From Paracoccus fontiphilus (GTDB lineage Bacteria > Pseudomonadota > Alphaproteobacteria > Rhodobacterales > Rhodobacteraceae), in contig NZ_JAFNAW010000008.1 in the NCBI RefSeq assembly GCF_017356265.1, forward strand, positions 1 to 64,000: 64,000 nucleotides of DNA. The letters are read 5' to 3'. The translations under genes were made by a program, and so were the position numbers. The notes beneath the pieces are model-generated. The model was given only the letters and a program-made list of their open reading frames with translations, made no database searches and was not told the DNA's origin. Shown here in pieces: positions 1 through 64,000 of the stretch (positions are counted from its first letter, which is position 1; each line of letters starts with the position of its first letter).

Positions 1-83
1 CAGCCAGAAAAGGTTGCTCATCAATCAGGTCTCCTTGCGGGGCCTGAATCACGTCAAACGCCTGAAATCAATGGGTCTGGAGC

Positions 84-404
84 CTAGTCAACAAGCTCGA
101 CGCCGAAGCCCGGGCCGAACGTCAGGGGCGAACCGCAGACCTGATCTCCCGTCTCGACTTCCTGATCCTCGACGAACTCGGCTATCTTCCGTTCGCCCAG
201 ACCGGCGGCCAGCTCCTGTTCCACCTGATCAGCAAGCTCTACGAGCGAACCTCGATCATCGTGACAACCAACCTGGCGTTTGGCGAATGGCCAACCGTCT
301 TCGGCGACGCGAAAATGACCACCGCGCTCCTCGACCGTCTGACGCATCACTGCGAAATCGTCGAAACCGGCAACGAAAGCTGGCGCTTCAAGAACCGGGC
401 GTAA
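84..404 (+). pseudogene. IS21-family istB ATPase, 5'-truncated
   Basis: This is the C-terminal part of IstB, the AAA+ helper ATPase of IS21-type transposition. The frame reads [15 protein letters not shown], then the Walker-B-like [14 protein letters not shown] and the sensor stretch [13 protein letters not shown], ending WRFKNRA-stop at 402-404. About 105 of the usual roughly 250 residues remain. The same frame has a stop at 63-65, so the N-terminal half and istA are missing. Other frames open here are shadows. The IS right end follows at 484-534. Confidence 0.85.
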
Positions 405-483
405 ACCGAAAAGGCGACCCCGCTGGCCCGCCGCCGCTGCGTTACATGGGGACTACGCAGCGCCGGGCCAGCTCAGCACCGGA

Positions 484-534
484 GGGGTCAATATTGGACG
501 CCGATAAGGGGTCACGATTGGATGCTGATTGACA
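484..534. repeat. IS21-type right end with two subterminal repeats
   Basis: Two imperfect 22-base repeats (484-505 and 508-529, both starting GGGGTCA and containing ATTGGA..C.GAT) lie 24 bases apart and are followed by TGACA at 530-534. Subterminal direct repeats next to a terminal ..ACA are typical of IS21-family ends, so 534 is probably the element boundary. The matching left end is not in the window. Confidence 0.65.
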
Positions 535-636
535 GCCTACAGGCCAACATCTTGGCACATTGCGATGCCGTCTGGGGAGGGCGGCAACCATCCCATCTAT
601 CGATGGTGGACATCTAGCAGGCACTCCATCTCCCCG

Positions 637-882
637 TCAGAGCGGGGAAACCGGACGGATACCTTTCACACGGTTCGTGGCAACTCCGTTCCGGCGGTTG
701 GCCTGTTCGGGCGGGGGCTCCGCGCCGGCACCATAGCCCAGATGCGCCGTCAGTTCGGCTCCCAGCATTCGTTCCATCAGCCGGACCTTCAGCTCTTTCA
801 TCAGCCCGGCATCGCCAAGCAGATCCTCAGGCCGCTTGCAGCCTTTCAGCAACTCGTCCAGCAGTTCGTTGGAAATTGTCAT
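637..882 (-). pseudogene. IS256-family (mutator) transposase, N-terminal fragment
   Basis: The 81 residues begin MTISNELLDELLKGCKRPED and continue LMKELKVRLMERMLGAELTAHLGY and NRRNGV, the well-known N-terminus of IS256/mutator-type transposases, normally about 400 residues. Homology ends around RVKG, about 11 codons before the stop, so the catalytic DDE domain is absent. It is sandwiched between IS21 and IS1182 remnants, showing serial insertion into one another. Confidence 0.85.
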
Positions 883-928
883 CGTCAGTGCTCCTTTCAG
901 GAAGCATGGACCGATTCAGCGATACACA

Positions 929-1726
929 GAAGACCGGACACTCTCCTATCTAGCGACGCTTGTCGATGAAGCCCCGTCGAAACCGCCTAAATACATCTCG
1001 GAAACCGATCCCGAGGCCGCCTGGTCGGTCAAGGATGGCCCCGGCCGCTTCAGCTATGAAACCAATTACCTGATCGACACCGATCATGGGATTATCGTCG
1101 ATGTAGAGGCTACGCCTGCGCGCCTGAGCCGAGAAATCACCGCCGCCAAAGCGATGCTGGACCGCAGTGCCGACCGGCACGATTTCCGTCCTGACCGGAT
1201 CGCGGCGGATGGTTCGTACGGCACCGGCCAGTTCCTGGCATGGCTCTGGCGGCGCAAGATCACGCCGCATGTGCCGGTGCTCGACCGCCACCACCAGACG
1301 GGCGGCAAATACGATATCGGGTACTTTCAGTACGACGCCGAGCGCGACAGCTACACCTGACTCGAAGGTCATGAAATGCCGCTGCGCCGGATCAGGGAAA
1401 AAGACCGGATCAAAAGCTACTATTCCGGCAAGCCCACCTGCGGCACCTGCCCGATCCGCAAAGCCTGCACCGACGCCCCATTCCGCACCGTGACGCGCCA
1501 CATGGACGAAGACGCCCGTCAGGCCGCGCGCGATCTGGTCAGCAAGGCAGCCTTCGACACCAGCCGACGACGTCGCAAAAAGGTCGAGATGCTGTTTGCC
1601 CACCTGAAACGGCACCTCGGCCTCAAACGCCTCCGGCTCCGAGGGCTGAAAGGGGCCACCGAAGAATTCCTCCTCGCCGCCTCCGCCCAGAACCTAAAAC
1701 GTATGGCCAAAATGGTCCCCTGCTAA
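929..1726 (+). pseudogene. IS1182-family transposase, truncated with in-frame TGA
   Basis: The frame encodes the C-terminal part of a DDE transposase: PKYISETDPEAAW, SYETNYLIDTDHGIIVDVEA, the region around RIAADGSYG, then the Cys cluster CGTCPIRKAC and the tail KKVEMLFAHLKRHLGL. A TGA at 1358-1360 interrupts the frame; translation resumes in the same frame (LEGHEMPLRRI), so this is a nonsense change, not a frameshift. The N-terminal 40% is lost at the junction with the IS256 fragment near 930. Not functional. Confidence 0.88.
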
Positions 1727-2132
1727 GCGCCAAAGACCAGACCGACAAAACCCATAGCTTTGACCGCTATTACAGCGGGTTAAAACGGTTTAACCACCCC
1801 AAACACAACATGTAGTAAGTCGAGTTTTTCACCTAAATCGACCGTTTTGGGCGCGTAGTTTCTGGCAAGGGGTTATTGTCCTCCTAACCGACGCGCTTCA
1901 GGCTTTCCGCGCAAGTTCTGCAGTGGCGAACTCTGCTACTCCTTCGTCAACACCGTTTGTGAAGCAGGCCACCGTCACTGGGTCTGGTCTGTCTGGGAAG
2001 TGATAGACAGCGTTCACACTGAACGGTCCAAGCGCAGCCGTCACGCTTGGCCCGAAAGAGCTCACCGGACCACGACGCCACTTGCCCTTGTGAGCGGCAG
2101 CAACGAGGACTGCACCCATGCAAGAACCCTGT
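1727..2132. other. IS1182 downstream flank and unassigned sequence
   Basis: No confident gene. The first 100-150 bases are probably the IS1182 right flank, though I could not fix a terminal repeat. A minus-strand frame over 1898-2215 ends with a protein-like stretch (VTVACFTNGVDEGVAEFATA) but its N-terminal half overlaps the regulator gene that follows; it may be the remnant of a gene displaced by the insertions. Confidence 0.4.
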
Positions 2133-3071
2133 TCAGGATGTCGGGCGCCGTCCGATCCAGCGGCGCAACGGTTGACCGTAGGTCCGGGTGAAGGCCTTTT
2201 CCAGGGCGGCAGCATCCGAATATCCGCAGCGTAACGCGATCTCTCGCAGCGGCAGCTCGGTGGCCGTGGCCAGTTCCCGCGCCCGCGTCAGGCGCAGCAT
2301 CTGGGCATAGCGCCCCGGCCCCATACCGATCTCGGATTTGAACATCCGGTTCAGGCTTCGCAGCGACGTACCGATCGTGGCGGCAAGGTCAGAAAGTGGC
2401 ATGGGCGTCTCGACCTGCTCGACCATCATGCGGATGGCTTCCTGCAGCTTCTGCGATCCGCGACTGCCAATCCCCAGCCCCATCCGCGACCCAGCCTGCT
2501 TGCGCACGGCGTCATGCAGGAACATCGAGGTCGCGGCGAAAGCAGCCGCGGTGCCGAACGTCCGCCCGACCAGGGCCAGCATCATGTCCAACGACGATGC
2601 CGCGCCGCCGCTGCTCCAGACCGGACCGTCCAGGACGTATCGCTGATGGCTGACCGTCACCTCGGGGAAAGCCTCGGCGAAATCGGCAAGCACGCTCCAA
2701 TGAAGCGTCGCCGTGTGACCCTGCAACAGCCCTGCTCGCGCGATCAACCAAGAGCCGCAATCGGCGCCGATCAGACGTGCCCCCCGTCGTGAAACGCGCC
2801 GCAACAGCGACGAGATGCGACCCGTGGAATGCTCGCGAAACCCGTATCCCGCCACAACAAGTAGTGCGTCCGGCGCCCCTAGTTCGGCCAGCGGCATGTC
2901 GGGCAGGACCCGCAAGCCGCTGGAACTGCGCACGGGGCCGTCATCGGCGGTGACGGTGCACCATGAAAGCTCGGGATAGCCGTGATCGTGAACCGCGCGC
3001 AGCGGCTCAATCAACGAGGACAGGACGAAGTTCGAAAAACCGTCGAACAGCAGAACGGCATAGCGAGGCAT
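2133..3071 (-). CDS. GlxA/CdhR-type transcriptional regulator (DJ-1-like + AraC HTH)
   Basis: A 312-residue regulator with an N-terminal DJ-1/ThiJ-like ligand domain (residues 1-170; LLFDGFSNFVLSSLIEPLRA and IGADCGSWLIARAGLL) and a C-terminal AraC-type double HTH (about 215-305; LSDLAATIGTSLRSLNRMF, then LREIALRCGYSDAAALEKAF). Length and order are those of the GlxA family, which includes CdhR, the carnitine-responsive activator of Pseudomonas. It is transcribed divergently from the carnitine genes starting at 3205, so control of that operon is the likely job. The inducer is inferred from context only. Confidence 0.88.
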   Translation of the reverse strand: MPRYAVLLFDGFSNFVLSSLIEPLRAVHDHGYPELSWCTVTADDGPVRSSSGLRVLPDMPLAELGAPDALLVVAGYGFREHSTGRISSLLRRVSRRGARLIGADCGSWLIARAGLLQGHTATLHWSVLADFAEAFPEVTVSHQRYVLDGPVWSSGGAASSLDMMLALVGRTFGTAAAFAATSMFLHDAVRKQAGSRMGLGIGSRGSQKLQEAIRMMVEQVETPMPLSDLAATIGTSLRSLNRMFKSEIGMGPGRYAQMLRLTRARELATATELPLREIALRCGYSDAAALEKAFTRTYGQPLRRWIGRRPTS

Positions 3072-3204
3072 GGAAACGGGGCCATTTGTGACAATAAAAT
3101 GGCATTATTGAACAACAAATGCGTAACGTGAACCCATATGATCGCCCCATGCTCCCGGCATCGGACGACCGGGGGAAACCTGACATACCCAAAAGGAGGA
3201 AACC
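3072..3204. promoter_or_regulatory. Divergent control region of regulator and carnitine operon
   Basis: This 133-base spacer separates the divergent regulator and catabolic operon and is AT-rich around 3090-3125 compared with its surroundings. It must hold both promoters and probably the AraC-type binding site, but no -35/-10 pair is clear enough to assign. A strong ribosome binding site (AAGGAGGA, 3193-3200) lies 5 bases before the TTG start at 3205. Confidence 0.5.
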
Positions 3205-4131
3205 TTGCCCCTGAGCATAAACCGCGAGGTCTTCATCACCTGTGCCGTGACCGGATCCGGTGGCACGCAGGACCGCAGCCCCCATGTGCCACGTTCGCCC
3301 CGCCAGATCGCCGAAAGCGCGATCGAGGCAGCAAGGGCGGGTGCCGCCGTGGTCCACTGCCATGTCCGCGATCCCGAAACCGGCGCACCCTCGCGCGACC
3401 TGGCGCTCTATCGCGAGGTGACCGACCGCATCCGCGCGGCCGATACCGATGTCGTGCTGAACCTGACGGCTGGCATGGGTGGAGACATCGTCTTCGGTTC
3501 GTCCGAGGCCCCCTTCCCCGTCAAAGCGGACGCCACCGACATGATCGGTGCGACCGAGCGGATGGCCCATATAGCCGAATGCCTACCCGAGATCTGCACG
3601 CTGGATTGCGGGACCATGAATTTCGCCGAGGCCGATTACGTCATGACCAACACGCCCGGCATGCTGCGGGCCATGGGCGCCATGATGACCGGGCTGGGCG
3701 TCAAGCCCGAGATCGAGGCCTTCGACACGGGCCACCTGTGGTTCGCCAAGGAGCTTGTTCGCGAGGGTACGCTTGCATCTCCAGCTTTGGTGCAACTGTG
3801 CATGGGCGTGCCATGGGGCGCGCCGAACGATCTGAACACCTTCATGGCGATGGTGAACAACGTGCCGGCCGACTGGACCTGGTCGGCCTTCAGCCTGGGG
3901 CGCGACCAGATGCCCTATGTCGCGCAATCAGTGTTGGCAGGCGGGAACGTGCGCGTGGGCCTCGAGGACAACCTGTTCCTGGACAAGGGCGTCCTTGCCA
4001 CCAATGCGCAGCTTGTCGAACGCGCCGTATCACTGATCACGAGCATGGGGGCAAAGATCCTCGGCCCCCAGGATGTCCGCCGCAAGCTGGGCCTTCGCAA
4101 GCAGGCCCGCGTCGCGAAGGTGCCCGCATGA
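3205..4131 (+). CDS. BKACE-family 3-dehydrocarnitine cleavage enzyme (DUF849)
   Basis: The 308-residue product belongs to the beta-keto acid cleavage enzyme family (DUF849; relatives cleave 3-keto-5-aminohexanoate). These zinc-dependent TIM barrels condense a beta-keto acid with acetyl-CoA. The metal-binding H-x-H is at residues 51-53 in VVHCHVRDPETG; other family signatures are VLNLTAGMGGD and VRVGLEDNLFLDKG. Next to carnitine dehydrogenase, the expected reaction is 3-dehydrocarnitine + acetyl-CoA to betainyl-CoA + acetoacetate. TTG was chosen as the start for its ideal Shine-Dalgarno. It overlaps the next gene by ATGA. Confidence 0.88.
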   Translation: MPLSINREVFITCAVTGSGGTQDRSPHVPRSPRQIAESAIEAARAGAAVVHCHVRDPETGAPSRDLALYREVTDRIRAADTDVVLNLTAGMGGDIVFGSSEAPFPVKADATDMIGATERMAHIAECLPEICTLDCGTMNFAEADYVMTNTPGMLRAMGAMMTGLGVKPEIEAFDTGHLWFAKELVREGTLASPALVQLCMGVPWGAPNDLNTFMAMVNNVPADWTWSAFSLGRDQMPYVAQSVLAGGNVRVGLEDNLFLDKGVLATNAQLVERAVSLITSMGAKILGPQDVRRKLGLRKQARVAKVPA

Positions 4132-5591
4132 CCGGGATGAAAAAGAAGGCCGCCATCATCGGCGGCGGCGTCATCGGTGGCGGTTGGGCCGCCCGGTTCC
4201 TTCTGAACGGTTGGGACGTCGCGATAGTCGACCCCGACCCGCAGGCCGAACGCAAAATCGGCGAGGTACTGGCAAATGCCCGCCGCGCGCTGCCCGCGCT
4301 CTATGATCGAGCACTGCCACCCGAGGGACGACTGAGCTGGCATGACGACATGGCCGACGCGGTTGCCGACGCCGATTGGGTGCAGGAAAGCGTGCCGGAA
4401 ACGCTGACGCTGAAACATAAGGTACTGGGCCGGCTAAGCGCGATGGCCCCCGCCCATGCTGTCATCGGATCCTCGACATCCGGCTTCAAGCCGTCCGAAC
4501 TGAACGCCGAAGGCGCCCGCGCCATCGTCGCGCATCCCTTCAATCCGGTCTATCTGCTGCCGCTTATCGAACTGGTGGGTGAGGCCGAAACCTGCACCCG
4601 CGCGTCCAAGCTACTGCGCGATGTGGGCTGCCATCCGCTGACCCTGCGAAAGGAGATCGAAGCCCATATCGCCGATCGCCTGCTGGAGGCGGTCTGGCGC
4701 GAGAGCCTCTGGCTGGTCAAGGACGGCATCGCCACGACCGAGGAGATCGATGAGGCCATCCGCATGGGCTTCGGCATCCGTTGGGCACAGATGGGTCTGT
4801 TCGAGACCTATCGCATCGCGGGCGGCGAAGCGGGAATGAAGCATTTCATGTCCCAGTTCGGCCCGGCGCTGTCCTGGCCCTGGACCAAGCTGATGGACGT
4901 CCCCGAGTTCAACGACGAACTGGTGGACCTCATCGCGTCGCAATCCGACGCACAATCCGGGCACATGTCGATCCGCGAACTGGAACGCCTGCGCGACGAC
5001 AACATCGTGGGCATGTTGCGCGCGCTGCGTCGCACGAAGACTGGCGCCGGCGGCGTGATCACGGCGCACGAGGCCACCCTGCCCGCCCCCGTGCCGGGCG
5101 ATTTGCCGGGCGACCTGCCGGTCACGGGCGACAGGCAGGTGCCGACCAGCTGGGCCGACTACAACGGCCACATGAACGATGCCGAGTACTTGCGCGCGGC
5201 ATCCGATGCCACCGACCGCTTCATGGAGATGATCGGCGCGGATACGGATTACATCGCCTCGGGCTGCAGCTACTTCACGGTCGAGACGCATACCCGCTAT
5301 CTGGCCGAGGTCCATGCGGGCGACCGTCTGCGCACGACCACGCAGGTGATCGACGGCACCGGCAAGCGGATGCACCTGTTCCACCGCCTTGTGCGCGGCG
5401 ACGGGACGCTGGCCGCCACGGTCGAGGTGATGCTGCTGCATATGGACCTGACGACCCGCGCGACCTGCAATCCCGAGGGTATCGTGGCCGAACGGCTGTC
5501 CCGGCTGGCCGCTGCGCATGCGGACCTGCCTGCCGAAGGCAGCGGTCGCCATGTCGGCCAGCGCAGCAAACCCGCGGTGGAACCCGCGTGA
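4128..5591 (+). CDS. lcdH: L-carnitine dehydrogenase fused to a thioesterase
   Basis: A 487-residue two-domain enzyme. Residues 1-315 are a 3-hydroxyacyl-CoA-dehydrogenase-like NAD enzyme: Rossmann loop IIGGGVIGGGWAARF near residue 10 and AHPFNPVYLLPLIELV near 145. It oxidises L-carnitine to 3-dehydrocarnitine (EC 1.1.1.108). Residues about 325-465 form a hotdog (4HBT) thioesterase with TSWADYNGHMNDAEYL, fitting betainyl-CoA hydrolysis to glycine betaine. Such fusions are known in carnitine-degrading alphaproteobacteria. The start is the ATG in the ATGA overlap; the frame stays open far upstream to 3138, but that stretch lies inside the previous gene and is not coding. Confidence 0.92.
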   Translation: MTGMKKKAAIIGGGVIGGGWAARFLLNGWDVAIVDPDPQAERKIGEVLANARRALPALYDRALPPEGRLSWHDDMADAVADADWVQESVPETLTLKHKVLGRLSAMAPAHAVIGSSTSGFKPSELNAEGARAIVAHPFNPVYLLPLIELVGEAETCTRASKLLRDVGCHPLTLRKEIEAHIADRLLEAVWRESLWLVKDGIATTEEIDEAIRMGFGIRWAQMGLFETYRIAGGEAGMKHFMSQFGPALSWPWTKLMDVPEFNDELVDLIASQSDAQSGHMSIRELERLRDDNIVGMLRALRRTKTGAGGVITAHEATLPAPVPGDLPGDLPVTGDRQVPTSWADYNGHMNDAEYLRAASDATDRFMEMIGADTDYIASGCSYFTVETHTRYLAEVHAGDRLRTTTQVIDGTGKRMHLFHRLVRGDGTLAATVEVMLLHMDLTTRATCNPEGIVAERLSRLAAAHADLPAEGSGRHVGQRSKPAVEPA

Positions 5592-5658
5592 CAACCTTGC
5601 GCCGCTGCATGATCTGTGGCGGCGCATCCCACCAAGTCATCCGAAACGGCCATGCAGC

Positions 5659-6477
5659 ATGATTGCCATTGAACAGTTCGAACGCGAATTCCAATCCGGT
5701 CTGGACACGATGGCGCGTCTTCCCATGAAGGATATGCGTCGCGGCTACGACGTGCTCTGTACGCGTTTCGCTCCGGCCCTCCCGTGCGGCATGACCATTC
5801 GCGACAGCGCTGTCGGCGGCGTGCCGCTGCGCCATCACCGTCCGTCATCCTGTAAGTCCGGCACGGTGGTATACCTGCATGGCGGAGGCTTCACGATCGG
5901 ATCGCTCGACAGTCATCAGGGTGTCGCCTCCGGGCTCGCGCAGGGGCTGGGCCGCGAGGTGGTGGCAGTCGGCTATCGCCTTCTGCCTGAGGCAAGCTAT
6001 GCCGATGCGATGATGGATTGCCGCGACGCGATCTTCGCGCTGGACCCGGTGGCGATTGTCGGCGACAGCGCCGGAGGGCGACTGGTCATCGACATCGCAC
6101 AGGACATGGTCGACGCACCGCCACTGGGGTTGATCTATCCGGTCGTGGGACGGCCAAGGGCGGAAACGCTCGGGCCCGATGCGCCGCTTCTGTCGCGCGC
6201 GGACGTCCTGTCGGCCTGGACAGCCATCGAGCCCCATGCCCCGGCCGACGCCCCCTGCCCGTCCGCGCGGATCGAGGTTCTGGGCGTCTCGCGCGATCCG
6301 CTGACCCTGCCCCTTGAACATGCGGTCGCCGAATGGCGCGCCCTTGGGGCCATCGTCGGCTATCGCTGCGCGACCAACATGCTGCATGGCTGTCTGCACG
6401 CCCGCGAAGCCCTGCCCGCGATGAAGGTCGCCTGGGACGAATTCTGCGCCTCGCTGAAGGCGGCGATCGACGGATGA
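5659..6477 (+). CDS. Alpha/beta hydrolase (HSL-like), possible acylcarnitine esterase
   Basis: A 272-residue esterase of the hormone-sensitive-lipase type: oxyanion motif HGGGF near residue 74, nucleophile elbow GDSAGG near 135, and a late NMLHGCLHAR carrying the probable catalytic His. There is no signal peptide, so it acts in the cytoplasm. In the carnitine operon an attractive role is hydrolysis of O-acylcarnitine to free carnitine, as described for HocS in Pseudomonas; this is inference from position. The ATG at 5659 starts 67 bases after lcdH; in-frame codons upstream to 5518 overlap lcdH and look non-coding. Confidence 0.8.
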   Translation: MIAIEQFEREFQSGLDTMARLPMKDMRRGYDVLCTRFAPALPCGMTIRDSAVGGVPLRHHRPSSCKSGTVVYLHGGGFTIGSLDSHQGVASGLAQGLGREVVAVGYRLLPEASYADAMMDCRDAIFALDPVAIVGDSAGGRLVIDIAQDMVDAPPLGLIYPVVGRPRAETLGPDAPLLSRADVLSAWTAIEPHAPADAPCPSARIEVLGVSRDPLTLPLEHAVAEWRALGAIVGYRCATNMLHGCLHAREALPAMKVAWDEFCASLKAAIDG

Positions 6478-6530
6478 CAAGAAGGGCCCGGCATCTGCAC
6501 GGACCCCGCACAGCAACAAAGGAGAGCGAT

Positions 6531-7910
6531 TTGAAGCATAATCTCGGCATCAGCATAGCGACGGTGCTGACGGTCGCAGCCCTTGTCGGGGCGGCCGCCA
6601 TCGCACCCCAGACCTTCCAGTCCATGCTCGAGACGATCAAGGTATCTGTCATCGGCAATATGGGCTTCATCTTCACCTGGCCCGCATTCCTCGCATCGGT
6701 CTTCTTCGCCGTGGCAATGTTCACCCCGGTCGGCAAATTGCGCTTCGGCGAGGGTCCCCCCGAATTCTCGACTCTCAGCTGGATCGGGATGCTGTTCGCG
6801 ACCGGGATGGGGATCGGCCTGCTGACTTGGGGTGTCCTCGAACCGAACTATCACGTCGATGCCGGTAACAGCCGCGATCAGGCGCTGCTCTATGCGTTCA
6901 ACCATTGGGGCCTGCTGGCTTGGGCCGGATATCTGGCCGTGGGCGTAATCTTCGCTCATGCGATGCACAACATGGGCATCGGGAAGCCGGCCGAGACACT
7001 GCTGGGCGGCGGCGTGCTCAGCCGCATCAACCTGATCAGCCTTGTCGTCTCGACCGTGATCGGGCTGTCGCTGACCTTTTCCTATGCCGCCGACCCGCTG
7101 AGGCAGGCCGTCGCGCGCTATACCGGCGTGGATCTGGACGCGGCGATCGTCATCCTGGTCCTGTCGGCCTTCGCCATCGCCTCCAGCACGACGGGCATCA
7201 AGCGCGGCATCAAGTGGCTCAGCAACTACAACACCCTGTTGGCTCTGATCCTGATGACGGGCGTCTTCGTGCTGTCGCAACCGCTGGAAATTTTGGGCAC
7301 CTTCGCGCGTCTGGTCCCGGAATATATCGTGCGATACCCCGCGATGGCCACCGATATCGGCCTGGGCGATCCCGAACGCAAGGCATGGCTGGCCGACTGG
7401 CTCTATGCCTTCGAGGCGGCCTGGTACGGCTGGTTCGTCTTTACCGGCGTCTTCATCGCCCGGATCTCGAAGGGGCGGACCCTGCGCGAGATGGTCGTCG
7501 GCGTGATGCTGATCCCCAGCCTGTTCTCGTGCCTGTGGTTCACGGTCATGGGGATCGCCGCCCTGACGACCGGTTCCGGAGATGTCTTCGCCCTGATGTC
7601 CACGCTGGACGACAGCGGGGTCCTGTCGGTGATCCTGACGCTGAACATCCTGCTGTTCTTCGTAACCAGCGCGGATTCGGCGGGTCTCGTCTGCGAGATG
7701 CTGACCGTGCGCCATTCGCGCGCATTCTGGATCTTGATGATGGCGGGCCTGGCGGTCGTGATCAATCGGATGGATGGCGATATCTTCAAGGTGATTTTGT
7801 CGCTGATTTCGGTAGCTGCAATTCCGGTGGCATTCGGGGTCTTCGCCCTGACTGGTGGCTTCGTGCTGCTGGCAAGACAGGGCCGAACTGGCCCCCTTCG
7901 CTCAATCTGA
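6531..7910 (+). CDS. BCCT-family transporter (carnitine/betaine uptake)
   Basis: A 459-residue inner-membrane protein with about 12 hydrophobic segments and BCCT landmarks: GPPEFSTLSWIGMLFATGMGIGLLTWGV early on and the Trp-rich FEAAWYGWFVFTGVFIARISKGRT late. The family imports betaine, carnitine or choline, coupled to ions or by exchange; operon context favours carnitine. TTG at 6531 is preferred because AAAGGAGAG sits 6-7 bases upstream. An alternative ATG at 6474 overlaps the hydrolase stop and would add 19 polar residues. Slightly short at the C-terminus compared with large osmoregulatory BCCT members. Confidence 0.88.
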   Translation: MKHNLGISIATVLTVAALVGAAAIAPQTFQSMLETIKVSVIGNMGFIFTWPAFLASVFFAVAMFTPVGKLRFGEGPPEFSTLSWIGMLFATGMGIGLLTWGVLEPNYHVDAGNSRDQALLYAFNHWGLLAWAGYLAVGVIFAHAMHNMGIGKPAETLLGGGVLSRINLISLVVSTVIGLSLTFSYAADPLRQAVARYTGVDLDAAIVILVLSAFAIASSTTGIKRGIKWLSNYNTLLALILMTGVFVLSQPLEILGTFARLVPEYIVRYPAMATDIGLGDPERKAWLADWLYAFEAAWYGWFVFTGVFIARISKGRTLREMVVGVMLIPSLFSCLWFTVMGIAALTTGSGDVFALMSTLDDSGVLSVILTLNILLFFVTSADSAGLVCEMLTVRHSRAFWILMMAGLAVVINRMDGDIFKVILSLISVAAIPVAFGVFALTGGFVLLARQGRTGPLRSI

Positions 7911-7927
7911 CCATGATCGAGTCAGCG

Positions 7928-7954
7928 AAGGCCCCCGTCACGGGGGCCTTTTCC
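7928..7954 (+). terminator. Rho-independent terminator of the carnitine operon
   Basis: A near-perfect stem, GGCCCCCG / CGGGGGCC around a TCA loop, is followed by TTTT and lies 18 bases after the transporter stop codon. Confidence 0.92.
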
Positions 7955-7963
7955 TATACAACT

Positions 7964-8359
7964 GGCCTTGTTGCGCAAATGGGGCGGGGGATTCACTGCG
8001 CGAATCCTGCATGATAGCTGGCGGCCATGAGCAGACCGGCGAAAACCCCGTACAAGACCACCAACTGGCATAGCTACAATCAAGCGCTGAGGCAGCGCGG
8101 ATCGCTGACCGTCTGGTTCGATCCCTCGATGCAATGGGAAGCGGCGCCTTCCGGGCGTCGCGGCCGCCAGCAGGCATACAGCGACGCGGCGATCCAGGCC
8201 TGTCTTACCATCAAGGTCTTGCTCGGCCTGCCACTCCGGCAAACGACTGGTTTCGTGGCGAGCCTATTGGAGCTGTCCGGGCTCGGGATGGGCCGTGCCG
8301 GCCTTCAGCACCCTGTCCCGGCGACAGAAGACCTTGGACGTGACCATCCCATACCATAG
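7964..8359 (+). pseudogene. IS5-family transposase remnant with left end
   Basis: The sequence GGCCTTGTTGCGCAAAT at 7964-7980 matches the usual left terminus of IS903/IS5-type elements. A transposase frame starts at 8027 (TPYKTTNWHSYNQALRQRGS, then TVWFDPSMQWEAAPSGRRGR and AIQACLTIKVLLGLPLRQTTGF). Near 8288 the reading shifts: the family sequence WAVPAFSTLSRRQKTLDV continues in another frame, so there is an indel. Only about 110 of some 300 residues remain, without the DDE core. Confidence 0.85.
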
Positions 8360-8434
8360 AACCGCATGGCGAGGCTGCGCATCGTTGCGAAGGCGGGGGA
8401 GCCGGCCCTAAGATCGTCGACTTTCCCGTGATGT

Positions 8435-9583
8435 TCAAGCCGCCGCCCGCCACATCCGGTATCGTCCCTGCCCTGTTACCTCCCGGATGAGGCCACGCTC
8501 GACCATCCAGTCGATGTTGCGCTGAACCGTTGCCCGATGCGTGCCTGTCAGTTTCTGGGCCATTTGGACTGAGACCAGAGGCCAGCTTGTGAAGAGGCCC
8601 CGCAGCATCGGTGGCGTCTTGCCCGAAAGTGGCGCCATCGTTCGCTCCGCGGCAGCCGACCAGTCCTCGATCTCCTCGAGCCGGCGCAGGGCTGCGAAGG
8701 TCGCGCTCTCCATCGCGTTGAGCCAGCGCGCCAACCGGGCCGGCGGGTCCCCGGTTGCGCGGAAGCCCCCTCCTCCGCCCATTGCGATCGGTGCGAAGAA
8801 AGCGCCGGGCGTGCTCCCTGACGGCGCGAGATCGCCGATCGCGACACGCACCGCTGTCACCGCGGCCTCCAGCGGATCATCGATCGGCGACAGCTCCGCG
8901 ATATGCCAGAGATGGAAGCCCACGCAGGCCCGTGTCACGGGGTGGAGGTCTTCGGCCTGATCCATCATCGCGAGCCATCCGGCGGCCCGGTCATCGAATG
9001 CTTCGCGCTCTGCCATCTCGACGACGCGCGAAGAGGCCTTTGCCCGTTCGAAACGCTCTCCCTGCCCCGGCCGGTCGCGCCGATCAAGGAAGGCCTCCAG
9101 GTCGTCCGTTCCGGACCGAAGCGTCAGCAGCGCGGGTCCGCCGGACAGTCGGCGCACGGCCCAGCCGATCCGGTACATGGCCTGCGCATCATCCGTTGCG
9201 GTCGACACCCGCAGCGCCATGTAGAGTGACAGCCGGTCGAGTCCAATCCGGTCCTGCGTCAACCAGCTGAGATCCGCGGCTTCGATCAGGGCGAGCCGTT
9301 GCCGCCAGCCAGCCGGGCCGCGGCGCAGGCGTTCATCGAGGATCCCCAGGCGCGCAGCAACACGGGCGAGCTGCGCCGCCTGCCCGGCCTCGGCCGCGCG
9401 CCAGGCATCGACGATTTCAGATTCCCTGGCCTCGGGCGCGGGTCCGGGCGGCAGGTAAACCGGCTCGTCCTCAAGCGCCCCGGGCAGAAACCAGAGATCC
9501 GCGTTATCCTCGTCTTCGGACGCCTCCAGGTCTTCAAGAGGCACCCCGTCATCGTCCCATGATCTATGGCTAAATTTTCTCAT
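8435..9583 (-). CDS. RHE_PE00001/DUF1612 family DNA-binding protein
   Basis: A 382-residue cytoplasmic protein resembling the DUF1612 ('RHE_PE00001') family of rhizobial and Rhodobacterales plasmids. The N-terminus is acidic (LEDLEASEDEDNADLWFLPG). The middle is helical, containing DRIGLDRLSLYMALRV and HPVTRACVGFHLWHIAELSP. The C-terminus (about 330-375) is a winged-helix-like segment, VQMAQKLTGTHRATVQRNID then MVERGLIREVTGQGRYRMW. The last part suggests DNA binding; the biological role is unknown. It stands alone between an IS5 remnant and a dead recombinase. The ATG at 9583 is the only good start. Confidence 0.75.
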   Translation of the reverse strand: MRKFSHRSWDDDGVPLEDLEASEDEDNADLWFLPGALEDEPVYLPPGPAPEARESEIVDAWRAAEAGQAAQLARVAARLGILDERLRRGPAGWRQRLALIEAADLSWLTQDRIGLDRLSLYMALRVSTATDDAQAMYRIGWAVRRLSGGPALLTLRSGTDDLEAFLDRRDRPGQGERFERAKASSRVVEMAEREAFDDRAAGWLAMMDQAEDLHPVTRACVGFHLWHIAELSPIDDPLEAAVTAVRVAIGDLAPSGSTPGAFFAPIAMGGGGGFRATGDPPARLARWLNAMESATFAALRRLEEIEDWSAAAERTMAPLSGKTPPMLRGLFTSWPLVSVQMAQKLTGTHRATVQRNIDWMVERGLIREVTGQGRYRMWRAAA

Positions 9584-9841
9584 ATGCGCATTATAGGACT
9601 ATTTTGCGCTCTTGGAGAAGGAATTTGAGATCTCTCCGTTTTCTCTACTATAGAGGTGTTCGAGCATGCCGTCTTCTCGGGACTGTTGGAGCGCCTCTCG
9701 TGAGCTTCAGCCCATAAAAACAAGGCTTCTCGTGCTCTGCACGACGAGAGAAATACCCATTGCACACGTTTACAAACGGTCGTTTTATCATGCTTTATGA
9801 ATATGTAAGATACGACGCGGCAGCGAAAAATGGAACTTTCC

Positions 9842-10686
9842 ATGCCGCTCATCGGCTATGCCCGCGTCTCGACCGGCGAGCAGACCCTTTACCCGCAGTT
9901 GGTGGAACTGCGCCAGGAGGGCTGCATGATCATCCATGAGGAGCACGCCTCAGGCGCCGACCGCTCGCGCCCTGCCCTCACGCGCCTCCTGGCCGCGATC
10001 CGACCCGGCGACACGCTGGTGGTGGTCCGTCTTGACGGGCTGGCCTACTCTCTGGTTCAGCTCCTCCGTCCCTGGGCGATCCCATCGACACCGCCACGCC
10101 GCAGGGCCGTTTCTCGATGCAGGTGATGGGCGCGGTCGCCGAATTCGAGCGTGCGCTGATCCGCGAGCGGACCAAGGCAGGCTTGCGCTCGGCCCGCGCG
10201 CAAGGCCGGGTCGGCGGCAATCCAGGCCTGCGGGCAGGCGACCGCGAGGCCATCCGCAAGCTGCGGCTGACCCGTGACGAGAGCTATTTCCGGAAGCTGG
10301 AGGTCTCGGTCGAGGCCTGGCTCCTCTTGGTGCGCCGGTACCGCCCGGACATGACCTGGGGCGATCTGGCACGCTTCATCACCGTCCGGACCGGACAGGC
10401 CTGGTCTGTCGAGCGGCTGTAGCGCGCCGCCGATCGTTATGTCCGCGACGGCCTGCTGCCTGAGGTGGTGCTGGATTGCCCGCCGCGCCGCACGCCTGAC
10501 GATCGCCTGCTGGCCATTGTCGCGGGGATGCGCCAGGGCGATCCCGAACTGACGCTCGCCGGCATCGCCAGCCCGCTGGAGGCCATGCGTGAGCGGACTC
10601 CTCGGGGCATTGGCAAGTAGCATCCCTTCACCGTCAGGATGCTGTTGCAACGGGCCGACAGGATGGGGTTGGTTGGCGGCGCGTGA
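9842..10686 (+). pseudogene. Serine recombinase (resolvase/invertase), decayed
   Basis: The N-terminus MPLIGYARVSTGEQTLYPQL carries the catalytic Ser of resolvases (ARVSTGEQ). After LDGLAYSLVQLL the frame jumps: SLGDPIDTATPQGRFSMQV continues in another frame, with some 15-20 codons missing. MGAVAEFERALIRERTKAGL follows, then a TAG at 10420-10422, after which the same frame carries on (RAADRYVRDGLLPEVVLDCP) to a further TAG at 10618-10620 and HPFTVRMLLQRADRMGLV. Deletion, frameshift and two stops make it inactive. An in-frame ATG at 9830 is an alternative start. Confidence 0.87.
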
Positions 10687-11400
10687 GGGGCAAAGGACCC
10701 TGCCCGAGCCGCTCTGGTCCAGAAGCGCAGCCACGGCGGCTTCCAGCTTGCAGCGGCAGATAGCCGAAACGTCGCGGCCGGCCGATTTCCAAGCGACCTT
10801 TGGCGGCGCTGCATTTGGCGCTGCTCTGGGGACGCGGGATTTGGAAGCTCGTCCTGGCGTGGCCGTCGCCCAGGGCCGGGTGTATTCTCCGGCGTGTCAC
10901 TCCCCTGCCCCGCAAATCGGCGCAGCACGTCCAACTCGTCCTAGACAGACCGCGTGTCCCAGTCTTTCAGTTCGGCCGCGATGGCAGTAGCCAGGCATGG
11001 GCCGAGGGGACTTCCTGGAATACTTCAGTGCCTCGCCAAGGGCGTAGACCATGCGGATGAAGGTGCGGATATGGCGGCGCTTCTGATAGCCTGAGAGCTT
11101 GAATAGGATCGCCATAACGGTGTCGGGATCGTGTTCGGCAGTGTGCGGGTCTATCAAAAATGCGGCGATAGAACTGTTCGAGCGCATTACCCCACGCGGC
11201 AAGTCCCGCGTCAATGCTGTCCAACCTTTCCGCACCACCGTGCCGGTCAGAAGCTGGTGATAGGCGGTCAGGCGGCGCCAGGCCTGGATCAGTTTGTAGC
11301 GGCCATCCCTGCTCGGCTGCACTCGGATCGGGTTCGACGGGCTGATATAGCGGATCGACCGCACCAATTCGGCCGTTCAAATCCCGCTGCGGTCGCGCGG
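10687..11400. other. Unassigned stretch between recombinase and parS cluster
   Basis: Open frames exist on both strands (for example minus 10897-11367 and 10967-11380, which overlap each other) but none shows a recognisable family, a ribosome binding site or consistent codon use. Probably remnants of mobile DNA. Confidence 0.4.
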
Positions 11401-11408
11401 TCGTAGCG

Positions 11409-11426
11409 CTGTGCCCGCGGGCACAG
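11409..11426. promoter_or_regulatory. parS: parS-like palindrome 1
   Basis: Perfect 18-base palindrome CTGTGCCCGCGGGCACAG, 546 bases beyond the repC stop. It is part of a family sharing TGTGNCCG/CGGNCACA. RepB (ParB-type) binding to such palindromes is the usual centromere arrangement in repABC plasmids. Confidence 0.75.
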
Positions 11427-11537
11427 TGGCATGATCTTGTCTATCCTGGTACGTAGGCTTTTAAGCTGGAAAGGTTTCGGTGCCTTTGCGCGAACAGATG
11501 AACACGTAGGCTTCAATGGCAGCCCACACTGCAACCG

Positions 11538-11557
11538 ACTGTGACCGCGGTCACAGT
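11538..11557. promoter_or_regulatory. parS: parS-like palindrome 2
   Basis: Perfect 20-base palindrome ACTGTGACCGCGGTCACAGT. It differs from copy 1 by paired changes in both arms, which keep the symmetry. Confidence 0.75.
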
Positions 11558-11654
11558 GGCCGATGACATCCACAACAAAGGCCTCAATTGCCACTGCTGG
11601 AACTAGCCTGCTCAACTGTTGCGGTGCATAGCGACCTAAATATCTGGGCATGCC

Positions 11655-11673
11655 ACTGTGGCCGTGGTCACGT
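11655..11673. promoter_or_regulatory. parS-like palindrome 3, degenerate
   Basis: ACTGTGGCCGTGGTCACGT is a degenerate copy of palindrome 2 with unpaired changes. It may be a weak site. Confidence 0.45.
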
Positions 11674-11862
11674 ATGAGGGGTCGTGTGAGCATTTATGGT
11701 GGGCGCCCCAAGGTTTAGTACGTCAGGGCGGTGTCGCAGCAGATGTATCATTGTGGTAGACTTGATGACTAAAGCTCCGGGCGGTTGCTGTCCCAGGCGG
11801 AGATGGTGGATACGGAGCCCGCCATTTCCAACTGAGAAAAACTGACCCTATTCGGAACCCCT

Positions 11863-11878
11863 TGTGCCCGCGGGCACA
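11863..11878. promoter_or_regulatory. parS: parS-like palindrome 4
   Basis: Perfect 16-base palindrome TGTGCCCGCGGGCACA, 94 bases beyond the repC stop. Confidence 0.72.
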
Positions 11879-11971
11879 GTGGTTCGCCGAATTGGTAACC
11901 TCCGCAGACTCTGCAAAAACTAGCTATGCGCGGCTACCGTCGCCAGAATATCTGAGGTCGGATCAAATGCA

Positions 11972-13084
11972 TCAGGACGACGCAGATGAGCCTGCCGCAA
12001 GACGATCCAGCAAGGTGAAGGGATCAAATCGAACAGACCGCTTTCCAACAACAAGGCTGCGGAAATAAGCCTGCATGTTGCGGATCCGGGGCTGTAGCTG
12101 CACCATGGCCAGGACAGTGATGGCAGCTTCGCGGACGCCGAGGCGTTCCCTTGCTTTGGTGAGGAGGGCGTGGTCGATGCCGATCATCGGCGCCAGCATG
12201 CGAGCGTGGTTATCTGCGGCGTCCCACGTCGTGACTGGCTCCAGTGCGAACTCCATCGCGATTGGGCAACCTATTTGTAGTTTCACCAACATACCCTGTG
12301 CACAATCTTCATCTCGTTCCTCAGCTTCCTTACGCAAGTCTGATTCATGGTTTTCAGTGTAAGACTTAAGAGGATGTCGGTCATTTTGACCGGCAGTGGC
12401 GGTCATCGGATCGGTCCAGTTTTCTTTGGTCTCCGGCGCATCGGAAGGGTAGGGGGGGTGTCGCTCGTCCTTCTCCGAGATTCTGTTGTCAAGTTCGGCA
12501 AGGATGTCTTCTAGAAGGGCAGGCGTCAGGGACGTGCGACGCAGCATTTTCCGTGCGACGTTCGTGTCTATTCCATCGTGCCCGCGGTCATCGATCCAGG
12601 CAAGCCGTGCGAGGATCTTGGTTCTAAGGTGCCTCATATGAGCCTTGTCGCGCTCATATGAGGCAAGGGCATCGGACCACCGCTCGCGGTTGTTGATCAT
12701 TGGCGACAGGTCGATCCCATAAGCTTCAACGGCACCGCTTTGCGGATCGCGGGTGCTGTATCGCTTCCCGTTGGGGCTGCTGCGCCGCTGGATTACCCCG
12801 GCCTCTGCCAGTTCAGCCAGGTGCCTGCGGATGGTCTTGTCGCTGACTCCGGCAAGTCGGCGTTGCAATTCAGCATTCGAGGCGAAGCAAATCATCCCAC
12901 GGCCGGGCTTAAGGCAACTGAGAAGCGCGGACAAGGTCTGCACTACTTTGGGCTTGATGCCGAGACGAGGCGCCGCATCGCGAAGCACCCGGAAGATGCC
13001 CCATGTTTCGTCGGCCCTAGCTGCGAGGGTAGCTGGGCTCATCGCGAGGCCACTAACTCGCGAAATTGCTCGTTGAAATGTCAT
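11972..13084 (-). CDS. repC: Plasmid replication initiator RepC
   Basis: A 370-residue RepC. The N-terminus has a winged-helix DNA-binding part: GIFRVLRDAAPRLGIKPKVV, FASNAELQRRLAGVSDKTIR, then HLAELAEAGVIQRRSSPNGK. The C-terminus ends VLAMVQLQPRIRNMQAYFRS with a short tail. RepC initiates replication at an origin usually inside its own gene; the AT-richer stretch around 12280-12380 is a candidate. The ATG at 13084 has GGAGCAGG immediately upstream and fits the family start; a TTG at 13198 would add 38 unrelated residues. It is separated from repB by the counter-transcribed RNA gene, as in other repABC units. Confidence 0.92.
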   Translation of the reverse strand: MTFQRAISRVSGLAMSPATLAARADETWGIFRVLRDAAPRLGIKPKVVQTLSALLSCLKPGRGMICFASNAELQRRLAGVSDKTIRRHLAELAEAGVIQRRSSPNGKRYSTRDPQSGAVEAYGIDLSPMINNRERWSDALASYERDKAHMRHLRTKILARLAWIDDRGHDGIDTNVARKMLRRTSLTPALLEDILAELDNRISEKDERHPPYPSDAPETKENWTDPMTATAGQNDRHPLKSYTENHESDLRKEAEERDEDCAQGMLVKLQIGCPIAMEFALEPVTTWDAADNHARMLAPMIGIDHALLTKARERLGVREAAITVLAMVQLQPRIRNMQAYFRSLVVGKRSVRFDPFTLLDRLAAGSSASS

Positions 13085-13185
13085 CCTGCTCCGCAGGGGG
13101 ACCGTAAGCCCATGCGTCACCAGCCTCTGCCCGGGGTTTCTCAGAAACGCAGACAAACTTCTCCCGCCAACCGAATCGGTTGTTG

Positions 13186-13215
13186 TTGACGGGCACAATG
13201 GAGGCTGCTAGTAAT
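13186..13215 (+). promoter_or_regulatory. Promoter of the repB-repC antisense RNA
   Basis: TTGACG (13186-13191) and AGTAAT (13210-13215), 18 bases apart, face away from repC on the plus strand, opposite to repABC, and precede the small RNA predicted next. Confidence 0.65.
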
Positions 13216-13218
13216 GAA

Positions 13219-13280
13219 GGTGCAAAACTCGAGAACTAGCAGGGCCTTCCGAGGGTGACTTCGGGGGGCTCTTTCCTTTT
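13219..13280 (+). ncRNA. Counter-transcribed incompatibility RNA (ctRNA)
   Basis: A roughly 60-base plus-strand RNA is predicted from promoter to terminator in the repB-repC gap. It ends in a 12-pair stem (13242-13253 with 13260-13271, some G-U pairs, loop GGTGAC) followed by TTTCCTTTT. An upstream arm GCTAGT/ACTAGC (13205-13210 and 13235-13240) may form an alternative structure in the repC leader. In repABC plasmids an antisense RNA in this position and orientation represses repC and sets copy number and incompatibility; size and place match. No transcript evidence is available here. Confidence 0.75.
13242..13280 (+). terminator. ctRNA terminator
   Basis: Stem GGGCCTTCCGAG paired with the segment ending GGGGGGCTC, followed by a T-rich run. 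It points along the plus strand, away from repC. Confidence 0.72.
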
Positions 13281-13336
13281 CCGGTCTCCGTTGCGCTCCT
13301 TTCTGTTTTGCTCGTGTTGATCAAAGGGAAGGGGGT

Positions 13337-14359
13337 TCAGCCCTCTCCCCGGCTCTTCGACCAATGATCGTGGATCATCTGGACGATCTCGTCCGCGTTC
13401 TCCTCAAACCACTGTCCGAACTGGGGCTGGTGTCTCAACGAGACGCTCAGCGAAAGGCTACGGCCGGTCTTTTTCATGGTCCCGAGATGTCGCCCGCCGA
13501 GATCGAAACGGCGGATGTCGGAACCAAGCGCCCTGTCTTTCACCGCTGTGACCGCGGGCACAGCGGCTTTGCGCCCGGGCACAGGTGCCACCGGGGCGTC
13601 GGCAAGACCGGCTAGTCTCTGGGCCTGCAACAGGATGTTCTCGAATCGTTCTGACCCAGTAGAAGGCGTGTCGCTCTTTTCGGGAACGAGGGACAGAAGA
13701 TCTATGCCATGCTCGCGCGCTAGGAAGGCTAGCTCGGTCCATTGCCTGCGGCCAATTTCGGGCGCGGCGCCGATAAAGAGGATTACCTCGACCGGGACAT
13801 TGTCCACCACGGTGTTCATCTTCGAGATAGCCGTCCTGTCAAGGCCCAGAGCATCCTGGATGACTTGGTTCTGGTATCCAGCTTCCCGCAGCTCCCGGAC
13901 GAAGAGGGCCTTCTCGATATAGGAAGGATCGACCCTGAGGTTGTTCTCCTGCCCCTGTGCGATGATTGCCGCGTCCTCGGCCAAATGGCGAACGATCGCC
14001 TTGATACGCATCCCGTTGCCGAGACTGCGCACCGCAGCCAAACGGCGGCGGCCATAGACGATGATAAACCGATTCATGCTGTCTGGATGGGGCCGCACCA
14101 AAATGGGCACCTGCTGCCCATGGGTGCAGATGCTCTCAGCGAGGCGGGCTATGTCGGCCGCCTCCAGTGCGATGCGGTCCTGGATGCCCGACTCGTCGAT
14201 CACCCAGGGATCGAGTTCTTGGATCCCGCTGGCGGACATGTCGCGCAGCGTGTTGCCGAGGGCGGCCATTGAAGGGGCCCCCTGCCTGCGTAGCGCGACA
14301 GTGCTGATGGGCGGAGCGGCTGCGTCGAGAGCTGCCTCGAAGACGTTCTTGCGTCCCAT
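13337..14359 (-). CDS. repB: Partitioning protein RepB (ParB family)
   Basis: A 340-residue ParB-type centromere-binding protein. The N-terminal ParB/Srx-like domain includes QQVPILVRPHP and IVYGRRRLAAVRSLG (residues about 80-115); QGQENNLRVDPSYIEKALFV follows, then the HTH VIQDALGLDRTAISKMNTVV near 175-195. The ATG overlaps the repA stop (TGATG, 14357-14361), giving translational coupling. A parS-like palindrome lies inside the gene at 13545. RepB works with RepA to segregate the plasmid. Confidence 0.93.
   Translation of the reverse strand: MGRKNVFEAALDAAAPPISTVALRRQGAPSMAALGNTLRDMSASGIQELDPWVIDESGIQDRIALEAADIARLAESICTHGQQVPILVRPHPDSMNRFIIVYGRRRLAAVRSLGNGMRIKAIVRHLAEDAAIIAQGQENNLRVDPSYIEKALFVRELREAGYQNQVIQDALGLDRTAISKMNTVVDNVPVEVILFIGAAPEIGRRQWTELAFLAREHGIDLLSLVPEKSDTPSTGSERFENILLQAQRLAGLADAPVAPVPGRKAAVPAVTAVKDRALGSDIRRFDLGGRHLGTMKKTGRSLSLSVSLRHQPQFGQWFEENADEIVQMIHDHWSKSRGEG
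13545..13564. promoter_or_regulatory. parS-like palindrome 5, inside repB
   Basis: GCTGTGACCGCGGGCACAGC, symmetric except at one pair, lies within the repB coding region; a half-site CCCGGGCACAGG follows at 13573. It may load RepB next to its own operon. Confidence 0.6.
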
Positions 14360-15567
14360 CAGACACGCCCCCAGGACCGCTGGATCAGACCCTCGACCTC
14401 ATGTGTCACTGCCGTGCAGCTTTGTACTGCCCGGTCGAGCGTCTTGCGCAGCAGCTTTGCGGGATCGATCTCGAAAACTGTCTGCTGCGTCATGCCCGCA
14501 TCGCTGATCGCGGTGGACTTCAGCATCGGGTTGGTTAGCACCTCGTCCTGCAGAATGGTCCGGAGATAGGCGGCCATCTGGGTCTGCGGGCCATCCGAGG
14601 GCTCATAGCGGGTCAGCAGGAACTTCACGAAGTTCCAGGAGATCGGCTCCGACCGGCTGGTATGGGTCTGGATGGTGCGGAACAGGTCGCCCGCGAGGCT
14701 GAGGAACTGTGACATGGAGGCGATGTCCAACATACTAGGTACGACCGTGACGATCAGCCCGGAGCTTGCCGCGAGCGCAGAGAGGGTCGTGAAGCCCAGC
14801 TGTGGCGGGCAGTCGATAATGACCACGTCATAGCGGTCCTGGACACGATCCAACTGGATCGACAGCCGCTCGGCGAAGTTAGGCGTGATCCGTTGGCTCA
14901 GCGCATAAGCCGTATTGGTCTCGTATTCGGCAAGAATCAAGCCGGCAGGCGCCAGATCCAAGTTGTGAAAATAGGTCTTCAGGATGATGTGCTCCATACC
15001 CACCTGCTCTTCGTCGTAGCGCAGGCAGTCATAGACCGTGCCGTTCTCCTGAAACTCTAGTTCCGGACGATAGCCAAAAAGCGTCGTAAGGCTGGCTTGG
15101 GCGTCCAGATCGACGGCAAGGACCCGGTAGCCATCGAGGGCCAGCTTCTGGGCAACATGCGCCGCCGAGGTGGTCTTGCCCGACCCTCCCTTGAAATTTA
15201 CAAAGCTGATGACTTGCATGGCATCGCCCGGCTGGCGGCCTGGCCGATAGGTCAGGTCCTTCTTGCCAGTGCGGAACATATGGTCGCGGATCTGGTCAAT
15301 CGCCTCGGCGCTGAACCAACGATGGCCCCGCTTGTCCAAGGTTGGCTGGGGAAAATCAGGATCGTCTGCCAGGCGGGTGTTGAGATTCGAATTGGAGATC
15401 CCCGTCAGCTCGCAGACCTCGCGGGCCGAGAACAACCGCAAGGCCTTTCTTTCCTCCGGCCGGAAGGCGTTCTTCATCTGCCGGTCCAAAGACGTGGCGA
15501 GGCTTTCGGCGAATTCCGTGATACGGTCCGAATCGAAGCTGCGCCTGAGCAGGCTGAGATCGTTCAT
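14359..15567 (-). CDS. repA: Partitioning ATPase RepA (ParA family)
   Basis: A 402-residue ParA-type ATPase. The N-terminal HTH region includes LFSAREVCELTGISNSNLNT, used for autorepression. The deviant Walker A FVNFKGGSGKTTSAAHVAQK follows near residue 123, Walker A' is VLAVDLDAQASLTTLFGY, and Walker B is YDVVIIDCPPQLGF. The ATG at 15567 has GAGG 5 bases upstream and fits family length; the frame extends to 15684 but crosses the operator. RepA powers segregation and, with RepB, represses the repABC promoter. Confidence 0.94.
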   Translation of the reverse strand: MNDLSLLRRSFDSDRITEFAESLATSLDRQMKNAFRPEERKALRLFSAREVCELTGISNSNLNTRLADDPDFPQPTLDKRGHRWFSAEAIDQIRDHMFRTGKKDLTYRPGRQPGDAMQVISFVNFKGGSGKTTSAAHVAQKLALDGYRVLAVDLDAQASLTTLFGYRPELEFQENGTVYDCLRYDEEQVGMEHIILKTYFHNLDLAPAGLILAEYETNTAYALSQRITPNFAERLSIQLDRVQDRYDVVIIDCPPQLGFTTLSALAASSGLIVTVVPSMLDIASMSQFLSLAGDLFRTIQTHTSRSEPISWNFVKFLLTRYEPSDGPQTQMAAYLRTILQDEVLTNPMLKSTAISDAGMTQQTVFEIDPAKLLRKTLDRAVQSCTAVTHEVEGLIQRSWGRV

Positions 15568-15608
15568 CTTGTCCTCGTCTGCCACCCAATTTCCTGGGCT
15601 TTTCGTCA

Positions 15609-15651
15609 CTTGTATGGTGCTTACGCACCTAATTGCATCCGACCATACAAG
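15609..15651. promoter_or_regulatory. Operator upstream of repA
   Basis: Perfect 10-base inverted repeat CTTGTATGGT (15609-15618) / ACCATACAAG (15642-15651), with a smaller hairpin GGTGC-TTAC-GCACC (15616-15629) inside. It lies 42-84 bases before the repA start, where RepA/RepB autorepression is expected. Confidence 0.7.
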
Positions 15652-16125
15652 ATCTTCAGGGGCTTCCATATGCCAAATTTGCATTTAGGAACGAGTGCAG
15701 CAAGAAAATTGTGGATTGTCATTCCTGTGTGGCGAGGAGGGGACGGTTTTATACCTCATGGCCTAGCACGACTTCGGCAGTCTGCTGGAAACGCCTGTGA
15801 CTGACTCGCATTCTGCTGCCGGCGGGGGATTGCACACACCCCCAGGACCGGGTTTGCGCACCGCTAGTCAACCTGGCTACCCTCGCAAGCGATTGCCACC
15901 CGAAGCCCCGAGATGGAATCCGTGCGGCCCGCCTATTGTGCCCCTGCAGTTTGGCTCGGATCTAGACAGTCGGCGCAGCACACAGGCGCAAAGGAGGGGC
16001 AGGGGTCTAGGCTCAGGGCAAAAGCCGGGGTCGGTCGGTCGCAGCCTGGAGCGAGGTCTCGGCAAGGGCCGGGATGCGGCCTGACCTGGTCATCCTGATC
16101 TTGGACTGTCGTCTCAGCCTCATAA
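15652..16125. other. Non-coding stretch between repABC and toxin gene
   Basis: No supported gene, RNA or repeat was found. The open frames on either strand (such as 15797-16084 plus) have no family resemblance or ribosome binding site. Confidence 0.5.
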
Positions 16126-16443
16126 CTATTTCTCACCAAGGTAATCGTCCTTGAACCGGTCGATCTGATGCATTCGTTCATGCAAGATCGTGACAATGCC
16201 AATGTCGCCATTGGCGAGCCGCTTCCAATATACGACATGACGCTCGTAGCGGAAAAAGCATCCCTCCACCCCGAACTCGGCCGGCACGGGCCGCGACATC
16301 ACACCGCCCGTTTCGAGTTGCTGGAACGCAGAAAATAGGCCGGTGATGTAGGTCTCAGCCTGCGCTTCGCCCCACCGGTCACAGGTGTAGAGATAGATCT
16401 CGTCAATGCGGAGGGATGCTGCCTCTTGGACCCGGATCGTCAT
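16126..16443 (-). CDS. ParE/RelE-family toxin
   Basis: A 105-residue toxin of the ParE/RelE superfamily: N-terminal ASLRIDEIYLYTCDRWGEAQ, middle GLFSAFQQLETGGVM, and the conserved end FRYERHVVYWKRL then ILHERMHQIDRF. ParE members poison DNA gyrase; RelE members cut mRNA; the His/Arg-rich end with HERM fits ParE better. The ATG at 16443 lies 4 bases after the antitoxin stop, so the two are co-translated. As a plasmid addiction module beside repABC it would kill plasmid-free daughter cells. Confidence 0.85.
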   Translation of the reverse strand: MTIRVQEAASLRIDEIYLYTCDRWGEAQAETYITGLFSAFQQLETGGVMSRPVPAEFGVEGCFFRYERHVVYWKRLANGDIGIVTILHERMHQIDRFKDDYLGEK

Positions 16444-16447
16444 GGGC

Positions 16448-16705
16448 TCAAGCGCGCTGGTTCCGAGCAATGACCTCAGTCGCTGTCAGTCGCTTGTAGC
16501 TGTCTTCGGGCGCTGCGAAGGCGCGGGTCAGTTCGGCCTTCAGCCGATCAAACGCTTCGCGCTCAGCCCGCTCCTTGTCGCGCCGGATCAGGTCACGGAT
16601 GTATTCGCTGACGTTCTCATAGGACCCATCCTCGCCTACGTTCGCGGCTACAAAGTCGCTCAAGGCACCTCCAACGCTGACGGTCATCGTTGTCATGCGG
16701 GACAC
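16448..16705 (-). CDS. ParD-like ribbon-helix-helix antitoxin
   Basis: An 85-residue antitoxin. The N-terminal strand MTTMTVSVGGALSDFVAANV and the helix SYENVSEYIRDLIRRDKERA are typical of ParD ribbon-helix-helix proteins; the basic C-terminal half binds the toxin. GTG at 16705 was chosen because AGGAGG lies 6 bases upstream; ATG codons at 16696 and 16690 are inferior. It probably represses its own promoter at 16730-16756. Confidence 0.85.
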   Translation of the reverse strand: MSRMTTMTVSVGGALSDFVAANVGEDGSYENVSEYIRDLIRRDKERAEREAFDRLKAELTRAFAAPEDSYKRLTATEVIARNQRA

Positions 16706-16729
16706 AACTGGCCTCCTGTCGCTATCAGC

Positions 16730-16756
16730 GTCTTCAATATAACCAAAAATGAAGAC
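16730..16756. promoter_or_regulatory. Promoter/operator of the toxin-antitoxin pair
   Basis: Inverted repeat GTCTTCA (16730-16736) / TGAAGAC (16750-16756) surrounds a minus-strand -10-like TATATT; TTGGTT about 16 bases upstream could be -35. This is where ParD-type autoregulation would act. Confidence 0.6.
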
Positions 16757-16903
16757 AAACCAACCTCTGTCTTGGTCTGGGCCGCACCCTTAAAGGCTAC
16801 GGCTAGATAATCCGGGTTGTACGACGCGGAGCAGGACTGCAGCCGTGCCGTTAACCGGCGCCAAATGCGCGACCGACGTGCGATGACCAACAGGAGCTGC
16901 CTC

Positions 16904-17356
16904 ATGCAACCACTCCGCCCGACATCGCCTGGAGAGCGCATCGGCGTCATCTCCGATACCCATAGTCTGCTCCGCCCCGAGGCGCTGGAGGCTCTCGAAG
17001 GCGTCGACCGCAGCTTGCACGCGGGCGATATCGGCGATCCGGGCCATCTTGACGGGCTGGCGCGCATCGTCCCGGTGACGGCAGTCCGCGGCAACATCGA
17101 CCGCGGTCTCTGGGCTGAGGCCCTGCAAGAAACGGTGAGCCTCACGATCGGAGGCCTGCGGATCCACATGATTCATGACCACAAGGCTTTGCGGGCCGAT
17201 CCAGCAGCCGAGGGGTGGAACGTCGTGATCTCGGGCCACTCCCACAAGCCTGGCATCGAGGAAACTGGCACCACCCTCTGGCTGAACCCTGCCGCTTCCA
17301 CCTGCCGATCACGCTGGCTTTCCTTTAGGAAGAGGCTGGCCGCCCCCGCGCCGTGA
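16904..17356 (+). CDS. YfcE-like metallophosphoesterase with altered C-terminus
   Basis: A 150-residue member of the small calcineurin-like phosphodiesterases. Metal motifs are in order: GVISDTHSL near residue 14, HAGDIGD near 40, VRGNID near 63, and GHSHKP near 112. Such enzymes hydrolyse phosphodiesters in the cytoplasm. After LWLNP the family end is out of frame (RFHLPITLAFL is readable in another frame), so a small deletion has replaced the last 25-30 residues. Active-site residues survive, but folding is uncertain. The ATG at 16904 has AGGAG 7 bases upstream. Confidence 0.78.
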   Translation: MQPLRPTSPGERIGVISDTHSLLRPEALEALEGVDRSLHAGDIGDPGHLDGLARIVPVTAVRGNIDRGLWAEALQETVSLTIGGLRIHMIHDHKALRADPAAEGWNVVISGHSHKPGIEETGTTLWLNPAASTCRSRWLSFRKRLAAPAP

Positions 17357-17879
17357 TCCACCCCTTGCCTGTCTGACTTGCTTCCGCCCGGACATGGCCC
17401 CCTACGCCGTTAGCCCTTGTGCCTCATCCAAGCGCAGTCGGCCCAAAGCTGCCGGTCGGCCTCAGCCTTTGCTGCGCGACCGCATCCCGGAAACCTAACA
17501 TTCGAAACGCCCTGCAGAATTTCGGCCGAGATGGCAACTGCGCGCGGACAAACCGGCCGGTCGCGTCCGCACCACGGGAGTTTTCACAAACTTGCGACAT
17601 GAACTACCCGCCAGGCGGTGACCCGACCTTCGGCCGTGCGGCACAGCATCCGCAGCAATCTGAGATAGCAGCCGTCCATGAGTGTTGCAGCGAAAGCTGG
17701 ACCGGTACAGCCATATCGGTTAAGTTTCTGATATGCTATGATATTTTCTAAGGCGTGGACGGCGAATTGGGAGTCGGTGCATTACTCCTCATGTCATTGA
17801 AGATGATCGTGCTGCCATTACAAAACCGGTGACAACCTCTGTGATGTCGGCCATATACACAGGATACGAAGAGGTTGTT
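17357..17879. other. Non-coding flank upstream of the ATPase-nuclease gene
   Basis: No supported gene. GC content falls from about 17690 onward (runs such as TTTCTGATATGCTATGATATTTTC), marking the left side of the foreign island. Short plus frames at 17417-17751 have no recognisable family. Confidence 0.5.
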
Positions 17880-20000
17880 ATGGCCACGCTGCAAGAGAAT
17901 TTAAGAAATCGTATTCGTAAGCTACCCAAGCCAGGAAATGCAGCGCAAGCGCTGAAGCCATTTTTTGAGGCTGTCAGTAATGCATTCATGGCGATTGATG
18001 ATCAAGCAGAAGCGCTTGGCACCTCTTATGAGGGTCGGGTCAGTATCGTTGTGCAGGGGCTGGGAACCGAGCAGCTTTCAATGATCGTGCGCGACAATGG
18101 GATTGGACTCGATCAACAAAGATTTAAAGCATTTTGCACTGTAGATACTGATTATAAAGAGAAAAAGGGCGGAAAGGGTGTGGGTCGCCTTTTCTGGCTT
18201 GATGCGTTTTCACACGTGGAAGTGGAAAGTCGTTTTCTTGAGGGCGATGTAATTTCCACTCGGGCATTTAAGTTCGAGCTGAAGGACCAGGATCAAATTA
18301 CAGATATTGATCCTGTAGAAAGCTGGCCCCAGAATGAGACGGGAACCGTCGTCAGGTTACACGGCGTTAGCTTTGGGCCTTATAAGGATAATTATCCGCC
18401 AAAGGCTCGTGTATTGCAGGGGCATTTCGTTTCAGAGTTTATTGCAAACTTTTTGAGCGGGGCGGGCACGCATATTAATCTAACTTGTAAGGGCAAGCAC
18501 GGGGTCGAGCTTGACGTCGAATATCCTTCGGAAATTCAAAAACTGGTAATGAAGGGTCCTGTAACGCTTCCTACCTTGGATTGGGATGGCAAAGCACGCG
18601 TGAATGTTATTGGATATCTTTGTGATAAGCAGACAAGTCGGGGACTGCCGGGTAAGCACCATGTGCATTTATTGGGAAATGGGCGCACTGTAGAAACCAG
18701 AAAAATTGATGACTTGCTTGGAATCACATCTCTGTCAGATAATGGTAACGATAATCTGTCGATGCATTTGGTTGTGTCGAGTGATTATCTAGACCAACGC
18801 ACGTCAGAGAGCCGCACGGCATTTACTATGCCTGAGACAGACATTGCTGCGCTGGTAAAACTCATCGTTGAAATGGCGCGTAAGGACTTTATTGCAGAAC
18901 AGGTCAAAGCTTTCGATGCTAAGCGCCGAGCTTCGTTTGATAAGTTTTTGGAGGAACAGCCAATCTTTGGCTATGGGAAAGCCAGTGAGATTTTCGCGTC
19001 GCTTCCCACTAGTGCTACCAGTGCGGAAAGCTTTGCAAGTGCGCTCGCGATACCACGCATGCGTGCTGAAAGAAAAAGAGAGGAGCGCTTACAGCATTTG
19101 GTTAACGCTGTTGTTACTGGCGACAAGTTACCGGTGGACTTTCCTGATGCGATCCGTTCGGCAGCGGCTGGCATTCATGAGAATGAGCGTAGCGCTTTGG
19201 CGCACCATGCCGCTCGGAGAAGAGTAGTCCTTGATCTTTTGGATGTTCTGATCCGTCGCGTCAGAGAGCGTGATGGTAAGGAAGATGTTTACCATCTGGA
19301 GAAAACATTACACTCTCTCCTCGCTCCAATGCAGTATTCGGGGGCAGGCCATACTGAGAATGAGCCGTCGTCACATGATTTGTGGATTCTTGATGAGCGA
19401 CTAGCATTTACGGCTGGCTTTACATCGGATGTGTCGTTGCGAACCTTTGTAAAGGACAATACGCAAGATGATCGTCCTGACTTGGTTCTGTGGGATACCC
19501 TTTTTGGCCTTGGTTCTGTGAGCAGTCAGAATGGCGATGAACTGGTCGATGATGTCGAACTGCAGTCTAAGGTTTTCATCGTGGAACTTAAGCACCCTGG
19601 TAGGAAGAGCTATGGACCAGAAGAAAACGTTCAGTTGCAGGTCCAGAAATATGTAAAAGCTATTCGGGGCGGACAGATTGAAGGGGTTGGCCGTAGACCT
19701 ATTAAGGTTTCAAGTGACTGCCGTTTCCATTGCACGATAGTTGCTGACTTTGTGGGTGGCTTTGAGACGCAAATTGCTTCATGGGATTATATCCACAATA
19801 GAGCTGCTAGGCAACTTACGTTGAAAGGCGACTTCGAGGGCGTAACAATTGATGCTTTGCCGTGGGACTACGTGCTGAGGACAGCACGTGAAAATAATCG
19901 TGCCCTCTTGGATGCTGCCGGCATGAAACGACATGGTCAAACGGTGTTTCAGGTGGAGCCAAGCGACGCGGAGGATAAGTCTCACGTAGCAGCTGAGTGA
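17880..20000 (+). CDS. GHKL ATPase with C-terminal PD-(D/E)XK-like nuclease domain
   Basis: A 706-residue protein. The N-terminus is a Hsp90/MutL/MORC-type ATPase: N-box FFEAVSNAFMAIDDQ near residue 30, G1 box VRDNGIGLD near 70, and G2 box KGGKGVGRLFWLDAF near 97. The C-terminus has a restriction-like core: RPDLVLWDTLFG near 530, FIVELKHPGRKSYG near 563, then QLQVQKYVKAIRGGQ. The gene is visibly more AT-rich than its neighbours. This architecture is what is seen in phage-defence ATPase-nucleases, but I cannot name a characterised family. The ATG at 17880 with AGAGG upstream is preferred over 17829. Confidence 0.72.
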   Translation: MATLQENLRNRIRKLPKPGNAAQALKPFFEAVSNAFMAIDDQAEALGTSYEGRVSIVVQGLGTEQLSMIVRDNGIGLDQQRFKAFCTVDTDYKEKKGGKGVGRLFWLDAFSHVEVESRFLEGDVISTRAFKFELKDQDQITDIDPVESWPQNETGTVVRLHGVSFGPYKDNYPPKARVLQGHFVSEFIANFLSGAGTHINLTCKGKHGVELDVEYPSEIQKLVMKGPVTLPTLDWDGKARVNVIGYLCDKQTSRGLPGKHHVHLLGNGRTVETRKIDDLLGITSLSDNGNDNLSMHLVVSSDYLDQRTSESRTAFTMPETDIAALVKLIVEMARKDFIAEQVKAFDAKRRASFDKFLEEQPIFGYGKASEIFASLPTSATSAESFASALAIPRMRAERKREERLQHLVNAVVTGDKLPVDFPDAIRSAAAGIHENERSALAHHAARRRVVLDLLDVLIRRVRERDGKEDVYHLEKTLHSLLAPMQYSGAGHTENEPSSHDLWILDERLAFTAGFTSDVSLRTFVKDNTQDDRPDLVLWDTLFGLGSVSSQNGDELVDDVELQSKVFIVELKHPGRKSYGPEENVQLQVQKYVKAIRGGQIEGVGRRPIKVSSDCRFHCTIVADFVGGFETQIASWDYIHNRAARQLTLKGDFEGVTIDALPWDYVLRTARENNRALLDAAGMKRHGQTVFQVEPSDAEDKSHVAAE

Positions 20001-20260
20001 TGCAAGTTTTAATGCTGTCAAACCTACTAGGGAATGCACCGGCCCACAGCATGTGCAAGACCTGCTCCGGTTCATTTTGTCGGAGGCTAGTGGATATTTC
20101 CAATGTATAGCGAGAAGGTACAGAGACCAAAGTGAATTGTGAACGCTACTATGACGACCAAACTTATATCAGAAGTATTTTGGTATTTTTCAGGCTAGCC
20201 ACGCGCCCGGATGCCTTGGGATTTTCGCTCTGATACCCCCTCCACGAAGAAGGACGTATA

Positions 20261-21604
20261 GTGATGGTGGCGGCTGGTGGCTACATTTTGCGGGTACCCA
20301 AGCAGAGGAGAGAGCTGCTTCTCAACGAAGCCGAACACGGCGGTTCCTTCTATTCGCCGAAACCCTTTGTCTCGGAACCTGTTTCCCGATTCGACCACAG
20401 CCGAAGCGCGCCGCTTGCCGTCTTCGCGTCCTTCGAAGATGGCTTCATCACCCACATCGCCGGCGGACGAAAAGGACAGTCAGCGGGCACAGGCCTCGTT
20501 CGTCTGAATCTCGAAGAACTTCAACCGCTGGGGCGGCCCGTAAGCTTCGATGAGATCCTTGCTGGTATCGACATACGCGTTGCCCGGCACGTCAGGCAGC
20601 GCTTGGAAACAGGCGGCCTGCTCCCGCCGAAGTCGCTCGGCGCATTTGTTGATCGTATCACGCAACTCGATGAGACCGTCAGCCCACGCCTTGCGCGCTA
20701 TTCCAAGCGTCGCGCCGATGCGCTGCGGCGGCTCGAGCCCCGTGCCCGCGAAAACCTTGCCTACCAGAAGGAAACGCTCGGCCTCGCACTAGAGATTGCT
20801 GGCATGTCGCGAGACGACCTTTTGGCGTGGACCCCGACGGACGCCTCACAGCAATCCTTCCTTGATGGACTGCCGGGGGCACAAGTTCGGGAAGACGCTA
20901 TGCTTTTGTCCGACTTCTCGACCGTGCCGGGCTTTGAATCTATGGGCGAGACCACCCACTACGGCTCGAAGGTGTTCGCGAGCGAAGAGGATTCGTCAAA
21001 GCGGTTGACGGTGATCATGGCCAACCGTCTGCCCCTCGAACAACAGACCGGCGCCGACCTCATCTACTTCAACGAAGCTTACCGCAGCTTCGTGATGGTC
21101 CAATACAAGGCGATGGAGATGCGCGAACACGAGGTGGAATTTCGTTGGCAGGCCAAGGATCAGTTCTGCGAGGAAGTTGAGCGGATGGAGACCCTGCTGG
21201 ACGCGATCAGGAAGCTCCCGAGCGGCGAACATCCTGACGGGTTCCGTTTCTCGGACAACCCGTTCTTCCTGAAATTCTGTCCACGCGTTGTCTTCAACCC
21301 CGACGACAAAGGACTCTTCAAGGGCATCTATCTGCCCCTCGATTTATGGAAGCGGGCGGATGCCGCTGGTCTATTCTCTGGGCCGCGCGGCGGCAAGGTT
21401 CTGACCTTCAAGAACGTCGGTCGTCGGATCAACAATTCGGAGTTTGTCGGGCTCGTGGCCGGATCGTGGGTAGGCACGTCGATAGAGCAATCCACTGTAC
21501 TCAGCGAGATTGTCCGGCAGGTGCTGGAAACCGGGAAGACCGTCACGATCGCCATCAAGCACACCCCGCCTCCTCGTGCGTCCGAAATGGAGGCCGCTGA
21601 ATGA
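20261..21604 (+). CDS. Unknown protein with a nuclease-like motif, coupled to TIGR04141 gene
   Basis: A 447-residue cytoplasmic protein without a family I recognise. The middle is helical (residues 150-190). A strand-rich segment ADLIYFNEAYRSFVMVQYKA near residues 265-285 has an acidic residue followed by Q-x-K, the shape of a PD-(D/E)XK core, so DNA cutting is possible. The start is GTG 20261 or ATG 20264, both served by AAGGA. The stop overlaps the next ATG (ATGA at 21601-21604), so the two products very probably work together. Confidence 0.7.
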   Translation: MMVAAGGYILRVPKQRRELLLNEAEHGGSFYSPKPFVSEPVSRFDHSRSAPLAVFASFEDGFITHIAGGRKGQSAGTGLVRLNLEELQPLGRPVSFDEILAGIDIRVARHVRQRLETGGLLPPKSLGAFVDRITQLDETVSPRLARYSKRRADALRRLEPRARENLAYQKETLGLALEIAGMSRDDLLAWTPTDASQQSFLDGLPGAQVREDAMLLSDFSTVPGFESMGETTHYGSKVFASEEDSSKRLTVIMANRLPLEQQTGADLIYFNEAYRSFVMVQYKAMEMREHEVEFRWQAKDQFCEEVERMETLLDAIRKLPSGEHPDGFRFSDNPFFLKFCPRVVFNPDDKGLFKGIYLPLDLWKRADAAGLFSGPRGGKVLTFKNVGRRINNSEFVGLVAGSWVGTSIEQSTVLSEIVRQVLETGKTVTIAIKHTPPPRASEMEAAE

Positions 21605-23256
21605 GCAATACCCAGAAGCTTTCCATCCGCCTCTTGCGAGATGGCCTCGCCCCCGCTGACGCAGTTCGCGACGGTGTAGACCTAACACCATGGGACAAGC
21701 TGGAAGGCGCTCTCATTTCATTGGCAACGCTCGGCGGCGGCGCGCCGAAATGGGCGCGGTTCCTCGAACTGTCGGAAGACGAGAAGAAGAACGTCTTCAA
21801 CCACACAGCCTTCGGACTCGTGTTCGTTCAGGAGTCAGGACGCTGGTTCGCCGTGTCTTTTGGCATGGGTCACGTCAAGCTCGATCCTGCGGCGTTCGAG
21901 CAAGATTTTGGGCTGCGCGTCGTCCTCAATGCTGTTGACCCGAAGCAGTTGAAAAGTGCGGATGTTCGGACGCCCGATGAGAATACCATGTCACGCCGTA
22001 CGCAGACCAGCCGGGGCTCCGATCAGACTGCCTTCGCCATCGACATCGAACGCGACCTCGTCCGTGGATTGGCAGGGACACCCAAAGATGAAGCGTTCGG
22101 TTCCTATGTGGCAGGGACCGACGGCCTGACGCTCAACCGAAAGCTTGAGATTGCGGAACTCGCCCAGGCCTGTGCGGACACGTATGCAATCTACCAGAAG
22201 ACCAACTACAAGGCCGACTTCGGCTGGATCGATCAGATTCGACACATCCGTGAGGAAGAGTTGATCGACAAGCTGGACGCCAAGCTGGTCGAAGCTTTGG
22301 CGAAGGCGGTTGACGAAGGCGAGACAGACGGTATTCACCTCGCGTTTCCGGTCATTTACGACCCTGAGAAATCAAGCCTCATCCGCTACAAGGGTTTTCG
22401 TAGCTGGCAGCTCTATGCCGACCTCGACTTGCCCGGTTACCTCGACGCATTGAAGGAGCGCGAGAAAGCCGGCTACTCGGACGAGGACCTCCGCAATCAC
22501 ACCGTCCACGAAGTCGATGATGATGGTCACGACTGTGGTGGGAAGTGGAAGTTGCGGGAATGCATAGTGTTCGAAACAGAACTCGATGGCTCGACCTACG
22601 TCTTCTCTGGAGGCCGCTGGTATCAGATTGACCAGGACCTCGCCAAAGCTGTACAGGAGTTTTTCGACGCGACAAGCAAGGTCGAGATGCCTGCCGCTGA
22701 GGCTGATGAGACAGAAGAGACTTACAACAAGCGCGTTGCCGGTCTTGATGCGGACATGGTCTGCCTAGATCGTCGGCTCATCAAGCCTACAGGTGCTGCA
22801 AGCAAGATCGAAGCCTGCGACTTTCTCGGCCGTGAGCGTCAACTGATCCACGTTAAGGACAAGACGTCCTCCTCTCGACTCAGTCACCTTTTCAACCAGG
22901 GAACGGTCTCCGCGCGTGTTCTTGCCACCGACCCGCCGTCACGCGACAGCGTTCGGAACGAAGTGATCGCGGTCCAGGCTGAAACCGGACAGACTGGTTA
23001 CGATGACATCATCCCAAATTCCGGGGCTGACTTCACCCGTGGCGATTTCACCGTCGTCTACAGCGTCATTGTTGCATCGGATAAGCCGAAACTTCCCTTC
23101 TTCAGCTTGGTTTCGTTCCGCCAGGCCGCGCGCGAATTGCATGCTCTCGGCTACAAATGGGCTTTCGCTTGGATCGAGAAGCCAAGGTCTGGCGCGAAGG
23201 CGAGAGCTAAACGATCTGCGAAGGGTGCTGGAGATGTTGCGGAGGTCATTGAATGA
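21601..23256 (+). CDS. TIGR04141/DUF6119 family sporadically distributed protein
   Basis: A 551-residue protein matching the pattern I know for TIGR04141 (DUF6119): N-terminal LSIRLLRDGLAPADAV, the block RWFAVSFGMGHVKLDP then FGLRVVLNAVDPKQL, TAFAIDIERDLVRGLAG, and the late block LIHVKDKTSSSRLSHLFNQG. Members are patchily spread in bacterial accessory regions and have no established activity; defence has been suspected because of genomic context. It is translationally coupled to the preceding gene. The C-terminal 25 residues are Lys/Arg/Ala-rich. Confidence 0.8.
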   Translation: MSNTQKLSIRLLRDGLAPADAVRDGVDLTPWDKLEGALISLATLGGGAPKWARFLELSEDEKKNVFNHTAFGLVFVQESGRWFAVSFGMGHVKLDPAAFEQDFGLRVVLNAVDPKQLKSADVRTPDENTMSRRTQTSRGSDQTAFAIDIERDLVRGLAGTPKDEAFGSYVAGTDGLTLNRKLEIAELAQACADTYAIYQKTNYKADFGWIDQIRHIREEELIDKLDAKLVEALAKAVDEGETDGIHLAFPVIYDPEKSSLIRYKGFRSWQLYADLDLPGYLDALKEREKAGYSDEDLRNHTVHEVDDDGHDCGGKWKLRECIVFETELDGSTYVFSGGRWYQIDQDLAKAVQEFFDATSKVEMPAAEADETEETYNKRVAGLDADMVCLDRRLIKPTGAASKIEACDFLGRERQLIHVKDKTSSSRLSHLFNQGTVSARVLATDPPSRDSVRNEVIAVQAETGQTGYDDIIPNSGADFTRGDFTVVYSVIVASDKPKLPFFSLVSFRQAARELHALGYKWAFAWIEKPRSGAKARAKRSAKGAGDVAEVIE

Positions 23257-23616
23257 GCGAAAGACGTAATTGCACGACCCCAACGCAGGAGGGGAGCAAT
23301 CTCAGACCCTCAGACGGCGCCCACGCGCAACTATTTTCAATGACTTTCGTTCAAATGGCAGTTTTCCGGCGCACTACTGTCATTCGTGATAATCGCGGCG
23401 AACGTCCACGTTCCGCCCCGTGATGGACAGAAGGGAGCGACCTGTGCTGCAGGGTGCATGAATGACTGCTATCCCAAGTCCGCCGCGGGCGCCAAGCTGC
23501 ACTGCCGTAAGTCAGCTTTCCGCCCATAACGCCATCTGAGGTTCACTCGTTGCGATTTGTGTCTGCCGGTCAGGTATGCTGGACTGTGGTCCTGGGACAG
23601 TCCCCGTCAACTCGCG
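23257..23616. other. Non-coding right flank of the island
   Basis: No gene is supported. A perfect hairpin, GGACTGT/ACAGTCC (23581-23587 and 23597-23603), lies 13 bases beyond the nadC stop and could slow or end nadBC transcription, though no T-run follows it. Confidence 0.45.
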
Positions 23617-24462
23617 TCAAAAATCCAGACCCAGATCCAGGACGGGAACAGAATGGGTCAGCGCGCCGACCGAGATATAGTCCACGCCGGTCGCCGCCAC
23701 GTCGGCGATGCGGGACAGGCGCATGTTGCCGGACGCTTCCAGCACCACGCGGCCCTTGGCCATGGCGACGGCCCCCCGCAGCGTGTCGCTGTCCATGTTG
23801 TCCAGCAGCACCACATCCGCGCCGCCTTCGTCCAGAACCTCGGCCAATTGGTCCAGCCGGTCCACCTCGATCTCGACCCGCATCATGTGGGAGGCGCGGG
23901 CCTTGACCGCTTGCAGGACGGCGCGGATGCCGCCGCCCGCCGCGATGTGGTTGTCCTTGATCAGGATCGCGTCCGACAACGAGACCCGGTGATTGAAGCC
24001 GCCGCCATGCAGCACCGCCTGTTTTTCCACCAGCCGCAGGCCGGGCGTGGTCTTGCGCGTGCAGGTGATGCGCGCGGATGTTCCCCGGGTTTCGGCCACG
24101 AAGGCGGCGGTCAGGGTGGCGATGCCCGACAAGCGGCCTGCAAAATTCAGCGCCACGCGTTCGGCCGACAGGATCGCGGCGGCGTCGCCAGTGATGCGGG
24201 CCAGGGTGTCGCCTGCGGCAAAGGGGGCGGCGTCGGGGACCAGAACCTCGAACCGCAGGCTGGGATCGATCAGGCGAAAGGCCAGCGCGGCAAGCTGCAT
24301 TCCCGATGCCGTGCCGCCGTCGCGCGCGCGGATCGCGGCGCTTGTGACGGTGCCGGGCGCGATCACCGTGCGGGTGGTGATATCCCCATGGCTGCCCAGA
24401 TCCTCGATCAAGGCGGCGCGGACCAGGGGTTCCAGGATCAGGTCGGGCAAGGGCGGGATCAT
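23617..24462 (-). CDS. nadC: Nicotinate-nucleotide pyrophosphorylase (carboxylating)
   Basis: A 281-residue quinolinate phosphoribosyltransferase, third step of de novo NAD synthesis (quinolinate + PRPP to nicotinate mononucleotide + CO2). Clear motifs: RVALNFAGRLSGIATLTAAF, TRKTTPGLRLVEKQAVLHGG, LIKDNHIAAGG, EVDRLDQLAEVLDEGGADVV, and the end ISVGALTHSVPVLDLGLDF. Length is standard. The ATG overlaps the nadB stop (ATGA); the frame extends upstream but only within nadB. Intact and probably active. Confidence 0.95.
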   Translation of the reverse strand: MIPPLPDLILEPLVRAALIEDLGSHGDITTRTVIAPGTVTSAAIRARDGGTASGMQLAALAFRLIDPSLRFEVLVPDAAPFAAGDTLARITGDAAAILSAERVALNFAGRLSGIATLTAAFVAETRGTSARITCTRKTTPGLRLVEKQAVLHGGGFNHRVSLSDAILIKDNHIAAGGGIRAVLQAVKARASHMMRVEIEVDRLDQLAEVLDEGGADVVLLDNMDSDTLRGAVAMAKGRVVLEASGNMRLSRIADVAATGVDYISVGALTHSVPVLDLGLDF

Positions 24463-26000
24463 GAAGGCTCCGGCTGGGGGATGGGACGCAGGTCCAGGGC
24501 CTGCGCCAGGGTCATGCGGCTTCGGCGCGCCAAGGGCAGCGGGTCGGGACAATCGGTGCGGCAATGCGCGCCGCGGCTTTCGCGGCGGGCCAGGGCCGCG
24601 GCGCAGATCAGCGTGGCGGTGGCGGTCATGTTGGCAAGCTGCGGACAATCGGGCTGCGCAGCCTCGATGACGGCAATGGTGCGCAGCGTGTCGGTCAGGC
24701 CCGGCGCATCACGCAGCACACCCGCACCGGCGGTCATGGACTGGCGCAGGCCCGCGACCAGGGCCAGGTCTGGCAGAGGCGCGGGGGCCGGACGCGGCAA
24801 GGCCACCGGGGCCGCCGGCGGGCCATTGCGCCCGATCGACAGCGCCGCGCGACGGGCAAAGACCAGCGCCTCGAGCAGCCCGTTCGAGGCCAGCCGGTTC
24901 GCGCCGTGCAAGCCCGTCGAGGCCGCCTCGCCACAGGCCCAAAGACCGGGCAGGCTGCTGCGGCCGTCGGCATCCGTGGCGATCCCGCCCATGTGGTAAT
25001 GCGCCGCCGCTGCCACGGGGATCGGCTGGCGCGCCGGGTCGATCCCGGCCCGCGCGCAGGCGGCGGCCACGGCGGGAAAGTCCGAATGGATGCGCGCGCC
25101 AAGCTTCCGGCAGTCCAGCGCAGGTCGGCGGCCCGCGCGGGTTTCGCCATAAACGCCGCGCGCCACGATGTCGCGGGGCGCCAGTTCCGCATCCGGATGC
25201 AGCGCGGTCATGAAGCGGACGCCCGCGGCATTGACCAGATGCGCGCCCTCGCCCCGCAGCGCCTCGGTCGCCAAGGGCGCGGGATCGGCGCCGCAGGCAA
25301 TGGCGGTCGGGTGGAACTGCACGAATTCCGCATCCGCAACCGCCGCGCCGGCGCGGGCGGCCATGCCCAGGGTTTCACCCCGGATGCGAGGCGGATTGGT
25401 CGTGACCGCGTAAAGCCCGCCCGACCCGCCGCCCGCGATCAGCACCGCAGGCGCAGCGACGGCGACGCAGACCGACCCTGAGGCCAGCGCCAGCCGGACA
25501 CCCGACACACGGCCCCCGTCCCGCAGCAGCCCGGTCGCTACCCAGCCTTCGACGACTTGGACCGAAGGCGCCGCCCGCACAGCGGCGACCAAAGCGCGCA
25601 TGATGCAGGCCCCTGCCTGGTCGCCCTTGACGCGGACCACGCGGGCCAGGCTGTGCGCGGCTTCCCGGGACAGGACATAGTCCCCTGATGCGTTTCGGTC
25701 GAAAGGCGTGCCCATCCGGGTCAGGGTCAGGATATGGTCTCGGGCCTCGGTCGTGACCATCCGGGCAATATCGGGATCGACGATGCCCGCGCCCGCCCGC
25801 AGCGTGTCGGCGCTGTGCAGCGCGGGGCTGTCGGCCGGATCCATGGCAGCCGCCACGCCCCCCTGCGCCCAGGCGGAACTGGCCCCCTGGCCCAGAGGAT
25901 CGGGCGAGATCATCAGCACCGGGCGCGGGGCCAGCACCAGGGCCGCGTACAGCGCGGCCAGACCCGCGCCGACGATCACCACGCGGTCGGTTCGGATCAT
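24459..26000 (-). CDS. nadB: L-aspartate oxidase
   Basis: A 513-residue FAD enzyme that makes iminoaspartate for NadA. Seen in order: FAD-binding VVIVGAGLAALYAALVL at the N-terminus, SSAWAQGGVAAAM, REAAHSLARVVRVKGDQAG, FVQFHPTAI, the signature ELAPRDIVARGVYGE, HYHMGGIATD, and GLHGANRLASNGLLEALVFA, then the helical C-terminal domain. The start is ATG at 26000, 2 bases after the nadA stop. The frame stays open into nadA sequence, but that is coincidence. Intact. Confidence 0.94.
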   Translation of the reverse strand: MIRTDRVVIVGAGLAALYAALVLAPRPVLMISPDPLGQGASSAWAQGGVAAAMDPADSPALHSADTLRAGAGIVDPDIARMVTTEARDHILTLTRMGTPFDRNASGDYVLSREAAHSLARVVRVKGDQAGACIMRALVAAVRAAPSVQVVEGWVATGLLRDGGRVSGVRLALASGSVCVAVAAPAVLIAGGGSGGLYAVTTNPPRIRGETLGMAARAGAAVADAEFVQFHPTAIACGADPAPLATEALRGEGAHLVNAAGVRFMTALHPDAELAPRDIVARGVYGETRAGRRPALDCRKLGARIHSDFPAVAAACARAGIDPARQPIPVAAAAHYHMGGIATDADGRSSLPGLWACGEAASTGLHGANRLASNGLLEALVFARRAALSIGRNGPPAAPVALPRPAPAPLPDLALVAGLRQSMTAGAGVLRDAPGLTDTLRTIAVIEAAQPDCPQLANMTATATLICAAALARRESRGAHCRTDCPDPLPLARRSRMTLAQALDLRPIPQPEPS

Positions 26001-26002
26001 CC

Positions 26003-27094
26003 TCAGGCCGCCAGCCACCGGGACAGGTCGATCATCCGCTGCACGGCCCGCCGGGCCGGGGCGGCGATGTCCGGCTCCACCTCGACCTGGCCGGTCATGG
26101 AATGCAGCGACCACAAGACCTTTTGCAGCGTGATCTTCTTCATGTGCGGGCACATGTTGCACGGTCCCAGGAACTCGACCTCGGGGTGTGCGTCGGCGAC
26201 GTTGGATGCCATCGAGCATTCTGTGACCAGCATCGCCTGGCTTGGGCGTTCCTTGCCCACCCAGTCGATGATATGGGCGGTCGATCCTGCAAAGTCGGCC
26301 TCGGCCACCACGTCCGGGGGACATTAGGGATGGGCGATGATCTTCAGCCCTGGATACCAGCCCCGGAAGTCGCGCAGATCCTGGGGCGTGAAGCGTTCGT
26401 GGACGATGCAGGCCCCGTCCCACCAGACGATGCGCTTCTGCGGCACCTGTTTTGCCACGTTCTGCGCCAGCCACTTGTCGGGTGTCATGATCACCGTGTC
26501 GCCCGGCATCGCCGCCACGATTTGCGCCGCGTTCGAGGAGGTTCAGCAGATGTCGGACGCGGCTTTCACGGCGGCCGTGGTGTTGACGTAGCTGACCACC
26601 GACGCGCCGGGATATTCCGCACGCATCCGGGCGATCCCTTCGGCGGTGATGCTTTCGGCCAGCGAACAGCCCGCCTTCATGTCGGGCATCAGGACGGTCT
26701 TGGCGGGGTTCAGGATCTTCGAGGTCTCGGCCATGAAATGCACGCCGCATTGCACGATGATGTCGGCATCCACGCGGGTCGCCTCGACGGCCAGTTGCAG
26801 GCTGTCGCCCACCACGTCGGCGATGCCGTGATAGATGTCGGGCGTCATGTAGTTGTGCGCCAGCACCACCGCGCCGCGTTCCGCCTTGAGCCGGTTGATC
26901 GCCGCCACATAGGGTGCGGCAATCGCCCAGTCGGGAAAAGGCATCACCCGGTCCATGCGCGCATGGATGTCAGCCATGTCGCGGGCCAGCTCGATCGAGG
27001 GCGTCAGGTCGTAATGCGCCGCCAATTCGGCGCGGATGGTCGTCACGTCCAGCAAGCTCGGCTCCTCCGCACGCCGCGTGGCGCGCCCTCGCAT
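26003..27094 (-). pseudogene. nadA: Quinolinate synthase NadA, interrupted by two stop codons
   Basis: A full-length NadA frame of about 363 codons: [70 protein letters not shown]. The three cluster cysteines (codons 143, 229, 315; spacing 86/86 as in the family) are all present. TGA at 26543-26545 (codon 184, before TSSN) and TAA at 26324-26326 (codon 257, at the conserved Glu of HPECP) lie in the same frame, so this copy cannot give whole NadA unless the stops are sequence errors. A TTG at 27055 behind GGAGGA is an alternative start. Confidence 0.92.
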
Positions 27095-27213
27095 GATGAT
27101 GGCTGGCGCGGTCCTAGCGCGTCCTTGACGCTACGGCAACCATGTTCAGGCATCGGCCTCAGGATGATCGGGGGAAGAGCAATGCAGACTTTGCCGCGGC
27201 AGCGAAGCAATGG

Positions 27214-27267
27214 CCGCCGAAAGGCCTTGCCCAGATGCAGGTCGGAGGATTGGAGGAAGCGGAACAT
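27214..27267 (-). pseudogene. SbcD-like metallophosphoesterase, N-terminal scrap
   Basis: The codons MFRFLQSSDLHLGKAFRR match the start of SbcD/YhaO-type DNA-repair exonucleases (R-F-LH-SSDLHLGK). Similarity ends after 18 residues and the later metal motifs are absent. It is a remnant in the nadA-ardC gap, which holds no other gene. Confidence 0.5.
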
Positions 27268-27434
27268 CGGGGCAGGGGTCCTTTGGGTCGGCACCGTCGC
27301 GGATCGAGAACAGATCACGCGCATGTCAGGTTCGGCGATCACGAAGAAGCGCCGCGAGCCCGTGCTGGTGCCTGCTGTTAATCTTGGTCCTGCGCCGCCT
27401 GCCAAAGAGAGCCAGAGGTCTGGCGAACGGTCCG

Positions 27435-27490
27435 TGACGGGTCGAGGGCTGGAGGAGAGGCCTCCGGCACCCGTCGCGGAGGACATTCCA
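27435..27490 (+). promoter_or_regulatory. Leader copy A (hairpin with AGAGG loop) before ardC
   Basis: The 56 bases before the ardC ATG resemble those before the ParB-like gene at 30157. Both have GTGACGGGT, then a 5-base stem around loop AGAGG, then CCCGTCGCGGAG and the start codon. Here the stem is GGAGG-AGAGG-CCTCC (27451-27465); in copy B it is GGGAG/CTCCC, a paired change that keeps the stem. GGAGG at 27478-27482 is the ribosome binding site. Confidence 0.6.
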
Positions 27491-28519
27491 ATGTCTGGAC
27501 CAAGGCGAGCTGCCCGAGCGACACATTCATCAAGCCGTGCTCATTCGGCCGGCTCGCGTCGCCCCCGCGGAACTGTCCCATCATCTCGCGGGACACATCC
27601 TGAAGCGCGCTCTGACATCTACACGCGGGTTACCGCAGAGATCATGGCAGCCCTCGAGCACGGGGCCGGTGAGTGGCACGCCCCGTGGTTCCATGACGGT
27701 GCCCATGCCGCCCGCCCCACCAATGTCGCATCGGGCAAGCGTTACCGGGGCATCAACACCGTGGCGCTGTGGGTCGCGGCCATGACATCGGGCTACAGCG
27801 ATGGCCTGTGGGGCACCTATCGGCAGTGGCAGGCTGCCGGTGCTCAGGTCCGCAGGGGCGAGCGCTCGACCACCGTGGTCCTGTGGAAGCAGATCGCCTC
27901 GCGCGAGGAGACAAAGGCAGAGGACGACAGCAAGGACGATGGCGGCCGCACCCGGATGGTTGCGCGGGCCTTTTCGGTGTTCAACCTGGCCCAGGTGGAT
28001 GGATACGAACGCCCTCTGACACCGTGCCTGCCCGAGAGCGAGCGTCTCGCGCATGCGGAAGCCTTTATCGCCAACCTTGGGATAAGAACCGTGTTTGGCG
28101 GCTCAGACGCGTTCTACCGTCCCTCTGTGGACACGGTGTTCATGCCCGAGTTCGCGCAGTTCCGGGACGCTGCCTCGTTTTATGGGGTCTGGCTGCATGA
28201 GCATGGCCACGCCTCGGGGGCAAAACACAGGCTTGATCGCGATCTCTCGGGCCGGTTCGGCTCGGAGGCTTATGCGGCAGAGGAATGCTGTGTCGAGATC
28301 CTCAGCGGCTTCGTGCTTGCCGATCTCGGCATTGCCCATCATCCGCGGCCCGACCATGCCGCCTACATCGCCTCGTGGCTCAAGGTCATGGCGGCAGACC
28401 CCCGCGCGATCTTCACGGCTGCCGGCAAGGCACAGCAGGCCGCCGACTGGATGCATGCGCAGCAGCCTGTTCCCATGCCCTTAGCCCACACCGAGAAGAC
28501 GGAGGCAAAGCCCGGCTGA
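27491..28519 (+). CDS. ardC: ArdC-like antirestriction protein
   Basis: A 342-residue protein. Residues about 40-160 are the ssDNA-binding N-terminal domain (DUF1738): SDIYTRVTAEIMAALEHGAG, NVASGKRYRGINTVALW and GTYRQWQAAGAQVRRGERST. The C-terminal half is a zincin-like metallopeptidase domain with HEHGH near residue 235 and a later EECCVEILSGFV. ArdC proteins protect incoming single-stranded plasmid DNA from restriction. The first 40 residues are low-complexity Ser/Arg. The ATG at 27491 has GGAGG 8 bases upstream; the frame extends far upstream across nadA but is not coding there. Confidence 0.88.
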   Translation: MSGPRRAARATHSSSRAHSAGSRRPRGTVPSSRGTHPEARSDIYTRVTAEIMAALEHGAGEWHAPWFHDGAHAARPTNVASGKRYRGINTVALWVAAMTSGYSDGLWGTYRQWQAAGAQVRRGERSTTVVLWKQIASREETKAEDDSKDDGGRTRMVARAFSVFNLAQVDGYERPLTPCLPESERLAHAEAFIANLGIRTVFGGSDAFYRPSVDTVFMPEFAQFRDAASFYGVWLHEHGHASGAKHRLDRDLSGRFGSEAYAAEECCVEILSGFVLADLGIAHHPRPDHAAYIASWLKVMAADPRAIFTAAGKAQQAADWMHAQQPVPMPLAHTEKTEAKPG

Positions 28520-28751
28520 TCGTCTGATGTCCCGGCAGGATGTAGCAGTGCCTGGAACACGCCCCTGCGGGATAATCGCCAGCGCCCGACAGGCCAGTCT
28601 TTGTCCTGACTCGCTGGTGCGGCGGGCTGACGTTTTTGCGGTCAACCGGCAATCCTCCCCGACTGTTTGAGATGCACGTAGGGAGCCTGTTTCATGCCGT
28701 CCTTTCCCGACCATCCCGCGCACCTGATGCAACGTCCCTGCCGAAAGCATC

Positions 28752-29195
28752 TCAGCGCAACTGACGCGGTTCGCTGATCTCGTCCGCATCCTGGGTGGCT
28801 TCATGGACTTCTTCGCGAATGATCCTACTGGTGATTTCGTTGAGGTGGGATGTCAGAGCGCGGCTGAGTTCCTCGAACTCCGGCCAGAGCGTCAGATGCA
28901 CGACACTGGCCGGGGCACGGACCATGACGGTCTGGCGGTGCATTCGCGCGTAGCGAAACGGTTTCAAACCGTAACGGCGGCACAGGGCAATGAAGAGCTG
29001 ACGTGACCAGGGATCGGTGATCGAGAACTTGAATTCCTCGGCCTCCTCCTGACTGCTGGCCGTCTCGAACCGGCGCCGGATGCGGTCTGCGGCAGCGCCT
29101 GCAGCGGATTTCTCCCCGGGCGTCGCAGCACCAGCATAAAGCGCCTCGATCTTGCGCAACTTGTCGCGCAGGCGGTCCTCGGAGGACAGGGCCAT
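28752..29195 (-). CDS. Conserved plasmid protein, DUF2786-like
   Basis: A 147-residue protein. The N-terminal RDKLRKIEALYAGAATPGEK then AAGAAADRIRRRF resembles the DUF2786 helix pair. The remainder, ITDPWSRQLFIALCRRYGLK and VHLTLWPEFEELSRAL, has no known function. The ATG at 29195 overlaps the previous gene's stop (TGATG), so the pair forms a two-gene unit facing the plus-strand genes around it. Confidence 0.65.
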   Translation of the reverse strand: MALSSEDRLRDKLRKIEALYAGAATPGEKSAAGAAADRIRRRFETASSQEEAEEFKFSITDPWSRQLFIALCRRYGLKPFRYARMHRQTVMVRAPASVVHLTLWPEFEELSRALTSHLNEITSRIIREEVHEATQDADEISEPRQLR

Positions 29196-29839
29196 CAATG
29201 AAGCGTCGGCTTGGCAAATGGGATGCCGTCAAGCCTCTGGTGACGGACCCGGGCGCAGGACAGTACGGCCTCGTGGATCTCGGTCTCCATGATCCGAGTC
29301 AGCTCCTGCAGATGCCTGAACGTCGTCTCCAACTGAGGCCGGTCATCCGGTTGGGGCTCACGCGTCACCAGCTCACGGATGCCGGCCATCATGGCCCGCA
29401 ACTCCTGGAGGCGACCGACGGCCTCATGCGCATGCTCGGGCAGATCAATGGCCTCCTCGCCATTGAAAAGCCCTTCGAGAAAGCCGTCCAGTTCTTCGAA
29501 GCGGACACGGGCGTAGCGGGCGACCTGTGCCGCGGTGGCGTCCATGGACAGGCGCGTGAGCCGGAAAGGCTGACTGCGTTTCTGATGGCGGGTCAGGTCG
29601 TTCCACAACCCCTGCACCAAAGCCTCGAGCAGCTCATTGAGATCATCCATGCTGTCGAACGGAGGCAGTTCGCCGCCCCATAGGCCCTTGACGATCGGCA
29701 AGGGCGAAGTCGACATCGCCGGAGTGGCGATATTGCCAAGGAAGCGTGTGCGCACCGCGTGAAACGGCACAGGACAGGCGTACTTGGCAAGCAGCGCCTT
29801 GACCGCTTTCTCGGCGGGAGACTTGGCAGTTTTCTTCAT
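29195..29839 (-). CDS. Hypothetical protein, first gene of a two-gene unit
   Basis: A 214-residue, mostly helical protein that I do not recognise. It begins MKKTAKSPAEKAVKALLAKY, then FHAVRTRFLGNIATP, DDLNELLEALVQGLWNDLTR, and RVRFEELDGFLEGLFNGEEA, loosely like YecA/UPF0149-type helices. No signal peptide or membrane segment. ATG 29839 has AGGGG 6-7 bases upstream. The frame runs open to 30172 but crosses the divergent ParB-like leader. Sits between ardC and the ParB-like gene on the opposite strand. Confidence 0.6.
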   Translation of the reverse strand: MKKTAKSPAEKAVKALLAKYACPVPFHAVRTRFLGNIATPAMSTSPLPIVKGLWGGELPPFDSMDDLNELLEALVQGLWNDLTRHQKRSQPFRLTRLSMDATAAQVARYARVRFEELDGFLEGLFNGEEAIDLPEHAHEAVGRLQELRAMMAGIRELVTREPQPDDRPQLETTFRHLQELTRIMETEIHEAVLSCARVRHQRLDGIPFAKPTLH

Positions 29840-30102
29840 GGTCACCCCTTGCAGACACACAAGCTTATCCGCCTCGGGGCGCGCGGTCGAGGATCGGGTG
29901 TCTTGCGGGCATCGTTGCTGCAGGACCCGGATGAAGCTTTTCACCAAGAGCAGCCTTATCTGCACCGGCGAGGACGAAGACCTGTGTCGATGCGCTTCCG
30001 ACCGCCTTTGCCAGTCCTTGTATCCGGTCAGGTGGCTGAGATCCGGACGCAGGCTCGGATGGGAGAACGACAAGAGCGAGAGGAGGGCTGGGGGCTCGTG
30101 AC

Positions 30103-30156
30103 GGGTTAACAGCCAGGGAGAGAGGCTCCCGGGCGCCCGTCGCGGAGAACACCGCC
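30103..30156 (+). promoter_or_regulatory. Leader copy B (hairpin with AGAGG loop) before the ParB-like gene
   Basis: Second copy of the leader seen before ardC: GTGACGGGT at 30099-30107, stem GGGAG-AGAGG-CTCCC (30116-30130), CCCGTCGCGGAG at 30136-30147, then the ATG at 30157. Loop and downstream box are unchanged while stem bases co-vary with copy A. Confidence 0.6.
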
Positions 30157-32370
30157 ATGGCCAAAGCCACATTCCCCATCACCCTCGCGTCCGCGCGCGA
30201 CATTCCCTTCGACAAGCTGGTCCTCAGCCAGTCCAATGTCCGGCGGATCAAGTCCGGCATGTCTCTCGAGGATCTCGCCCAGTCCATCGCTCGGCGCGGC
30301 CTGATCCAGTCCCTCCATGTCCGCCCGGTTCTTGGAGAGGACGGCCAGGAGACAGGCCTCTTCGAGGTGCCCGCCGGCGGCCGGCGCTTCCGGGCGCTCG
30401 AGCTGCTGGTCAAACAGAAGCGCCTGGCCCGGAACGCGCCCGTGCCCTGCATTGTCTCGCAGGCAGGAGCAGCATCCGGTGTCCACATCGCCGAAGTGTC
30501 GCTGGCCGAGAACATCGAGCGGGCACCCCTCCATCCGCTCGATCAGTTCCGCGCCTTCCAGACCCTGCGCGAGGAGGGCATGACCGAAGAGGCCATCGCC
30601 GCGGCCTTTCTCGTCGACGCCAAGGTCGTCCGGCAGCGCCTGCGGCTGGCCGCGGTCTCGCCCGCGCTGCTCGAGGTCTACGGCGAGGACGCCATGACGC
30701 TCGAACAGCTGATGGCCTTTACCGTGACCGACGACCATGCGCGCCAGGAGCAGGTCTGGCAGGTGGTCAGGGACAGCTGGTCGAAGGAGCCGTACATCAT
30801 CCGCCGCATGCTGACAGAGACCACGGTGCGGGCCTCCGACCGCCGGGCGCTCTTCGTAGGCATCCCCGCCTACGAGGCGGCGGGTGGCATCGTGCTGCGC
30901 GATCTCTTCGAGACCGACGATGGCGGCTGGCTGCAGGACGTGGCCCTGCTCGAGCGTCTGGTCGCGGAGAAGCTGAAGTGTGAGGCCAAGGCGATTGCTG
31001 CGGAAGGCTGGGCCTGGGTGGATGTGGCCGTCAGCTTTCCCTACGGCCATGACCGGGGGTTCCGGCAGATCGGCGGAACAGTCGTCGACCTGACCGAGGA
31101 GGAGCGCGCCGCGCGCGAGGTCCTGCGCGACGAATACGACCAACTGGAGGCCGAGCATGCCGAGGCCGAGGAGCTGCCCGAGGATGTCGACCGGCGCTTG
31201 GACGAGATCGAAGCGGCGCTCGAGGCCTTCGAGACCCGGCCAATGGTCTTTTCGTCCGAAGAGAAGGCCCGCGCAGGGGTGTTCGTCAGCCTCAAGGCTG
31301 ACGGCAGCCTGCTCATCGATCGCGGCTATGTTCGGCCGCAGGACGAAAGGCAGGTTTCGACAGGGGGTGACGATGTCGGGAGCCTGCCTGACACGGAAGC
31401 CGGGCAGGGAGAGGACGAGACCACCCGGTCTGTCGGGATCACCCTCGAGGGTCAGCCAGCAAGCGGTGAGGATGGCGACGAGGCCGCCGACGTCCACAAG
31501 CCCTTGCCCGAGCGGCTGGTCTCGGAACTGACCGCGCATCGCACCCTGGCGCTTCGGGATGCTCTGGCCATGCATCCCGACGTGGCGCTGACAGCCCTCC
31601 TGCACCGGCTGGTGATCGATTGCTTCGGAGGCCGGTCGGCCGGCGCAGCCCTGGAGGTGGCCGTGCGTCCCGTGCATTTTCCAGAGCAGGCACCGGACCT
31701 GGGCGAAAGCTTGCCTGCCCGGAGCATCGCGGCGCGGCATGCCGTTTGGCAGGCTGACCTGCCCCTGGCCGAGGGCGACGACGCCCTCTGGTCCTGGATC
31801 GAGAGCCTCGAGGAGCCCCGCCGTCTGGCGCTTCTCGCCCACTGCGTGAGCTTCGGGGTCAATGCGCTTGTCGAGCGGCCAAACCTCTATAGCGGCATGG
31901 GCGTGAGTCAGGCAGGCCTCGAGCAGCGGCTTGCCGAGGCCGACCGGCTGGCCCGAGCCACAGCCCTTGATCTCGCCCGGGCCGGCTGGCGGCCCACGGT
32001 CGAGACCTATCTTGGCCGGGTCACCAAGCCGCGCATTCTCGAGGCGGTGCGCGACGGGGTAGGGGAGGAGGCTGCCCGGCGCATCGAGCACCTGAAGAAG
32101 CCCGACATGGCGCGCGAAGCCGAGCGCCTCCTGGCCGAGACCGGCTGGCTGCCCGGGCCGTTGCGGCTGCGGACTGCCGAAGACGACCTCGGCACAGGGG
32201 TGAGCGACGAGAGGCTGTCTTCTGTTTGGCCCCTGTCTGGCGGCAACGGCGGGGAGAACGCCGGGCTCGCTGGTGAGGAGACCTCCACAGACGAGAGCCA
32301 ACCCAATGCCGGGGAGAATGGCAGCCTGCGGCCAGGCGATCGCGATCCTGAGGAAATTGCGGCGGAGTAA
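30157..32370 (+). CDS. Large ParB/RepB/Spo0J-family protein
   Basis: A 737-residue protein, twice the size of ordinary ParB. Residues about 15-130 form the ParB nuclease-like domain: KLVLSQSNVRRIKSG, LAQSIARRGLIQSLHVRPV, VPAGGRRFRALELLVK, and VSLAENIERAPLHPLDQF. An HTH follows (MTEEAIAAAFLVDAKVVRQR). Residues 330-370 are a Glu-rich coiled coil. A Gly/Asp-rich linker leads to a C-terminal domain (490-700). This plasmid-borne type accompanies ardC and other leading-region genes; a DNA-binding or nicking role in establishment is likely but unproven. Segregation is already served by RepAB. Confidence 0.85.
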   Translation: MAKATFPITLASARDIPFDKLVLSQSNVRRIKSGMSLEDLAQSIARRGLIQSLHVRPVLGEDGQETGLFEVPAGGRRFRALELLVKQKRLARNAPVPCIVSQAGAASGVHIAEVSLAENIERAPLHPLDQFRAFQTLREEGMTEEAIAAAFLVDAKVVRQRLRLAAVSPALLEVYGEDAMTLEQLMAFTVTDDHARQEQVWQVVRDSWSKEPYIIRRMLTETTVRASDRRALFVGIPAYEAAGGIVLRDLFETDDGGWLQDVALLERLVAEKLKCEAKAIAAEGWAWVDVAVSFPYGHDRGFRQIGGTVVDLTEEERAAREVLRDEYDQLEAEHAEAEELPEDVDRRLDEIEAALEAFETRPMVFSSEEKARAGVFVSLKADGSLLIDRGYVRPQDERQVSTGGDDVGSLPDTEAGQGEDETTRSVGITLEGQPASGEDGDEAADVHKPLPERLVSELTAHRTLALRDALAMHPDVALTALLHRLVIDCFGGRSAGAALEVAVRPVHFPEQAPDLGESLPARSIAARHAVWQADLPLAEGDDALWSWIESLEEPRRLALLAHCVSFGVNALVERPNLYSGMGVSQAGLEQRLAEADRLARATALDLARAGWRPTVETYLGRVTKPRILEAVRDGVGEEAARRIEHLKKPDMAREAERLLAETGWLPGPLRLRTAEDDLGTGVSDERLSSVWPLSGGNGGENAGLAGEETSTDESQPNAGENGSLRPGDRDPEEIAAE

Positions 32371-32541
32371 GGGGTGAGGCGGGGCGGCGTCCGTCGCCCC
32401 GGCAACATCATCACGCGCTTGTCCGGGAGAATGCCCCAGGATCTCGAGAGGGAGAGGCGGGCCGGACAAGGCTGCGCCTGAACGGATCCAGAGAAGCCGT
32501 CCAGGCCGCCCATCCCGTTTCGCAATTTCGGAGATCCTGTC

Positions 32542-32964
32542 ATGAGCATGACCACACCGGCCTTCACGCCCGCCACGCCTGTTGCCGAGGACCGCCGCAT
32601 GGCATTTCTGCCCCGGCTGTTCGGACCCCGCCTGTTCCTCATCGGGGAACAGGCGGTCTTCGGCTTCATGGAAAAGCTGAGCCCGACGGACTACACAGGC
32701 GGCATCTGGGACTTCTGCGAACAGGCAGGCCAGCCGCTTTATCTGGCTCCCACCTCCCGGCCGCGCTTCCACCTCGTCTGGGACGGCAACGGCTATGAGG
32801 GCGATGTCTCGGCTGACGCTGCCGGCATCATTGCCACGCTCTTTGCCTTTTCGCACCTGTCGTTCCGCCATGACGCCCCGGAGCTCACCGACGGCTTTGC
32901 CCGGCTTTTCGCCCACGCCGCGGATCATCCCGAGGCGCGCGAGATCTTTCAGGTCATCGATTGA
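32542..32964 (+). CDS. ardB: ArdB/KlcA-type antirestriction protein
   Basis: A 140-residue protein matching the ArdB/KlcA family, which blocks type I restriction without mimicking DNA. Landmarks: RRMAFLPRLFGPRLFLIGEQ, the block YTGGIWDFCEQAGQPLYLAP, WDGNGYEGDVSADAAGIIAT, and the end HAADHPEAREIFQVID. Family length is about 140-150. It follows ardC and the ParB-like gene on the same strand, consistent with early expression after conjugative entry. Confidence 0.88.
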   Translation: MSMTTPAFTPATPVAEDRRMAFLPRLFGPRLFLIGEQAVFGFMEKLSPTDYTGGIWDFCEQAGQPLYLAPTSRPRFHLVWDGNGYEGDVSADAAGIIATLFAFSHLSFRHDAPELTDGFARLFAHAADHPEAREIFQVID

Positions 32965-33171
32965 CTGCTGCAAGCGCCCGGCCTTCTTGGTTGGGCGCTT
33001 GTTTCATGTGGGCTGTCGCTGCGAGGGCTGACAAGATTGATCGGTGGCGGCAGGCGGGCGATGACCCTAGGCGGCTCCCTTCGGGGTAGGCTGCACTCGC
33101 GTACTGTCTTGCCGGGCAGACGTCCTTGTGCATACCGGGGGATGGACGGGGCGACAGACAAGGCGGAACCG

Positions 33172-33402
33172 ATGACGGATAAAGGCCGGATCCCCAATGA
33201 CAGCCTGGACGCTCTGGCGCAAACCCTGGCGGAGATGCTGGGCGTCGACACGTCCGAGGCCATGCGCCGGGCTTTGCGGAACGAGATCGAACGTGTGAAA
33301 ACCACACCCACCATCGACGACCAGATCGAAACCCTGCGTGAGACGGTGAAGAACTACGGCCGCAAGTCGACGCGCATGGTGCACCCGTCGAAAAAGCGTT
33401 GA
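33172..33402 (+). CDS. VapB-like orphan antitoxin (Rv0623-type)
   Basis: A 76-residue protein. The central SLDALAQTLAEMLGVDTSEA followed by MRRALRNEIERVK is the VapB/Rv0623-type transcription-factor motif of VapBC modules. No VapC-like PIN-domain frame follows in the next 310 bases, so it is an orphan. The start at 33172 (AAGGCGGA upstream) is a choice; an in-frame ATG at 33142 is possible. Confidence 0.6.
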   Translation: MTDKGRIPNDSLDALAQTLAEMLGVDTSEAMRRALRNEIERVKTTPTIDDQIETLRETVKNYGRKSTRMVHPSKKR

Positions 33403-33712
33403 TCATCCTCACAGAACTGCCGTCTGCTCTGTCACCTGGCCAAAGCCCCCTGTTCGGGCGCCGTGCTTGACGTCGTGTGGCCAAAACGCCGCCATCATAC
33501 AGGCTCCTGGTCCTGGACCATGCCCGCCAGAGCACTGCGCCGTTGGTGCTGGCCTCCAGGGGAGCGGCACCGGTCCAACAACCCCTTTCCCAAGGCGTTG
33601 ATCGAGGGGCTTCCGGAAAGGCAGAGGCGGATTTGGATCGGGAATGAGCCGGTGCGGTCGAGAGTGCACCGCGGGCTCGCTTCTGTTCTTCCGCTCTCCC
33701 CAGGAGTCCCCA
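33403..33712. other. Non-coding gap before the Toprim gene
   Basis: No gene, toxin partner or strong hairpin was found in these 310 bases. AGGAG at 33702-33706 is the ribosome binding site of the next gene. Confidence 0.5.
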
Positions 33713-34756
33713 ATGCCCCGTCATGAAGCACTGGATCTGGCAATCCGTCTTGGCCGGCAGGCCGAGGCCGTCTGCCGCCATTACCTGTCGTCCGGCCATC
33801 GTGCCGGAAACTACTGGCTGGTGGGCGATGTGAGAAACACCCCCGGCCGCTCGATGTTCGTGCGCCTGGCAGGCCCGGCAACCGGCGCGGGTGCCGTGGG
33901 CCGCTGGTCCGATGCCGCCACGGGCGAGCACGGCGATCTGCTCGACCTCATCCGCGAAGTGACGGGCCTTCTCGACTTCAAGGATGTGGCTGCCGAGGCA
34001 CGCCGGTTTCTCGCCCTGCCGCGTCCCGCGCCAGAGCCTGACCTTTCTCCGGGCGGTCGGACATACCGCAGAGCACCCGGCTCGCGGCAGGCGGCACGGC
34101 GGCTCTTCGCCATAGCCGAGCCGATCGGCGGCACGCTCGCGGCAACCTATCTGGCCAACAGGGCAATCATCTGCCTTTCCTCCACAGGCGCGCTGCGCTT
34201 CCACCCCCGGTGCTACTACCGCCCGGACGAGCATGCGCCAACGGAGGCCCGGCCGGCGATGATTGCCGCCGTTACCGATCTTGCCGGCCGCCAGACCGGC
34301 GCGCATCGCACCTGGCTTGCCGCCGATGGCTCCGGCAAGGCCCCGATCGCCGCGCCGCGCCGGGCCATGGGGGAGCTTCTCGGCCACGGCGTCCGCTTCG
34401 GGGTGGCCGATGATGTACTGGCCGTGGGCGAGGGCATCGAGACTGTGCTGTCGCCGCGCCAGGTGCTGCCTAGCATGCCGATGCTGGCAGCCCTCTCGGC
34501 CGCCCATCTTACCGCCGTGCTCTTCCCTCCCACGTTGCGCCGCCTTTATGTCCTGTGCGACCGTGACCCCGCCGGCGACAGAGCGCGCGACAGCCTTCTG
34601 GCCCGAGCGGCCAGCCTCGGCATCGAGGCGATTGCCCTTTTGCCCGTCGGAGGCGACTTCAATGACGACCTACGGCATCGTGGCGCTGCTGCCCTGAGCG
34701 CGGCGCTGAAGGATGTGCTCCATCCCGACGACCGACGCCGCTTCCTGCAGGAGTGA
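33713..34756 (+). CDS. Toprim-domain (primase-like) protein
   Basis: A 347-residue protein of the plasmid Toprim family (DUF7146-type). The N-terminus includes HYLSSGHRAGNYWLVGDVRN and GRWSDAATGEHGDLLDLI, similar to zinc-less primase-associated domains. The Toprim core is VLAVGEGIETVLSPRQV near residue 238 and LYVLCDRDPAGDRARDSLL near 280, which give the catalytic Glu and the D-x-D pair. The end is PVGGDFNDDLRHRG. A role in priming the incoming single strand is plausible in this leading region. ATG 33713 has AGGAG 7 bases upstream. Confidence 0.82.
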   Translation: MPRHEALDLAIRLGRQAEAVCRHYLSSGHRAGNYWLVGDVRNTPGRSMFVRLAGPATGAGAVGRWSDAATGEHGDLLDLIREVTGLLDFKDVAAEARRFLALPRPAPEPDLSPGGRTYRRAPGSRQAARRLFAIAEPIGGTLAATYLANRAIICLSSTGALRFHPRCYYRPDEHAPTEARPAMIAAVTDLAGRQTGAHRTWLAADGSGKAPIAAPRRAMGELLGHGVRFGVADDVLAVGEGIETVLSPRQVLPSMPMLAALSAAHLTAVLFPPTLRRLYVLCDRDPAGDRARDSLLARAASLGIEAIALLPVGGDFNDDLRHRGAAALSAALKDVLHPDDRRRFLQE

Positions 34757-34907
34757 GGGCAGGCCCGTGGAGACAGGGGTGCCAGTCTTTGCCTCTTGGC
34801 CGGGTTCCTCCCTGTCCCGGTCACCTCTCCTTCACGCGCAGAGTTTCGCGTTCCGGGCCTTCGAGGAGGCAATCGGCGCACAGCCAGCCCGGCCCGGCAA
34901 TGGCGGC

Positions 34908-35001
34908 GGCCGACTATTTTCCGCCGCGTCCTGCGGACGCTTTGCATCGCGAGGCAAAATAGCCGGCCTTGGCCATCAAGGCCCTCGCGAGGCGCGAGGG
35001 C
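34908..35001. repeat. Hairpin cluster 1 upstream of the DUF2493 gene
   Basis: A 15-base arm GGCCGACTATTTTCC (34908-34922) pairs, with two mismatches, to GCAAAATAGCCGGCC (34954-34968), with CGTCC-TGC-GGACG inside. It is followed by a perfect 9-pair hairpin, GCCCTCGCG-AGG-CGCGAGGGC (34981-35001). No T-run follows, so these are not terminators. Function unknown. Confidence 0.75.
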
Positions 35002-35083
35002 TGCCCGTCCGTCCCGCCCGTGCGCTGCGATGCCCGCGAAGGCCGCGAGAAACGCGGGCTCCGCCCCATCGAAGGAGAACGCG

Positions 35084-36019
35084 ATGACACAGGATCTCGA
35101 CAACCACACGTCCGAGCCGGTCCATACCGCCTCCCAGACCGACCATGTCCTGACCGAACTCCAGCTTTACGGCTGGCGCCCTTTTCAGGACGAGCCCGAT
35201 CCCCGGCCGTTGCCCGAGGCCGATACCGTCTCCAGCGCCGTGTCCGACATCTTCGACGCCTTGGTGGCGAGCATCAGTGACACCCGGCTCGAGCCCGATC
35301 TCGAGGAACTGCTCTGGGGCACCGTCAATCTCTTCCACCGTGCCGCGGCCCGCGTGGAGCGCGAACTCGACAGCAACGAACAGGCGCAGCGCCGGCTGCA
35401 ACGCGAGCAGGACGGCAGCGAGGTGAAGTCGGTCGAGCTCGAGCGCCTCACGGCCGAAGGGCAGACCCTGATCGAACGGCGCGCCGGCATGGAGCTCTTC
35501 CGCGACCTTGCCACCGAGGCCTTCGAGCACCACACCGGCAGTGCCTGGCGGCCACGCACGGGCTCGATGGTCAGCCACCGCCACCTCACCGCCGCGATGA
35601 TCGACAGTCGCGACTTCCTGGCCGCGAAGCGTCGAGCCGAGACGGAGGTGATGCTGCCTGCCGGGCCAAAGGTGGCCTTGACTGGCGGTGCGGACTTCAA
35701 CGACCACCGGCTGATCTGGGCCAGGCTCGATCAGGTCCATGCCAAGCACCCCGACATGGTGCTCCTGCATGGCGGCTCGCCCAAGGGCGCGGAACTCATT
35801 GCCTCCCGCTGGGCCGATCACCGCAAGGTGCCCCAGATCGCCTTCCGTCCCGACTGGACGAAGCACGGCAAGGCCGCGCCCTTCAAGCGCAATGACGCAC
35901 TGCTGGATGTCCTGCCGGTCGGTGTCCTAGTCTTCCCCGGCACCGGCATCCAGGAGAACTTGGCCGACAAGGCCCGCAAGCTGGGCATCCCGGTCATGAA
36001 GATCGAGGGCGGCGCGTAA
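35084..36019 (+). CDS. DUF2493 (YspA-like, SLOG-type) protein
   Basis: A 311-residue protein. The N-terminal half is helical with a coiled-coil-prone stretch (residues 90-135, VERELDSNEQAQRRLQREQD). The C-terminal domain (about 198-311) is DUF2493: KVALTGGADFNDHRLIWARL, then VLLHGGSPKGAELIASRWAD, and VLVFPGTGIQENLADKARKL, a Rossmann-like SLOG fold that may bind a nucleotide-derived ligand. Frequently found with Toprim and DUF3768 genes on alphaproteobacterial plasmids; role unknown. The ATG at 35084 has AAGGAG upstream. Hairpin clusters flank the gene on both sides. Confidence 0.8.
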   Translation: MTQDLDNHTSEPVHTASQTDHVLTELQLYGWRPFQDEPDPRPLPEADTVSSAVSDIFDALVASISDTRLEPDLEELLWGTVNLFHRAAARVERELDSNEQAQRRLQREQDGSEVKSVELERLTAEGQTLIERRAGMELFRDLATEAFEHHTGSAWRPRTGSMVSHRHLTAAMIDSRDFLAAKRRAETEVMLPAGPKVALTGGADFNDHRLIWARLDQVHAKHPDMVLLHGGSPKGAELIASRWADHRKVPQIAFRPDWTKHGKAAPFKRNDALLDVLPVGVLVFPGTGIQENLADKARKLGIPVMKIEGGA

Positions 36020-36131
36020 GCGCCGTTCCCTACTCCCACTGCCTGCCACGGCTTCGTTGTCAGACGCAGCCGGCTCCACCGGCCTGCGGCGTGTGGTCCG
36101 GCAAAAAGTCCGGGTGGCGCAGGGAGCGCCG

Positions 36132-36421
36132 TGCAGGGGGGATTCGGCCAAGCCGAACGCCCCCTGCAGGACAGCATAGCGCCTGGCCCGCACCGGTGTC
36201 GGAAGGGAAGGAAGAGGGGAACCGCCGGTTCCCCCGTCAACCGCAAAATGCGGCGCCCCAAGGGGGCACCCCCATCTTCCGCGCCGCCAAGCGGCGGCTT
36301 GTGCAGACGGGGCCCCCGACCCTTGGGGCTTGATTTTGCAGTTGCCGGGCCCCCCTCCCGCCCTCGCCGGGAGGCAGCCCAGGAAGGTGAGACGCGCCGG
36401 GGGCGCGGCTCGCCTTCCTGG
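36132..36421. repeat. Array of four strong hairpins
   Basis: HP1 at 36132-36168: arms TGCAGGGGG/CCCCCTGCA with inner TTCGGC-CAA-GCCGAA. HP2 at 36216-36234: GGGGAACC-GCC-GGTTCCCC. HP3 at 36243-36339: outer GCAAAAT/ATTTTGC, then GCCCCAAGGG/CCCTTGGGGC, enclosing GCCGC-CAA-GCGGC. HP4 at 36379-36421: CCAGGAAGGTGAG/CTCGCCTTCCTGG plus inner CGCG/CGCG. None has a T-run. The 468 bases between the DUF2493 and DUF3768 genes hold no other gene; apparent frames across them are artefacts of the repeats. Confidence 0.8.
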
Positions 36422-36487
36422 CCCGCTCCCATTCTTGAAGAAGGGGAAGACCGGAGGGGATCGCCAGATCAGAAGGAGGGTTTTCTC

Positions 36488-36970
36488 ATGACGCGGTATC
36501 GATGCATCTCCTGCAAAGCCATCCAGATCACCGCAAGCCTTCGTCCAGACGCTTGCCGCTATTGCTCGGGGCCGGTCTTCAATCTCGACCGCTACGAGGC
36601 TGCCATGGCCGAGGCGCGGATCATCGGGGCACAGAACGACGCTTTCCGGGCAGCCCTTGGGCAGACGGAATGGCAGGGCGAGACTCTGCGCGGCAGGGTG
36701 GTCGTGACGCGCGGGATCGTCGCCCGTGGCCCTGACTTCGTGGACGCGGCCCTCAATCGGGTGCGCGCCGACGCGACCGCTATGGACGATCATGGCACCG
36801 ATGGCCTCCGCAGCTTCGGCATGCCGGATGTGCCGCACGGAGACGAAACCGTGCGCATCTACTGGAAAATCGACCTTTACGACACCGACGGACTGATGGG
36901 ACCGGAGCAGGAAACGGATCCTGCACAGACGATCCGCATCCTCACCCTCTGCCTGCCTGACGAATACTGA
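36488..36970 (+). CDS. DUF3768 protein with N-terminal zinc-ribbon
   Basis: A 160-residue protein. A CxxC...CxxC ribbon opens it (YRCISCKAIQI and CRYCSGP), followed by the DUF3768 domain: IGAQNDAFRAALGQTEWQGE, RGIVARGPDF, and the end VRIYWKIDLYDTDGLMGPEQ then TIRILTLCLPDEY. DUF3768 has no known activity but is common on plasmids of Rhizobiales and Rhodobacterales. The start ATG is backed by GGAGG 7-8 bases upstream. Confidence 0.82.
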   Translation: MTRYRCISCKAIQITASLRPDACRYCSGPVFNLDRYEAAMAEARIIGAQNDAFRAALGQTEWQGETLRGRVVVTRGIVARGPDFVDAALNRVRADATAMDDHGTDGLRSFGMPDVPHGDETVRIYWKIDLYDTDGLMGPEQETDPAQTIRILTLCLPDEY

Positions 36971-37137
36971 TCCGGCATGGGCGGCTTCGAGACGAGGGGC
37001 CGCCTGATGTTGCCGATGGGATCAGGTAAGAGATCGCCTTTACCAGACATCCTCAAGCATTTCATTTTTGTCAAATGCTGGTCCCTTATGAGCAGAAGGA
37101 TCGTTGTTCCTATTCATCCCTTGAGAGAGGGCAGCAC

Positions 37138-37380
37138 ATGACCGACGCGACACTCTCGCTTGACGGCATTGAGCCGATCAGCGGCACAGTCGAAACCGGG
37201 GGCGACTATATCCGGTTCAGCGCAGACACCACCCTCGACGAGCATCAGATCAACGGGCCTCATGAGGGGCAGCTGTCCCTGGACGGTGCCGATGAACGGG
37301 TCGTTCTCGAAAGCTACCACGCCATTGAGGGCGGCGGCTGCGAGATAACCCTTCGACGCATTACGCCATCTGCGTCCTGA
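37138..37380 (+). CDS. Small acidic hypothetical protein
   Basis: An 80-residue protein, strand-rich and acidic (MTDATLSLDGIEPISG, then SADTTLDEHQINGPHEGQLS). No family recognised. A GAGGGC stretch before the ATG may serve as ribosome binding site. Regular codon phase and clean start and stop favour a real gene. Confidence 0.5.
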   Translation: MTDATLSLDGIEPISGTVETGGDYIRFSADTTLDEHQINGPHEGQLSLDGADERVVLESYHAIEGGGCEITLRRITPSAS

Positions 37381-37744
37381 TAAAGGTCAGAAATATTGTC
37401 AAAGGTGCCCCGGTAATCCTTGGTCATGACCATGGCGCGCCCTTAACGCTGCCTCCAGCATAGGGAAGACGCGAGCACAACGCGACCGGCGAGATGCTCA
37501 ATCGCACACTGCCCCATGACCCGTTCCCGCAGTGTGACGACGAGGGCGTGGAGATAGGGTCCTCGCAGGATTGCGACAGGCACATTAGGCCTGTGTGATG
37601 CGTGCCGTTCCACCAGGGTCTAGCCGGGCCGTCGCCCCGGACGTGGCCGCAGTAGGTTTGCTCTGCCGACCGCGATCAGAAATCTCTTGCTGCGCGGCTG
37701 AGCGCTATGCCAAGCAAGGTCTTGTTGTGCAGCGGAGAGGGACG
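37381..37744. other. Non-coding stretch upstream of the cold-shock gene
   Basis: No supported gene. The last 150 bases form the probable long 5' leader of the cold-shock gene. A short minus-strand frame near 37453-37590 reads protein-like (AILRGPYLHALVVTLRERVM) but lacks a clear start. Confidence 0.4.
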
Positions 37745-37951
37745 ATGGCACGCGGGACTGTCAAGTGGTTCAACACCGACAAGGGTTATGGCTTCATTGC
37801 GCCGGAGACCGGGGGCGGGGATGTGTTTGTCCATATCACGGCCGTTCAGCGCGCCGGACTGGACACGCTGCGGGACGGGCAGAAGGTCACCTTTGAACTG
37901 GAGACCGGCCGCAACGGCAAGACAAGCGCAGTCGATCTGCAGGCCATCTGA
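37745..37951 (+). CDS. cspA: Cold-shock domain protein (CspA family)
   Basis: A 68-residue single CSD protein: [15 protein letters not shown] (RNP1) and [13 protein letters not shown] (RNP2), ending [19 protein letters not shown]. It binds RNA or ssDNA as a chaperone. On a conjugative plasmid, an ssDNA-binding role at entry is possible. ATG 37745 has GAGGGACG upstream. Confidence 0.92.
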
Positions 37952-38092
37952 GACGACAAAGGTGGTCGCCGCCCTGCCGCAAACATGCTGCGGGTGAGGG
38001 CGTCTTCACAAGATCGGTCGGCACCATCCCGCCCTGTTAACCGCTCCTTAACCAGGTCTGCCTTATGCAAATAGCGCATAAGAGGATCGGGC

Positions 38093-38373
38093 ATGAGCTA
38101 CCGGATCACTATCTACAGCGCCTTGCAGGCCAACCTGTCGGCGGCCAACACGGCGGTGATGCTGTGTCGGGCATTATCAGCCGGCTGCCTTTGTCCAGCT
38201 AGGAGCGCGATGCAGCAATCGACCGGATCAGAAAGCAGATCGGCGGACTGGAGACGCTCATCCTGGAGCTTGAGGGTCCGGGCGGCAAGCTAGCCGCGCC
38301 CTTCATCCGGACACGGGTCAGAAAGGCACCCCCGCCTCGCAGGACCAGCACCCTGTCGGACAACCGGACGTGA
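38093..38373 (+). pseudogene. Small gene broken by a frameshift and a stop
   Basis: MSYRITIYSALQANLSAANT starts in one frame. About codon 22 the protein-like reading moves to another (DAVSGIISRLPLSS, a TAG, then ERDAAIDRIRKQIGGLETLI and LELEGPGGKLAAPFIRTRVR) up to a TGA at 38371. Joined, it gives a helical protein of about 90 residues. Family unknown. One inserted base plus one substitution would explain the damage. Confidence 0.55.
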
Positions 38374-38923
38374 CAGCGGGCCCCGATGACGAGGGATTCC
38401 AGGCGAACGCGGGCCCGGGCTTCATGTGAGGGACCTGGAGCTCTTCTCTGCCCCCGACATCACTGGCACCACGCCTTACGGATGGGGGATCTCTCAGCCG
38501 GGCGGGAACACTCTGAAACCAACCACACACACCCGCTCGGCTGATAAGACCTTTATGTCTGCGCCGGGCTTCAGGGGATAGTTGTCCTTTCGGGCAGAAA
38601 ACAGTGCCCACTCCGCCAAACCATAGAAAGAGGCGTAGGATCTGCCTTGATGTGTCGCGTGATCTCTGGTCCTCAGGCAGCCGTGCCCGTAGAGGAAGAG
38701 CGCGATCATGAGCCACGGCCCTCGGCAGGCGCGGCTCCCCTCGGCTCGGGGTATCAGATTGGTATGGGCCAGCTTGACCCTCCGGTAGACACTGGGTGCT
38801 TGTGTTCTGAAGCGCCGCGGGCCCCTCTAACAAGGGGCGGTGGATCTCTCGGATTGCCAGCACGAAACCCGTGACAGATCCCCCAAAATATGGCATGCTG
38901 AGAGGGTGTAGAGATGGCAGGAA
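38374..38923. other. Putative transfer-origin (oriT) region
   Basis: About 550 bases immediately before the mobilisation genes, where oriT usually lies. It contains hairpin GCCCCT-CTAACA-AGGGGC (38821-38838) and a less GC-rich stretch near 38870-38895 (CCCCAAAATATGGCATGC). No nic sequence of a known relaxase type was recognised, so the oriT assignment rests on position. Confidence 0.4.
38494..38709 (-). CDS. Possible small hypothetical protein
   Basis: A 71-codon frame, MIALFLYGHGCLRTRDHATH then GRSYASFYGLAEWALFSARK. Composition looks protein-like, but there is no recognised family and the ribosome binding site is weak. It would overlap the putative oriT region. Confidence 0.3.
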   Translation of the reverse strand: MIALFLYGHGCLRTRDHATHQGRSYASFYGLAEWALFSARKDNYPLKPGADIKVLSAERVCVVGFRVFPPG

Positions 38924-39508
38924 ATGCCCAATGTCTACACCAGTGGAATGGAGCGCCCGATGGCCCTTCGAGACACGCCCCAGACCCCCGCAGACCCAGT
39001 GCGCCCCGGCGGCAAGCGGCGCTCGCCCGCGTCACAGCACGGTTCTGGCAAACAGATCAGCAAGACCCGCCCGGACGGCCCCCGCCAGAGCCGGGAGACG
39101 GCCACCACCGGAGGCCAAGCCGTCTCGGCCCGGCTGTCGCCGGTCGAGCTGGAGGCGTTTGAGACGCTAAAAAGCCGCCATGGCCTCGGCTCGACCTCGG
39201 ACGCCCTGCGGGGCCTGGTGCGGGCGGCCTCGGGGATGCTGGAGTTCGACCCCGCCACCGGTGCGCGTCTTGAGGCCATACGGGCCGAACTCCAGGAGAT
39301 CGGCGTTGCCGTGAACGCAATCGCCCTGGCGGCGAACCAGGGCCGGATCGATCCAAGCGGTGAGCACTGGGCGGTCCTCAACGCCCTGCGCCAGAGCCTG
39401 CCGGAGATGCGCGCCGATCTGCGGGCGGTGGTGGACGAACAGCGCCGCCGCGGCATCCGGCTCTTTGCAGCATGGAAGGAGGCGGAAGGTGGCCAGCCTC
39501 GCGGATGA
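38924..39508 (+). CDS. MobC-like relaxosome accessory protein
   Basis: A 194-residue protein with a disordered basic N-terminus (to about residue 65), then an RHH-like segment VSARLSPVELEAFETLKSRH and the mobilisation-protein helices LQEIGVAVNAIALAANQGRI and LRQSLPEMRADLRAVVDEQR. MobC/TraJ-type proteins bind oriT and help the relaxase melt the nic site. The 3' end overlaps the relaxase start by 20 bases. Starts at 38948 or 38960 are equally possible. Confidence 0.75.
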   Translation: MPNVYTSGMERPMALRDTPQTPADPVRPGGKRRSPASQHGSGKQISKTRPDGPRQSRETATTGGQAVSARLSPVELEAFETLKSRHGLGSTSDALRGLVRAASGMLEFDPATGARLEAIRAELQEIGVAVNAIALAANQGRIDPSGEHWAVLNALRQSLPEMRADLRAVVDEQRRRGIRLFAAWKEAEGGQPRG

Positions 39509-41384
39509 TCTCATTGGCGAAATCCGGCTCCGCCGCGTGGGCGGCAGGGCTCCGCGCGACAGCGGGTTGGGCCAAGGGGGACGGCGGCGCAGCGGGGCCG
39601 GGGGGTCGTCCTTCTCGGCGCGGGCGCGCAATCTCTGGCGGGTGGGCCAGGGCTCCAATGCGGCGGTGCTGAAGAAGATCGCGCGCGGCGGCACGCAGAC
39701 GCCGGGCCGGCTCCAGGCGCAGCTTCGCTATCTCTTCACGAAGTCCCACGCGCTTTTTGGCAACACGGTTGCGCTTGATCCCGACGCAGAGGGACTCACG
39801 GCCGAGCAGCGCAAGGCCATCACGCTGGATTGGTCGGACGGCTGGCGGGGCGAGCCGAAGAACGGCCACACCACGCATCTGCTCCTGTCTTTTCCTTACG
39901 ACTTGTCCCCAAAGAAAGCGCTGCGGATCGCAGAGGCCTGGGCCTTCGAGATGTTCCAGTCAGGCACCCATGTGCGGGATGAATGGGCCTATGTGGCGGC
40001 GCTGCATACCGACCGCTCGCACCCTCATGTCCATATCGTGGTGAACAACCGCGGGCTTGAGCAGGACACCTGGTTCTTCATGGCAAAGGACCATGCCTTC
40101 AACCTCGCAACCATGAAGGAGCGGCTGGTGGAGATCGCGAGCGGGATGGGGGTGGAGCTTGACGCCTCCTCACGCCTCGAGCGGGGCATCCTGACCTATG
40201 GGCCCACCCGCGCCGAGATCGAGGGGGCGGCGCGCGAACATCGTCCGGTGCGCGAGCGGGCGTTGCAGGGCCCGGCGCTCGAGGAAGGGCTTGCAGTAGT
40301 GACCCGCAGCGCAGCCACGCTCAGAATGCTGGCTGGGGTCGCCAGCCTTGCCCGGCTGAAGGAGGTGAAACTGCGCATGGAGCGGGCGGCCGCGATCCTC
40401 GAGACCGGCGGCATCCTGAGTGCGAAAACCCTGGAGGGTGAGATAATGGACTTGCAGACGAGGGACGTCCCGCACACCCGGCGAAACCTGGACCGGGTGT
40501 TTGCCACCTGGCTCGATCGGGTCGAGGGCGAGATCGCCACCCTTGGTCCCGAGGACCGGCGCGAGATGCGCACGGAACTGGCGGAGGTCACCACCGCGAT
40601 CCTGCGCGATCTGGGCGATGCACGCGGCGCCGAGCTGGTCATGGAGCCGCCGCGCTCGGCCCTCTACCGGACCGAGCTTGGAGACAGCGCCATCACCCGC
40701 GGGACGGTCACGAAGACCCTGTCCCGGACCGCCGCCCTTGAGGTGCGGACCGGGGTCCTGGAGGCGGCCGAAGCCATCGGCATCGAACGGCCCGTGATGG
40801 AGCGGCGGCTCGAGCATCCGGCTGCCAATGCCTGGCAGGAGCGGGAGTGGGTCAAGGCAGATCTCAGGGCAGTCTCGGTCGCCCGAGGGCTCGATCTCAA
40901 CGTAAAGGCCGAGCGCGACCAGGTGGCCGACGTCGTGGACAGCTTCTACGCCACCGCCGCCACGGTGCTGAACCACGCCCTGGGGATGGAGCACGCCCGG
41001 GAGACAGTTCACAGCCACGAGAGCGATCGCCTGGTGCGGACGCTCGAGACGCTGGCCCGGGTACACCGCCAGCACCGCCAGGTCGAGTTCGAGCGGGAGG
41101 ATCACGCCGAACGCTTCACGCGGGACCTGAAGGAGCGTTACGGCGAGAGGGTCATGGAGCAGATTGCTTCAGGCGATGATCAGGCACTGGCCTCGGACTT
41201 TCCCGAAGCAGGGCCACGCCGAGAGATCGCCCGTGCCCTGGTCGCAGCCGCCGAGAGCCACGAAAGCCTGGGTCTCTCCCGGCGGCAGGCGGAACTGGCT
41301 AGGGAACGGCTGCTCGCGCGCGAGCACCAGCACGAGAAACCGCAGCATGAGTTGCGCCGCAAGGACTTCGATCTGGATCTCTGA
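39489..41384 (+). CDS. VirD2/TraI-type relaxase
   Basis: A 631-residue nicking enzyme that cuts oriT and pilots the strand into the recipient. The relaxase domain occupies about residues 60-260: QLRYLFTKSHALFGN, HTTHLLLSFPYDLSPKKALR, and the three-His metal motif HTDRSHPHVHIVVNNRG. The C-terminal half is long and helical with Glu/Arg-rich coiled coil, presumably for secretion. GTG at 39489 was chosen because AAGGAGGCGG precedes it and the frame upstream copies the MobC gene in another phase. It forms a unit with the accessory gene and virD4. Confidence 0.85.
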   Translation: MASLADDLIGEIRLRRVGGRAPRDSGLGQGGRRRSGAGGSSFSARARNLWRVGQGSNAAVLKKIARGGTQTPGRLQAQLRYLFTKSHALFGNTVALDPDAEGLTAEQRKAITLDWSDGWRGEPKNGHTTHLLLSFPYDLSPKKALRIAEAWAFEMFQSGTHVRDEWAYVAALHTDRSHPHVHIVVNNRGLEQDTWFFMAKDHAFNLATMKERLVEIASGMGVELDASSRLERGILTYGPTRAEIEGAAREHRPVRERALQGPALEEGLAVVTRSAATLRMLAGVASLARLKEVKLRMERAAAILETGGILSAKTLEGEIMDLQTRDVPHTRRNLDRVFATWLDRVEGEIATLGPEDRREMRTELAEVTTAILRDLGDARGAELVMEPPRSALYRTELGDSAITRGTVTKTLSRTAALEVRTGVLEAAEAIGIERPVMERRLEHPAANAWQEREWVKADLRAVSVARGLDLNVKAERDQVADVVDSFYATAATVLNHALGMEHARETVHSHESDRLVRTLETLARVHRQHRQVEFEREDHAERFTRDLKERYGERVMEQIASGDDQALASDFPEAGPRREIARALVAAAESHESLGLSRRQAELARERLLAREHQHEKPQHELRRKDFDLDL

Positions 41385-41398
41385 ACGAGGGCAGGGCC

Positions 41399-43342
41399 AT
41401 GAACCGGATGATCATTGCTATTCCCACGGGATTGATTGCCGGAGCCCTTGTCGGGCTGATGATCGGAGGCTTGTGGCTGCATTGGCAGCTTGGGGCGGGC
41501 ATGAATTCGGGACACCTGTTCGTTCTGGTGACCGAGTTTCCCGGCCTGCGGAGGGCCGGGCAGGATCCCTGGCGTTCGGCCTATGGGATCGTTCTGGCAG
41601 GTGCCGTGCTTTTGTCCCTGCTGGCTGTTGCGTTCACCCTAACCCATCGGCTGACCACCTATGGCACGGCCCATTTCCAGACCCGGCGCGAGATCCGGCG
41701 CAACGGGCTCCTGCAGCCCGTGGGGGCAGGGCTGGTGTTCGGCAAATTCGGCAAGCCGCACAGGAAGGGCCGCTTTGTCTGCGGCAGCTACGACCGCTTC
41801 CCCCATGCTCTGGTGGCCGCGCCCACCCGCTCGGGCAAGGGGGTGGGATACGTGATGCCGAACACGCTGCTCTTTCCCGGCTCCTGCGTGGTGATGGATG
41901 TGAAAGGCGATATCTTCGAGGCCACTGCCCGTCACCGCCAGGCGCAGGGCGACCAGGTGTTCCGCATCGCGCCGTTTGACTTCGAGCACCCGTCGCATCG
42001 CTACAACCCACTTGAGCGGATCAGCAGGATTGCGGAGACCGACCAGCGGTTCACCGAGCTCTCGAAGCTCGCCAGCTATTTCCTGATCCCGAAGAACGAG
42101 AAGGGCGGCGCCTCGGACTTCATCGTGGGGGCGCGCCAGCTCTTCGTTGCCGGCGGCATGCTGGCCATCGAGCGCGGCACGCCGACGCTCGGCGCCATTG
42201 CCCGCATCCTCTTCGATACCGGCAACAAGGAGGCAGCCTACGCCGCCTTGGCAGCCGAGGCGCGCCACGCCCAGACCGCGACAATCTTTCGTAACTTCTC
42301 GGGCCACTCCGACCGGACGCTGTCCTCCTACGCCTCGGTTCTCGACGGTACCGGCCTTGGCCTGTGGTTCAATCCGCGCATCGACAAGATCACGAGCGCC
42401 AACGACTTTTCCTGGGACGACATCCGGCGGCACCCGCATGCGATCTATGTCGTCGCAAACTCCGACGACATTCCGACGCTTTCGCCGCTTCTGCGGCTGA
42501 TGTTCGGAGAGTTGATCGCCACCATGCGCGCGCACATCCCCGACCCGACAACCGAGCCCTGGCCTGTACAGATCATCCTTGACGAATTCGATCAGCTTGG
42601 CCCGATGCCGATCATCGTCCAGTCGCTGAAGCAATTGGCGGGTCACGGCGTGCGGGTGTCGATCATCACCCAGTCGGTGCCGGGATTGGAAACCATCTAT
42701 TCCGAGAACGAGCGGCTCTCGATCGAGTCGGCCGCTGGCATGAAGCTCTACATTGCGCCCAACGAGAAGAAGACAGCTGGCGAGGTGTCCGAGGCACTCG
42801 GCAAGACCACCCGGCTGTCCCTGAGCGACAGCTACTCGCAGAACGGACATGGGATGCTGAAGCGCTCGGTCTCACGGCGCAACGAGGAGCGCCCGCTCAT
42901 GACCCCTGACGAGGTCCGCAGGCTCCATCCCGACAAGATCCTCCTGATCCCTGAGAGGCAGAACCCGATCCAGGTGGACCGGATCGTCTACTGGCAGGAC
43001 GCCTGGTTCAAGACCATCATCGACGCGCAGAAGGGACCGCTCCCTTATCCCGATCCGATCCGGGCCGAACTGGACGCCCTGCGAGCCGAGGTGATGGCGC
43101 TGAAGGAGGACCGCATCCCCTATTCCGATGCCGAACCCAGGAGAGATGGCGCGGAGAGGTCCGAGACGGAGCCTCCCCTGGCGCAAGACGTTGCAGAGAC
43201 TCATAAGGCCGAGGCCGATGACGCCGTGATCGAGGAGCCAGATTTCCAGGCCGCCTCAGACAAGATGGACCATTTTGACAGTAGGTTGCGAAGCAGGGCG
43301 AGGGCTCGCCAAGAGCAGGCCAATCCGCCGGTATCGATATAG
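41399..43342 (+). CDS. virD4: Type IV coupling protein VirD4/TraG
   Basis: A 647-residue inner-membrane ATPase that delivers the relaxase-DNA complex to the secretion channel. Two N-terminal membrane segments (residues 3-30 and 60-82), Walker A VAAPTRSGKGVGYVMPNTLL near 140, and Walker B QIILDEFDQLGPMPII near 390 are followed by ITQSVPGLETIYSENERLSI. Length is standard. The start is 14 bases after the relaxase stop. The gene ends 3 bases before the convergent Abi_2 stop. Confidence 0.94.
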   Translation: MNRMIIAIPTGLIAGALVGLMIGGLWLHWQLGAGMNSGHLFVLVTEFPGLRRAGQDPWRSAYGIVLAGAVLLSLLAVAFTLTHRLTTYGTAHFQTRREIRRNGLLQPVGAGLVFGKFGKPHRKGRFVCGSYDRFPHALVAAPTRSGKGVGYVMPNTLLFPGSCVVMDVKGDIFEATARHRQAQGDQVFRIAPFDFEHPSHRYNPLERISRIAETDQRFTELSKLASYFLIPKNEKGGASDFIVGARQLFVAGGMLAIERGTPTLGAIARILFDTGNKEAAYAALAAEARHAQTATIFRNFSGHSDRTLSSYASVLDGTGLGLWFNPRIDKITSANDFSWDDIRRHPHAIYVVANSDDIPTLSPLLRLMFGELIATMRAHIPDPTTEPWPVQIILDEFDQLGPMPIIVQSLKQLAGHGVRVSIITQSVPGLETIYSENERLSIESAAGMKLYIAPNEKKTAGEVSEALGKTTRLSLSDSYSQNGHGMLKRSVSRRNEERPLMTPDEVRRLHPDKILLIPERQNPIQVDRIVYWQDAWFKTIIDAQKGPLPYPDPIRAELDALRAEVMALKEDRIPYSDAEPRRDGAERSETEPPLAQDVAETHKAEADDAVIEEPDFQAASDKMDHFDSRLRSRARARQEQANPPVSI

Positions 43343-43345
43343 AGC

Positions 43346-44272
43346 TTACGGGCCGCCCCAGACACTTCGTTCCTGCCAATCTTCCGGAAAGCCCATGGCG
43401 CGCAGTTCCAGGTCCGACACTGTTCCCAGAAGATCAATCAGGCGTGACCGCCAGGTGCTGTCCGTCCGCTGGCTGTCCAGGAGGTGAAGCAGGGCGACCA
43501 TGACGTTGTAGAGCCTGTTGTCGGGTTGTGCCTGGCCGGTCGATGTGTCGAGCACCATGTCCCGGCCCCACCGCTTGACCCGCGGGACGCGCTTGACCAG
43601 CCGCTTGTTCCACAATCTGGAGTGATGCGCACAGATGTTGCGGACATACGACAGGGCCTGCAGGACGCCGTCCGTGATCTCCACCGTCGGGAGGCCCAGA
43701 TCGCGCGTGACGGCGGCCTTGATGGGAAGGTCCCTGGTGATCTGCACCCATCGGGACAGTTCCCCGAACGTCATCAGTTCGGTGACTGCCCAGAGCGGCG
43801 GCAGGTAGGGGTCCGTGTACTTGGTGCGGTAGTGGGCGATAAAGGTTTCGTCTGACTTTTCCGCCGAACGGGCCAGCTTTGCGAGAAGTTCGGTATGCAC
43901 CCTGGCGCCCCGGAAAGCGGAGGCACGGAGATGGGCATGCGCACCGTGCGCATGGGCCAGATGATAGGTCCACCGCGATCGTACATGGATCTCGACGCGT
44001 TCGATCGCCTCCAGGAGCAGGAGCCGCAGCTTGCGGTCGAAGACGTAGCGCTCAATGACCTGGTCGAAGGATGTTCCCTCGGCGAAGCGCTTGCTGCGGG
44101 TCTGACCAGGAGGGGGAGGCAACTCGAACGGCAGCCAATAGGCGCTCAGTCGATAGTAGCCGACGGTCTCAAGCCACGTCTCTGCCTCGTAGGTATTTCT
44201 TACCAGCATGCCACGCTGCCGAAGAAGCGCAACCTGATCACCTGTAAGAGTGGGGAGCTTTCCGAATTCCAA
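43346..44272 (-). CDS. Abi_2 (AbiD/AbiF-type) abortive-infection protein
   Basis: A 308-residue protein of the Abi_2 family, HEPN-type suspected RNases that stop phage growth by suicide. Signatures: LTGDQVALLRQRGMLV, VGYYRLSAYWLPFE, FDRKLRLLLLEAIERVEIHV, LPPLWAVTELMTFGELSRWV, and the catalytic Rx4-6H as LSYVRNICAHHSRLWNKRL. TTG 44272 is a tentative start matching the family N-terminus; ATG 44209 would drop part of the first domain. It lies between virD4 and virB11, an accessory insertion into the transfer operon, with a structured RNA upstream. Confidence 0.82.
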   Translation of the reverse strand: MEFGKLPTLTGDQVALLRQRGMLVRNTYEAETWLETVGYYRLSAYWLPFELPPPPGQTRSKRFAEGTSFDQVIERYVFDRKLRLLLLEAIERVEIHVRSRWTYHLAHAHGAHAHLRASAFRGARVHTELLAKLARSAEKSDETFIAHYRTKYTDPYLPPLWAVTELMTFGELSRWVQITRDLPIKAAVTRDLGLPTVEITDGVLQALSYVRNICAHHSRLWNKRLVKRVPRVKRWGRDMVLDTSTGQAQPDNRLYNVMVALLHLLDSQRTDSTWRSRLIDLLGTVSDLELRAMGFPEDWQERSVWGGP

Positions 44273-44284
44273 GAAGACGACGTC

Positions 44285-44352
44285 CGGATATAAGTAACCC
44301 CCCGGTATTGAGCTCGGCCTTTCGGCCGGTCGCCTGGGGGGTGTTGTTGAAA
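44285..44352 (-). ncRNA. Structured RNA upstream of the Abi_2 gene (abiF-motif candidate)
   Basis: On the minus strand an outer CCCCCC/GGGGGG stem (44336-44341 with 44298-44303) encloses a CGGCC-GAAA-GGCCG tetraloop hairpin (44315-44328). A perfect -35 TTGACA precedes it at 44386-44391 with a weak -10 (CATCTT) 17 bases later. Abi_2 genes are known to carry a conserved RNA (the abiF motif) directly upstream; position and hairpin fit, but I cannot check the consensus. Confidence 0.5.
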
Positions 44353-44460
44353 TGAAGATGGCGATTTGCGCCGGGGATGTCAACCGTGCGGTCCCGTGTC
44401 GCAAACCTTATCCATCCCTTTTTATCCTCTCCGCTCTCCAGTTGCCGCTTGGGGGATACG

Positions 44461-45459
44461 TCAGGCGCTCTCCCCATCGAGCCCCGGAAACCACGTCTCC
44501 AGGATGCCCCGCCCGGTGCCGACCCGGCCAGTCTGCACGACGACATCGACGGACTGGAGAACATAGTCACGGATCTCCGACAGCGTCAGCGGCATGCCTG
44601 CGCGCATCACCAGGAAGGCCAGCCGATTGACGGCCTTGCGCGCGCTTGTGGCGTGGATGGTGGTGACGCTGCCCTCATGGCCCGTGTTGATGGCCTCGAG
44701 GAAGGTGGCCGCCTCGGTCCCACGGAGTTCGCCCAGGATGATCCGGTCGGGGCGCAGGCGCAGGGTCATCTCCAGAAGCCTTCCCGCCGAGCGAGGGGAG
44801 GCCTCCGTGCGTTCGGCGATCAGGCTGACCGTATTCTCCTGGGCTGGAAGCAGTTCTGTCGCATCCTCGATCAAGGCCAGGCGATGCCCGTCTTCCACCA
44901 TCCACAGGAGGCGCCGCGCCAGTTCGGTCTTGCCCGAGGAAGTGCCCCCGGAGATCACGAGGTTCATGCGGGATTGAACGCAGGCCCGCAGGAACGTGTC
45001 GGGATCGTCGTGTTTGGTTGCCAGTTCGCTGATGGCGCGCAGCTTTTGGAGCCGTTCCGCCTCGAGCGACACAGTCTGGTCGCGCAAGAACGGGAAGTGA
45101 CGGGGGGCCGTGCCGGCCGCCCTGCGGCGGAACACCCGGATTGAGATCACCGTGCCGCCCGCGGAGGCGGGCGAGATGATGGCCTGGCAGCGCAGGGCGG
45201 CTCCGGCAACCTCGACGGTGGTCGAGATCGCGGGCTGGCTGTCGGTCAGCGTCAGGCGCTGCTTGTTGGCGATCAGACCCGCCAGATCCCTGACCTCGAC
45301 CGGCGGGAGGATGATCCTGGCCAGGGACATATGACTGTCGCCTGCGCGCTCGACCCAGACCCGGCCGTCGGCGTTAACAGCGATCTCGATGGTGGCCTCG
45401 TCGCCGATCAAGGGCTGCAGGATGCCAAGCCGGGTTTCCAGGTGGCCCACCTCCGTCAT
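44461..45459 (-). CDS. virB11: T4SS ATPase VirB11
   Basis: A 332-residue hexameric secretion ATPase. Walker A is MNLVISGGTSSGKTELARRL near residue 170; then the Asp box ALIEDATEL, Walker-B-like LRLRPDRIILGELRGTEAAT, and His box GHEGSVTTIHATSARKAVNR. It energises pilus assembly and substrate transfer on the inner membrane face. It is the last gene of the minus-strand virB operon and overlaps virB10 by ATGA. Confidence 0.94.
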   Translation of the reverse strand: MTEVGHLETRLGILQPLIGDEATIEIAVNADGRVWVERAGDSHMSLARIILPPVEVRDLAGLIANKQRLTLTDSQPAISTTVEVAGAALRCQAIISPASAGGTVISIRVFRRRAAGTAPRHFPFLRDQTVSLEAERLQKLRAISELATKHDDPDTFLRACVQSRMNLVISGGTSSGKTELARRLLWMVEDGHRLALIEDATELLPAQENTVSLIAERTEASPRSAGRLLEMTLRLRPDRIILGELRGTEAATFLEAINTGHEGSVTTIHATSARKAVNRLAFLVMRAGMPLTLSEIRDYVLQSVDVVVQTGRVGTGRGILETWFPGLDGESA

Positions 45460-46832
45460 GGGAACAACTCCAGGTCGGCGTTCACCATGACCATGACCAC
45501 GGCGCCCTGGTCGACGCTGATCGTCGCCGGAATGTCGATGTAGTCCCCGATCACCCCGCCGATCGCGTCGCTGGCGTTGCTGCCGATGTTCTCGGCGGTG
45601 TCGCTGGCTATCCCGTCGCCGCTATCCTCCTCAACGGCGGCCGCGAGCACCGCCGGGGCAGCACCGATGATCGACACGGCTGCCGCCGCCGAGAAGCGCG
45701 CCAGGGTGCGGGTATTGACCCGACCCGTCAGGCCCACCCGCCCCACGCGGTCTGTTCCGTAGGCGGCAAGATCGACCGACTGTCCGTCGGGCGTCACCAC
45801 CCGGTCCCAGGCCACCATGATCCGCCGCTGGCCCTTTTCGATGGACGAGCTGTAGCGGCCAAAAAGCCGTGCGCCCCGCGGGATCAGGACATTGGCCATG
45901 TCCATCGACCAGACATCATAGCTGACGGTTGCCGCGACATTGCCTTCGAGCTGGCTTGAGATGGCGTTGGCGAGCGTCGCCTCGATCAGTGTACCCTGAA
46001 CCACGGTGCGCGAAGGCTCGGAGATGACCTCCGCCTGTACGGCCTCGGACCGGCCCGCACGTCGGAACCGTTCGGCGGCGTCAGACCGCTCGTCGATGCC
46101 ACCCGCCCCATCGTCTTCGCCTGTCCCGCCCCCGCCTGACCGGTATGCCACCATCGCCGACTGCGTGCGGGCTTGAAGCAGCGCCTCTTCCTCGGCACGG
46201 CGGGCCTCGAGCTCGGACCGGCGCCGCTCCAGCTCTGCCAGGCGCTGCGCTTCCAGATCGGTCTGCACCTGCGTCTGGTTGGCCAGTTCGGCAGCCAGGT
46301 CGAGATCGGATTGCAGGCGCAGGTTCTCGCGGGACAGTTCATCCAGCGCCTGGTCCTTGCGGACTATGTCGCCCTTCAGCCGGTCCAGCTCCGCGCGCAA
46401 TGCCTCGATATCGGCGGAGGAGGTCTCCGGGTTGGCCCGCGCCGCGGCAAGCTCTGCCCTGGCTGCCGCGAGGTCTGCTCTGGCCTGCTCCAGGGCCGCC
46501 CGCGCTGCGGCTACCTCAGCCTGGGCTTGCGGATCAGCAACCGTGCGCACGGCGGTGCGCGTGTCCGGCGGGGCTGGCGCGGGGTTCGGCTCGTTCTCGG
46601 TCAGCGTGAAGCCGTCAAGCCCCGTGTCGTCCTGGAACTCGCGGACGTCCGAGGTCGGCAAGGGGGATGGGGCCGGGTCTCCCGACGGGACCACCGTTGC
46701 CACATAAGCGCCCCCGGCAAGTCCGGCAGCCAGCATCCCGGCGGGTAGCGCTAAGCGCCGCCACAGGGGCGGCCTGGCTGCCGGTGGCTGCATCCGGCGC
46801 AGCCGTTCCTCCAGGGGATCGGCGTCCGCCAT
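45456..46832 (-). CDS. virB10: T4SS core protein VirB10
   Basis: A 458-residue protein spanning both membranes. One inner-membrane segment is at residues 27-47 (LALPAGMLAAGLAGGAYVA); a Pro-rich linker and a long Glu/Arg coiled coil (100-215) cross the periplasm; the TrbI/VirB10 beta domain follows, with VVQGTLIEATLANAISSQLE, VLIPRGARLFGRYSSSIEKG and RIMVAWDRVVTPDGQSVDLA. It senses ATPase action and gates the outer-membrane pore with VirB7 and VirB9. ATG overlaps the virB9 stop. Confidence 0.94.
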   Translation of the reverse strand: MADADPLEERLRRMQPPAARPPLWRRLALPAGMLAAGLAGGAYVATVVPSGDPAPSPLPTSDVREFQDDTGLDGFTLTENEPNPAPAPPDTRTAVRTVADPQAQAEVAAARAALEQARADLAAARAELAAARANPETSSADIEALRAELDRLKGDIVRKDQALDELSRENLRLQSDLDLAAELANQTQVQTDLEAQRLAELERRRSELEARRAEEEALLQARTQSAMVAYRSGGGGTGEDDGAGGIDERSDAAERFRRAGRSEAVQAEVISEPSRTVVQGTLIEATLANAISSQLEGNVAATVSYDVWSMDMANVLIPRGARLFGRYSSSIEKGQRRIMVAWDRVVTPDGQSVDLAAYGTDRVGRVGLTGRVNTRTLARFSAAAAVSIIGAAPAVLAAAVEEDSGDGIASDTAENIGSNASDAIGGVIGDYIDIPATISVDQGAVVMVMVNADLELFP

Positions 46833-47563
46833 CAGCGCGTCCTCTGCCCGGCACCAGGCTTTGTACCCTCCACGCAGACATAGGCGTCGCCATAGCGCAG
46901 CACCCAGCGTTCCGAGCGCGCGCCCACGGTGATGACAGTACCGTTTACACTGGTGTTGACACTGTACTCCCGGCCCTTCGCATCGGCCCGGAAGACCGAC
47001 GGGATGGGCGCGCCGGGCGGGATCTGGAACAGGGTGCGCTTTCCGTCATCTGAGATCCCGACTGGAGTGAATTCCGTTGCGCCCTTGCGGCTCAAGACGC
47101 GGTAGGTCATCGGCACCTCTGCCGGGATTGCTGCCGCCGTGGCCGCGCCGCGGGACCGCGATCCGCCGCTGCCCGGCACGGTGAACTTCACCGACCAGTT
47201 GGGCGTGGCCTGCGATGACTCCACGGCATGGATGAAGTAGAAGCGCCGGTTGGTCTCGACCGTCAGGTTGGAGCTGACGCCCTCGAGCACCGGCTTGACG
47301 GTGAAGACGTTGGAGCCTTCGAGCTTTTCGACCTGAAAGGCTTCGCTGTCGCCAATGGCAATCGAGCGGATCGTCTCGCCGTTACCCAGTTCGATCAAGG
47401 TAACGTTCCGGACCCGGGTGTTGATGGTATAAACCTGCCCCTCCTGGAAGGTGGCATAGGTCAGGCGGCTGTCATTTCCGCCGGCGCGGGGGCGTGCTTC
47501 CGCATGGGCCAGGGCGGGCAGGGACAGCGCGAGCAGCGCGACGATCGTGGCGGAGCGGATCAT
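46832..47563 (-). CDS. virB9: T4SS outer-membrane core protein VirB9
   Basis: A 243-residue protein with a signal peptide (MIRSATIVALLALSLPALAH). The conserved N-terminal domain contains RLTYATFQEGQVYTINTRVR and IAIGDSEAFQVEKLEGSNVF; the C-terminal domain includes TPVGISDDGKRTLFQIP. It forms the outer ring of the channel with VirB7 and VirB10. It overlaps virB8 by ATGA. Confidence 0.92.
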   Translation of the reverse strand: MIRSATIVALLALSLPALAHAEARPRAGGNDSRLTYATFQEGQVYTINTRVRNVTLIELGNGETIRSIAIGDSEAFQVEKLEGSNVFTVKPVLEGVSSNLTVETNRRFYFIHAVESSQATPNWSVKFTVPGSGGSRSRGAATAAAIPAEVPMTYRVLSRKGATEFTPVGISDDGKRTLFQIPPGAPIPSVFRADAKGREYSVNTSVNGTVITVGARSERWVLRYGDAYVCVEGTKPGAGQRTR

Positions 47564-48246
47564 GGCCGGGCCTCCATATCCTGGGCATCAAAGCTTTCCG
47601 CCGTGACGCGATAATCGGTGACGGTGAAGCCGAACGGGTTCTCCCAGACGAGTTCCACCGCGCTCGCGGTCGTGGGCTCGAAGGCATAGCGGACCGTGGC
47701 ATAGAACTTGCCGATCCGATCCGGCTCGCCGGGCTTCTCGAGGCGCTTGGTAAAGCGGACCTGGGCGGTGTTCTCGGCAACTGGTGTTATCGACAGCACG
47801 TCCACAATCACCTTGCCGCTCGATCCGTAGATCAGCGGCGGATAGTTCGGGTTCGCCTTGTCCCATTGTGCCTTCAGGGCCGCCTGCACGCGCGTCGCCG
47901 ACATGCGGTAGACCCGCAGGATACGGGCCTCGGTATCGGCCTCGTCATAGGTCTCTCGGTTCTTGACGTAGTTGTAGAGGAGCGACTGCTCGACGGCCAC
48001 GCCTTGCTCGACACCGGCCGCCTCGATCCGGACCGCGCGCTCGGCCAGACCCGTGTCCTTGTCGACGATGGTCACAAAAGCCTGTGTTTCCTTCAGGGGC
48101 AGCGTCAGCCCTGCGACGGCAACCCCGCCGAGGCCCACCAACACCCCGCCGATGGCCACGCCCCAAGCCAGCCGCTCGCGCCGACGGACCCCAAAGATCA
48201 GTTCGGTTTCCAGGATCGTCCTGCTGTCAGCTTCGCCATCCTTCAT
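47560..48246 (-). CDS. virB8: T4SS inner-membrane protein VirB8
   Basis: A 228-residue bitopic protein. A cytoplasmic tail, one membrane segment at about 28-48 (GVAIGGVLVGLGGVAVAGLT), and a periplasmic NTF2-like domain with EQSLLYNYVKNRETYDEADT and VRFTKRLEKPGEP are seen. It nucleates channel assembly. It begins 24 bases after the virB6 stop. Confidence 0.92.
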   Translation of the reverse strand: MKDGEADSRTILETELIFGVRRRERLAWGVAIGGVLVGLGGVAVAGLTLPLKETQAFVTIVDKDTGLAERAVRIEAAGVEQGVAVEQSLLYNYVKNRETYDEADTEARILRVYRMSATRVQAALKAQWDKANPNYPPLIYGSSGKVIVDVLSITPVAENTAQVRFTKRLEKPGEPDRIGKFYATVRYAFEPTTASAVELVWENPFGFTVTDYRVTAESFDAQDMEARP

Positions 48247-48270
48247 GGCAATCTCCAGAACTCGGGCGCC

Positions 48271-49311
48271 TCATGCGCCACTGTCACCCTTGCCCTGCAT
48301 GATGTTGATGCCGCGCAGCTTGGCGCGCAGATCCGCACCCTTCTCGGCCCAAGCACGGTCCCGCGCACGGGCGGCCAGCATGGGCGTTTTGCCCGTAACG
48401 ACCCCCGATAGAAGGGCCTCCCCACGGGCCTTGAGCGCCTCTCCTCCCCTGCGTATCCCGGCCCCAGTCGCAGTCGCAGGAAGCAGCAACGGACGCCCCA
48501 CCAGCCGTACGGCCTCGGAAGCGAAGTTTGCGAGATTGAAATTGCCGGTGATGTTGGCTGCCGCCGTGGGGATCGCCAGTAGGGCGAAGATGCCGACAAA
48601 GGCAACGCAGAGGAAGCCGAGGATCATGGAAAAATCCCTCACCTCAGCTTGTGGTCTGAACTGCGCTTCGGCCATCGCAACAACTGCGCCAATTACTGCA
48701 GCTGCGGCAATGGGGTAGAGCAGGTATCCCACGAACGAAGTGAGCCAAGCCTCGAAGAGGGATTTGGTGCGCTCGAATAGAGTGGCAATCATGGCTAGCG
48801 GCGCAACGCCCAGCAGGAAGGCGATCATGATCTTGGAAAAGCCGACAATCAGGACGTAGGCCGCCATGAGGACGGATAGGATAATGAAGAGAAACCCTGC
48901 GATCACGCCCCGGGCAATGGCGCTTTGGGCCTCTGCGGCCCCATCCGCCACGTCCGACATCTGTACCGCAAACTTGTCCATGGCGGCTTCGGGTGTAGCC
49001 GCTCCGCCGTGGAAGAAGCTGAGAGCAAGATTGCCTGCGCCCGAGGATAGCGCATCATAGATCGTGCCGAAGTTTGCCCAGGAGCGGGCGAACAGGAAGA
49101 CCAGAATGATCCGTGAGACAATCTGCCAGGTATCGCGCATGGACAGCCGATAGGCTCCGAGCGCCATGTTGATGCCGACCAGGATAATCAGCAGCGTGGC
49201 CACAATTGTCAGCATGGGATCGAGAGCGTTGGCGGTCGCGGTGAAGTATGTCTCGCCAACATCGAGAACCGCTGCGTCCAGATCGCCGAGAATGGTTTCT
49301 ACCAGGGCCAT
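48271..49311 (-). CDS. virB6: T4SS polytopic protein VirB6
   Basis: A 346-residue inner-membrane protein with five to seven hydrophobic segments, including MLTIVATLLIILVGINMALG, AYVLIVGFSKIMIAFLLGVA and AVAMIATL-like helices, and the conserved Trp in EAWLTSFVGYLLYPIA. It lines the substrate path. The ATG is in a TGATG overlap with the upstream gene, with GGAG 8 bases before it; the frame to 49326 adds five residues only. Confidence 0.9.
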   Translation of the reverse strand: MALVETILGDLDAAVLDVGETYFTATANALDPMLTIVATLLIILVGINMALGAYRLSMRDTWQIVSRIILVFLFARSWANFGTIYDALSSGAGNLALSFFHGGAATPEAAMDKFAVQMSDVADGAAEAQSAIARGVIAGFLFIILSVLMAAYVLIVGFSKIMIAFLLGVAPLAMIATLFERTKSLFEAWLTSFVGYLLYPIAAAAVIGAVVAMAEAQFRPQAEVRDFSMILGFLCVAFVGIFALLAIPTAAANITGNFNLANFASEAVRLVGRPLLLPATATGAGIRRGGEALKARGEALLSGVVTGKTPMLAARARDRAWAEKGADLRAKLRGINIMQGKGDSGA

Positions 49312-49856
49312 CAGTATTCTCCGCACATGGCGTCGACGATCTTGATTTGGCGCTCATAGGCCTCATAGAGGCCGCGGGTGTGGTCAGGCGTAAGGACATC
49401 CACGTCCAGTTCCCTGCGCAAGCGATCCTCGAATTTAGCGACCATTTCGTGCGGAATGATTTTTCCGGCACAGGTGCAGTCTTGTGTTGCGATGACATTC
49501 GTCGTCGAAAGATAAACCGCGATGTCTCGGTAGGCGCGATCGCCAGGCTTATTGGATCGGCGCAGATTGGCATTCATTTCCGGCGTGGGCTCGCAGGTCC
49601 GGTTCGGTCGGTTTAGGGCCGCACTTGGAACTCGCTCGACCTTGGACACATCCACCTCGGGCGACAGGTCGAAGTTCAGGAAATCCCCCTCGGCTATCTC
49701 TTCCGCCTCGCTCATCTCGGCCTGCTGGTCCAAGCGTTCCTGCAGTTTCTCTAGTTCCGACTCCGGGAGCCCAGGAGGCGCTCCGGAGGTTTGCGCCAGT
49801 CCCATCGTTCCAAGGCCCAGGATCACCAGTCCGCTCAGCAATGCCGTCCGTGTCAT
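49311..49856 (-). CDS. Secreted Cys-containing protein in the virB operon, unknown
   Basis: A 181-residue protein with a signal peptide (LLSGLVILGLGTMGLAQTSG) and four or more cysteines in the mature part (NRTCEPTPEMN, IATQDCTCAGKIIP, DAMCGEY), likely disulfide-bonded in the periplasm. It lies between virB5 and virB6 and overlaps virB6 by TGATG. I do not recognise the family; position suggests an accessory channel or pilus component specific to this T4SS lineage. Confidence 0.7.
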   Translation of the reverse strand: MTRTALLSGLVILGLGTMGLAQTSGAPPGLPESELEKLQERLDQQAEMSEAEEIAEGDFLNFDLSPEVDVSKVERVPSAALNRPNRTCEPTPEMNANLRRSNKPGDRAYRDIAVYLSTTNVIATQDCTCAGKIIPHEMVAKFEDRLRRELDVDVLTPDHTRGLYEAYERQIKIVDAMCGEY

Positions 49857-49858
49857 GG

Positions 49859-50650
49859 TCAGTCCTCCAGCTTCATGCGCAGGTACTTTTCCTCGTCGGC
49901 CGCGGTCGCCGCGTCCATGACGCCCATGTTACCCTGACCGACTGTCTGGATCGCCTCCATCGACTAGACATTGGCCAATGCGATGCCAAGCTCGGCGGTG
50001 ACCCGCGTGTTGAGATCGATGGCTTCCTTCAACCCGTCCGTGTCGGGAATGGCCTGCACGAGGCCATCGAGCCGCGTCAGGCTGTCGGTGGCTCCCTGCG
50101 CCGAACTTTCCGCCGCTACACTCATGAAGGCATTGACGTTGGCGGACTGGCCGAGCCTGGCCGCTGCCTGATCTTCGCTTCTGGCCAGCGTATCGACGCG
50201 CTCCCGAGACAAGCCTGCGGTTGCGAAGGTTCCGTCCACATGACCTGTGACGGTCCGCCCGCTGCCCAGGATGTCGCCCGTGGCCAGTACGCGGGTCCAG
50301 TCGCCCATGCGCGCTGCCTCGACCGAAGCAGTCAGGTCTGAGAACCGGGGCAGGATATCCTCAAGGAAGCTCTCGGGATCTACGCCGAGATCGGCGAGGG
50401 TGAGCCCATCGCGCAGCGCGCCGATCTGGTCCTGCAGGAGCACGATCTGCTGGAGGAGCTGCGTGGTTTGCTCGTCGAGCTTGAGGTTCTGGGCAATCTG
50501 CTCCTTTAACTGCAGCTTTGCCTCGGTGAGCTGTTCGACCAGCTTAGCCAAGCTCGTTGCGTCGATGGTGGGCACGCCCTGGCCGGTGACGGGCAGGGCC
50601 AAGGCGCAAGAAAGGGCGCCGAGTGCGAACGCTTTCAAGATCCGTTTCAT
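49859..50650 (-). pseudogene. virB5: T4SS minor pilin VirB5, with an amber codon
   Basis: A VirB5-type protein with signal peptide (LKAFALGALSCALALPVTGQ), a long amphipathic helix LTEAKLQLKEQIAQNLKLDE and QQIVLLQDQIGALRDGL, and a helical C-terminus. TAG at 49964-49966 stops it at 228 residues, but the same frame goes on with SMEAIQTVGQGNMGVM then DAATAADEEKYLRMKLED to TGA at 49859-49861, directly before the next gene. The lost 34 residues match the end of the neighbouring VirB5/SLT hybrid, so they were part of the protein. It may be partly functional, suppressed, or a sequence error. Confidence 0.82.
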
Positions 50651-51798
50651 CCGTCGATCCTCATGTTCAGGTAATCCTCATCCCGGGCATAGGCCTCGAG
50701 GAGCAGCGCGGTGCGGGCGGCCTCGACCTTGCGCTCCACCGCCTGCAGCCGGGTCAGGATCACCGCCATGCGCGCCACCTCGGCGCGGGCATAAGTGTTC
50801 AGATCCATGGCAGACTTCGCAGACCTGGTCGCCTCAACCTGCCCCAGGATGTCCTTCAGCCGGGTCATGGAGCCGTGCATGGTGTTCAGACTAACCGAGG
50901 CATATCCCAGGGCCGCATCCGAGATGTTAGAGGCTTCGGCAATCACCACGTCGCGTGAGTCGAGTGTACCGATGGCTTGCGGATCACCGCCCATGCGGGC
51001 CGCATAGCGGTTGTAGTAGCCGGTGATCCTCGCGACGTAGGTCCGGGTCTCCGCGTAGGGCGGGATGCCGTCGTATTTCTGGACGGCTCCGGGACCAGCA
51101 TTGTAGGCGGCAAGCGCCAGCGGCATGGTCCCGAACATGCCGAGACCTTTCAGGAGATACCGCGCCCCGCCATCAAGCTGGGTGCGGGGATCCTGACGAC
51201 TGCCATCGTCTGGAATACCCAGCTCGGTGAAGGTGCCCGGCATGATCTGGGTCAACCCGAAGGCGCCGACAGGACTGCGGGCGCCGATGGAGAAGTTCGA
51301 CTCCTGCTTGACGAGCGCCTGCAGCCAGCAGCGGAACTCGACCGCATCGATGCCCGCCCGTGCCAAAGCCGGGTGTCTGGCATGCGCCTGCGCGGTGTCG
51401 GAGATCATCTGCTCGATCGTGAGCGGCGCATCCCCCATGATGCGGGCGGCATAAGGGTTGTTGTCGGGGATCGCGTAGATTTCCGTGGCCCCCGTGAATG
51501 CACCGTCGCCCGAGACTCCCGCGGCTTCGAGGCCGGGCACGAATCGGGAGGTCTTAGATAGCAGGTCGAGCGTCTCCTGCGCCGCCACCAGTTGATCGCC
51601 CCGGGCCGCGATCTGTCGGAGCCTTTCCTCGTTTTTGGCCTGTAGCTCCCCTGTCCTGGCCATCTCCTCGCGCAGGCCGAGAACCTCGAGGGCAACCTTT
51701 TTCGCGTCGATTACTGGCACGCCTTGCCCCGCCACGCCTGCGGGGATCACCACAAGGCCGATCAGGATGCAGGCGGGAGCGGAAACGCGGGCCTGCAT
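50647..51798 (-). CDS. VirB5-like protein with an embedded lytic transglycosylase domain
   Basis: A 383-residue exported protein. After the signal peptide come VirB5-like residues (GQGVPVIDAKKVALEVLGLR and ERLRQIAARGDQLVAAQETL, parallel to the VirB5 next door). Residues 155-262 are an SLT domain: catalytic Glu166 in [65 protein letters not shown]. From 285 the VirB5-like C-terminus resumes (AMDLNTYARAEVARMAVILT, ending ARDEDYLNMRIDG). It would open peptidoglycan and perhaps join the pilus tip. The ATG at 51798 has AGGAGGTG upstream. Confidence 0.8.
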   Translation of the reverse strand: MQARVSAPACILIGLVVIPAGVAGQGVPVIDAKKVALEVLGLREEMARTGELQAKNEERLRQIAARGDQLVAAQETLDLLSKTSRFVPGLEAAGVSGDGAFTGATEIYAIPDNNPYAARIMGDAPLTIEQMISDTAQAHARHPALARAGIDAVEFRCWLQALVKQESNFSIGARSPVGAFGLTQIMPGTFTELGIPDDGSRQDPRTQLDGGARYLLKGLGMFGTMPLALAAYNAGPGAVQKYDGIPPYAETRTYVARITGYYNRYAARMGGDPQAIGTLDSRDVVIAEASNISDAALGYASVSLNTMHGSMTRLKDILGQVEATRSAKSAMDLNTYARAEVARMAVILTRLQAVERKVEAARTALLLEAYARDEDYLNMRIDG

Positions 51799-51809
51799 CG
51801 CACCTCCTC

Positions 51810-51932
51810 CTACTTGCAGGGGCTCGTGGCCACGAAGGCCATGCCCGACCAGCAGTTGGTCTTGCGGATCGGCGGGTCGCCGCAACCTGCAAGCAGGGTG
51901 GCGAAGGCAGCCAGGAACACAAGCCTAGGCAT
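51810..51932 (-). CDS. virB7: VirB7-like lipoprotein
   Basis: A 40-codon lipoprotein. It has signal and lipobox LVFLAAFATLLAGCG with Cys at residue 17, then a 23-residue tail with two more cysteines (DPPIRKTNCWSGMAFV, TSPCK). Size, lipobox and place directly after virB4 fit VirB7, which anchors VirB9 in the outer membrane. It starts inside the virB4 end, overlapping by 8 bases. Confidence 0.75.
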   Translation of the reverse strand: MPRLVFLAAFATLLAGCGDPPIRKTNCWSGMAFVATSPCK

Positions 51933-54276
51933 CGGCGGTCCTCCAGAAATGGGGCCGGCTGAAATAGTCCGCACCGAAGGCTCGGTGGCCTGCCTCGCCG
52001 CCGCCGAGTGCGGTCAGGAGGAGTCCGAGCGGCGAGAGATCGACATCCAGGATCGTGGAGCCGTCACCGTGCCGCCATAGGGCCTGACGCTCGGCCGTGC
52101 GTCCCGTCAGGATGAAGTGCAGCTCGTTCTCGGTGAAGCCAAAGCCCTCATAGTCCGTAATGTCGGCAGCCCGGTTGGGAAAGATCATCTGGTTCGGCAT
52201 GGCTTGGATGATCGAGCCGGAGTGGCTGTCGCGGATCTGGGACGGGAACTGCGTGAGCAGCACGACCACGACATTGAGCTTGCGCACCGTGACCAGCCAC
52301 TTTGGCAGCCAGCGGGCGAAGAACGTGTCGTCAAAGACGGTGGAGGCCTCGTCAATCACCAGAAGGGTCGGCTGCTTCTCCTCGAAAAGAAGCTCAAGGC
52401 GGCGGAAAATGTAGGACAGCACCGCCGTGCGTTCCGTGGCCATGAACAGGATCTCTGTCAGGTCGATCCCCGTCACGGGCGCGGTGAGATCGATCACCGG
52501 TTGATCGGCCTCCCCGAAGACCCAGGCATAGCGCCCTTCGGGGGCCCATTCGGCAAGCTTCATCGCCAGGTCCCGGTCATCCCCCACATCGCCGATCAGA
52601 TCCCCGAAATGGGCGAAGGTCCTGAGCGCCTCCGGTGCCTGGCCGTTCTGGCGCACGGCGCCCTTCAGCGCCTCGGCCTGCTGCGGCGTGAGCCGGGGTC
52701 CGTCTCGCTCAACCAGCCGGGCCAGCCAGTCTAGAAGCCAGGCTTCGCCGCGGGGGCCGCACTCCGTCAAAAGCGGATTGAGCCCGGTGGGCTGACCCGC
52801 GCGAATGGCCGCGTATCGGCCCCCAAGCGCCGTGATCGCCATGCGCAGTGCTTGGTCCTTGTCAAAGAGGATCATGCGGGCACCCGTTCGCTGTGCCTGC
52901 GCGGCCAGAAACGCCATCAGCGAGGACTTGCCGCTGCCCGAAGGACCAAGGAACAGCGTATGCCCAATAGTCGGCTCGGCCTTCGGATTACCCGGCGCAT
53001 GGAAGCTGAAGCGATGCGCGGCACCTGTTACCGTCTGGAACACCGTGACGGGCGTGCGCCAGGGCAGGGCCTCAGCCCGGGTGCCCGCGTTTGCCATGTG
53101 GAAGGAGGCCATGTCGGCGAAGTTGATCGACTTGGTGAGCGGGCTCCAGATCTCGTAGTCCCGGTTGCCGGGATGGGCCGCGAAGTAGGTGGCAGCCATT
53201 GTGTCATTGCAGCGTACCAGCTTTACCTTGGCCTGTTCCGCCACGCTGCGGACCTGGGACACCTTCGCCTCCAGCACTGCAGGGCTCTCGGCAAAGACTG
53301 TGATCGTCAATTGGTGCTCGCCAAAGCCGCAGCGCCCGGACTCCACATCGTCATAGGTCTGGTGCAGATCGGCGGCGATGGAGCCCACCAGATCACCCGC
53401 AGCTTCCATCTGCTGAATGCGGCGCTTGGCCAGCTCGCCGACCTTGTTCATGGCAACGGGTGTATAGGAATGCGAGATCACCGTGTCGGTGCCAGCATCA
53501 AGGGCATCGAGCATGCCCGGCCAAGTCTGCTGGGCATTGCGCCAGACCGAAAGGACGGCCGCAAAGCGCGGCTCGTCAAAGCCGTCGCGGAACTCGGCCA
53601 GCGGTCCCTTGAAGCGGACGGACAGCAGCGAGACGTCCTCGGCAATCAGCGTGTGCAGCCCGCGATACTCGGGGCGGTAAAGCCCGGTGCTGATGGCCGC
53701 GTAAAAGCCGAGAAGCGTACCGTCGCTGATCCTGAGGCGATGTGCCTTCAGCGGCAGGCTGGTTTCCAGGATCGAGACGATCTCGCGGAGTTCGCCCAGG
53801 CGCTCGGCGGTGTTGCGGTCGAGAAGCCGTGCGGCGGCCTTTGCGAAGAACGGCACCTTGAGCGGCACGCGCTTGTTGCGCACCACCGTGAGCACCAGCA
53901 TGAACTCGCGCAAGGCGCGGCCGGACAGATGGCCGCGCCATGCCATCTCCACGTCCTGCGCGAAGCCCTCGCCATAGAGGGGCTTCAGCCCGAAGGCAGC
54001 GGGCCGCATCAGCCGGTGGACGTAAAAGGTGAACCGATCATCAAGTCCGTCAAGGATGGCGGCGAAACTCCGGGCCAGATCGAGGATGTCGCGGTCTGAG
54101 GCGGTGATCCCATCGATGCCGCCGACCTCCAGGCTCATCATCAGCGCGTTCTCGCGGGTACGCACCGTGTGATCGTCAATCTCCAGCGCATAAGGCATTT
54201 CCGCATAGACCTGCGGCGATCTTGGCACATGACGCCGCGCGCGTTCGCTGACCGGGAGAGCTCGGGCGCTAAACAT
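51925..54276 (-). CDS. virB4: T4SS ATPase VirB4
   Basis: A 783-residue ATPase, the largest motor of the channel. The N-terminal domain (VirB4/CagE type) holds FTFYVHRLMRPAAFG and ISHSYTPVAMNKVGELAKRR. Walker A is GHTLFLGPSGSGKSSLMAFL near residue 430; Walker B is PTLLVIDEASTVFDDTFFAR near 640, then VVVLLTQFPSQIRDS. Length is typical. It overlaps virB3 by 8 bases and runs into the virB7-like gene. Confidence 0.94.
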   Translation of the reverse strand: MFSARALPVSERARRHVPRSPQVYAEMPYALEIDDHTVRTRENALMMSLEVGGIDGITASDRDILDLARSFAAILDGLDDRFTFYVHRLMRPAAFGLKPLYGEGFAQDVEMAWRGHLSGRALREFMLVLTVVRNKRVPLKVPFFAKAAARLLDRNTAERLGELREIVSILETSLPLKAHRLRISDGTLLGFYAAISTGLYRPEYRGLHTLIAEDVSLLSVRFKGPLAEFRDGFDEPRFAAVLSVWRNAQQTWPGMLDALDAGTDTVISHSYTPVAMNKVGELAKRRIQQMEAAGDLVGSIAADLHQTYDDVESGRCGFGEHQLTITVFAESPAVLEAKVSQVRSVAEQAKVKLVRCNDTMAATYFAAHPGNRDYEIWSPLTKSINFADMASFHMANAGTRAEALPWRTPVTVFQTVTGAAHRFSFHAPGNPKAEPTIGHTLFLGPSGSGKSSLMAFLAAQAQRTGARMILFDKDQALRMAITALGGRYAAIRAGQPTGLNPLLTECGPRGEAWLLDWLARLVERDGPRLTPQQAEALKGAVRQNGQAPEALRTFAHFGDLIGDVGDDRDLAMKLAEWAPEGRYAWVFGEADQPVIDLTAPVTGIDLTEILFMATERTAVLSYIFRRLELLFEEKQPTLLVIDEASTVFDDTFFARWLPKWLVTVRKLNVVVVLLTQFPSQIRDSHSGSIIQAMPNQMIFPNRAADITDYEGFGFTENELHFILTGRTAERQALWRHGDGSTILDVDLSPLGLLLTALGGGEAGHRAFGADYFSRPHFWRTADA

Positions 54277-54544
54277 AGTGGCGGCCCAGCCTTCGTTTCC
54301 TGCGCGACAAAGGCGGCGCGGTCTTCCTCATCACCACCGCCACCGCCTTGTGGCCGTTCGGGTTCATTGCGGTGATCAGGCGGGCAAGGCCGTACCAGAG
54401 CGGTGCAGTCAGCAGCCAGGACGCGGCCTTGACCCAGATGAAGGGCAGCATGACAAGGGCGCCGACTGCCATCGTGTAGGGCATCGGCAGGCCGAGGAGC
54501 CTGGCCTGGCGCGACAGCCCGAGAATGACGGCATGGCGCTCCAT
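54269..54544 (-). CDS. virB3: T4SS protein VirB3
   Basis: A 91-residue inner-membrane protein with a hydrophobic hairpin at about 17-55 (LGLPMPYTMAVGALVMLPFI, then WLLTAPLWYGLARLITAMNP), the standard VirB3 pattern. It works with VirB4. ATG overlaps the virB2 stop (TGATG). Confidence 0.9.
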   Translation of the reverse strand: MERHAVILGLSRQARLLGLPMPYTMAVGALVMLPFIWVKAASWLLTAPLWYGLARLITAMNPNGHKAVAVVMRKTAPPLSRRKRRLGRHYV

Positions 54545-54849
54545 CAGCTGAAGACCGCCTTCAGGTCCGCCACAAAGCCCGGCGCGCCAAAGACCAGGAA
54601 GGCACCAACCGCAATCATCAGCACCCACATCCAGCTGATCTTGTTGAAGGCGGCTGCAAAGCCTGCCAGCACCAGGGCCACTGTGAAAAAGACAGTGGCG
54701 ATGTTGCCGCGGATCCAGGCGACGAAGTCGTTCCCGACTGTATCAGCCTTTGTGAAGTCTACGCCCGATTGCGCCAGGGCATCGCCGGCCACAGCGGTCA
54801 CAAGGAGTGCGGTGAGGAGCAAGGGCATCAGAAGACGTGTCTGTGCCAT
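54544..54849 (-). CDS. virB2: T4SS major pilin VirB2
   Basis: A 101-residue prepilin. Signal peptide MAQTRLLMPLLLTALLVTAV is followed by cleavage near ALA-QSG; two membrane helices of the mature pilin follow (GNIATVFFTVALVLAGFAAA and MWVLMIAVGAFLVFGAPGFV). It builds the conjugative pilus. Confidence 0.92.
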   Translation of the reverse strand: MAQTRLLMPLLLTALLVTAVAGDALAQSGVDFTKADTVGNDFVAWIRGNIATVFFTVALVLAGFAAAFNKISWMWVLMIAVGAFLVFGAPGFVADLKAVFS

Positions 54850-54863
54850 GATAATGGCCTTTC

Positions 54864-55589
54864 CTAGTTTCGGAGGAGGCGGTCGCGTTCCGCCAGCACG
54901 CGGAGCACGTAGTCTCGGGTTTCCCCGTAGGGCGGAACGCCTCGGTAGCGTTCGACGGCGCCAGGCCCAGCGTTGTAGGCGGCAAGCGCAAGTAACGGTG
55001 AGCGGAATACCTGCAGCTGCAGGAGCAGGTAGCGGGCACCGCCGTCGAGGTTCTGCATTGGATCGTGCGGGTTCACGCCAAGCTTTGCGGCAGTGCCGGG
55101 CATAAGCTGTGCATAGCCTATGGCACCCTTGTGGCTCACCGCACGGGGATTGAAACGCGACTCCTGCCAGACCAAAGCCTGGAACAGCGCGGCCCATTCC
55201 CGCGGGGATATATTATTCTCGGCGAGGGCAGGATGATGCTGGTAGCGGAGCGCCACATCTTGCGTGGCATCGATACCGGTTGCACGGTGGCTAGAGCCGG
55301 GCAGATCAGAGAGCGACGCATCCCGAGAGGCAAGGAACAACATAGTGTTCTTGAGGTTAGCTTCCCCCTTGTCGGGGGCGGCACGTTCCCGTCCTTGCGA
55401 ATTGATGCGACGGCCATCAGCATCAAAGCGCTGCACAAAACTGGATCCTGGAGTACCGGTCTGCCTTCCGCTTGCATCGAAGCGGATAACGTCGGCTGCG
55501 GCAGGCGAAACAAGTCCGATCAGGCTGATCAAGATGCCAGCTCTGAAAGAAATATTTGGTTCTCGTTTGAAGGAGGTTGCCGTTTCCAC
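54864..55589 (-). CDS. virB1: Lytic transglycosylase VirB1
   Basis: A roughly 241-residue exported enzyme that cuts peptidoglycan for channel insertion. Catalytic Glu143 is in [19 protein letters not shown], followed by [52 protein letters not shown]. The signal sequence is [18 protein letters not shown]. Two short repeats ([12 protein letters not shown] and [12 protein letters not shown]) follow it. No ATG fits: GTG 55589 keeps the basic n-region, TTG 55532 would lose it. It is one of two SLT proteins in the operon. Confidence 0.85.
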
Positions 55590-55674
55590 GACAAGCGGCC
55601 AAACAAAATTCCTGCGGTCTGGACTATACGAATTGAAAACGTCGGATGCGCAGGACGCGTCTTTTTTGCCTAAG

Positions 55675-56046
55675 TTAGAGCCGCGCGACCATGGTGATGC
55701 CTTTGGCTCCGGGAATGACTGTAGCAGTGATCCCCAAGTCAATCTGTGCGTTGAACAGCCCGGTGGTGGTCTTGATCTCCTTGTACGTGTAATCTGACGG
55801 ATCGAGCCTACGTCCAGATTGCTCAGCCCGCCGTCGTTCGCGGTACAGGTCTCTCTGAGTGACAACCACCCCAAAGCGGCCTGTTTCCGGCTCAAAGGCC
55901 ACCAGGTACCAAGAGCCCCGGACCGTATTTTGTGCTGGGACAGGGTCTTCGGCACAAACAACGTGAAGTTCCCAGCCGTCCAGGAGTTTTTCCCTACACA
56001 TGTCAAGGGTGAGCACCTCGTTGCTAACCTGGACTTGGTTGGTCAT
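55675..56046 (-). CDS. Hypothetical protein upstream of virB1
   Basis: A 123-residue cytoplasmic protein, [20 protein letters not shown], then [20 protein letters not shown] and [20 protein letters not shown]. No family recognised. Same strand as the virB operon and possibly its first gene, 85 bases before the virB1 start. ATG 56046 is preferred to 56061. Confidence 0.55.
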
Positions 56047-56499
56047 GCGACGCGCTCCCAAAGGTAATCCGACGCGTCAACGTCAGACTATCAAAATACG
56101 TATCCACAAGGCAAGTAGGTAAAATTCATCTCACCCTGTCTACCAACTCTTTTTTATCCGTGTTGGCCAAGTCACTTCAAGCCGTGGCAACGATCAGCGT
56201 GATCCTGCTCAGGTGAATTTATATTACATTTGAACACCATGAAGCCGAATGGAACTCGACGAACCACAGCAGTTCCTGAGTTTTCGGCTACTGGTGGCCC
56301 GCCAGCCGGTGTCGCCATCCGCAACTGCTGCCAGCATGGGCTTGATACCTTGTTGGGTAATACTAACACGCCTTCTTCACCGACGGTGCCTGCCGCGACC
56401 TGCCCAACGGTCGATACGTCGGAGCTGGATATCCTGCAATCGTCTTGCTGCGATCACAATGATGGAGAAACTTATGCAGGAAACTTAGGTTGAAACCGG
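56047..56499. other. Intergenic region between the transfer operon and rcgR
   Basis: No supported gene. It probably contains the promoter of the minus-strand transfer operon around 56080-56160, where the sequence becomes less GC-rich (a T-run lies at 56149-56154). Short plus frames at 56230-56493 have no known relatives. Confidence 0.45.
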
Positions 56500-57507
56500 C
56501 TAACGGCGCCGAAGAAGTAAGGTCCTCAATCTCAGGCCGGCAGAAAGGATGAACGGGGGGATCGTCAAGGAATAGTGGCCGCAGTTTGTTTCCAGGATAT
56601 TCAACCTGGCTCCCGCGTCTCTCAGTTGGTCCACAAACCGCTTCGACAATTCAGGCAATACCACCCTGTCCCTTTGGGCCAGAACAATCAGGATGTCCAA
56701 ATCTGGCCGAGCGAGCCGCTCGGTGTAGTTCTCCAGGTTGATTGGTCCCCAAGCCCTGTTCAGATCGGATAATTTGATCGACGGCTCCAAGCTGACACGG
56801 ATCGACTGTGTTGCGCGACCCGTCCAAACCATATCGGCAAGGCTTCCCGCCGTTAAAAACAACGCCGCCTTCTTGACCGTCCTATCGTGTGCCGCAATCA
56901 ATCCCGCTATCCAAGATCCCAAACTTATTCCGAGTACAGAAATCTCTTGGTAACCCTGAGCCTTCAGCCAACGTATGAGCTTTCGTCCATCCAATACTGC
57001 TTGTCTCACGGACTGTATGGTTCTGCCGAGATTTGCGCTCAGCATATAGTCAGCATGAGAGGAGCCCGGGCGCTTTCGCTCAAGATGATAGGGCAACGCG
57101 ATTTCAACAACCGTTACGCCTTGCTGCGCAAACAATTTTGCCAGGAAATCATTCCGGGATCGGGCGTTCCAGTGATGGAACACGACCAAGGCTCGATCGA
57201 AGCCTTTGCCGGGTTTTATCCGAGCGAATACTGTATTATTTTCGCTAGTTCCCGTGGATATAGCCGAAGGAAAACTGATCAACCCATTGTCCACCTTGAT
57301 CGACAACTCGGACCCGACCGGTTCATCGAAATACGAAGGATCTGCTGCGGCCCGATCAGCGAGATGACAAAAGTCTGCGACGGTTGCGGCATTGGTTGCT
57401 CCCGGAAAGGCCAGTTTGGCAGCAAGGACGAAGTCCGATGCTGCCTTTCCCTTCTCTCCGCGCTGCGCTCGTCGCTCATCCCAACGATCAAGCCACCTGT
57501 AGAGCAT
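56500..57507 (-). CDS. rcgR: RcgR-like putative lactone hydrolase (alpha/beta fold)
   Basis: A 335-residue alpha/beta hydrolase: strand ALVVFHHWNARSRNDFLAKL, nucleophile elbow VLGISLGSWIAGL (Ser at about 195), acid region LDILIVLAQRDRVVLPEL, and late His in TNCGHYSLTIPPF. Together with the membrane protein next door it matches the RcgR/RcgA pair that influences conjugation of a Rhizobium leguminosarum plasmid; RcgR is annotated as a putative quorum lactone hydrolase. The ATG at 57507 with AGAGGA upstream begins 17 bases after rcgA. Confidence 0.75.
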   Translation of the reverse strand: MLYRWLDRWDERRAQRGEKGKAASDFVLAAKLAFPGATNAATVADFCHLADRAAADPSYFDEPVGSELSIKVDNGLISFPSAISTGTSENNTVFARIKPGKGFDRALVVFHHWNARSRNDFLAKLFAQQGVTVVEIALPYHLERKRPGSSHADYMLSANLGRTIQSVRQAVLDGRKLIRWLKAQGYQEISVLGISLGSWIAGLIAAHDRTVKKAALFLTAGSLADMVWTGRATQSIRVSLEPSIKLSDLNRAWGPINLENYTERLARPDLDILIVLAQRDRVVLPELSKRFVDQLRDAGARLNILETNCGHYSLTIPPFILSAGLRLRTLLLRRR

Positions 57508-57524
57508 GCGGGTTTTCCTCTCGC

Positions 57525-59189
57525 TTATCGTCCACGCCGAAAGCTTGGATCGATCAAACTGTATACTGCGAGCAGACTGCCGATGCTTAGCATCATGGAA
57601 AAGCCGGTGAATAGATCGATGAGCAGGTAATTGACCACTAGCATTCCCACAACCCCAAACATCAACCCCCAACGCGGAGGAGTCGGACGATGACCATTGC
57701 CCAGTTGCCCTCCATATAAATCGTCAGGAGCATTTTGCGCTTCTGCGTGAACGAAAATCCGGTGAACTCGAGTGGCTCCGTGCAGGAAGACGGTACATGT
57801 CGTCAGCACGACAAGCAGGCTGCTATAAAGCGTCGGTCTACTGTAAGAAAGTCGCTCTATAGCCGCTTGTTGTCCGCTCACGACCGACATCAGGTCGTCC
57901 ACAAGCCAGGCGACGATTGACTCTGATCGCGATAGCATGAACATATTTTGTAACCTCATACAGATAGCGATAAGTATCCCTAAAACGGTACATCGGAATA
58001 TGCCGAGCATCACCTTGGTAGAGGATCCAAGAAGTTCTTCTCGCTTATCGGCAGTTGACAAAAGTTTTGGTACCCGGCCGATCTTCGATAAATCGTGGGC
58101 CAGTGTGAAGAGTAAGATCAAGCCTGCAAAGAAAATAAAGAAGCATACGCCCATATAGAGGTACGCGGCGCTAGTAAAAGCAATAGCTTCCGGTACCGAT
58201 ATGATATCAGGACGGTAAATTGCTATCCGGCCCCAGTCTACCCCGAAGTTGCCGGGATCACCTTTTAGCAATGGAACTAAGCATTCATTGATCCACTGAG
58301 CAGCAGCAGCGACAGGCAAACAGACTACCAAGCATGCCCAGTATGAATATGAGTAGGCCTCAACGCTGTGCCTCCAGCCGAAATCAAGCTGGTCTTCTGT
58401 TTCAAAGGTCAGATTTGCACGGGCATCTTTTTTCCAGCTGGCGATCAACTCGCCCGCGAATACCAGATAAAGCGGAAGGAGTACCAAAAAGAGAACCGTC
58501 CAGTTCGGCGCCCACAAAAAACCCACCTGCTTTGTCGGTGCGCTTGAATGGCCGTAGAAGACGCTATGAATATCGACAACGTAGGAAAAGAAGCCCAGTG
58601 TCACGGCACCGGCAAAGACCGCCGCCGGCACATCCAGCAAGGAATCTCTACTGAAGAGTGCCTCGGACCAGCGTGCCAGACTGAAGCGCCGCAGTGATTC
58701 AGAAGGGGTATCCTTGGGTGATTTCTCTACGTCTTGGAATTTCTCGTACTGGTAAGCCGATTGCTGGGCTGCATTCGTGGTCTCCAACGCATCGTGGCCC
58801 TGTTCGCTGATCTGCTTTCGTCTCTTGGCTGTCAGCCGCGATTGCGCCGCACTTAGTTCTACTTGCCATTCGCTGGTCGCATCCGGATCATCACACCCCA
58901 GTATCCTTGCCAGCCACCGGATGTTGGTTGTGCTGATCCCCTTATTGTTTTTCTGAAACCAGAGCTGGACGGTTCTCAGATCAACGCCGACGCGATTGCC
59001 ATCGATCTGTGAGATCGCTTCGGCGAGAAGCTCGGGCGTCCATGGGCCGGCGGGAAACCCATCTTTGTCCGCCGGCCGACCTGCACCTGCGGCAGCTATT
59101 TGGGCAAAGAGTTCCTTGAAGTCACTCCCGTCCTTCGGGGGTGGCAGAAAAAACTTGCTGTTTTTTCTCAAAGGTTTGGCGGGTTCCAT
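57525..59189 (-). CDS. rcgA: RcgA-like membrane protein with N-terminal HTH
   Basis: A 554-residue protein. Residues about 50-100 look like a DNA-binding domain (TPELLAEAISQIDGNRVGVD, LRTVQLWFQKNNKGISTTNI). From about 185 on there are seven or eight membrane segments, for example VPAAVFAGAVTLGFFSYVVD, WTVLFLVLLPLYLVFAGELI, FFIFFAGLILLFTLAHDLSK and the C-terminal pair. This layout fits the RcgA 'putative transporter' family. A membrane-tethered regulator responding to a signal, possibly the substrate of RcgR, is inferred. It is transcribed with rcgR. Confidence 0.75.
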   Translation of the reverse strand: MEPAKPLRKNSKFFLPPPKDGSDFKELFAQIAAAGAGRPADKDGFPAGPWTPELLAEAISQIDGNRVGVDLRTVQLWFQKNNKGISTTNIRWLARILGCDDPDATSEWQVELSAAQSRLTAKRRKQISEQGHDALETTNAAQQSAYQYEKFQDVEKSPKDTPSESLRRFSLARWSEALFSRDSLLDVPAAVFAGAVTLGFFSYVVDIHSVFYGHSSAPTKQVGFLWAPNWTVLFLVLLPLYLVFAGELIASWKKDARANLTFETEDQLDFGWRHSVEAYSYSYWACLVVCLPVAAAAQWINECLVPLLKGDPGNFGVDWGRIAIYRPDIISVPEAIAFTSAAYLYMGVCFFIFFAGLILLFTLAHDLSKIGRVPKLLSTADKREELLGSSTKVMLGIFRCTVLGILIAICMRLQNMFMLSRSESIVAWLVDDLMSVVSGQQAAIERLSYSRPTLYSSLLVVLTTCTVFLHGATRVHRIFVHAEAQNAPDDLYGGQLGNGHRPTPPRWGLMFGVVGMLVVNYLLIDLFTGFSMMLSIGSLLAVYSLIDPSFRRGR

Positions 59190-59349
59190 TTCGTTTCGTT
59201 TCGCCTGACTTCGTATCCTCTCGTGACTTCTTTCTTCATGGAAGCACAGCTACAGGGAGGCAGGAAGGATTTTGTCAGTCCAAGCGCGTGAGACATCGGC
59301 ATAAACGTTCCTTGCGGACCGAGAAGTTGATCACCTGGCGGAGGGATTC

Positions 59350-59559
59350 ATGATGCACCAGGACCACACGACAAAACGGGAGGCAATCCTAATGGAAACC
59401 GTAGTGGATGGACGGACAACACGCGCGCTTTATCGCTGGAACACGGGCGAATTTTCACAGATTTCCGTGCCGGACAACTTTTTCTTCGATCCTTCGAGAG
59501 CCATCCGTCCGCAGACGTACTCACAATCACCCGTTGCCACGCGAACCCAGGAGGAGTAA
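59350..59559 (+). CDS. Small hypothetical protein
   Basis: A 69-residue protein (METVVDGRTTRALYRWNTGE in the middle, then PDNFFFDPSRAIRP) without a known family. GGAGGG lies just before the ATG. It is divergent from rcgA and leads a run of plus-strand genes to the window end. Confidence 0.5.
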   Translation: MMHQDHTTKREAILMETVVDGRTTRALYRWNTGEFSQISVPDNFFFDPSRAIRPQTYSQSPVATRTQEE

Positions 59560-59597
59560 TCATAATACCGATCTGCCTAGCAGATAGGTGAAACGCG

Positions 59598-60170
59598 ATG
59601 ACACATTGGCGCAGGATACGCGACATCGTCGCAGGCGGACTGATCAACGCATTCTTGGTCTCCATGCCACATTCCGCCTTTTCCTACCCCATTGATTGCG
59701 CCATTTTGCTCTGTATGGCTGGCAGCTTTCCGGCATCGGCTGAATGCGCAGCCGCCAAAGCCGAGGTGATCCGTCGCATCACCCCCTGGCCCGTTGAGCC
59801 GCCGTTGCAACTCTGGCGATGCCCGATGGGAAGCAGCCCAAGCCTGCCGATTGAAGGCGGGGAAATCTTGTCTCCGGAGATTACGGCTTATCGTGACGCG
59901 ATTGAGGTCTGGCACCTTGCCAAGCATGTGACGAATGGCAGTGGAGGCCGGGACATCTATCTGACAACCCTGAGAGGCACCTACGATGAGGCGGGTCATT
60001 TTGTGCGACAAAGCGTTGGCGAGAATGACTGGCCAGCGTGGCTCCAATCCACCGTCCAGGCAAGAACTGGAAGCACGCTCCTCAATAGTTACGGCACAAG
60101 CTTTCGGGCGATCGTGCTGCGCATGCAGGATTACACCGGCACATACTTCACGGAATGGGTCAGCTACTGA
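59598..60170 (+). CDS. Exported hypothetical protein linked to conjugation genes
   Basis: A 190-residue protein with a likely signal region (IVAGGLINAFLVSMPHSAFS), then conserved-looking CAILLCMAGSFPASAECAAA and RITPWPVEPPLQLWRCPMGS, with four cysteines. I have seen similar proteins in alphaproteobacterial plasmid transfer regions, but no function is known. GC and codon use match the neighbours. Confidence 0.65.
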   Translation: MTHWRRIRDIVAGGLINAFLVSMPHSAFSYPIDCAILLCMAGSFPASAECAAAKAEVIRRITPWPVEPPLQLWRCPMGSSPSLPIEGGEILSPEITAYRDAIEVWHLAKHVTNGSGGRDIYLTTLRGTYDEAGHFVRQSVGENDWPAWLQSTVQARTGSTLLNSYGTSFRAIVLRMQDYTGTYFTEWVSY

Positions 60171-60391
60171 CGTCTTCGTTGGCGCGCGAGCATTCCACGA
60201 CGGAGATAACAGACAACGAGGTCACAAAAACGGTCACTTAGAAATGGAAAACCCCCGCGCGGGGTCCGCACGAGGGAAGGTTCGATAACACAGGTTTGCA
60301 GACCTGTATCAGCTCTCGAGTTAGGAGCGATCGTGATTGAATCCTTCCCATAAATCAAGCCTGAAAACGCATCCGTGCGAACGAAGGCGTA

Positions 60392-61678
60392 ATGGCTGCG
60401 GCTCCCGTGCTCCCAGTTTCCGAGGAGCAAATGGTACAAACCTTCACAGCAATGGCCGATCCCTTTCGCAGCCTGCCGCGTTCTCCAATCCTACCTTACG
60501 GATGGCAACGCGACACCTTCATTCACCTTGTTGAGCGGGTCGCCCCGCACCTCGGCATTGGCCGGGCAGCCGCGCATACATGGGCCCGGCTTGCTTCCAT
60601 GACCCGGCCCGGCGACTGGGTAGAACACGGCCGAGAGCCCAGCGTTTACGCCGCTGCGTCCGAGCTCGCGAAAATTCTGGCTCTCTCGGATGCACGGTTG
60701 CGGGCGCACACGGCGCGGCTGGAGCGGGCAGGGCTTATCGAGCGAAGGACAGCCGCAAACGGCAGCCGATCGCGCCACGCGGGAACTGGTCTGTTCTTCA
60801 GCGGCGTCATCAACCGGTTTTCCGAACTGAACGCCCTGGACGCGCAACTGACCACGGCGCGGCGCAGGGCGATCTATCTCCGAGGTCAACGTAGCACACA
60901 TTGGCGCTGCCTTCGTCAGGTTTTGGAGCAACTCCACGATGTTGCCTCCCAAGATGCGCGTGTCCAAGCCATAGCGGCCGCTTTTGCTGCTTGGCCTCGC
61001 GCCGATCGGCTGCATGCCATGACCCTGGACACGCTTGCCGCGCACGAGATCGAAGCAGATATATTGACGCAAGCTGCCCTCGATCTGCTGGAAACGCTCC
61101 AGAAATCGAGCGATCGACCGCTCAAAAACGAGCGGTCCCATCTACAAGATACAAGCGAAGATTTTTCCTTGTCTTGTGACGCTCACCCTGGGAGGCAACG
61201 GCCTGCCGAAGAACGGGCGTTTGGCCGACGCTCCAGCGGGTCGCCGCAAACAGCAAACCCAGATGCCGGGAACGGGTTTGACACGCGACCGATAGCCTCC
61301 GGAAGCGAATGGCTTGGCCAACTCGGCCCTGAGCGACTGTTCTGGCTGGCCTCACCTGAGATGCAGTTCTACCTGTCGGGGCGGGCCGATCCCCAGTGCC
61401 TGAGGTGGCACGATGTCATCTGGACGGCTGAGCGGCGGGTTCTGGACCTGAGCATCCACCCCTCGGCCTGGTCCAGTGCCTGCGCTGCAATGGGGCCGGA
61501 TTGCGCGGCACTGGCCATGCTGATCCTGGACGCACGCAGAACCGATCCCGTGACGCCGATCATCAGCCCCGGCGGATATCTGCGCGGCATGACGCGGGCT
61601 TGGCTGCAGGGTGACCTGAACCTGATGGGCAGTCTGATCGGGCTCAGCGAACGCCGGCGACGGGAGGAGGCACCATGA
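60392..61678 (+). CDS. Solitary RepC-like replication initiator
   Basis: A 428-residue RepC-family protein without partner repA or repB. The N-terminal winged helices include AHTWARLASMTRPGDWVEHG, VYAAASELAKILALSDARLR and HTARLERAGLIERRTAANGS; a disordered polar linker (250-300) follows; the C-terminal block is ISPGGYLRGMTRAWLQGDLN then LMGSLIGLSERRRR. It differs clearly from repC at 11972. It may act in transfer replication or be an auxiliary initiator or regulator. The ATG has AAGG upstream; the stop overlaps the next gene (ATGA). Confidence 0.72.
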   Translation: MAAAPVLPVSEEQMVQTFTAMADPFRSLPRSPILPYGWQRDTFIHLVERVAPHLGIGRAAAHTWARLASMTRPGDWVEHGREPSVYAAASELAKILALSDARLRAHTARLERAGLIERRTAANGSRSRHAGTGLFFSGVINRFSELNALDAQLTTARRRAIYLRGQRSTHWRCLRQVLEQLHDVASQDARVQAIAAAFAAWPRADRLHAMTLDTLAAHEIEADILTQAALDLLETLQKSSDRPLKNERSHLQDTSEDFSLSCDAHPGRQRPAEERAFGRRSSGSPQTANPDAGNGFDTRPIASGSEWLGQLGPERLFWLASPEMQFYLSGRADPQCLRWHDVIWTAERRVLDLSIHPSAWSSACAAMGPDCAALAMLILDARRTDPVTPIISPGGYLRGMTRAWLQGDLNLMGSLIGLSERRRREEAP

Positions 61679-62022
61679 CCGGTCATTGCGTTGTTGCGGC
61701 CGCCCTGCTGGCGATGGTCTTGGTTCCCGTCCCTGCAAAAGCGCAGGCTCCGGTCTGCGTTCCCCCAGAAGAACCCTGGGTGCCGCAGAAGGACGCAGAC
61801 ATCCAAGCCTATGTCGATCTGGTGGCGGCCGATTTCGAACGGTACTTTTCGGATCTGACCCGGTATTTCCAGTGCCTGGAGCAGGCGTGGCAGGATGGTC
61901 TTGCCCATGGCCGCCAGGTCTCTTCCGCGCGCGACGTTTTCCTAGCGCGGGCGAGGGCGCTTGGCCTGGGGGCAAACCTCGGTGTCGATCCAATGGAGCC
62001 GTCGGGACGGAGGCCGGAATGA
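61675..62022 (+). CDS. Small exported hypothetical protein
   Basis: A 115-residue protein with signal peptide (CVVAAALLAMVLVPVPAKAQ), then VPPEEPWVPQKDADIQAYVD and FERYFSDLTRYFQCLEQAWQ, two cysteines, helical. Overlaps by ATGA on both sides, so it is co-translated with the RepC-like gene and the nuclease. Unknown function; probably periplasmic. Confidence 0.65.
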   Translation: MTGHCVVAAALLAMVLVPVPAKAQAPVCVPPEEPWVPQKDADIQAYVDLVAADFERYFSDLTRYFQCLEQAWQDGLAHGRQVSSARDVFLARARALGLGANLGVDPMEPSGRRPE

Positions 62023-62546
62023 GAACTGGCGCACCGCTCTTTATGATGGTGATGGTCGCGGCTACTCTGATGGGTACGATGCGGCTGCCGACGCCCAGGG
62101 CTGCGATCGAGGGTCCGGCGCGGGTGATCGATGGCGACACCCTTGTCATCGGCGGGTGGCATACCCGCATCTTGGGTATAGACGCCCCAGAACTTGACCA
62201 GACCTGCCATGCCTCAACGGGGCAGACCTGGGCTTGCGGTCGGGACGCCAGACAGGCCTTGGCGGCGCGCGTGGGCCGGCGGCAGGTTTCCTGCCGTGTT
62301 GCTGGTCAGGACCGCTATGGCCGCGCACTTGCCCGCTGCGCCACAGGAGGAACTGATCTGGCCGGCTGGCTGGTCCGCGAGGGATGGGCAATCCCTGCCG
62401 GCAACGAGCAGAAGAGGTACAGGGCCGCCAGTCAAAAGGCCCGCGCCAATGGGGCAGGCATGTGGCGAGGCAGCTTCATTCGGCCTGCGGACTGGCGCAG
62501 GGCAGGGGACCCGCAGCGGAAGAAAGGCGCAGTCCATGAACGATGA
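62019..62546 (+). CDS. Exported thermonuclease (SNase family)
   Basis: A 175-residue staphylococcal-nuclease homologue with an N-terminal signal or anchor (FMMVMVAATLMGTMRL). Core motifs: ARVIDGDTLVIGGWHTRILG then IDAPELDQTC (Arg and Asp/Glu of the active site) and QDRYGRALARC (second Arg), followed by LVREGWAIPAG. It cleaves DNA/RNA in the periplasm. Such nucleases are frequent in alphaproteobacterial transfer regions. It overlaps the next gene by 11 bases. Confidence 0.88.
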   Translation: MRTGAPLFMMVMVAATLMGTMRLPTPRAAIEGPARVIDGDTLVIGGWHTRILGIDAPELDQTCHASTGQTWACGRDARQALAARVGRRQVSCRVAGQDRYGRALARCATGGTDLAGWLVREGWAIPAGNEQKRYRAASQKARANGAGMWRGSFIRPADWRRAGDPQRKKGAVHER

Positions 62547-63744
62547 TGCCCCCTCCTACCGGCTCGGGCACCTGCATTTCGGCGACGATGCTCCGAACCT
62601 GCAATGCGTGCTCGCGCGGGCCCATGAGGGGCATGCCCGCCCCCTGTGCCAATGCTGCCAGGCTGAGCCGCCCATGTACGTGGCCTTGATCAACGGTGTG
62701 TTTTACCTCAAGCGCATGCCTGGAACCGGGCATATGCATGACCCTGCCTGCCCATCCTTCGACACACCCCCGGAGCTCTCAGGACTTGGGCCGCTGGCCG
62801 GGCAGGCGATCGTCACGGACAAGGCAGGCGACACCACGCTCAGGCTTGGCTTTTCGCTGTCCCTTCGAGGAAGCAGACACGGATCGGAGGCCGAAGACAG
62901 TGACTCCGAGGCGGCATCGGTGACCGCCACCGTGCGCAAGCTGCGGCTCCTCGCCCTTTTGCATTATCTCTGGCACGCTGCGGGACTGACCACATGGCGA
63001 AAGGCTTACGGGCGGCGCAGCTGGTGGATCGTGCACCGCGAACTCTGCCTCGCGGCAACCCGTGCTCGGATCCGGGCCGGTCCACTGTCGGACATCCTCT
63101 TTGTTCCGCCACCCTATGTCGTTGAGGACAAGGAGCGCCTGGCGGGAGAGCGGCGGCGCTTTCTCGCCAGACTGCAGCCGGTGGCAGGTAAACCCACGGG
63201 GCTTGGTCTGCTGGTGGCCGAGCTCAAGGGGCAGGAGCCTTCGCAATACGGCCGCAAGCTCCGCTTCAAGCATCTGCCGGACTTTTCCGTTTTCATCGAC
63301 AGCGACACAGCCCGGCGGTTCGACCGGGCTGCCGCCCGAAAGGTCCGGCTCGTCGAGGCCACGCCGAACAGCCATCTGATGGCGATCGCGACCTTTGCCG
63401 CAAAAGGCAGTTATGCCGAGATCCGCGAGATTGCCCTGATGGCGGTCGATGCCCGGTGGGTCCCCTTTGCGGGCGAGCGCGATCACGCGCTGCTCGAAGC
63501 CCTCGCCGAGCGGGATTTCGTTCGCTGCCTGCCCTACAACCTGCCGGCGGATGCGCCCATTGCCACCGCCGTGCTGCTCGATGCCGAGAGACCGATTGCG
63601 CTCTATGCGCCAGCCCCGGACATGGCGGGGGATCGCGAGGAGGAGCTGCACCGGATTGCTGCAGAGGGCCTCTATCCCGCCTGGCACTGGCCGGCATCAG
63701 ACTTCGACATGCCGGAACTTCCTCGGAGACGAGAAGGCAGGTGA
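62536..63744 (+). CDS. DUF1173 protein
   Basis: A 402-residue protein of the DUF1173 family, found on plasmids of Rhizobiales and Rhodobacterales. The N-terminus has a Cys-rich motif, RPLCQCCQAEPPMYVALING, then GTGHMHDPACPSF. Middle segments are LRLLALLHYLWHAAGLTTWR and RRSWWIVHRELCLAATRARI; the end is LYPAWHWPASDFDMPELP. No activity is known. The C/H cluster could bind zinc. The stop overlaps the next ATG (TGATG). Confidence 0.78.
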   Translation: MNDDAPSYRLGHLHFGDDAPNLQCVLARAHEGHARPLCQCCQAEPPMYVALINGVFYLKRMPGTGHMHDPACPSFDTPPELSGLGPLAGQAIVTDKAGDTTLRLGFSLSLRGSRHGSEAEDSDSEAASVTATVRKLRLLALLHYLWHAAGLTTWRKAYGRRSWWIVHRELCLAATRARIRAGPLSDILFVPPPYVVEDKERLAGERRRFLARLQPVAGKPTGLGLLVAELKGQEPSQYGRKLRFKHLPDFSVFIDSDTARRFDRAAARKVRLVEATPNSHLMAIATFAAKGSYAEIREIALMAVDARWVPFAGERDHALLEALAERDFVRCLPYNLPADAPIATAVLLDAERPIALYAPAPDMAGDREEELHRIAAEGLYPAWHWPASDFDMPELPRRREGR

Positions 63745-64000
63745 TGGATGTGGTCCGCACCGAACCGATGGCCGCAAACTATCAAGGATCCGAATCCCTG
63801 CGGCCGAATCGATTCAGATTTCTCATTGGACCTATCCTGCACCTGGGCGCAGACTCTCCGCCATGGTGGTCACAAAAGCTCTATGCTGCGCTGATCCGGC
63901 ACCAGCTGGACATGCTCTTCCCGAGCCTCCCGGCGCCATGGCCCCACGATGTCTCGGCAGGTCTTTCGACAGCAGGCTTCACACCATTTCTGCACGCCAT
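63744..64000 (+). CDS. Gene cut by the window end, unknown
   Basis: An open frame of 85 codons with no stop before the window end, starting in a TGATG overlap with the DUF1173 gene: MDVVRTEPMAANYQGS, NRFRFLIGPILHLGADSPPW, then QKLYAALIRHQLDMLFP. Not recognised. Coupling suggests a partner of the DUF1173 protein. Confidence 0.6.
   Translation, partial: MDVVRTEPMAANYQGSESLRPNRFRFLIGPILHLGADSPPWWSQKLYAALIRHQLDMLFPSLPAPWPHDVSAGLSTAGFTPFLHA

Follow-up and report, generated by a model that had tools for sequence, protein, structure and literature searches.

The window, i.e. the whole stretch of 64,000 nucleotides of Paracoccus fontiphilus DNA analysed here, was found to carry the three large genes of the original prediction as intact, adjacent open frames on the same strand (Table 1). 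The start of gene 1 was best placed at the ATG at 17880, which matches the start of its relatives, a longer GTG frame from 17829 having no such support. Gene 2 starts at 20264 (ATG) or 20261 (GTG), its predicted coupling to gene 3 by an ATGA overlap was confirmed, and 263 bases separate it from gene 1, in line with the gap of about 260 bases that had been taken to permit two systems; we read the units as separate. The genes are carried on a plasmid, next to plasmid genes, with a ParE-like toxin, RepB and ParA in the left flank and NadA in the right one. Of the toxin-antitoxin flank and the nadCBA genes described earlier, the toxin and NadA were recovered, but the presumed antitoxin frame gave no Pfam match. 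The foreign look ascribed to the entire block holds mainly for gene 1, most of which has a GC content of 0.47–0.50; with genes 2 and 3 at 0.57–0.58 and the near flanks at 0.59–0.74, composition varies along the block.

Table 1. Coordinates of genes, motifs and junction features at the locus (positions in the window).
Feature	Position	Strand	Remarks
Gene 1 (P1, 706 aa)	17880..20000	+	GHKL ATPase domain and C-terminal PD-(D/E)XK nuclease motif, paraMORC3-type, as judged from motifs
GHKL ATP-binding motifs of gene 1 (E30 to R103)	17967..18188	+	
Nuclease motif of gene 1: D534 ... E569-x-K571 ... Q587xxxY591	19479..19652	+	
Upstream stretch common to free-standing copies	20187..20263	+	BLAST limits; from 20048 with L002
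Gene 2 (P2, 446 aa)	20264..21604	+	Predicted EVE/YTH-like N-terminal fold and E-D-QxK nuclease-like C-terminal part; no named family
EVE/YTH/ASCH-like (PUA superfamily) domain of gene 2, residues 1-139	20264..20680	+	
Nuclease-like motif of gene 2: E259, D265, Q280-Y-K282	21038..21109	+	
ATGA overlap, gene 2 stop / gene 3 start	21601..21604	+	
Gene 3 (P3, 551 aa)	21601..23256	+	DUF6119 / TIGR04141 protein
C-terminal part of gene 3 (residues 352-533), PD-(D/E)XK-like fold	22654..23199	+	
11 bases (ATGAGCGAAAG) resembling the first hsdR codons of nested copies (ATGACCGAAAG)	23253..23263	+	Junction comparison, BLAST limits

The GHKL boxes and the PD-(D/E)XK-like end predicted for gene 1 were both found. 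At the motif level it has the composition of a paraMORC3-type protein, with N-terminal GHKL motifs comprising E30 and N34 (EAVSNA), D72, G74 and G76 (DNGIGL) and G98 to R103 (KGGKGVGR), and a C-terminal E-D-ExK motif in which D534 (PDLVLWD) and E569-x-K571 (IVELK) are joined by Q587xxxY591. Among the best 120 database entries, which include the window's own sequence (P0121), D534, E569, K571, Q587 and Y591 were kept in all 120, and E30, N34, D72, G74, G76, G98, G100, G102 and R103 in 115 or 117, with gaps in the rest. The HATPase_c model matched with an E value of 2.9e-5 and 24.9 bits, just below the Pfam cut-off of 26.4. In a PDB search, profile A2 retrieved histidine kinases (E 0.014 and 0.097), which is compatible with a GHKL domain and adds nothing to it. 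Judging from these motifs, gene 1 is a putative GHKL ATPase with a PD-(D/E)XK nuclease motif, in the paraMORC3/VcSduA architecture.

This architecture is not new. It was described in 2008 as paraMORC3 (Iyer 2008, PMC2292703), and VcSduA, a single-gene GHKL-Shedu of Vibrio cholerae, was shown in 2025 to block phage (PMC12137116). Both resemble gene 1 in their N-terminal GHKL ATPase, C-terminal ExK nuclease, single-gene organization and sporadic spread. Changes of E27 and K557 abolished VcSduA defence (PMC12137116), and E30 and K571 of gene 1, which lie in the corresponding motifs, are their likely counterparts. PF14082, the model of the Shedu nuclease, did not match gene 1 at E <= 1 or anything in the window's own genome at E <= 0.001, and pairwise profile comparison with seven Shedu proteins reached only E 3.7e-4 and 36.5% probability. 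Because PF14082 was unmatched and the profile similarity weak, gene 1 was not filed as a Shedu (DUF4263 / SduA_C) member. It is about 25% identical to a relative from Vibrio fluvialis. A class-wide profile search (30 of 240 genomes) mostly picked up short generic HATPase stretches, and real-looking relatives were limited to the own copy (L082), L083, the partial L084 and perhaps L085. On viral contigs, relatives of gene 1 were present at 40 loci, DUF6119 at 3 and a relative of gene 2 at 1.

Gene 2 belongs to no Pfam, NCBIfam or PADLOC family. The nuclease-like VQYK motif noticed in it was confirmed, as E259, D265, Q280 and K282 were invariant in 120/120 database relatives picked independently of that motif; conservation among the 61 gene 2 loci discussed below is not independent, these having been found with patterns including VQYK. 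Around the motif the predicted model shows a helix (256-262) followed by two strands (266-270 and 275-287), a secondary structure that fits a nuclease-like E259-D265-QxK282 arrangement, and its N-terminal part has the predicted fold of an EVE/PUA-superfamily reader domain, matches to which filled the fold-search list. The Pfam EVE model gave no sequence match to gene 2, and the canonical EVE pocket residues were not located in it; the domain contains no tryptophan in the window protein, and its aromatics are moderately conserved among 54 relatives. A Pfam scan of these 54 yielded only weak matches, none of them shared by more than two members (e.g. YhcG_C at E 0.078 and HSDR_N_2 at E 0.3). JetB, matched by 2 of the 54 in the PADLOC scan (best E 0.0027), was judged a chance hit, as were the AhlC-type chains (E 0.004-0.008) retrieved from the PDB with profile A1; PDB sequence searches with genes 1-3 and profiles A1 and A2 gave no relative judged relevant. 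Most likely, as far as the model can indicate, gene 2 recognises some feature of DNA, perhaps a modified base, and cuts with its predicted QxK nuclease domain; its activity is perhaps modification-dependent. VcaM4I, an EVE-HNH endonuclease, and predicted EVE-PD(D/E)XK type IV enzymes are among the closest known systems (PMC7897488, PMC7641849), but relative to VcaM4I gene 2 differs in having an E-D-QxK motif instead of HNH and no match to the Pfam EVE model.

The assignment of gene 3 to TIGR04141/DUF6119 was borne out far above the cut-offs of both models, each of which makes it a full-length member (DUF6119, PF19614: 512.7 bits, cut-off 27, 1.4e-153; TIGR04141: 439.9 bits, cut-off 35, 1.1e-131). 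The best matches of its C-terminal model were nucleases (HamA, EndoMS), and E372, D390, E404, D407, K419 and Q433 are conserved in this part, with H at the acidic position of (D/E)xK. This model makes it most likely that gene 3 contributes another nuclease, a divergent one of the predicted PD-(D/E)XK type. It differs from HamA of Hachiman in that H residue and in the lack of a HamA family match in Pfam (E <= 1) or PADLOC, and on inspection of the window no HamB-like or other helicase gene was seen beside it. Compared as profiles, the nuclease parts of genes 2 and 3 matched neither one another nor gene 1 or Shedu significantly. In the structure check proposed with the original prediction, the model of gene 2 thus shows an EVE/YTH-like N-terminal fold and that of gene 3 a nuclease-like C-terminal one, but Foldseek returned nothing at E <= 0.001 for either protein, or for gene 2 on viral models (best 0.003). 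No paper on DUF6119 / TIGR04141 function was found in the library searched, and the nuclease-like C-terminal fold of this family and its position between hsdS and hsdR are observations of the present analysis.

That position was found in three close relatives of the locus (L012, L013 and L016), in which genes 2 and 3 lie between hsdS and a full-length hsdR. These nested copies are 92-93% identical to the window over a segment that opens at the start of gene 2, or at most 19 bases ahead of it, and closes at base 23263, and the adjoining hsdR genes are 100, 98 and 96% identical, respectively, over residues 1-1077 of the L012 HsdR (tblastn); L014 has the same cassette limits without hsdR. The window copy is not embedded in this way. 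It is free-standing, as are copies that match further (BLAST limits), namely L002 over 20048-23525 and L010 and L011 from 20187; nested and free-standing copies together are 91-93% identical to the window. No hsdR was present in the surrounding DNA examined for the window, L002 and L010 copies, and neither HsdR nor HsdM was matched on the contig of the window copy (C164). The stretch just upstream of gene 2 that the free-standing copies share, absent from nested copies except for up to 19 bases in L016, is presumably the cassette's own promoter region. At the other end, the 11 bases resembling the first hsdR codons, beyond which the window shows no further hsdR similarity, are a probable scar of an earlier nested position. 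We infer from these junctions that the cassette passed from nested to free-standing, and we likewise infer that genes 2 and 3 co-operate. Both genes are under purifying selection, with dN/dS in six comparisons of 0.11-0.22 for gene 2 and 0.07-0.10 for gene 3.

As to the question whether homologues of genes 2 and 3 always occur together, they do so in close relatives. A DUF6119 gene lies directly downstream in 6/61 gene 2 family loci, all within the 7 loci of at least 83% identity, and is missing from that place in the other 55; no gene 2 was seen in 31/32 DUF6119 loci. Gene calls in these loci are crude longest-frame picks. One of 20 close upstream neighbours (L038) was a fragment of a gene 2 copy that is split. 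Such counts favour a reading in which genes 2 and 3 are independent solo effectors that share a slot and an ATGA overlap by chance, the more so as Shedu, too, occurs in the slot together with HAD or DUF3800 genes. Against it, the pair has been kept within the same limits through nested and free-standing contexts, and in L019 a distant DUF6119 gene stands beside a gene 2 relative in divergent orientation, perhaps as a second association. We regard chance pairing as a serious contender, although one somewhat short of an even chance.

Homologues were found near many defence systems. Relatives of gene 2 occur in type I R-M, BREX and Gabija loci, their neighbours matching BrxC, SIR2, HerA, PglX, GajA, GajB, a PrrC-like protein (PDC-S06) and a type IIG enzyme, and the AAA and protease genes upstream of the L002 cassette match IetA and IetS. 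In type I R-M loci the space from hsdS to hsdR resembles a slot for varying effectors: in a sample of 14 opened operons out of 433 matching R-M records it was filled in all 14, with Shedu (in 3), DUF6119 (in 4), HAD, DUF3800, kinase, Fic or Abi genes. Effector genes inside type I R-M loci are known from PrrC in EcoprrI and from DarTG2, located between hsdS and hsdR, and they resemble the nested copies in this respect (PMC3874165, PMC12707154, PMC12255303). Genes 2 and 3 could then be latent toxins held by the type I enzyme and released upon its inhibition by phage, like PrrC, and the window's own genome does have a type I R-M operon, although on another contig and with other cargo in its slot. 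However, genes 2 and 3 belong to protein families unrelated to PrrC and DarTG2, with no AAA_13 (PrrC) match; the free-standing copies of the window, L002 and L010 are intact and under purifying selection without a nearby hsdR; and the gene 2 family also occurs in BREX-type and Gabija-type loci, in which the queries used recognised no type I subunit. We therefore consider release from such a guard unlikely.

A role in plasmid upkeep or as a toxin-antitoxin pair instead of phage defence would fit the partition genes and ParE-like toxin upstream and the several relatives on plasmids, but is improbable given that a relative of gene 2 lies on a complete chromosome (L048) and a DUF6119 gene within a prophage, that nesting in defence operons recurs and that, on inspection, no small frame resembling an antitoxin was called next to genes 2 and 3. 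Joint action of all three genes, as originally supposed, with the gene 1 ATPase activating the nucleases of genes 2 and 3, has their adjacency on one strand at a distance of 263 bases to commend it, and was rejected as highly improbable because of neighbourhoods and composition: no gene-1-type match occurred in 33 loci around DUF6119 or gene 2 (32 of which hold DUF6119) and no gene 2 or 3 match in 42 loci of gene 1 relatives, the only other GHKL matches among L001-L070 (almost all from the gene 2 family) were L008 and L009, gene 1 relatives fetched as such, and a weak, different GHKL protein at one gene 2 locus (L055, 65.9 bits), IetAS and not gene 1 lies upstream of the free-standing cassette in L002, and base composition differs between gene 1 and genes 2 and 3.

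The locus, whose parts resemble known ones, is thus probably best explained as two separate immune units side by side on a plasmid, gene 1 alone and a cassette of genes 2 and 3; either unit probably serves in phage defence. In the first unit, gene 1 would detect invading DNA or clamp onto it, and its ATPase would power the nuclease at its own C terminus, the mode of action proposed for VcSduA. The second would be a mobile two-gene effector cassette that left a type I hsdS-hsdR slot and now stands alone, in which the EVE/YTH-like domain of gene 2 would read a DNA feature, possibly a modified base, for cutting by the QxK nuclease domain, and gene 3 would contribute the second nuclease; together they would act where ordinary restriction fails, e.g. 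against phages whose DNA is modified. Genes 2 and 3 are most likely swappable nuclease effectors. A bolder combination, which we put forward as tentative and rather doubtful, would make them a new modification-sensing two-nuclease cassette, the hsdS-hsdR gap a general swappable slot that loads, exchanges and releases such cassettes, and gene 2 a widespread back-up nuclease in type I R-M, BREX and Gabija loci. A 2024 preprint by Payne and others reportedly deals with embedded defences and may already list the family of this cassette.

If the two-unit reading is right, the orphan family DUF6119 and the unnamed gene 2 family would gain a testable role, and unknown genes in the hsdS-hsdR gap could be read as candidate immune effectors, because sister operons hold Shedu, Fic, Abi and kinase genes there. 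Nested and free-standing copies, as naturally matched pairs, would then allow one to ask whether an effector that is embedded needs the R-M enzyme hosting it.

Three large plus-strand open reading frames are indeed present in the block, as the original prediction had it, and the proposed ATGA coupling of genes 2 and 3 was confirmed by their overlap; the start chosen for gene 1 is preferred because its relatives start there. Gene 1 is the AT-rich part of the block (GC 0.47–0.50, third-position GC 0.46), and genes 2 and 3 have a GC content of 0.57–0.58 (0.71 and 0.66, respectively, at third positions). The nadA gene is split in the window, either because the gene is broken or through a mistake in the assembly.

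Features of the window and of compared loci (positions in the window unless a locus is named)
Feature	Position	Strand	Remarks
Gene 1	17880-20000	+	open reading frame; preferred start 17880
Gene 1, residues 20-45	17937-18014		match to PF12703
Gene 2	20264-21604	+	open reading frame
Gene 3	21601-23256	+	open reading frame
nadA	26006-27094	-	N-terminal part 26546-27094, C-terminal part 26006-26311
554-aa frame	57525-59189		lower-GC stretch (0.52-0.56); no Pfam match at E <= 1e-4
Free-standing copy L002	20048-23525		extent of match to window
Free-standing copies L010, L011	20187 to 23418 or 23407		extent of match to window
Type I R-M operon, own genome	L227:1769-9952		contig C109
DUF6119 gene and gene 2 relative	L019:253-3657		Acidiphilium MAG; opposite directions
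Two gene 2 family members	L049:6566-10314		one contig, same strand
DUF6119 gene	L130:5297-7006		Pseudomonas aeruginosa prophage

The further proposal that all three genes act together was not borne out, as gene 1 was not seen together with gene 2 or 3 in other neighbourhoods. Across 33 loci around gene 2 or DUF6119 (32 of which hold DUF6119) there was no gene 1-type match, and 42 loci with relatives of gene 1 gave no match to gene 2 or 3; these loci extend at most about 9 kb per side, beyond which the genes may still be linked. The sole GHKL match among loci of the gene 2 family was weak and belonged to a different protein (L055). We conclude that gene 1 and genes 2 and 3 are two neighbouring units.

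Among the best 120 database entries for gene 1, including the window's own protein, D534, E569, K571, Q587 and Y591 were present in 120/120, and the GHKL residues were kept in all entries covering them (115 or 117). The same architecture is found in paraMORC3, for which Iyer and others describe members that stand alone and bear an endonuclease domain at the C terminus (PMC2292703), and in VcSduA, which protects against phages, an activity lost upon change of the glutamate in the GHKL part or of the lysine in the nuclease (PMC12137116). In a Vibrio fluvialis relative of gene 1 the glutamate is residue 27 and the lysine of ExK residue 556, close to positions 27 and 557 published for VcSduA. As the Shedu model PF14082 gave no match to gene 1 in the Pfam search, we do not file it as Shedu and say only that, by analogy, it may work like VcSduA, combining an ATP-driven clamp with a nuclease. 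Relatives of gene 1 were found in 50 plasmid records and at 40 loci in viral contigs. The start of gene 1 also matched the Pfam ptaRNA1 toxin model PF12703 (27.2 bits, cut-off 27), suggesting a possible overlap of this toxin model with the beginning of GHKL proteins.

Genes 2 and 3 form a cassette, which in Mesorhizobium sediminum (L012), Stappia indica (L013) and a Croceicoccus MAG (L016) is nested in a type I R-M operon, preceded by hsdM, a DUF4357 gene and hsdS, and followed by a full-length hsdR overlapping the end of gene 3. In BLASTN these copies are 92–93% identical to the window, the match beginning at the gene 2 start codon, or 4 or 19 bases upstream, and ending at base 23263, seven bases past the gene 3 stop. 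Their HsdR proteins show 100, 98 and 96% identity, respectively, across residues 1–1077 of the L012 protein. The free-standing copies, L002 on the Paracoccus aminophilus plasmid pAMI8, L010 and L011, match the window further out on both sides than the nested ones (BLASTN), and neither the window nor the DNA around these three copies gave a match to hsdR. The window reads ATGAGCGAAAG at the site where hsdR begins, as ATGACCGAAAG, in the nested copies. Another copy, L014, has the same match limits as the nested copies and still hsdR-start-like bases after gene 3, with no hsdR match remaining. The simplest reading of these sequences, from which we infer the direction, is that the free-standing cassette derived by leaving an R-M operon. 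Six pairwise comparisons gave dN/dS values of 0.11–0.22 for gene 2 and 0.07–0.10 for gene 3, and both are therefore kept as proteins.

The slot between hsdS and hsdR was surveyed by searching plasmids with the HsdR of L012. From the best 16 of 433 matching records, two of them a near duplicate and an unannotated record, we opened 14 distinct operons; more distant records, from Klebsiella and others, lie outside this set. At least one gene occupied the slot in 14/14 of these operons, namely, as annotated in the records, Shedu with HAD (L214, L219) or DUF3800 (L216), HAD (L215), DUF3800 alone or with another gene (L213, L218), a kinase plus a small gene (L212, L217), Abi (L221), Fic (L222) or DUF6119 (L122, L123, L124, L220). 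A SprT-like gene comes after operons of this family (L212–L222). The window's own genome also has an operon of this kind, whose slot holds no relative of gene 2 or 3 but two small genes, of 252 and 244 aa; the second begins in the manner of a DUF3800 protein (FLDESGD). The idea of a slot is already in the literature: PrrC is described as lying within a type I R-M operon (PMC3874165, PMC12707154), and BREX operons also carry auxiliary nucleases (PMC12839542). Our literature search found neither the breadth of cargo in this operon family nor genes 2 and 3 within the slot.

The gene 2 protein of the window gave no Pfam match over cut-off and no NCBIfam or PADLOC match, and for 54 family members the Pfam and PADLOC matches were weak throughout. 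Scanning an 84,980-species genome collection yielded 61 family loci. A gene on the same strand, 100 aa or longer, lies within 30 bases of gene 2, or overlaps it, upstream in 20 of them (in one case a fragment of a split gene 2) and downstream in 16. Contexts were assigned from clustering and sequence queries, together with Pfam scans run on representatives. Type I R-M operons host at least six loci (L012, L013, L016, L017, L045, L065), and six are BREX-type with BrxC-like and PglX-like genes (L023, L024, L025, L026, L028, L031), four of these also having SIR2 and HerA. Four loci (L034, L037, L040, L050) have a GajA-like gene directly after the family member and also contain a GajB-like gene. 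PADLOC names among neighbours of scanned representatives were BrxC, SIR2, HerA, PglX, GajA, GajB, PDC-S06/PrrC and type IIG. Many remaining loci are unannotated or lack known neighbours, and L062 has a metabolic one. DUF6119 lies directly downstream in 6/61 loci, all among the seven loci at least 83% identical; of 390 genomes of the order, own included, 3 contain gene 2 relatives and 14 contain DUF6119. The distant DUF6119 gene adjoining a gene 2 relative in Acidiphilium is perhaps a second, independent association. Elsewhere, two members of the gene 2 family occur close together, and a prophage DUF6119 gene sits cargo-like between two integrase genes.

Judged from context, both gene 1 and genes 2 and 3 probably serve in phage defence. 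Genes 2 and 3 would supply a reader-nuclease and a second nuclease that back up restriction, which is the favoured proposal. For them a PrrC-like guard mechanism seems rather unlikely, and we still allow for it because the same genome has an R-M enzyme. Of the two units, genes 2 and 3 are less well known and of greater interest.
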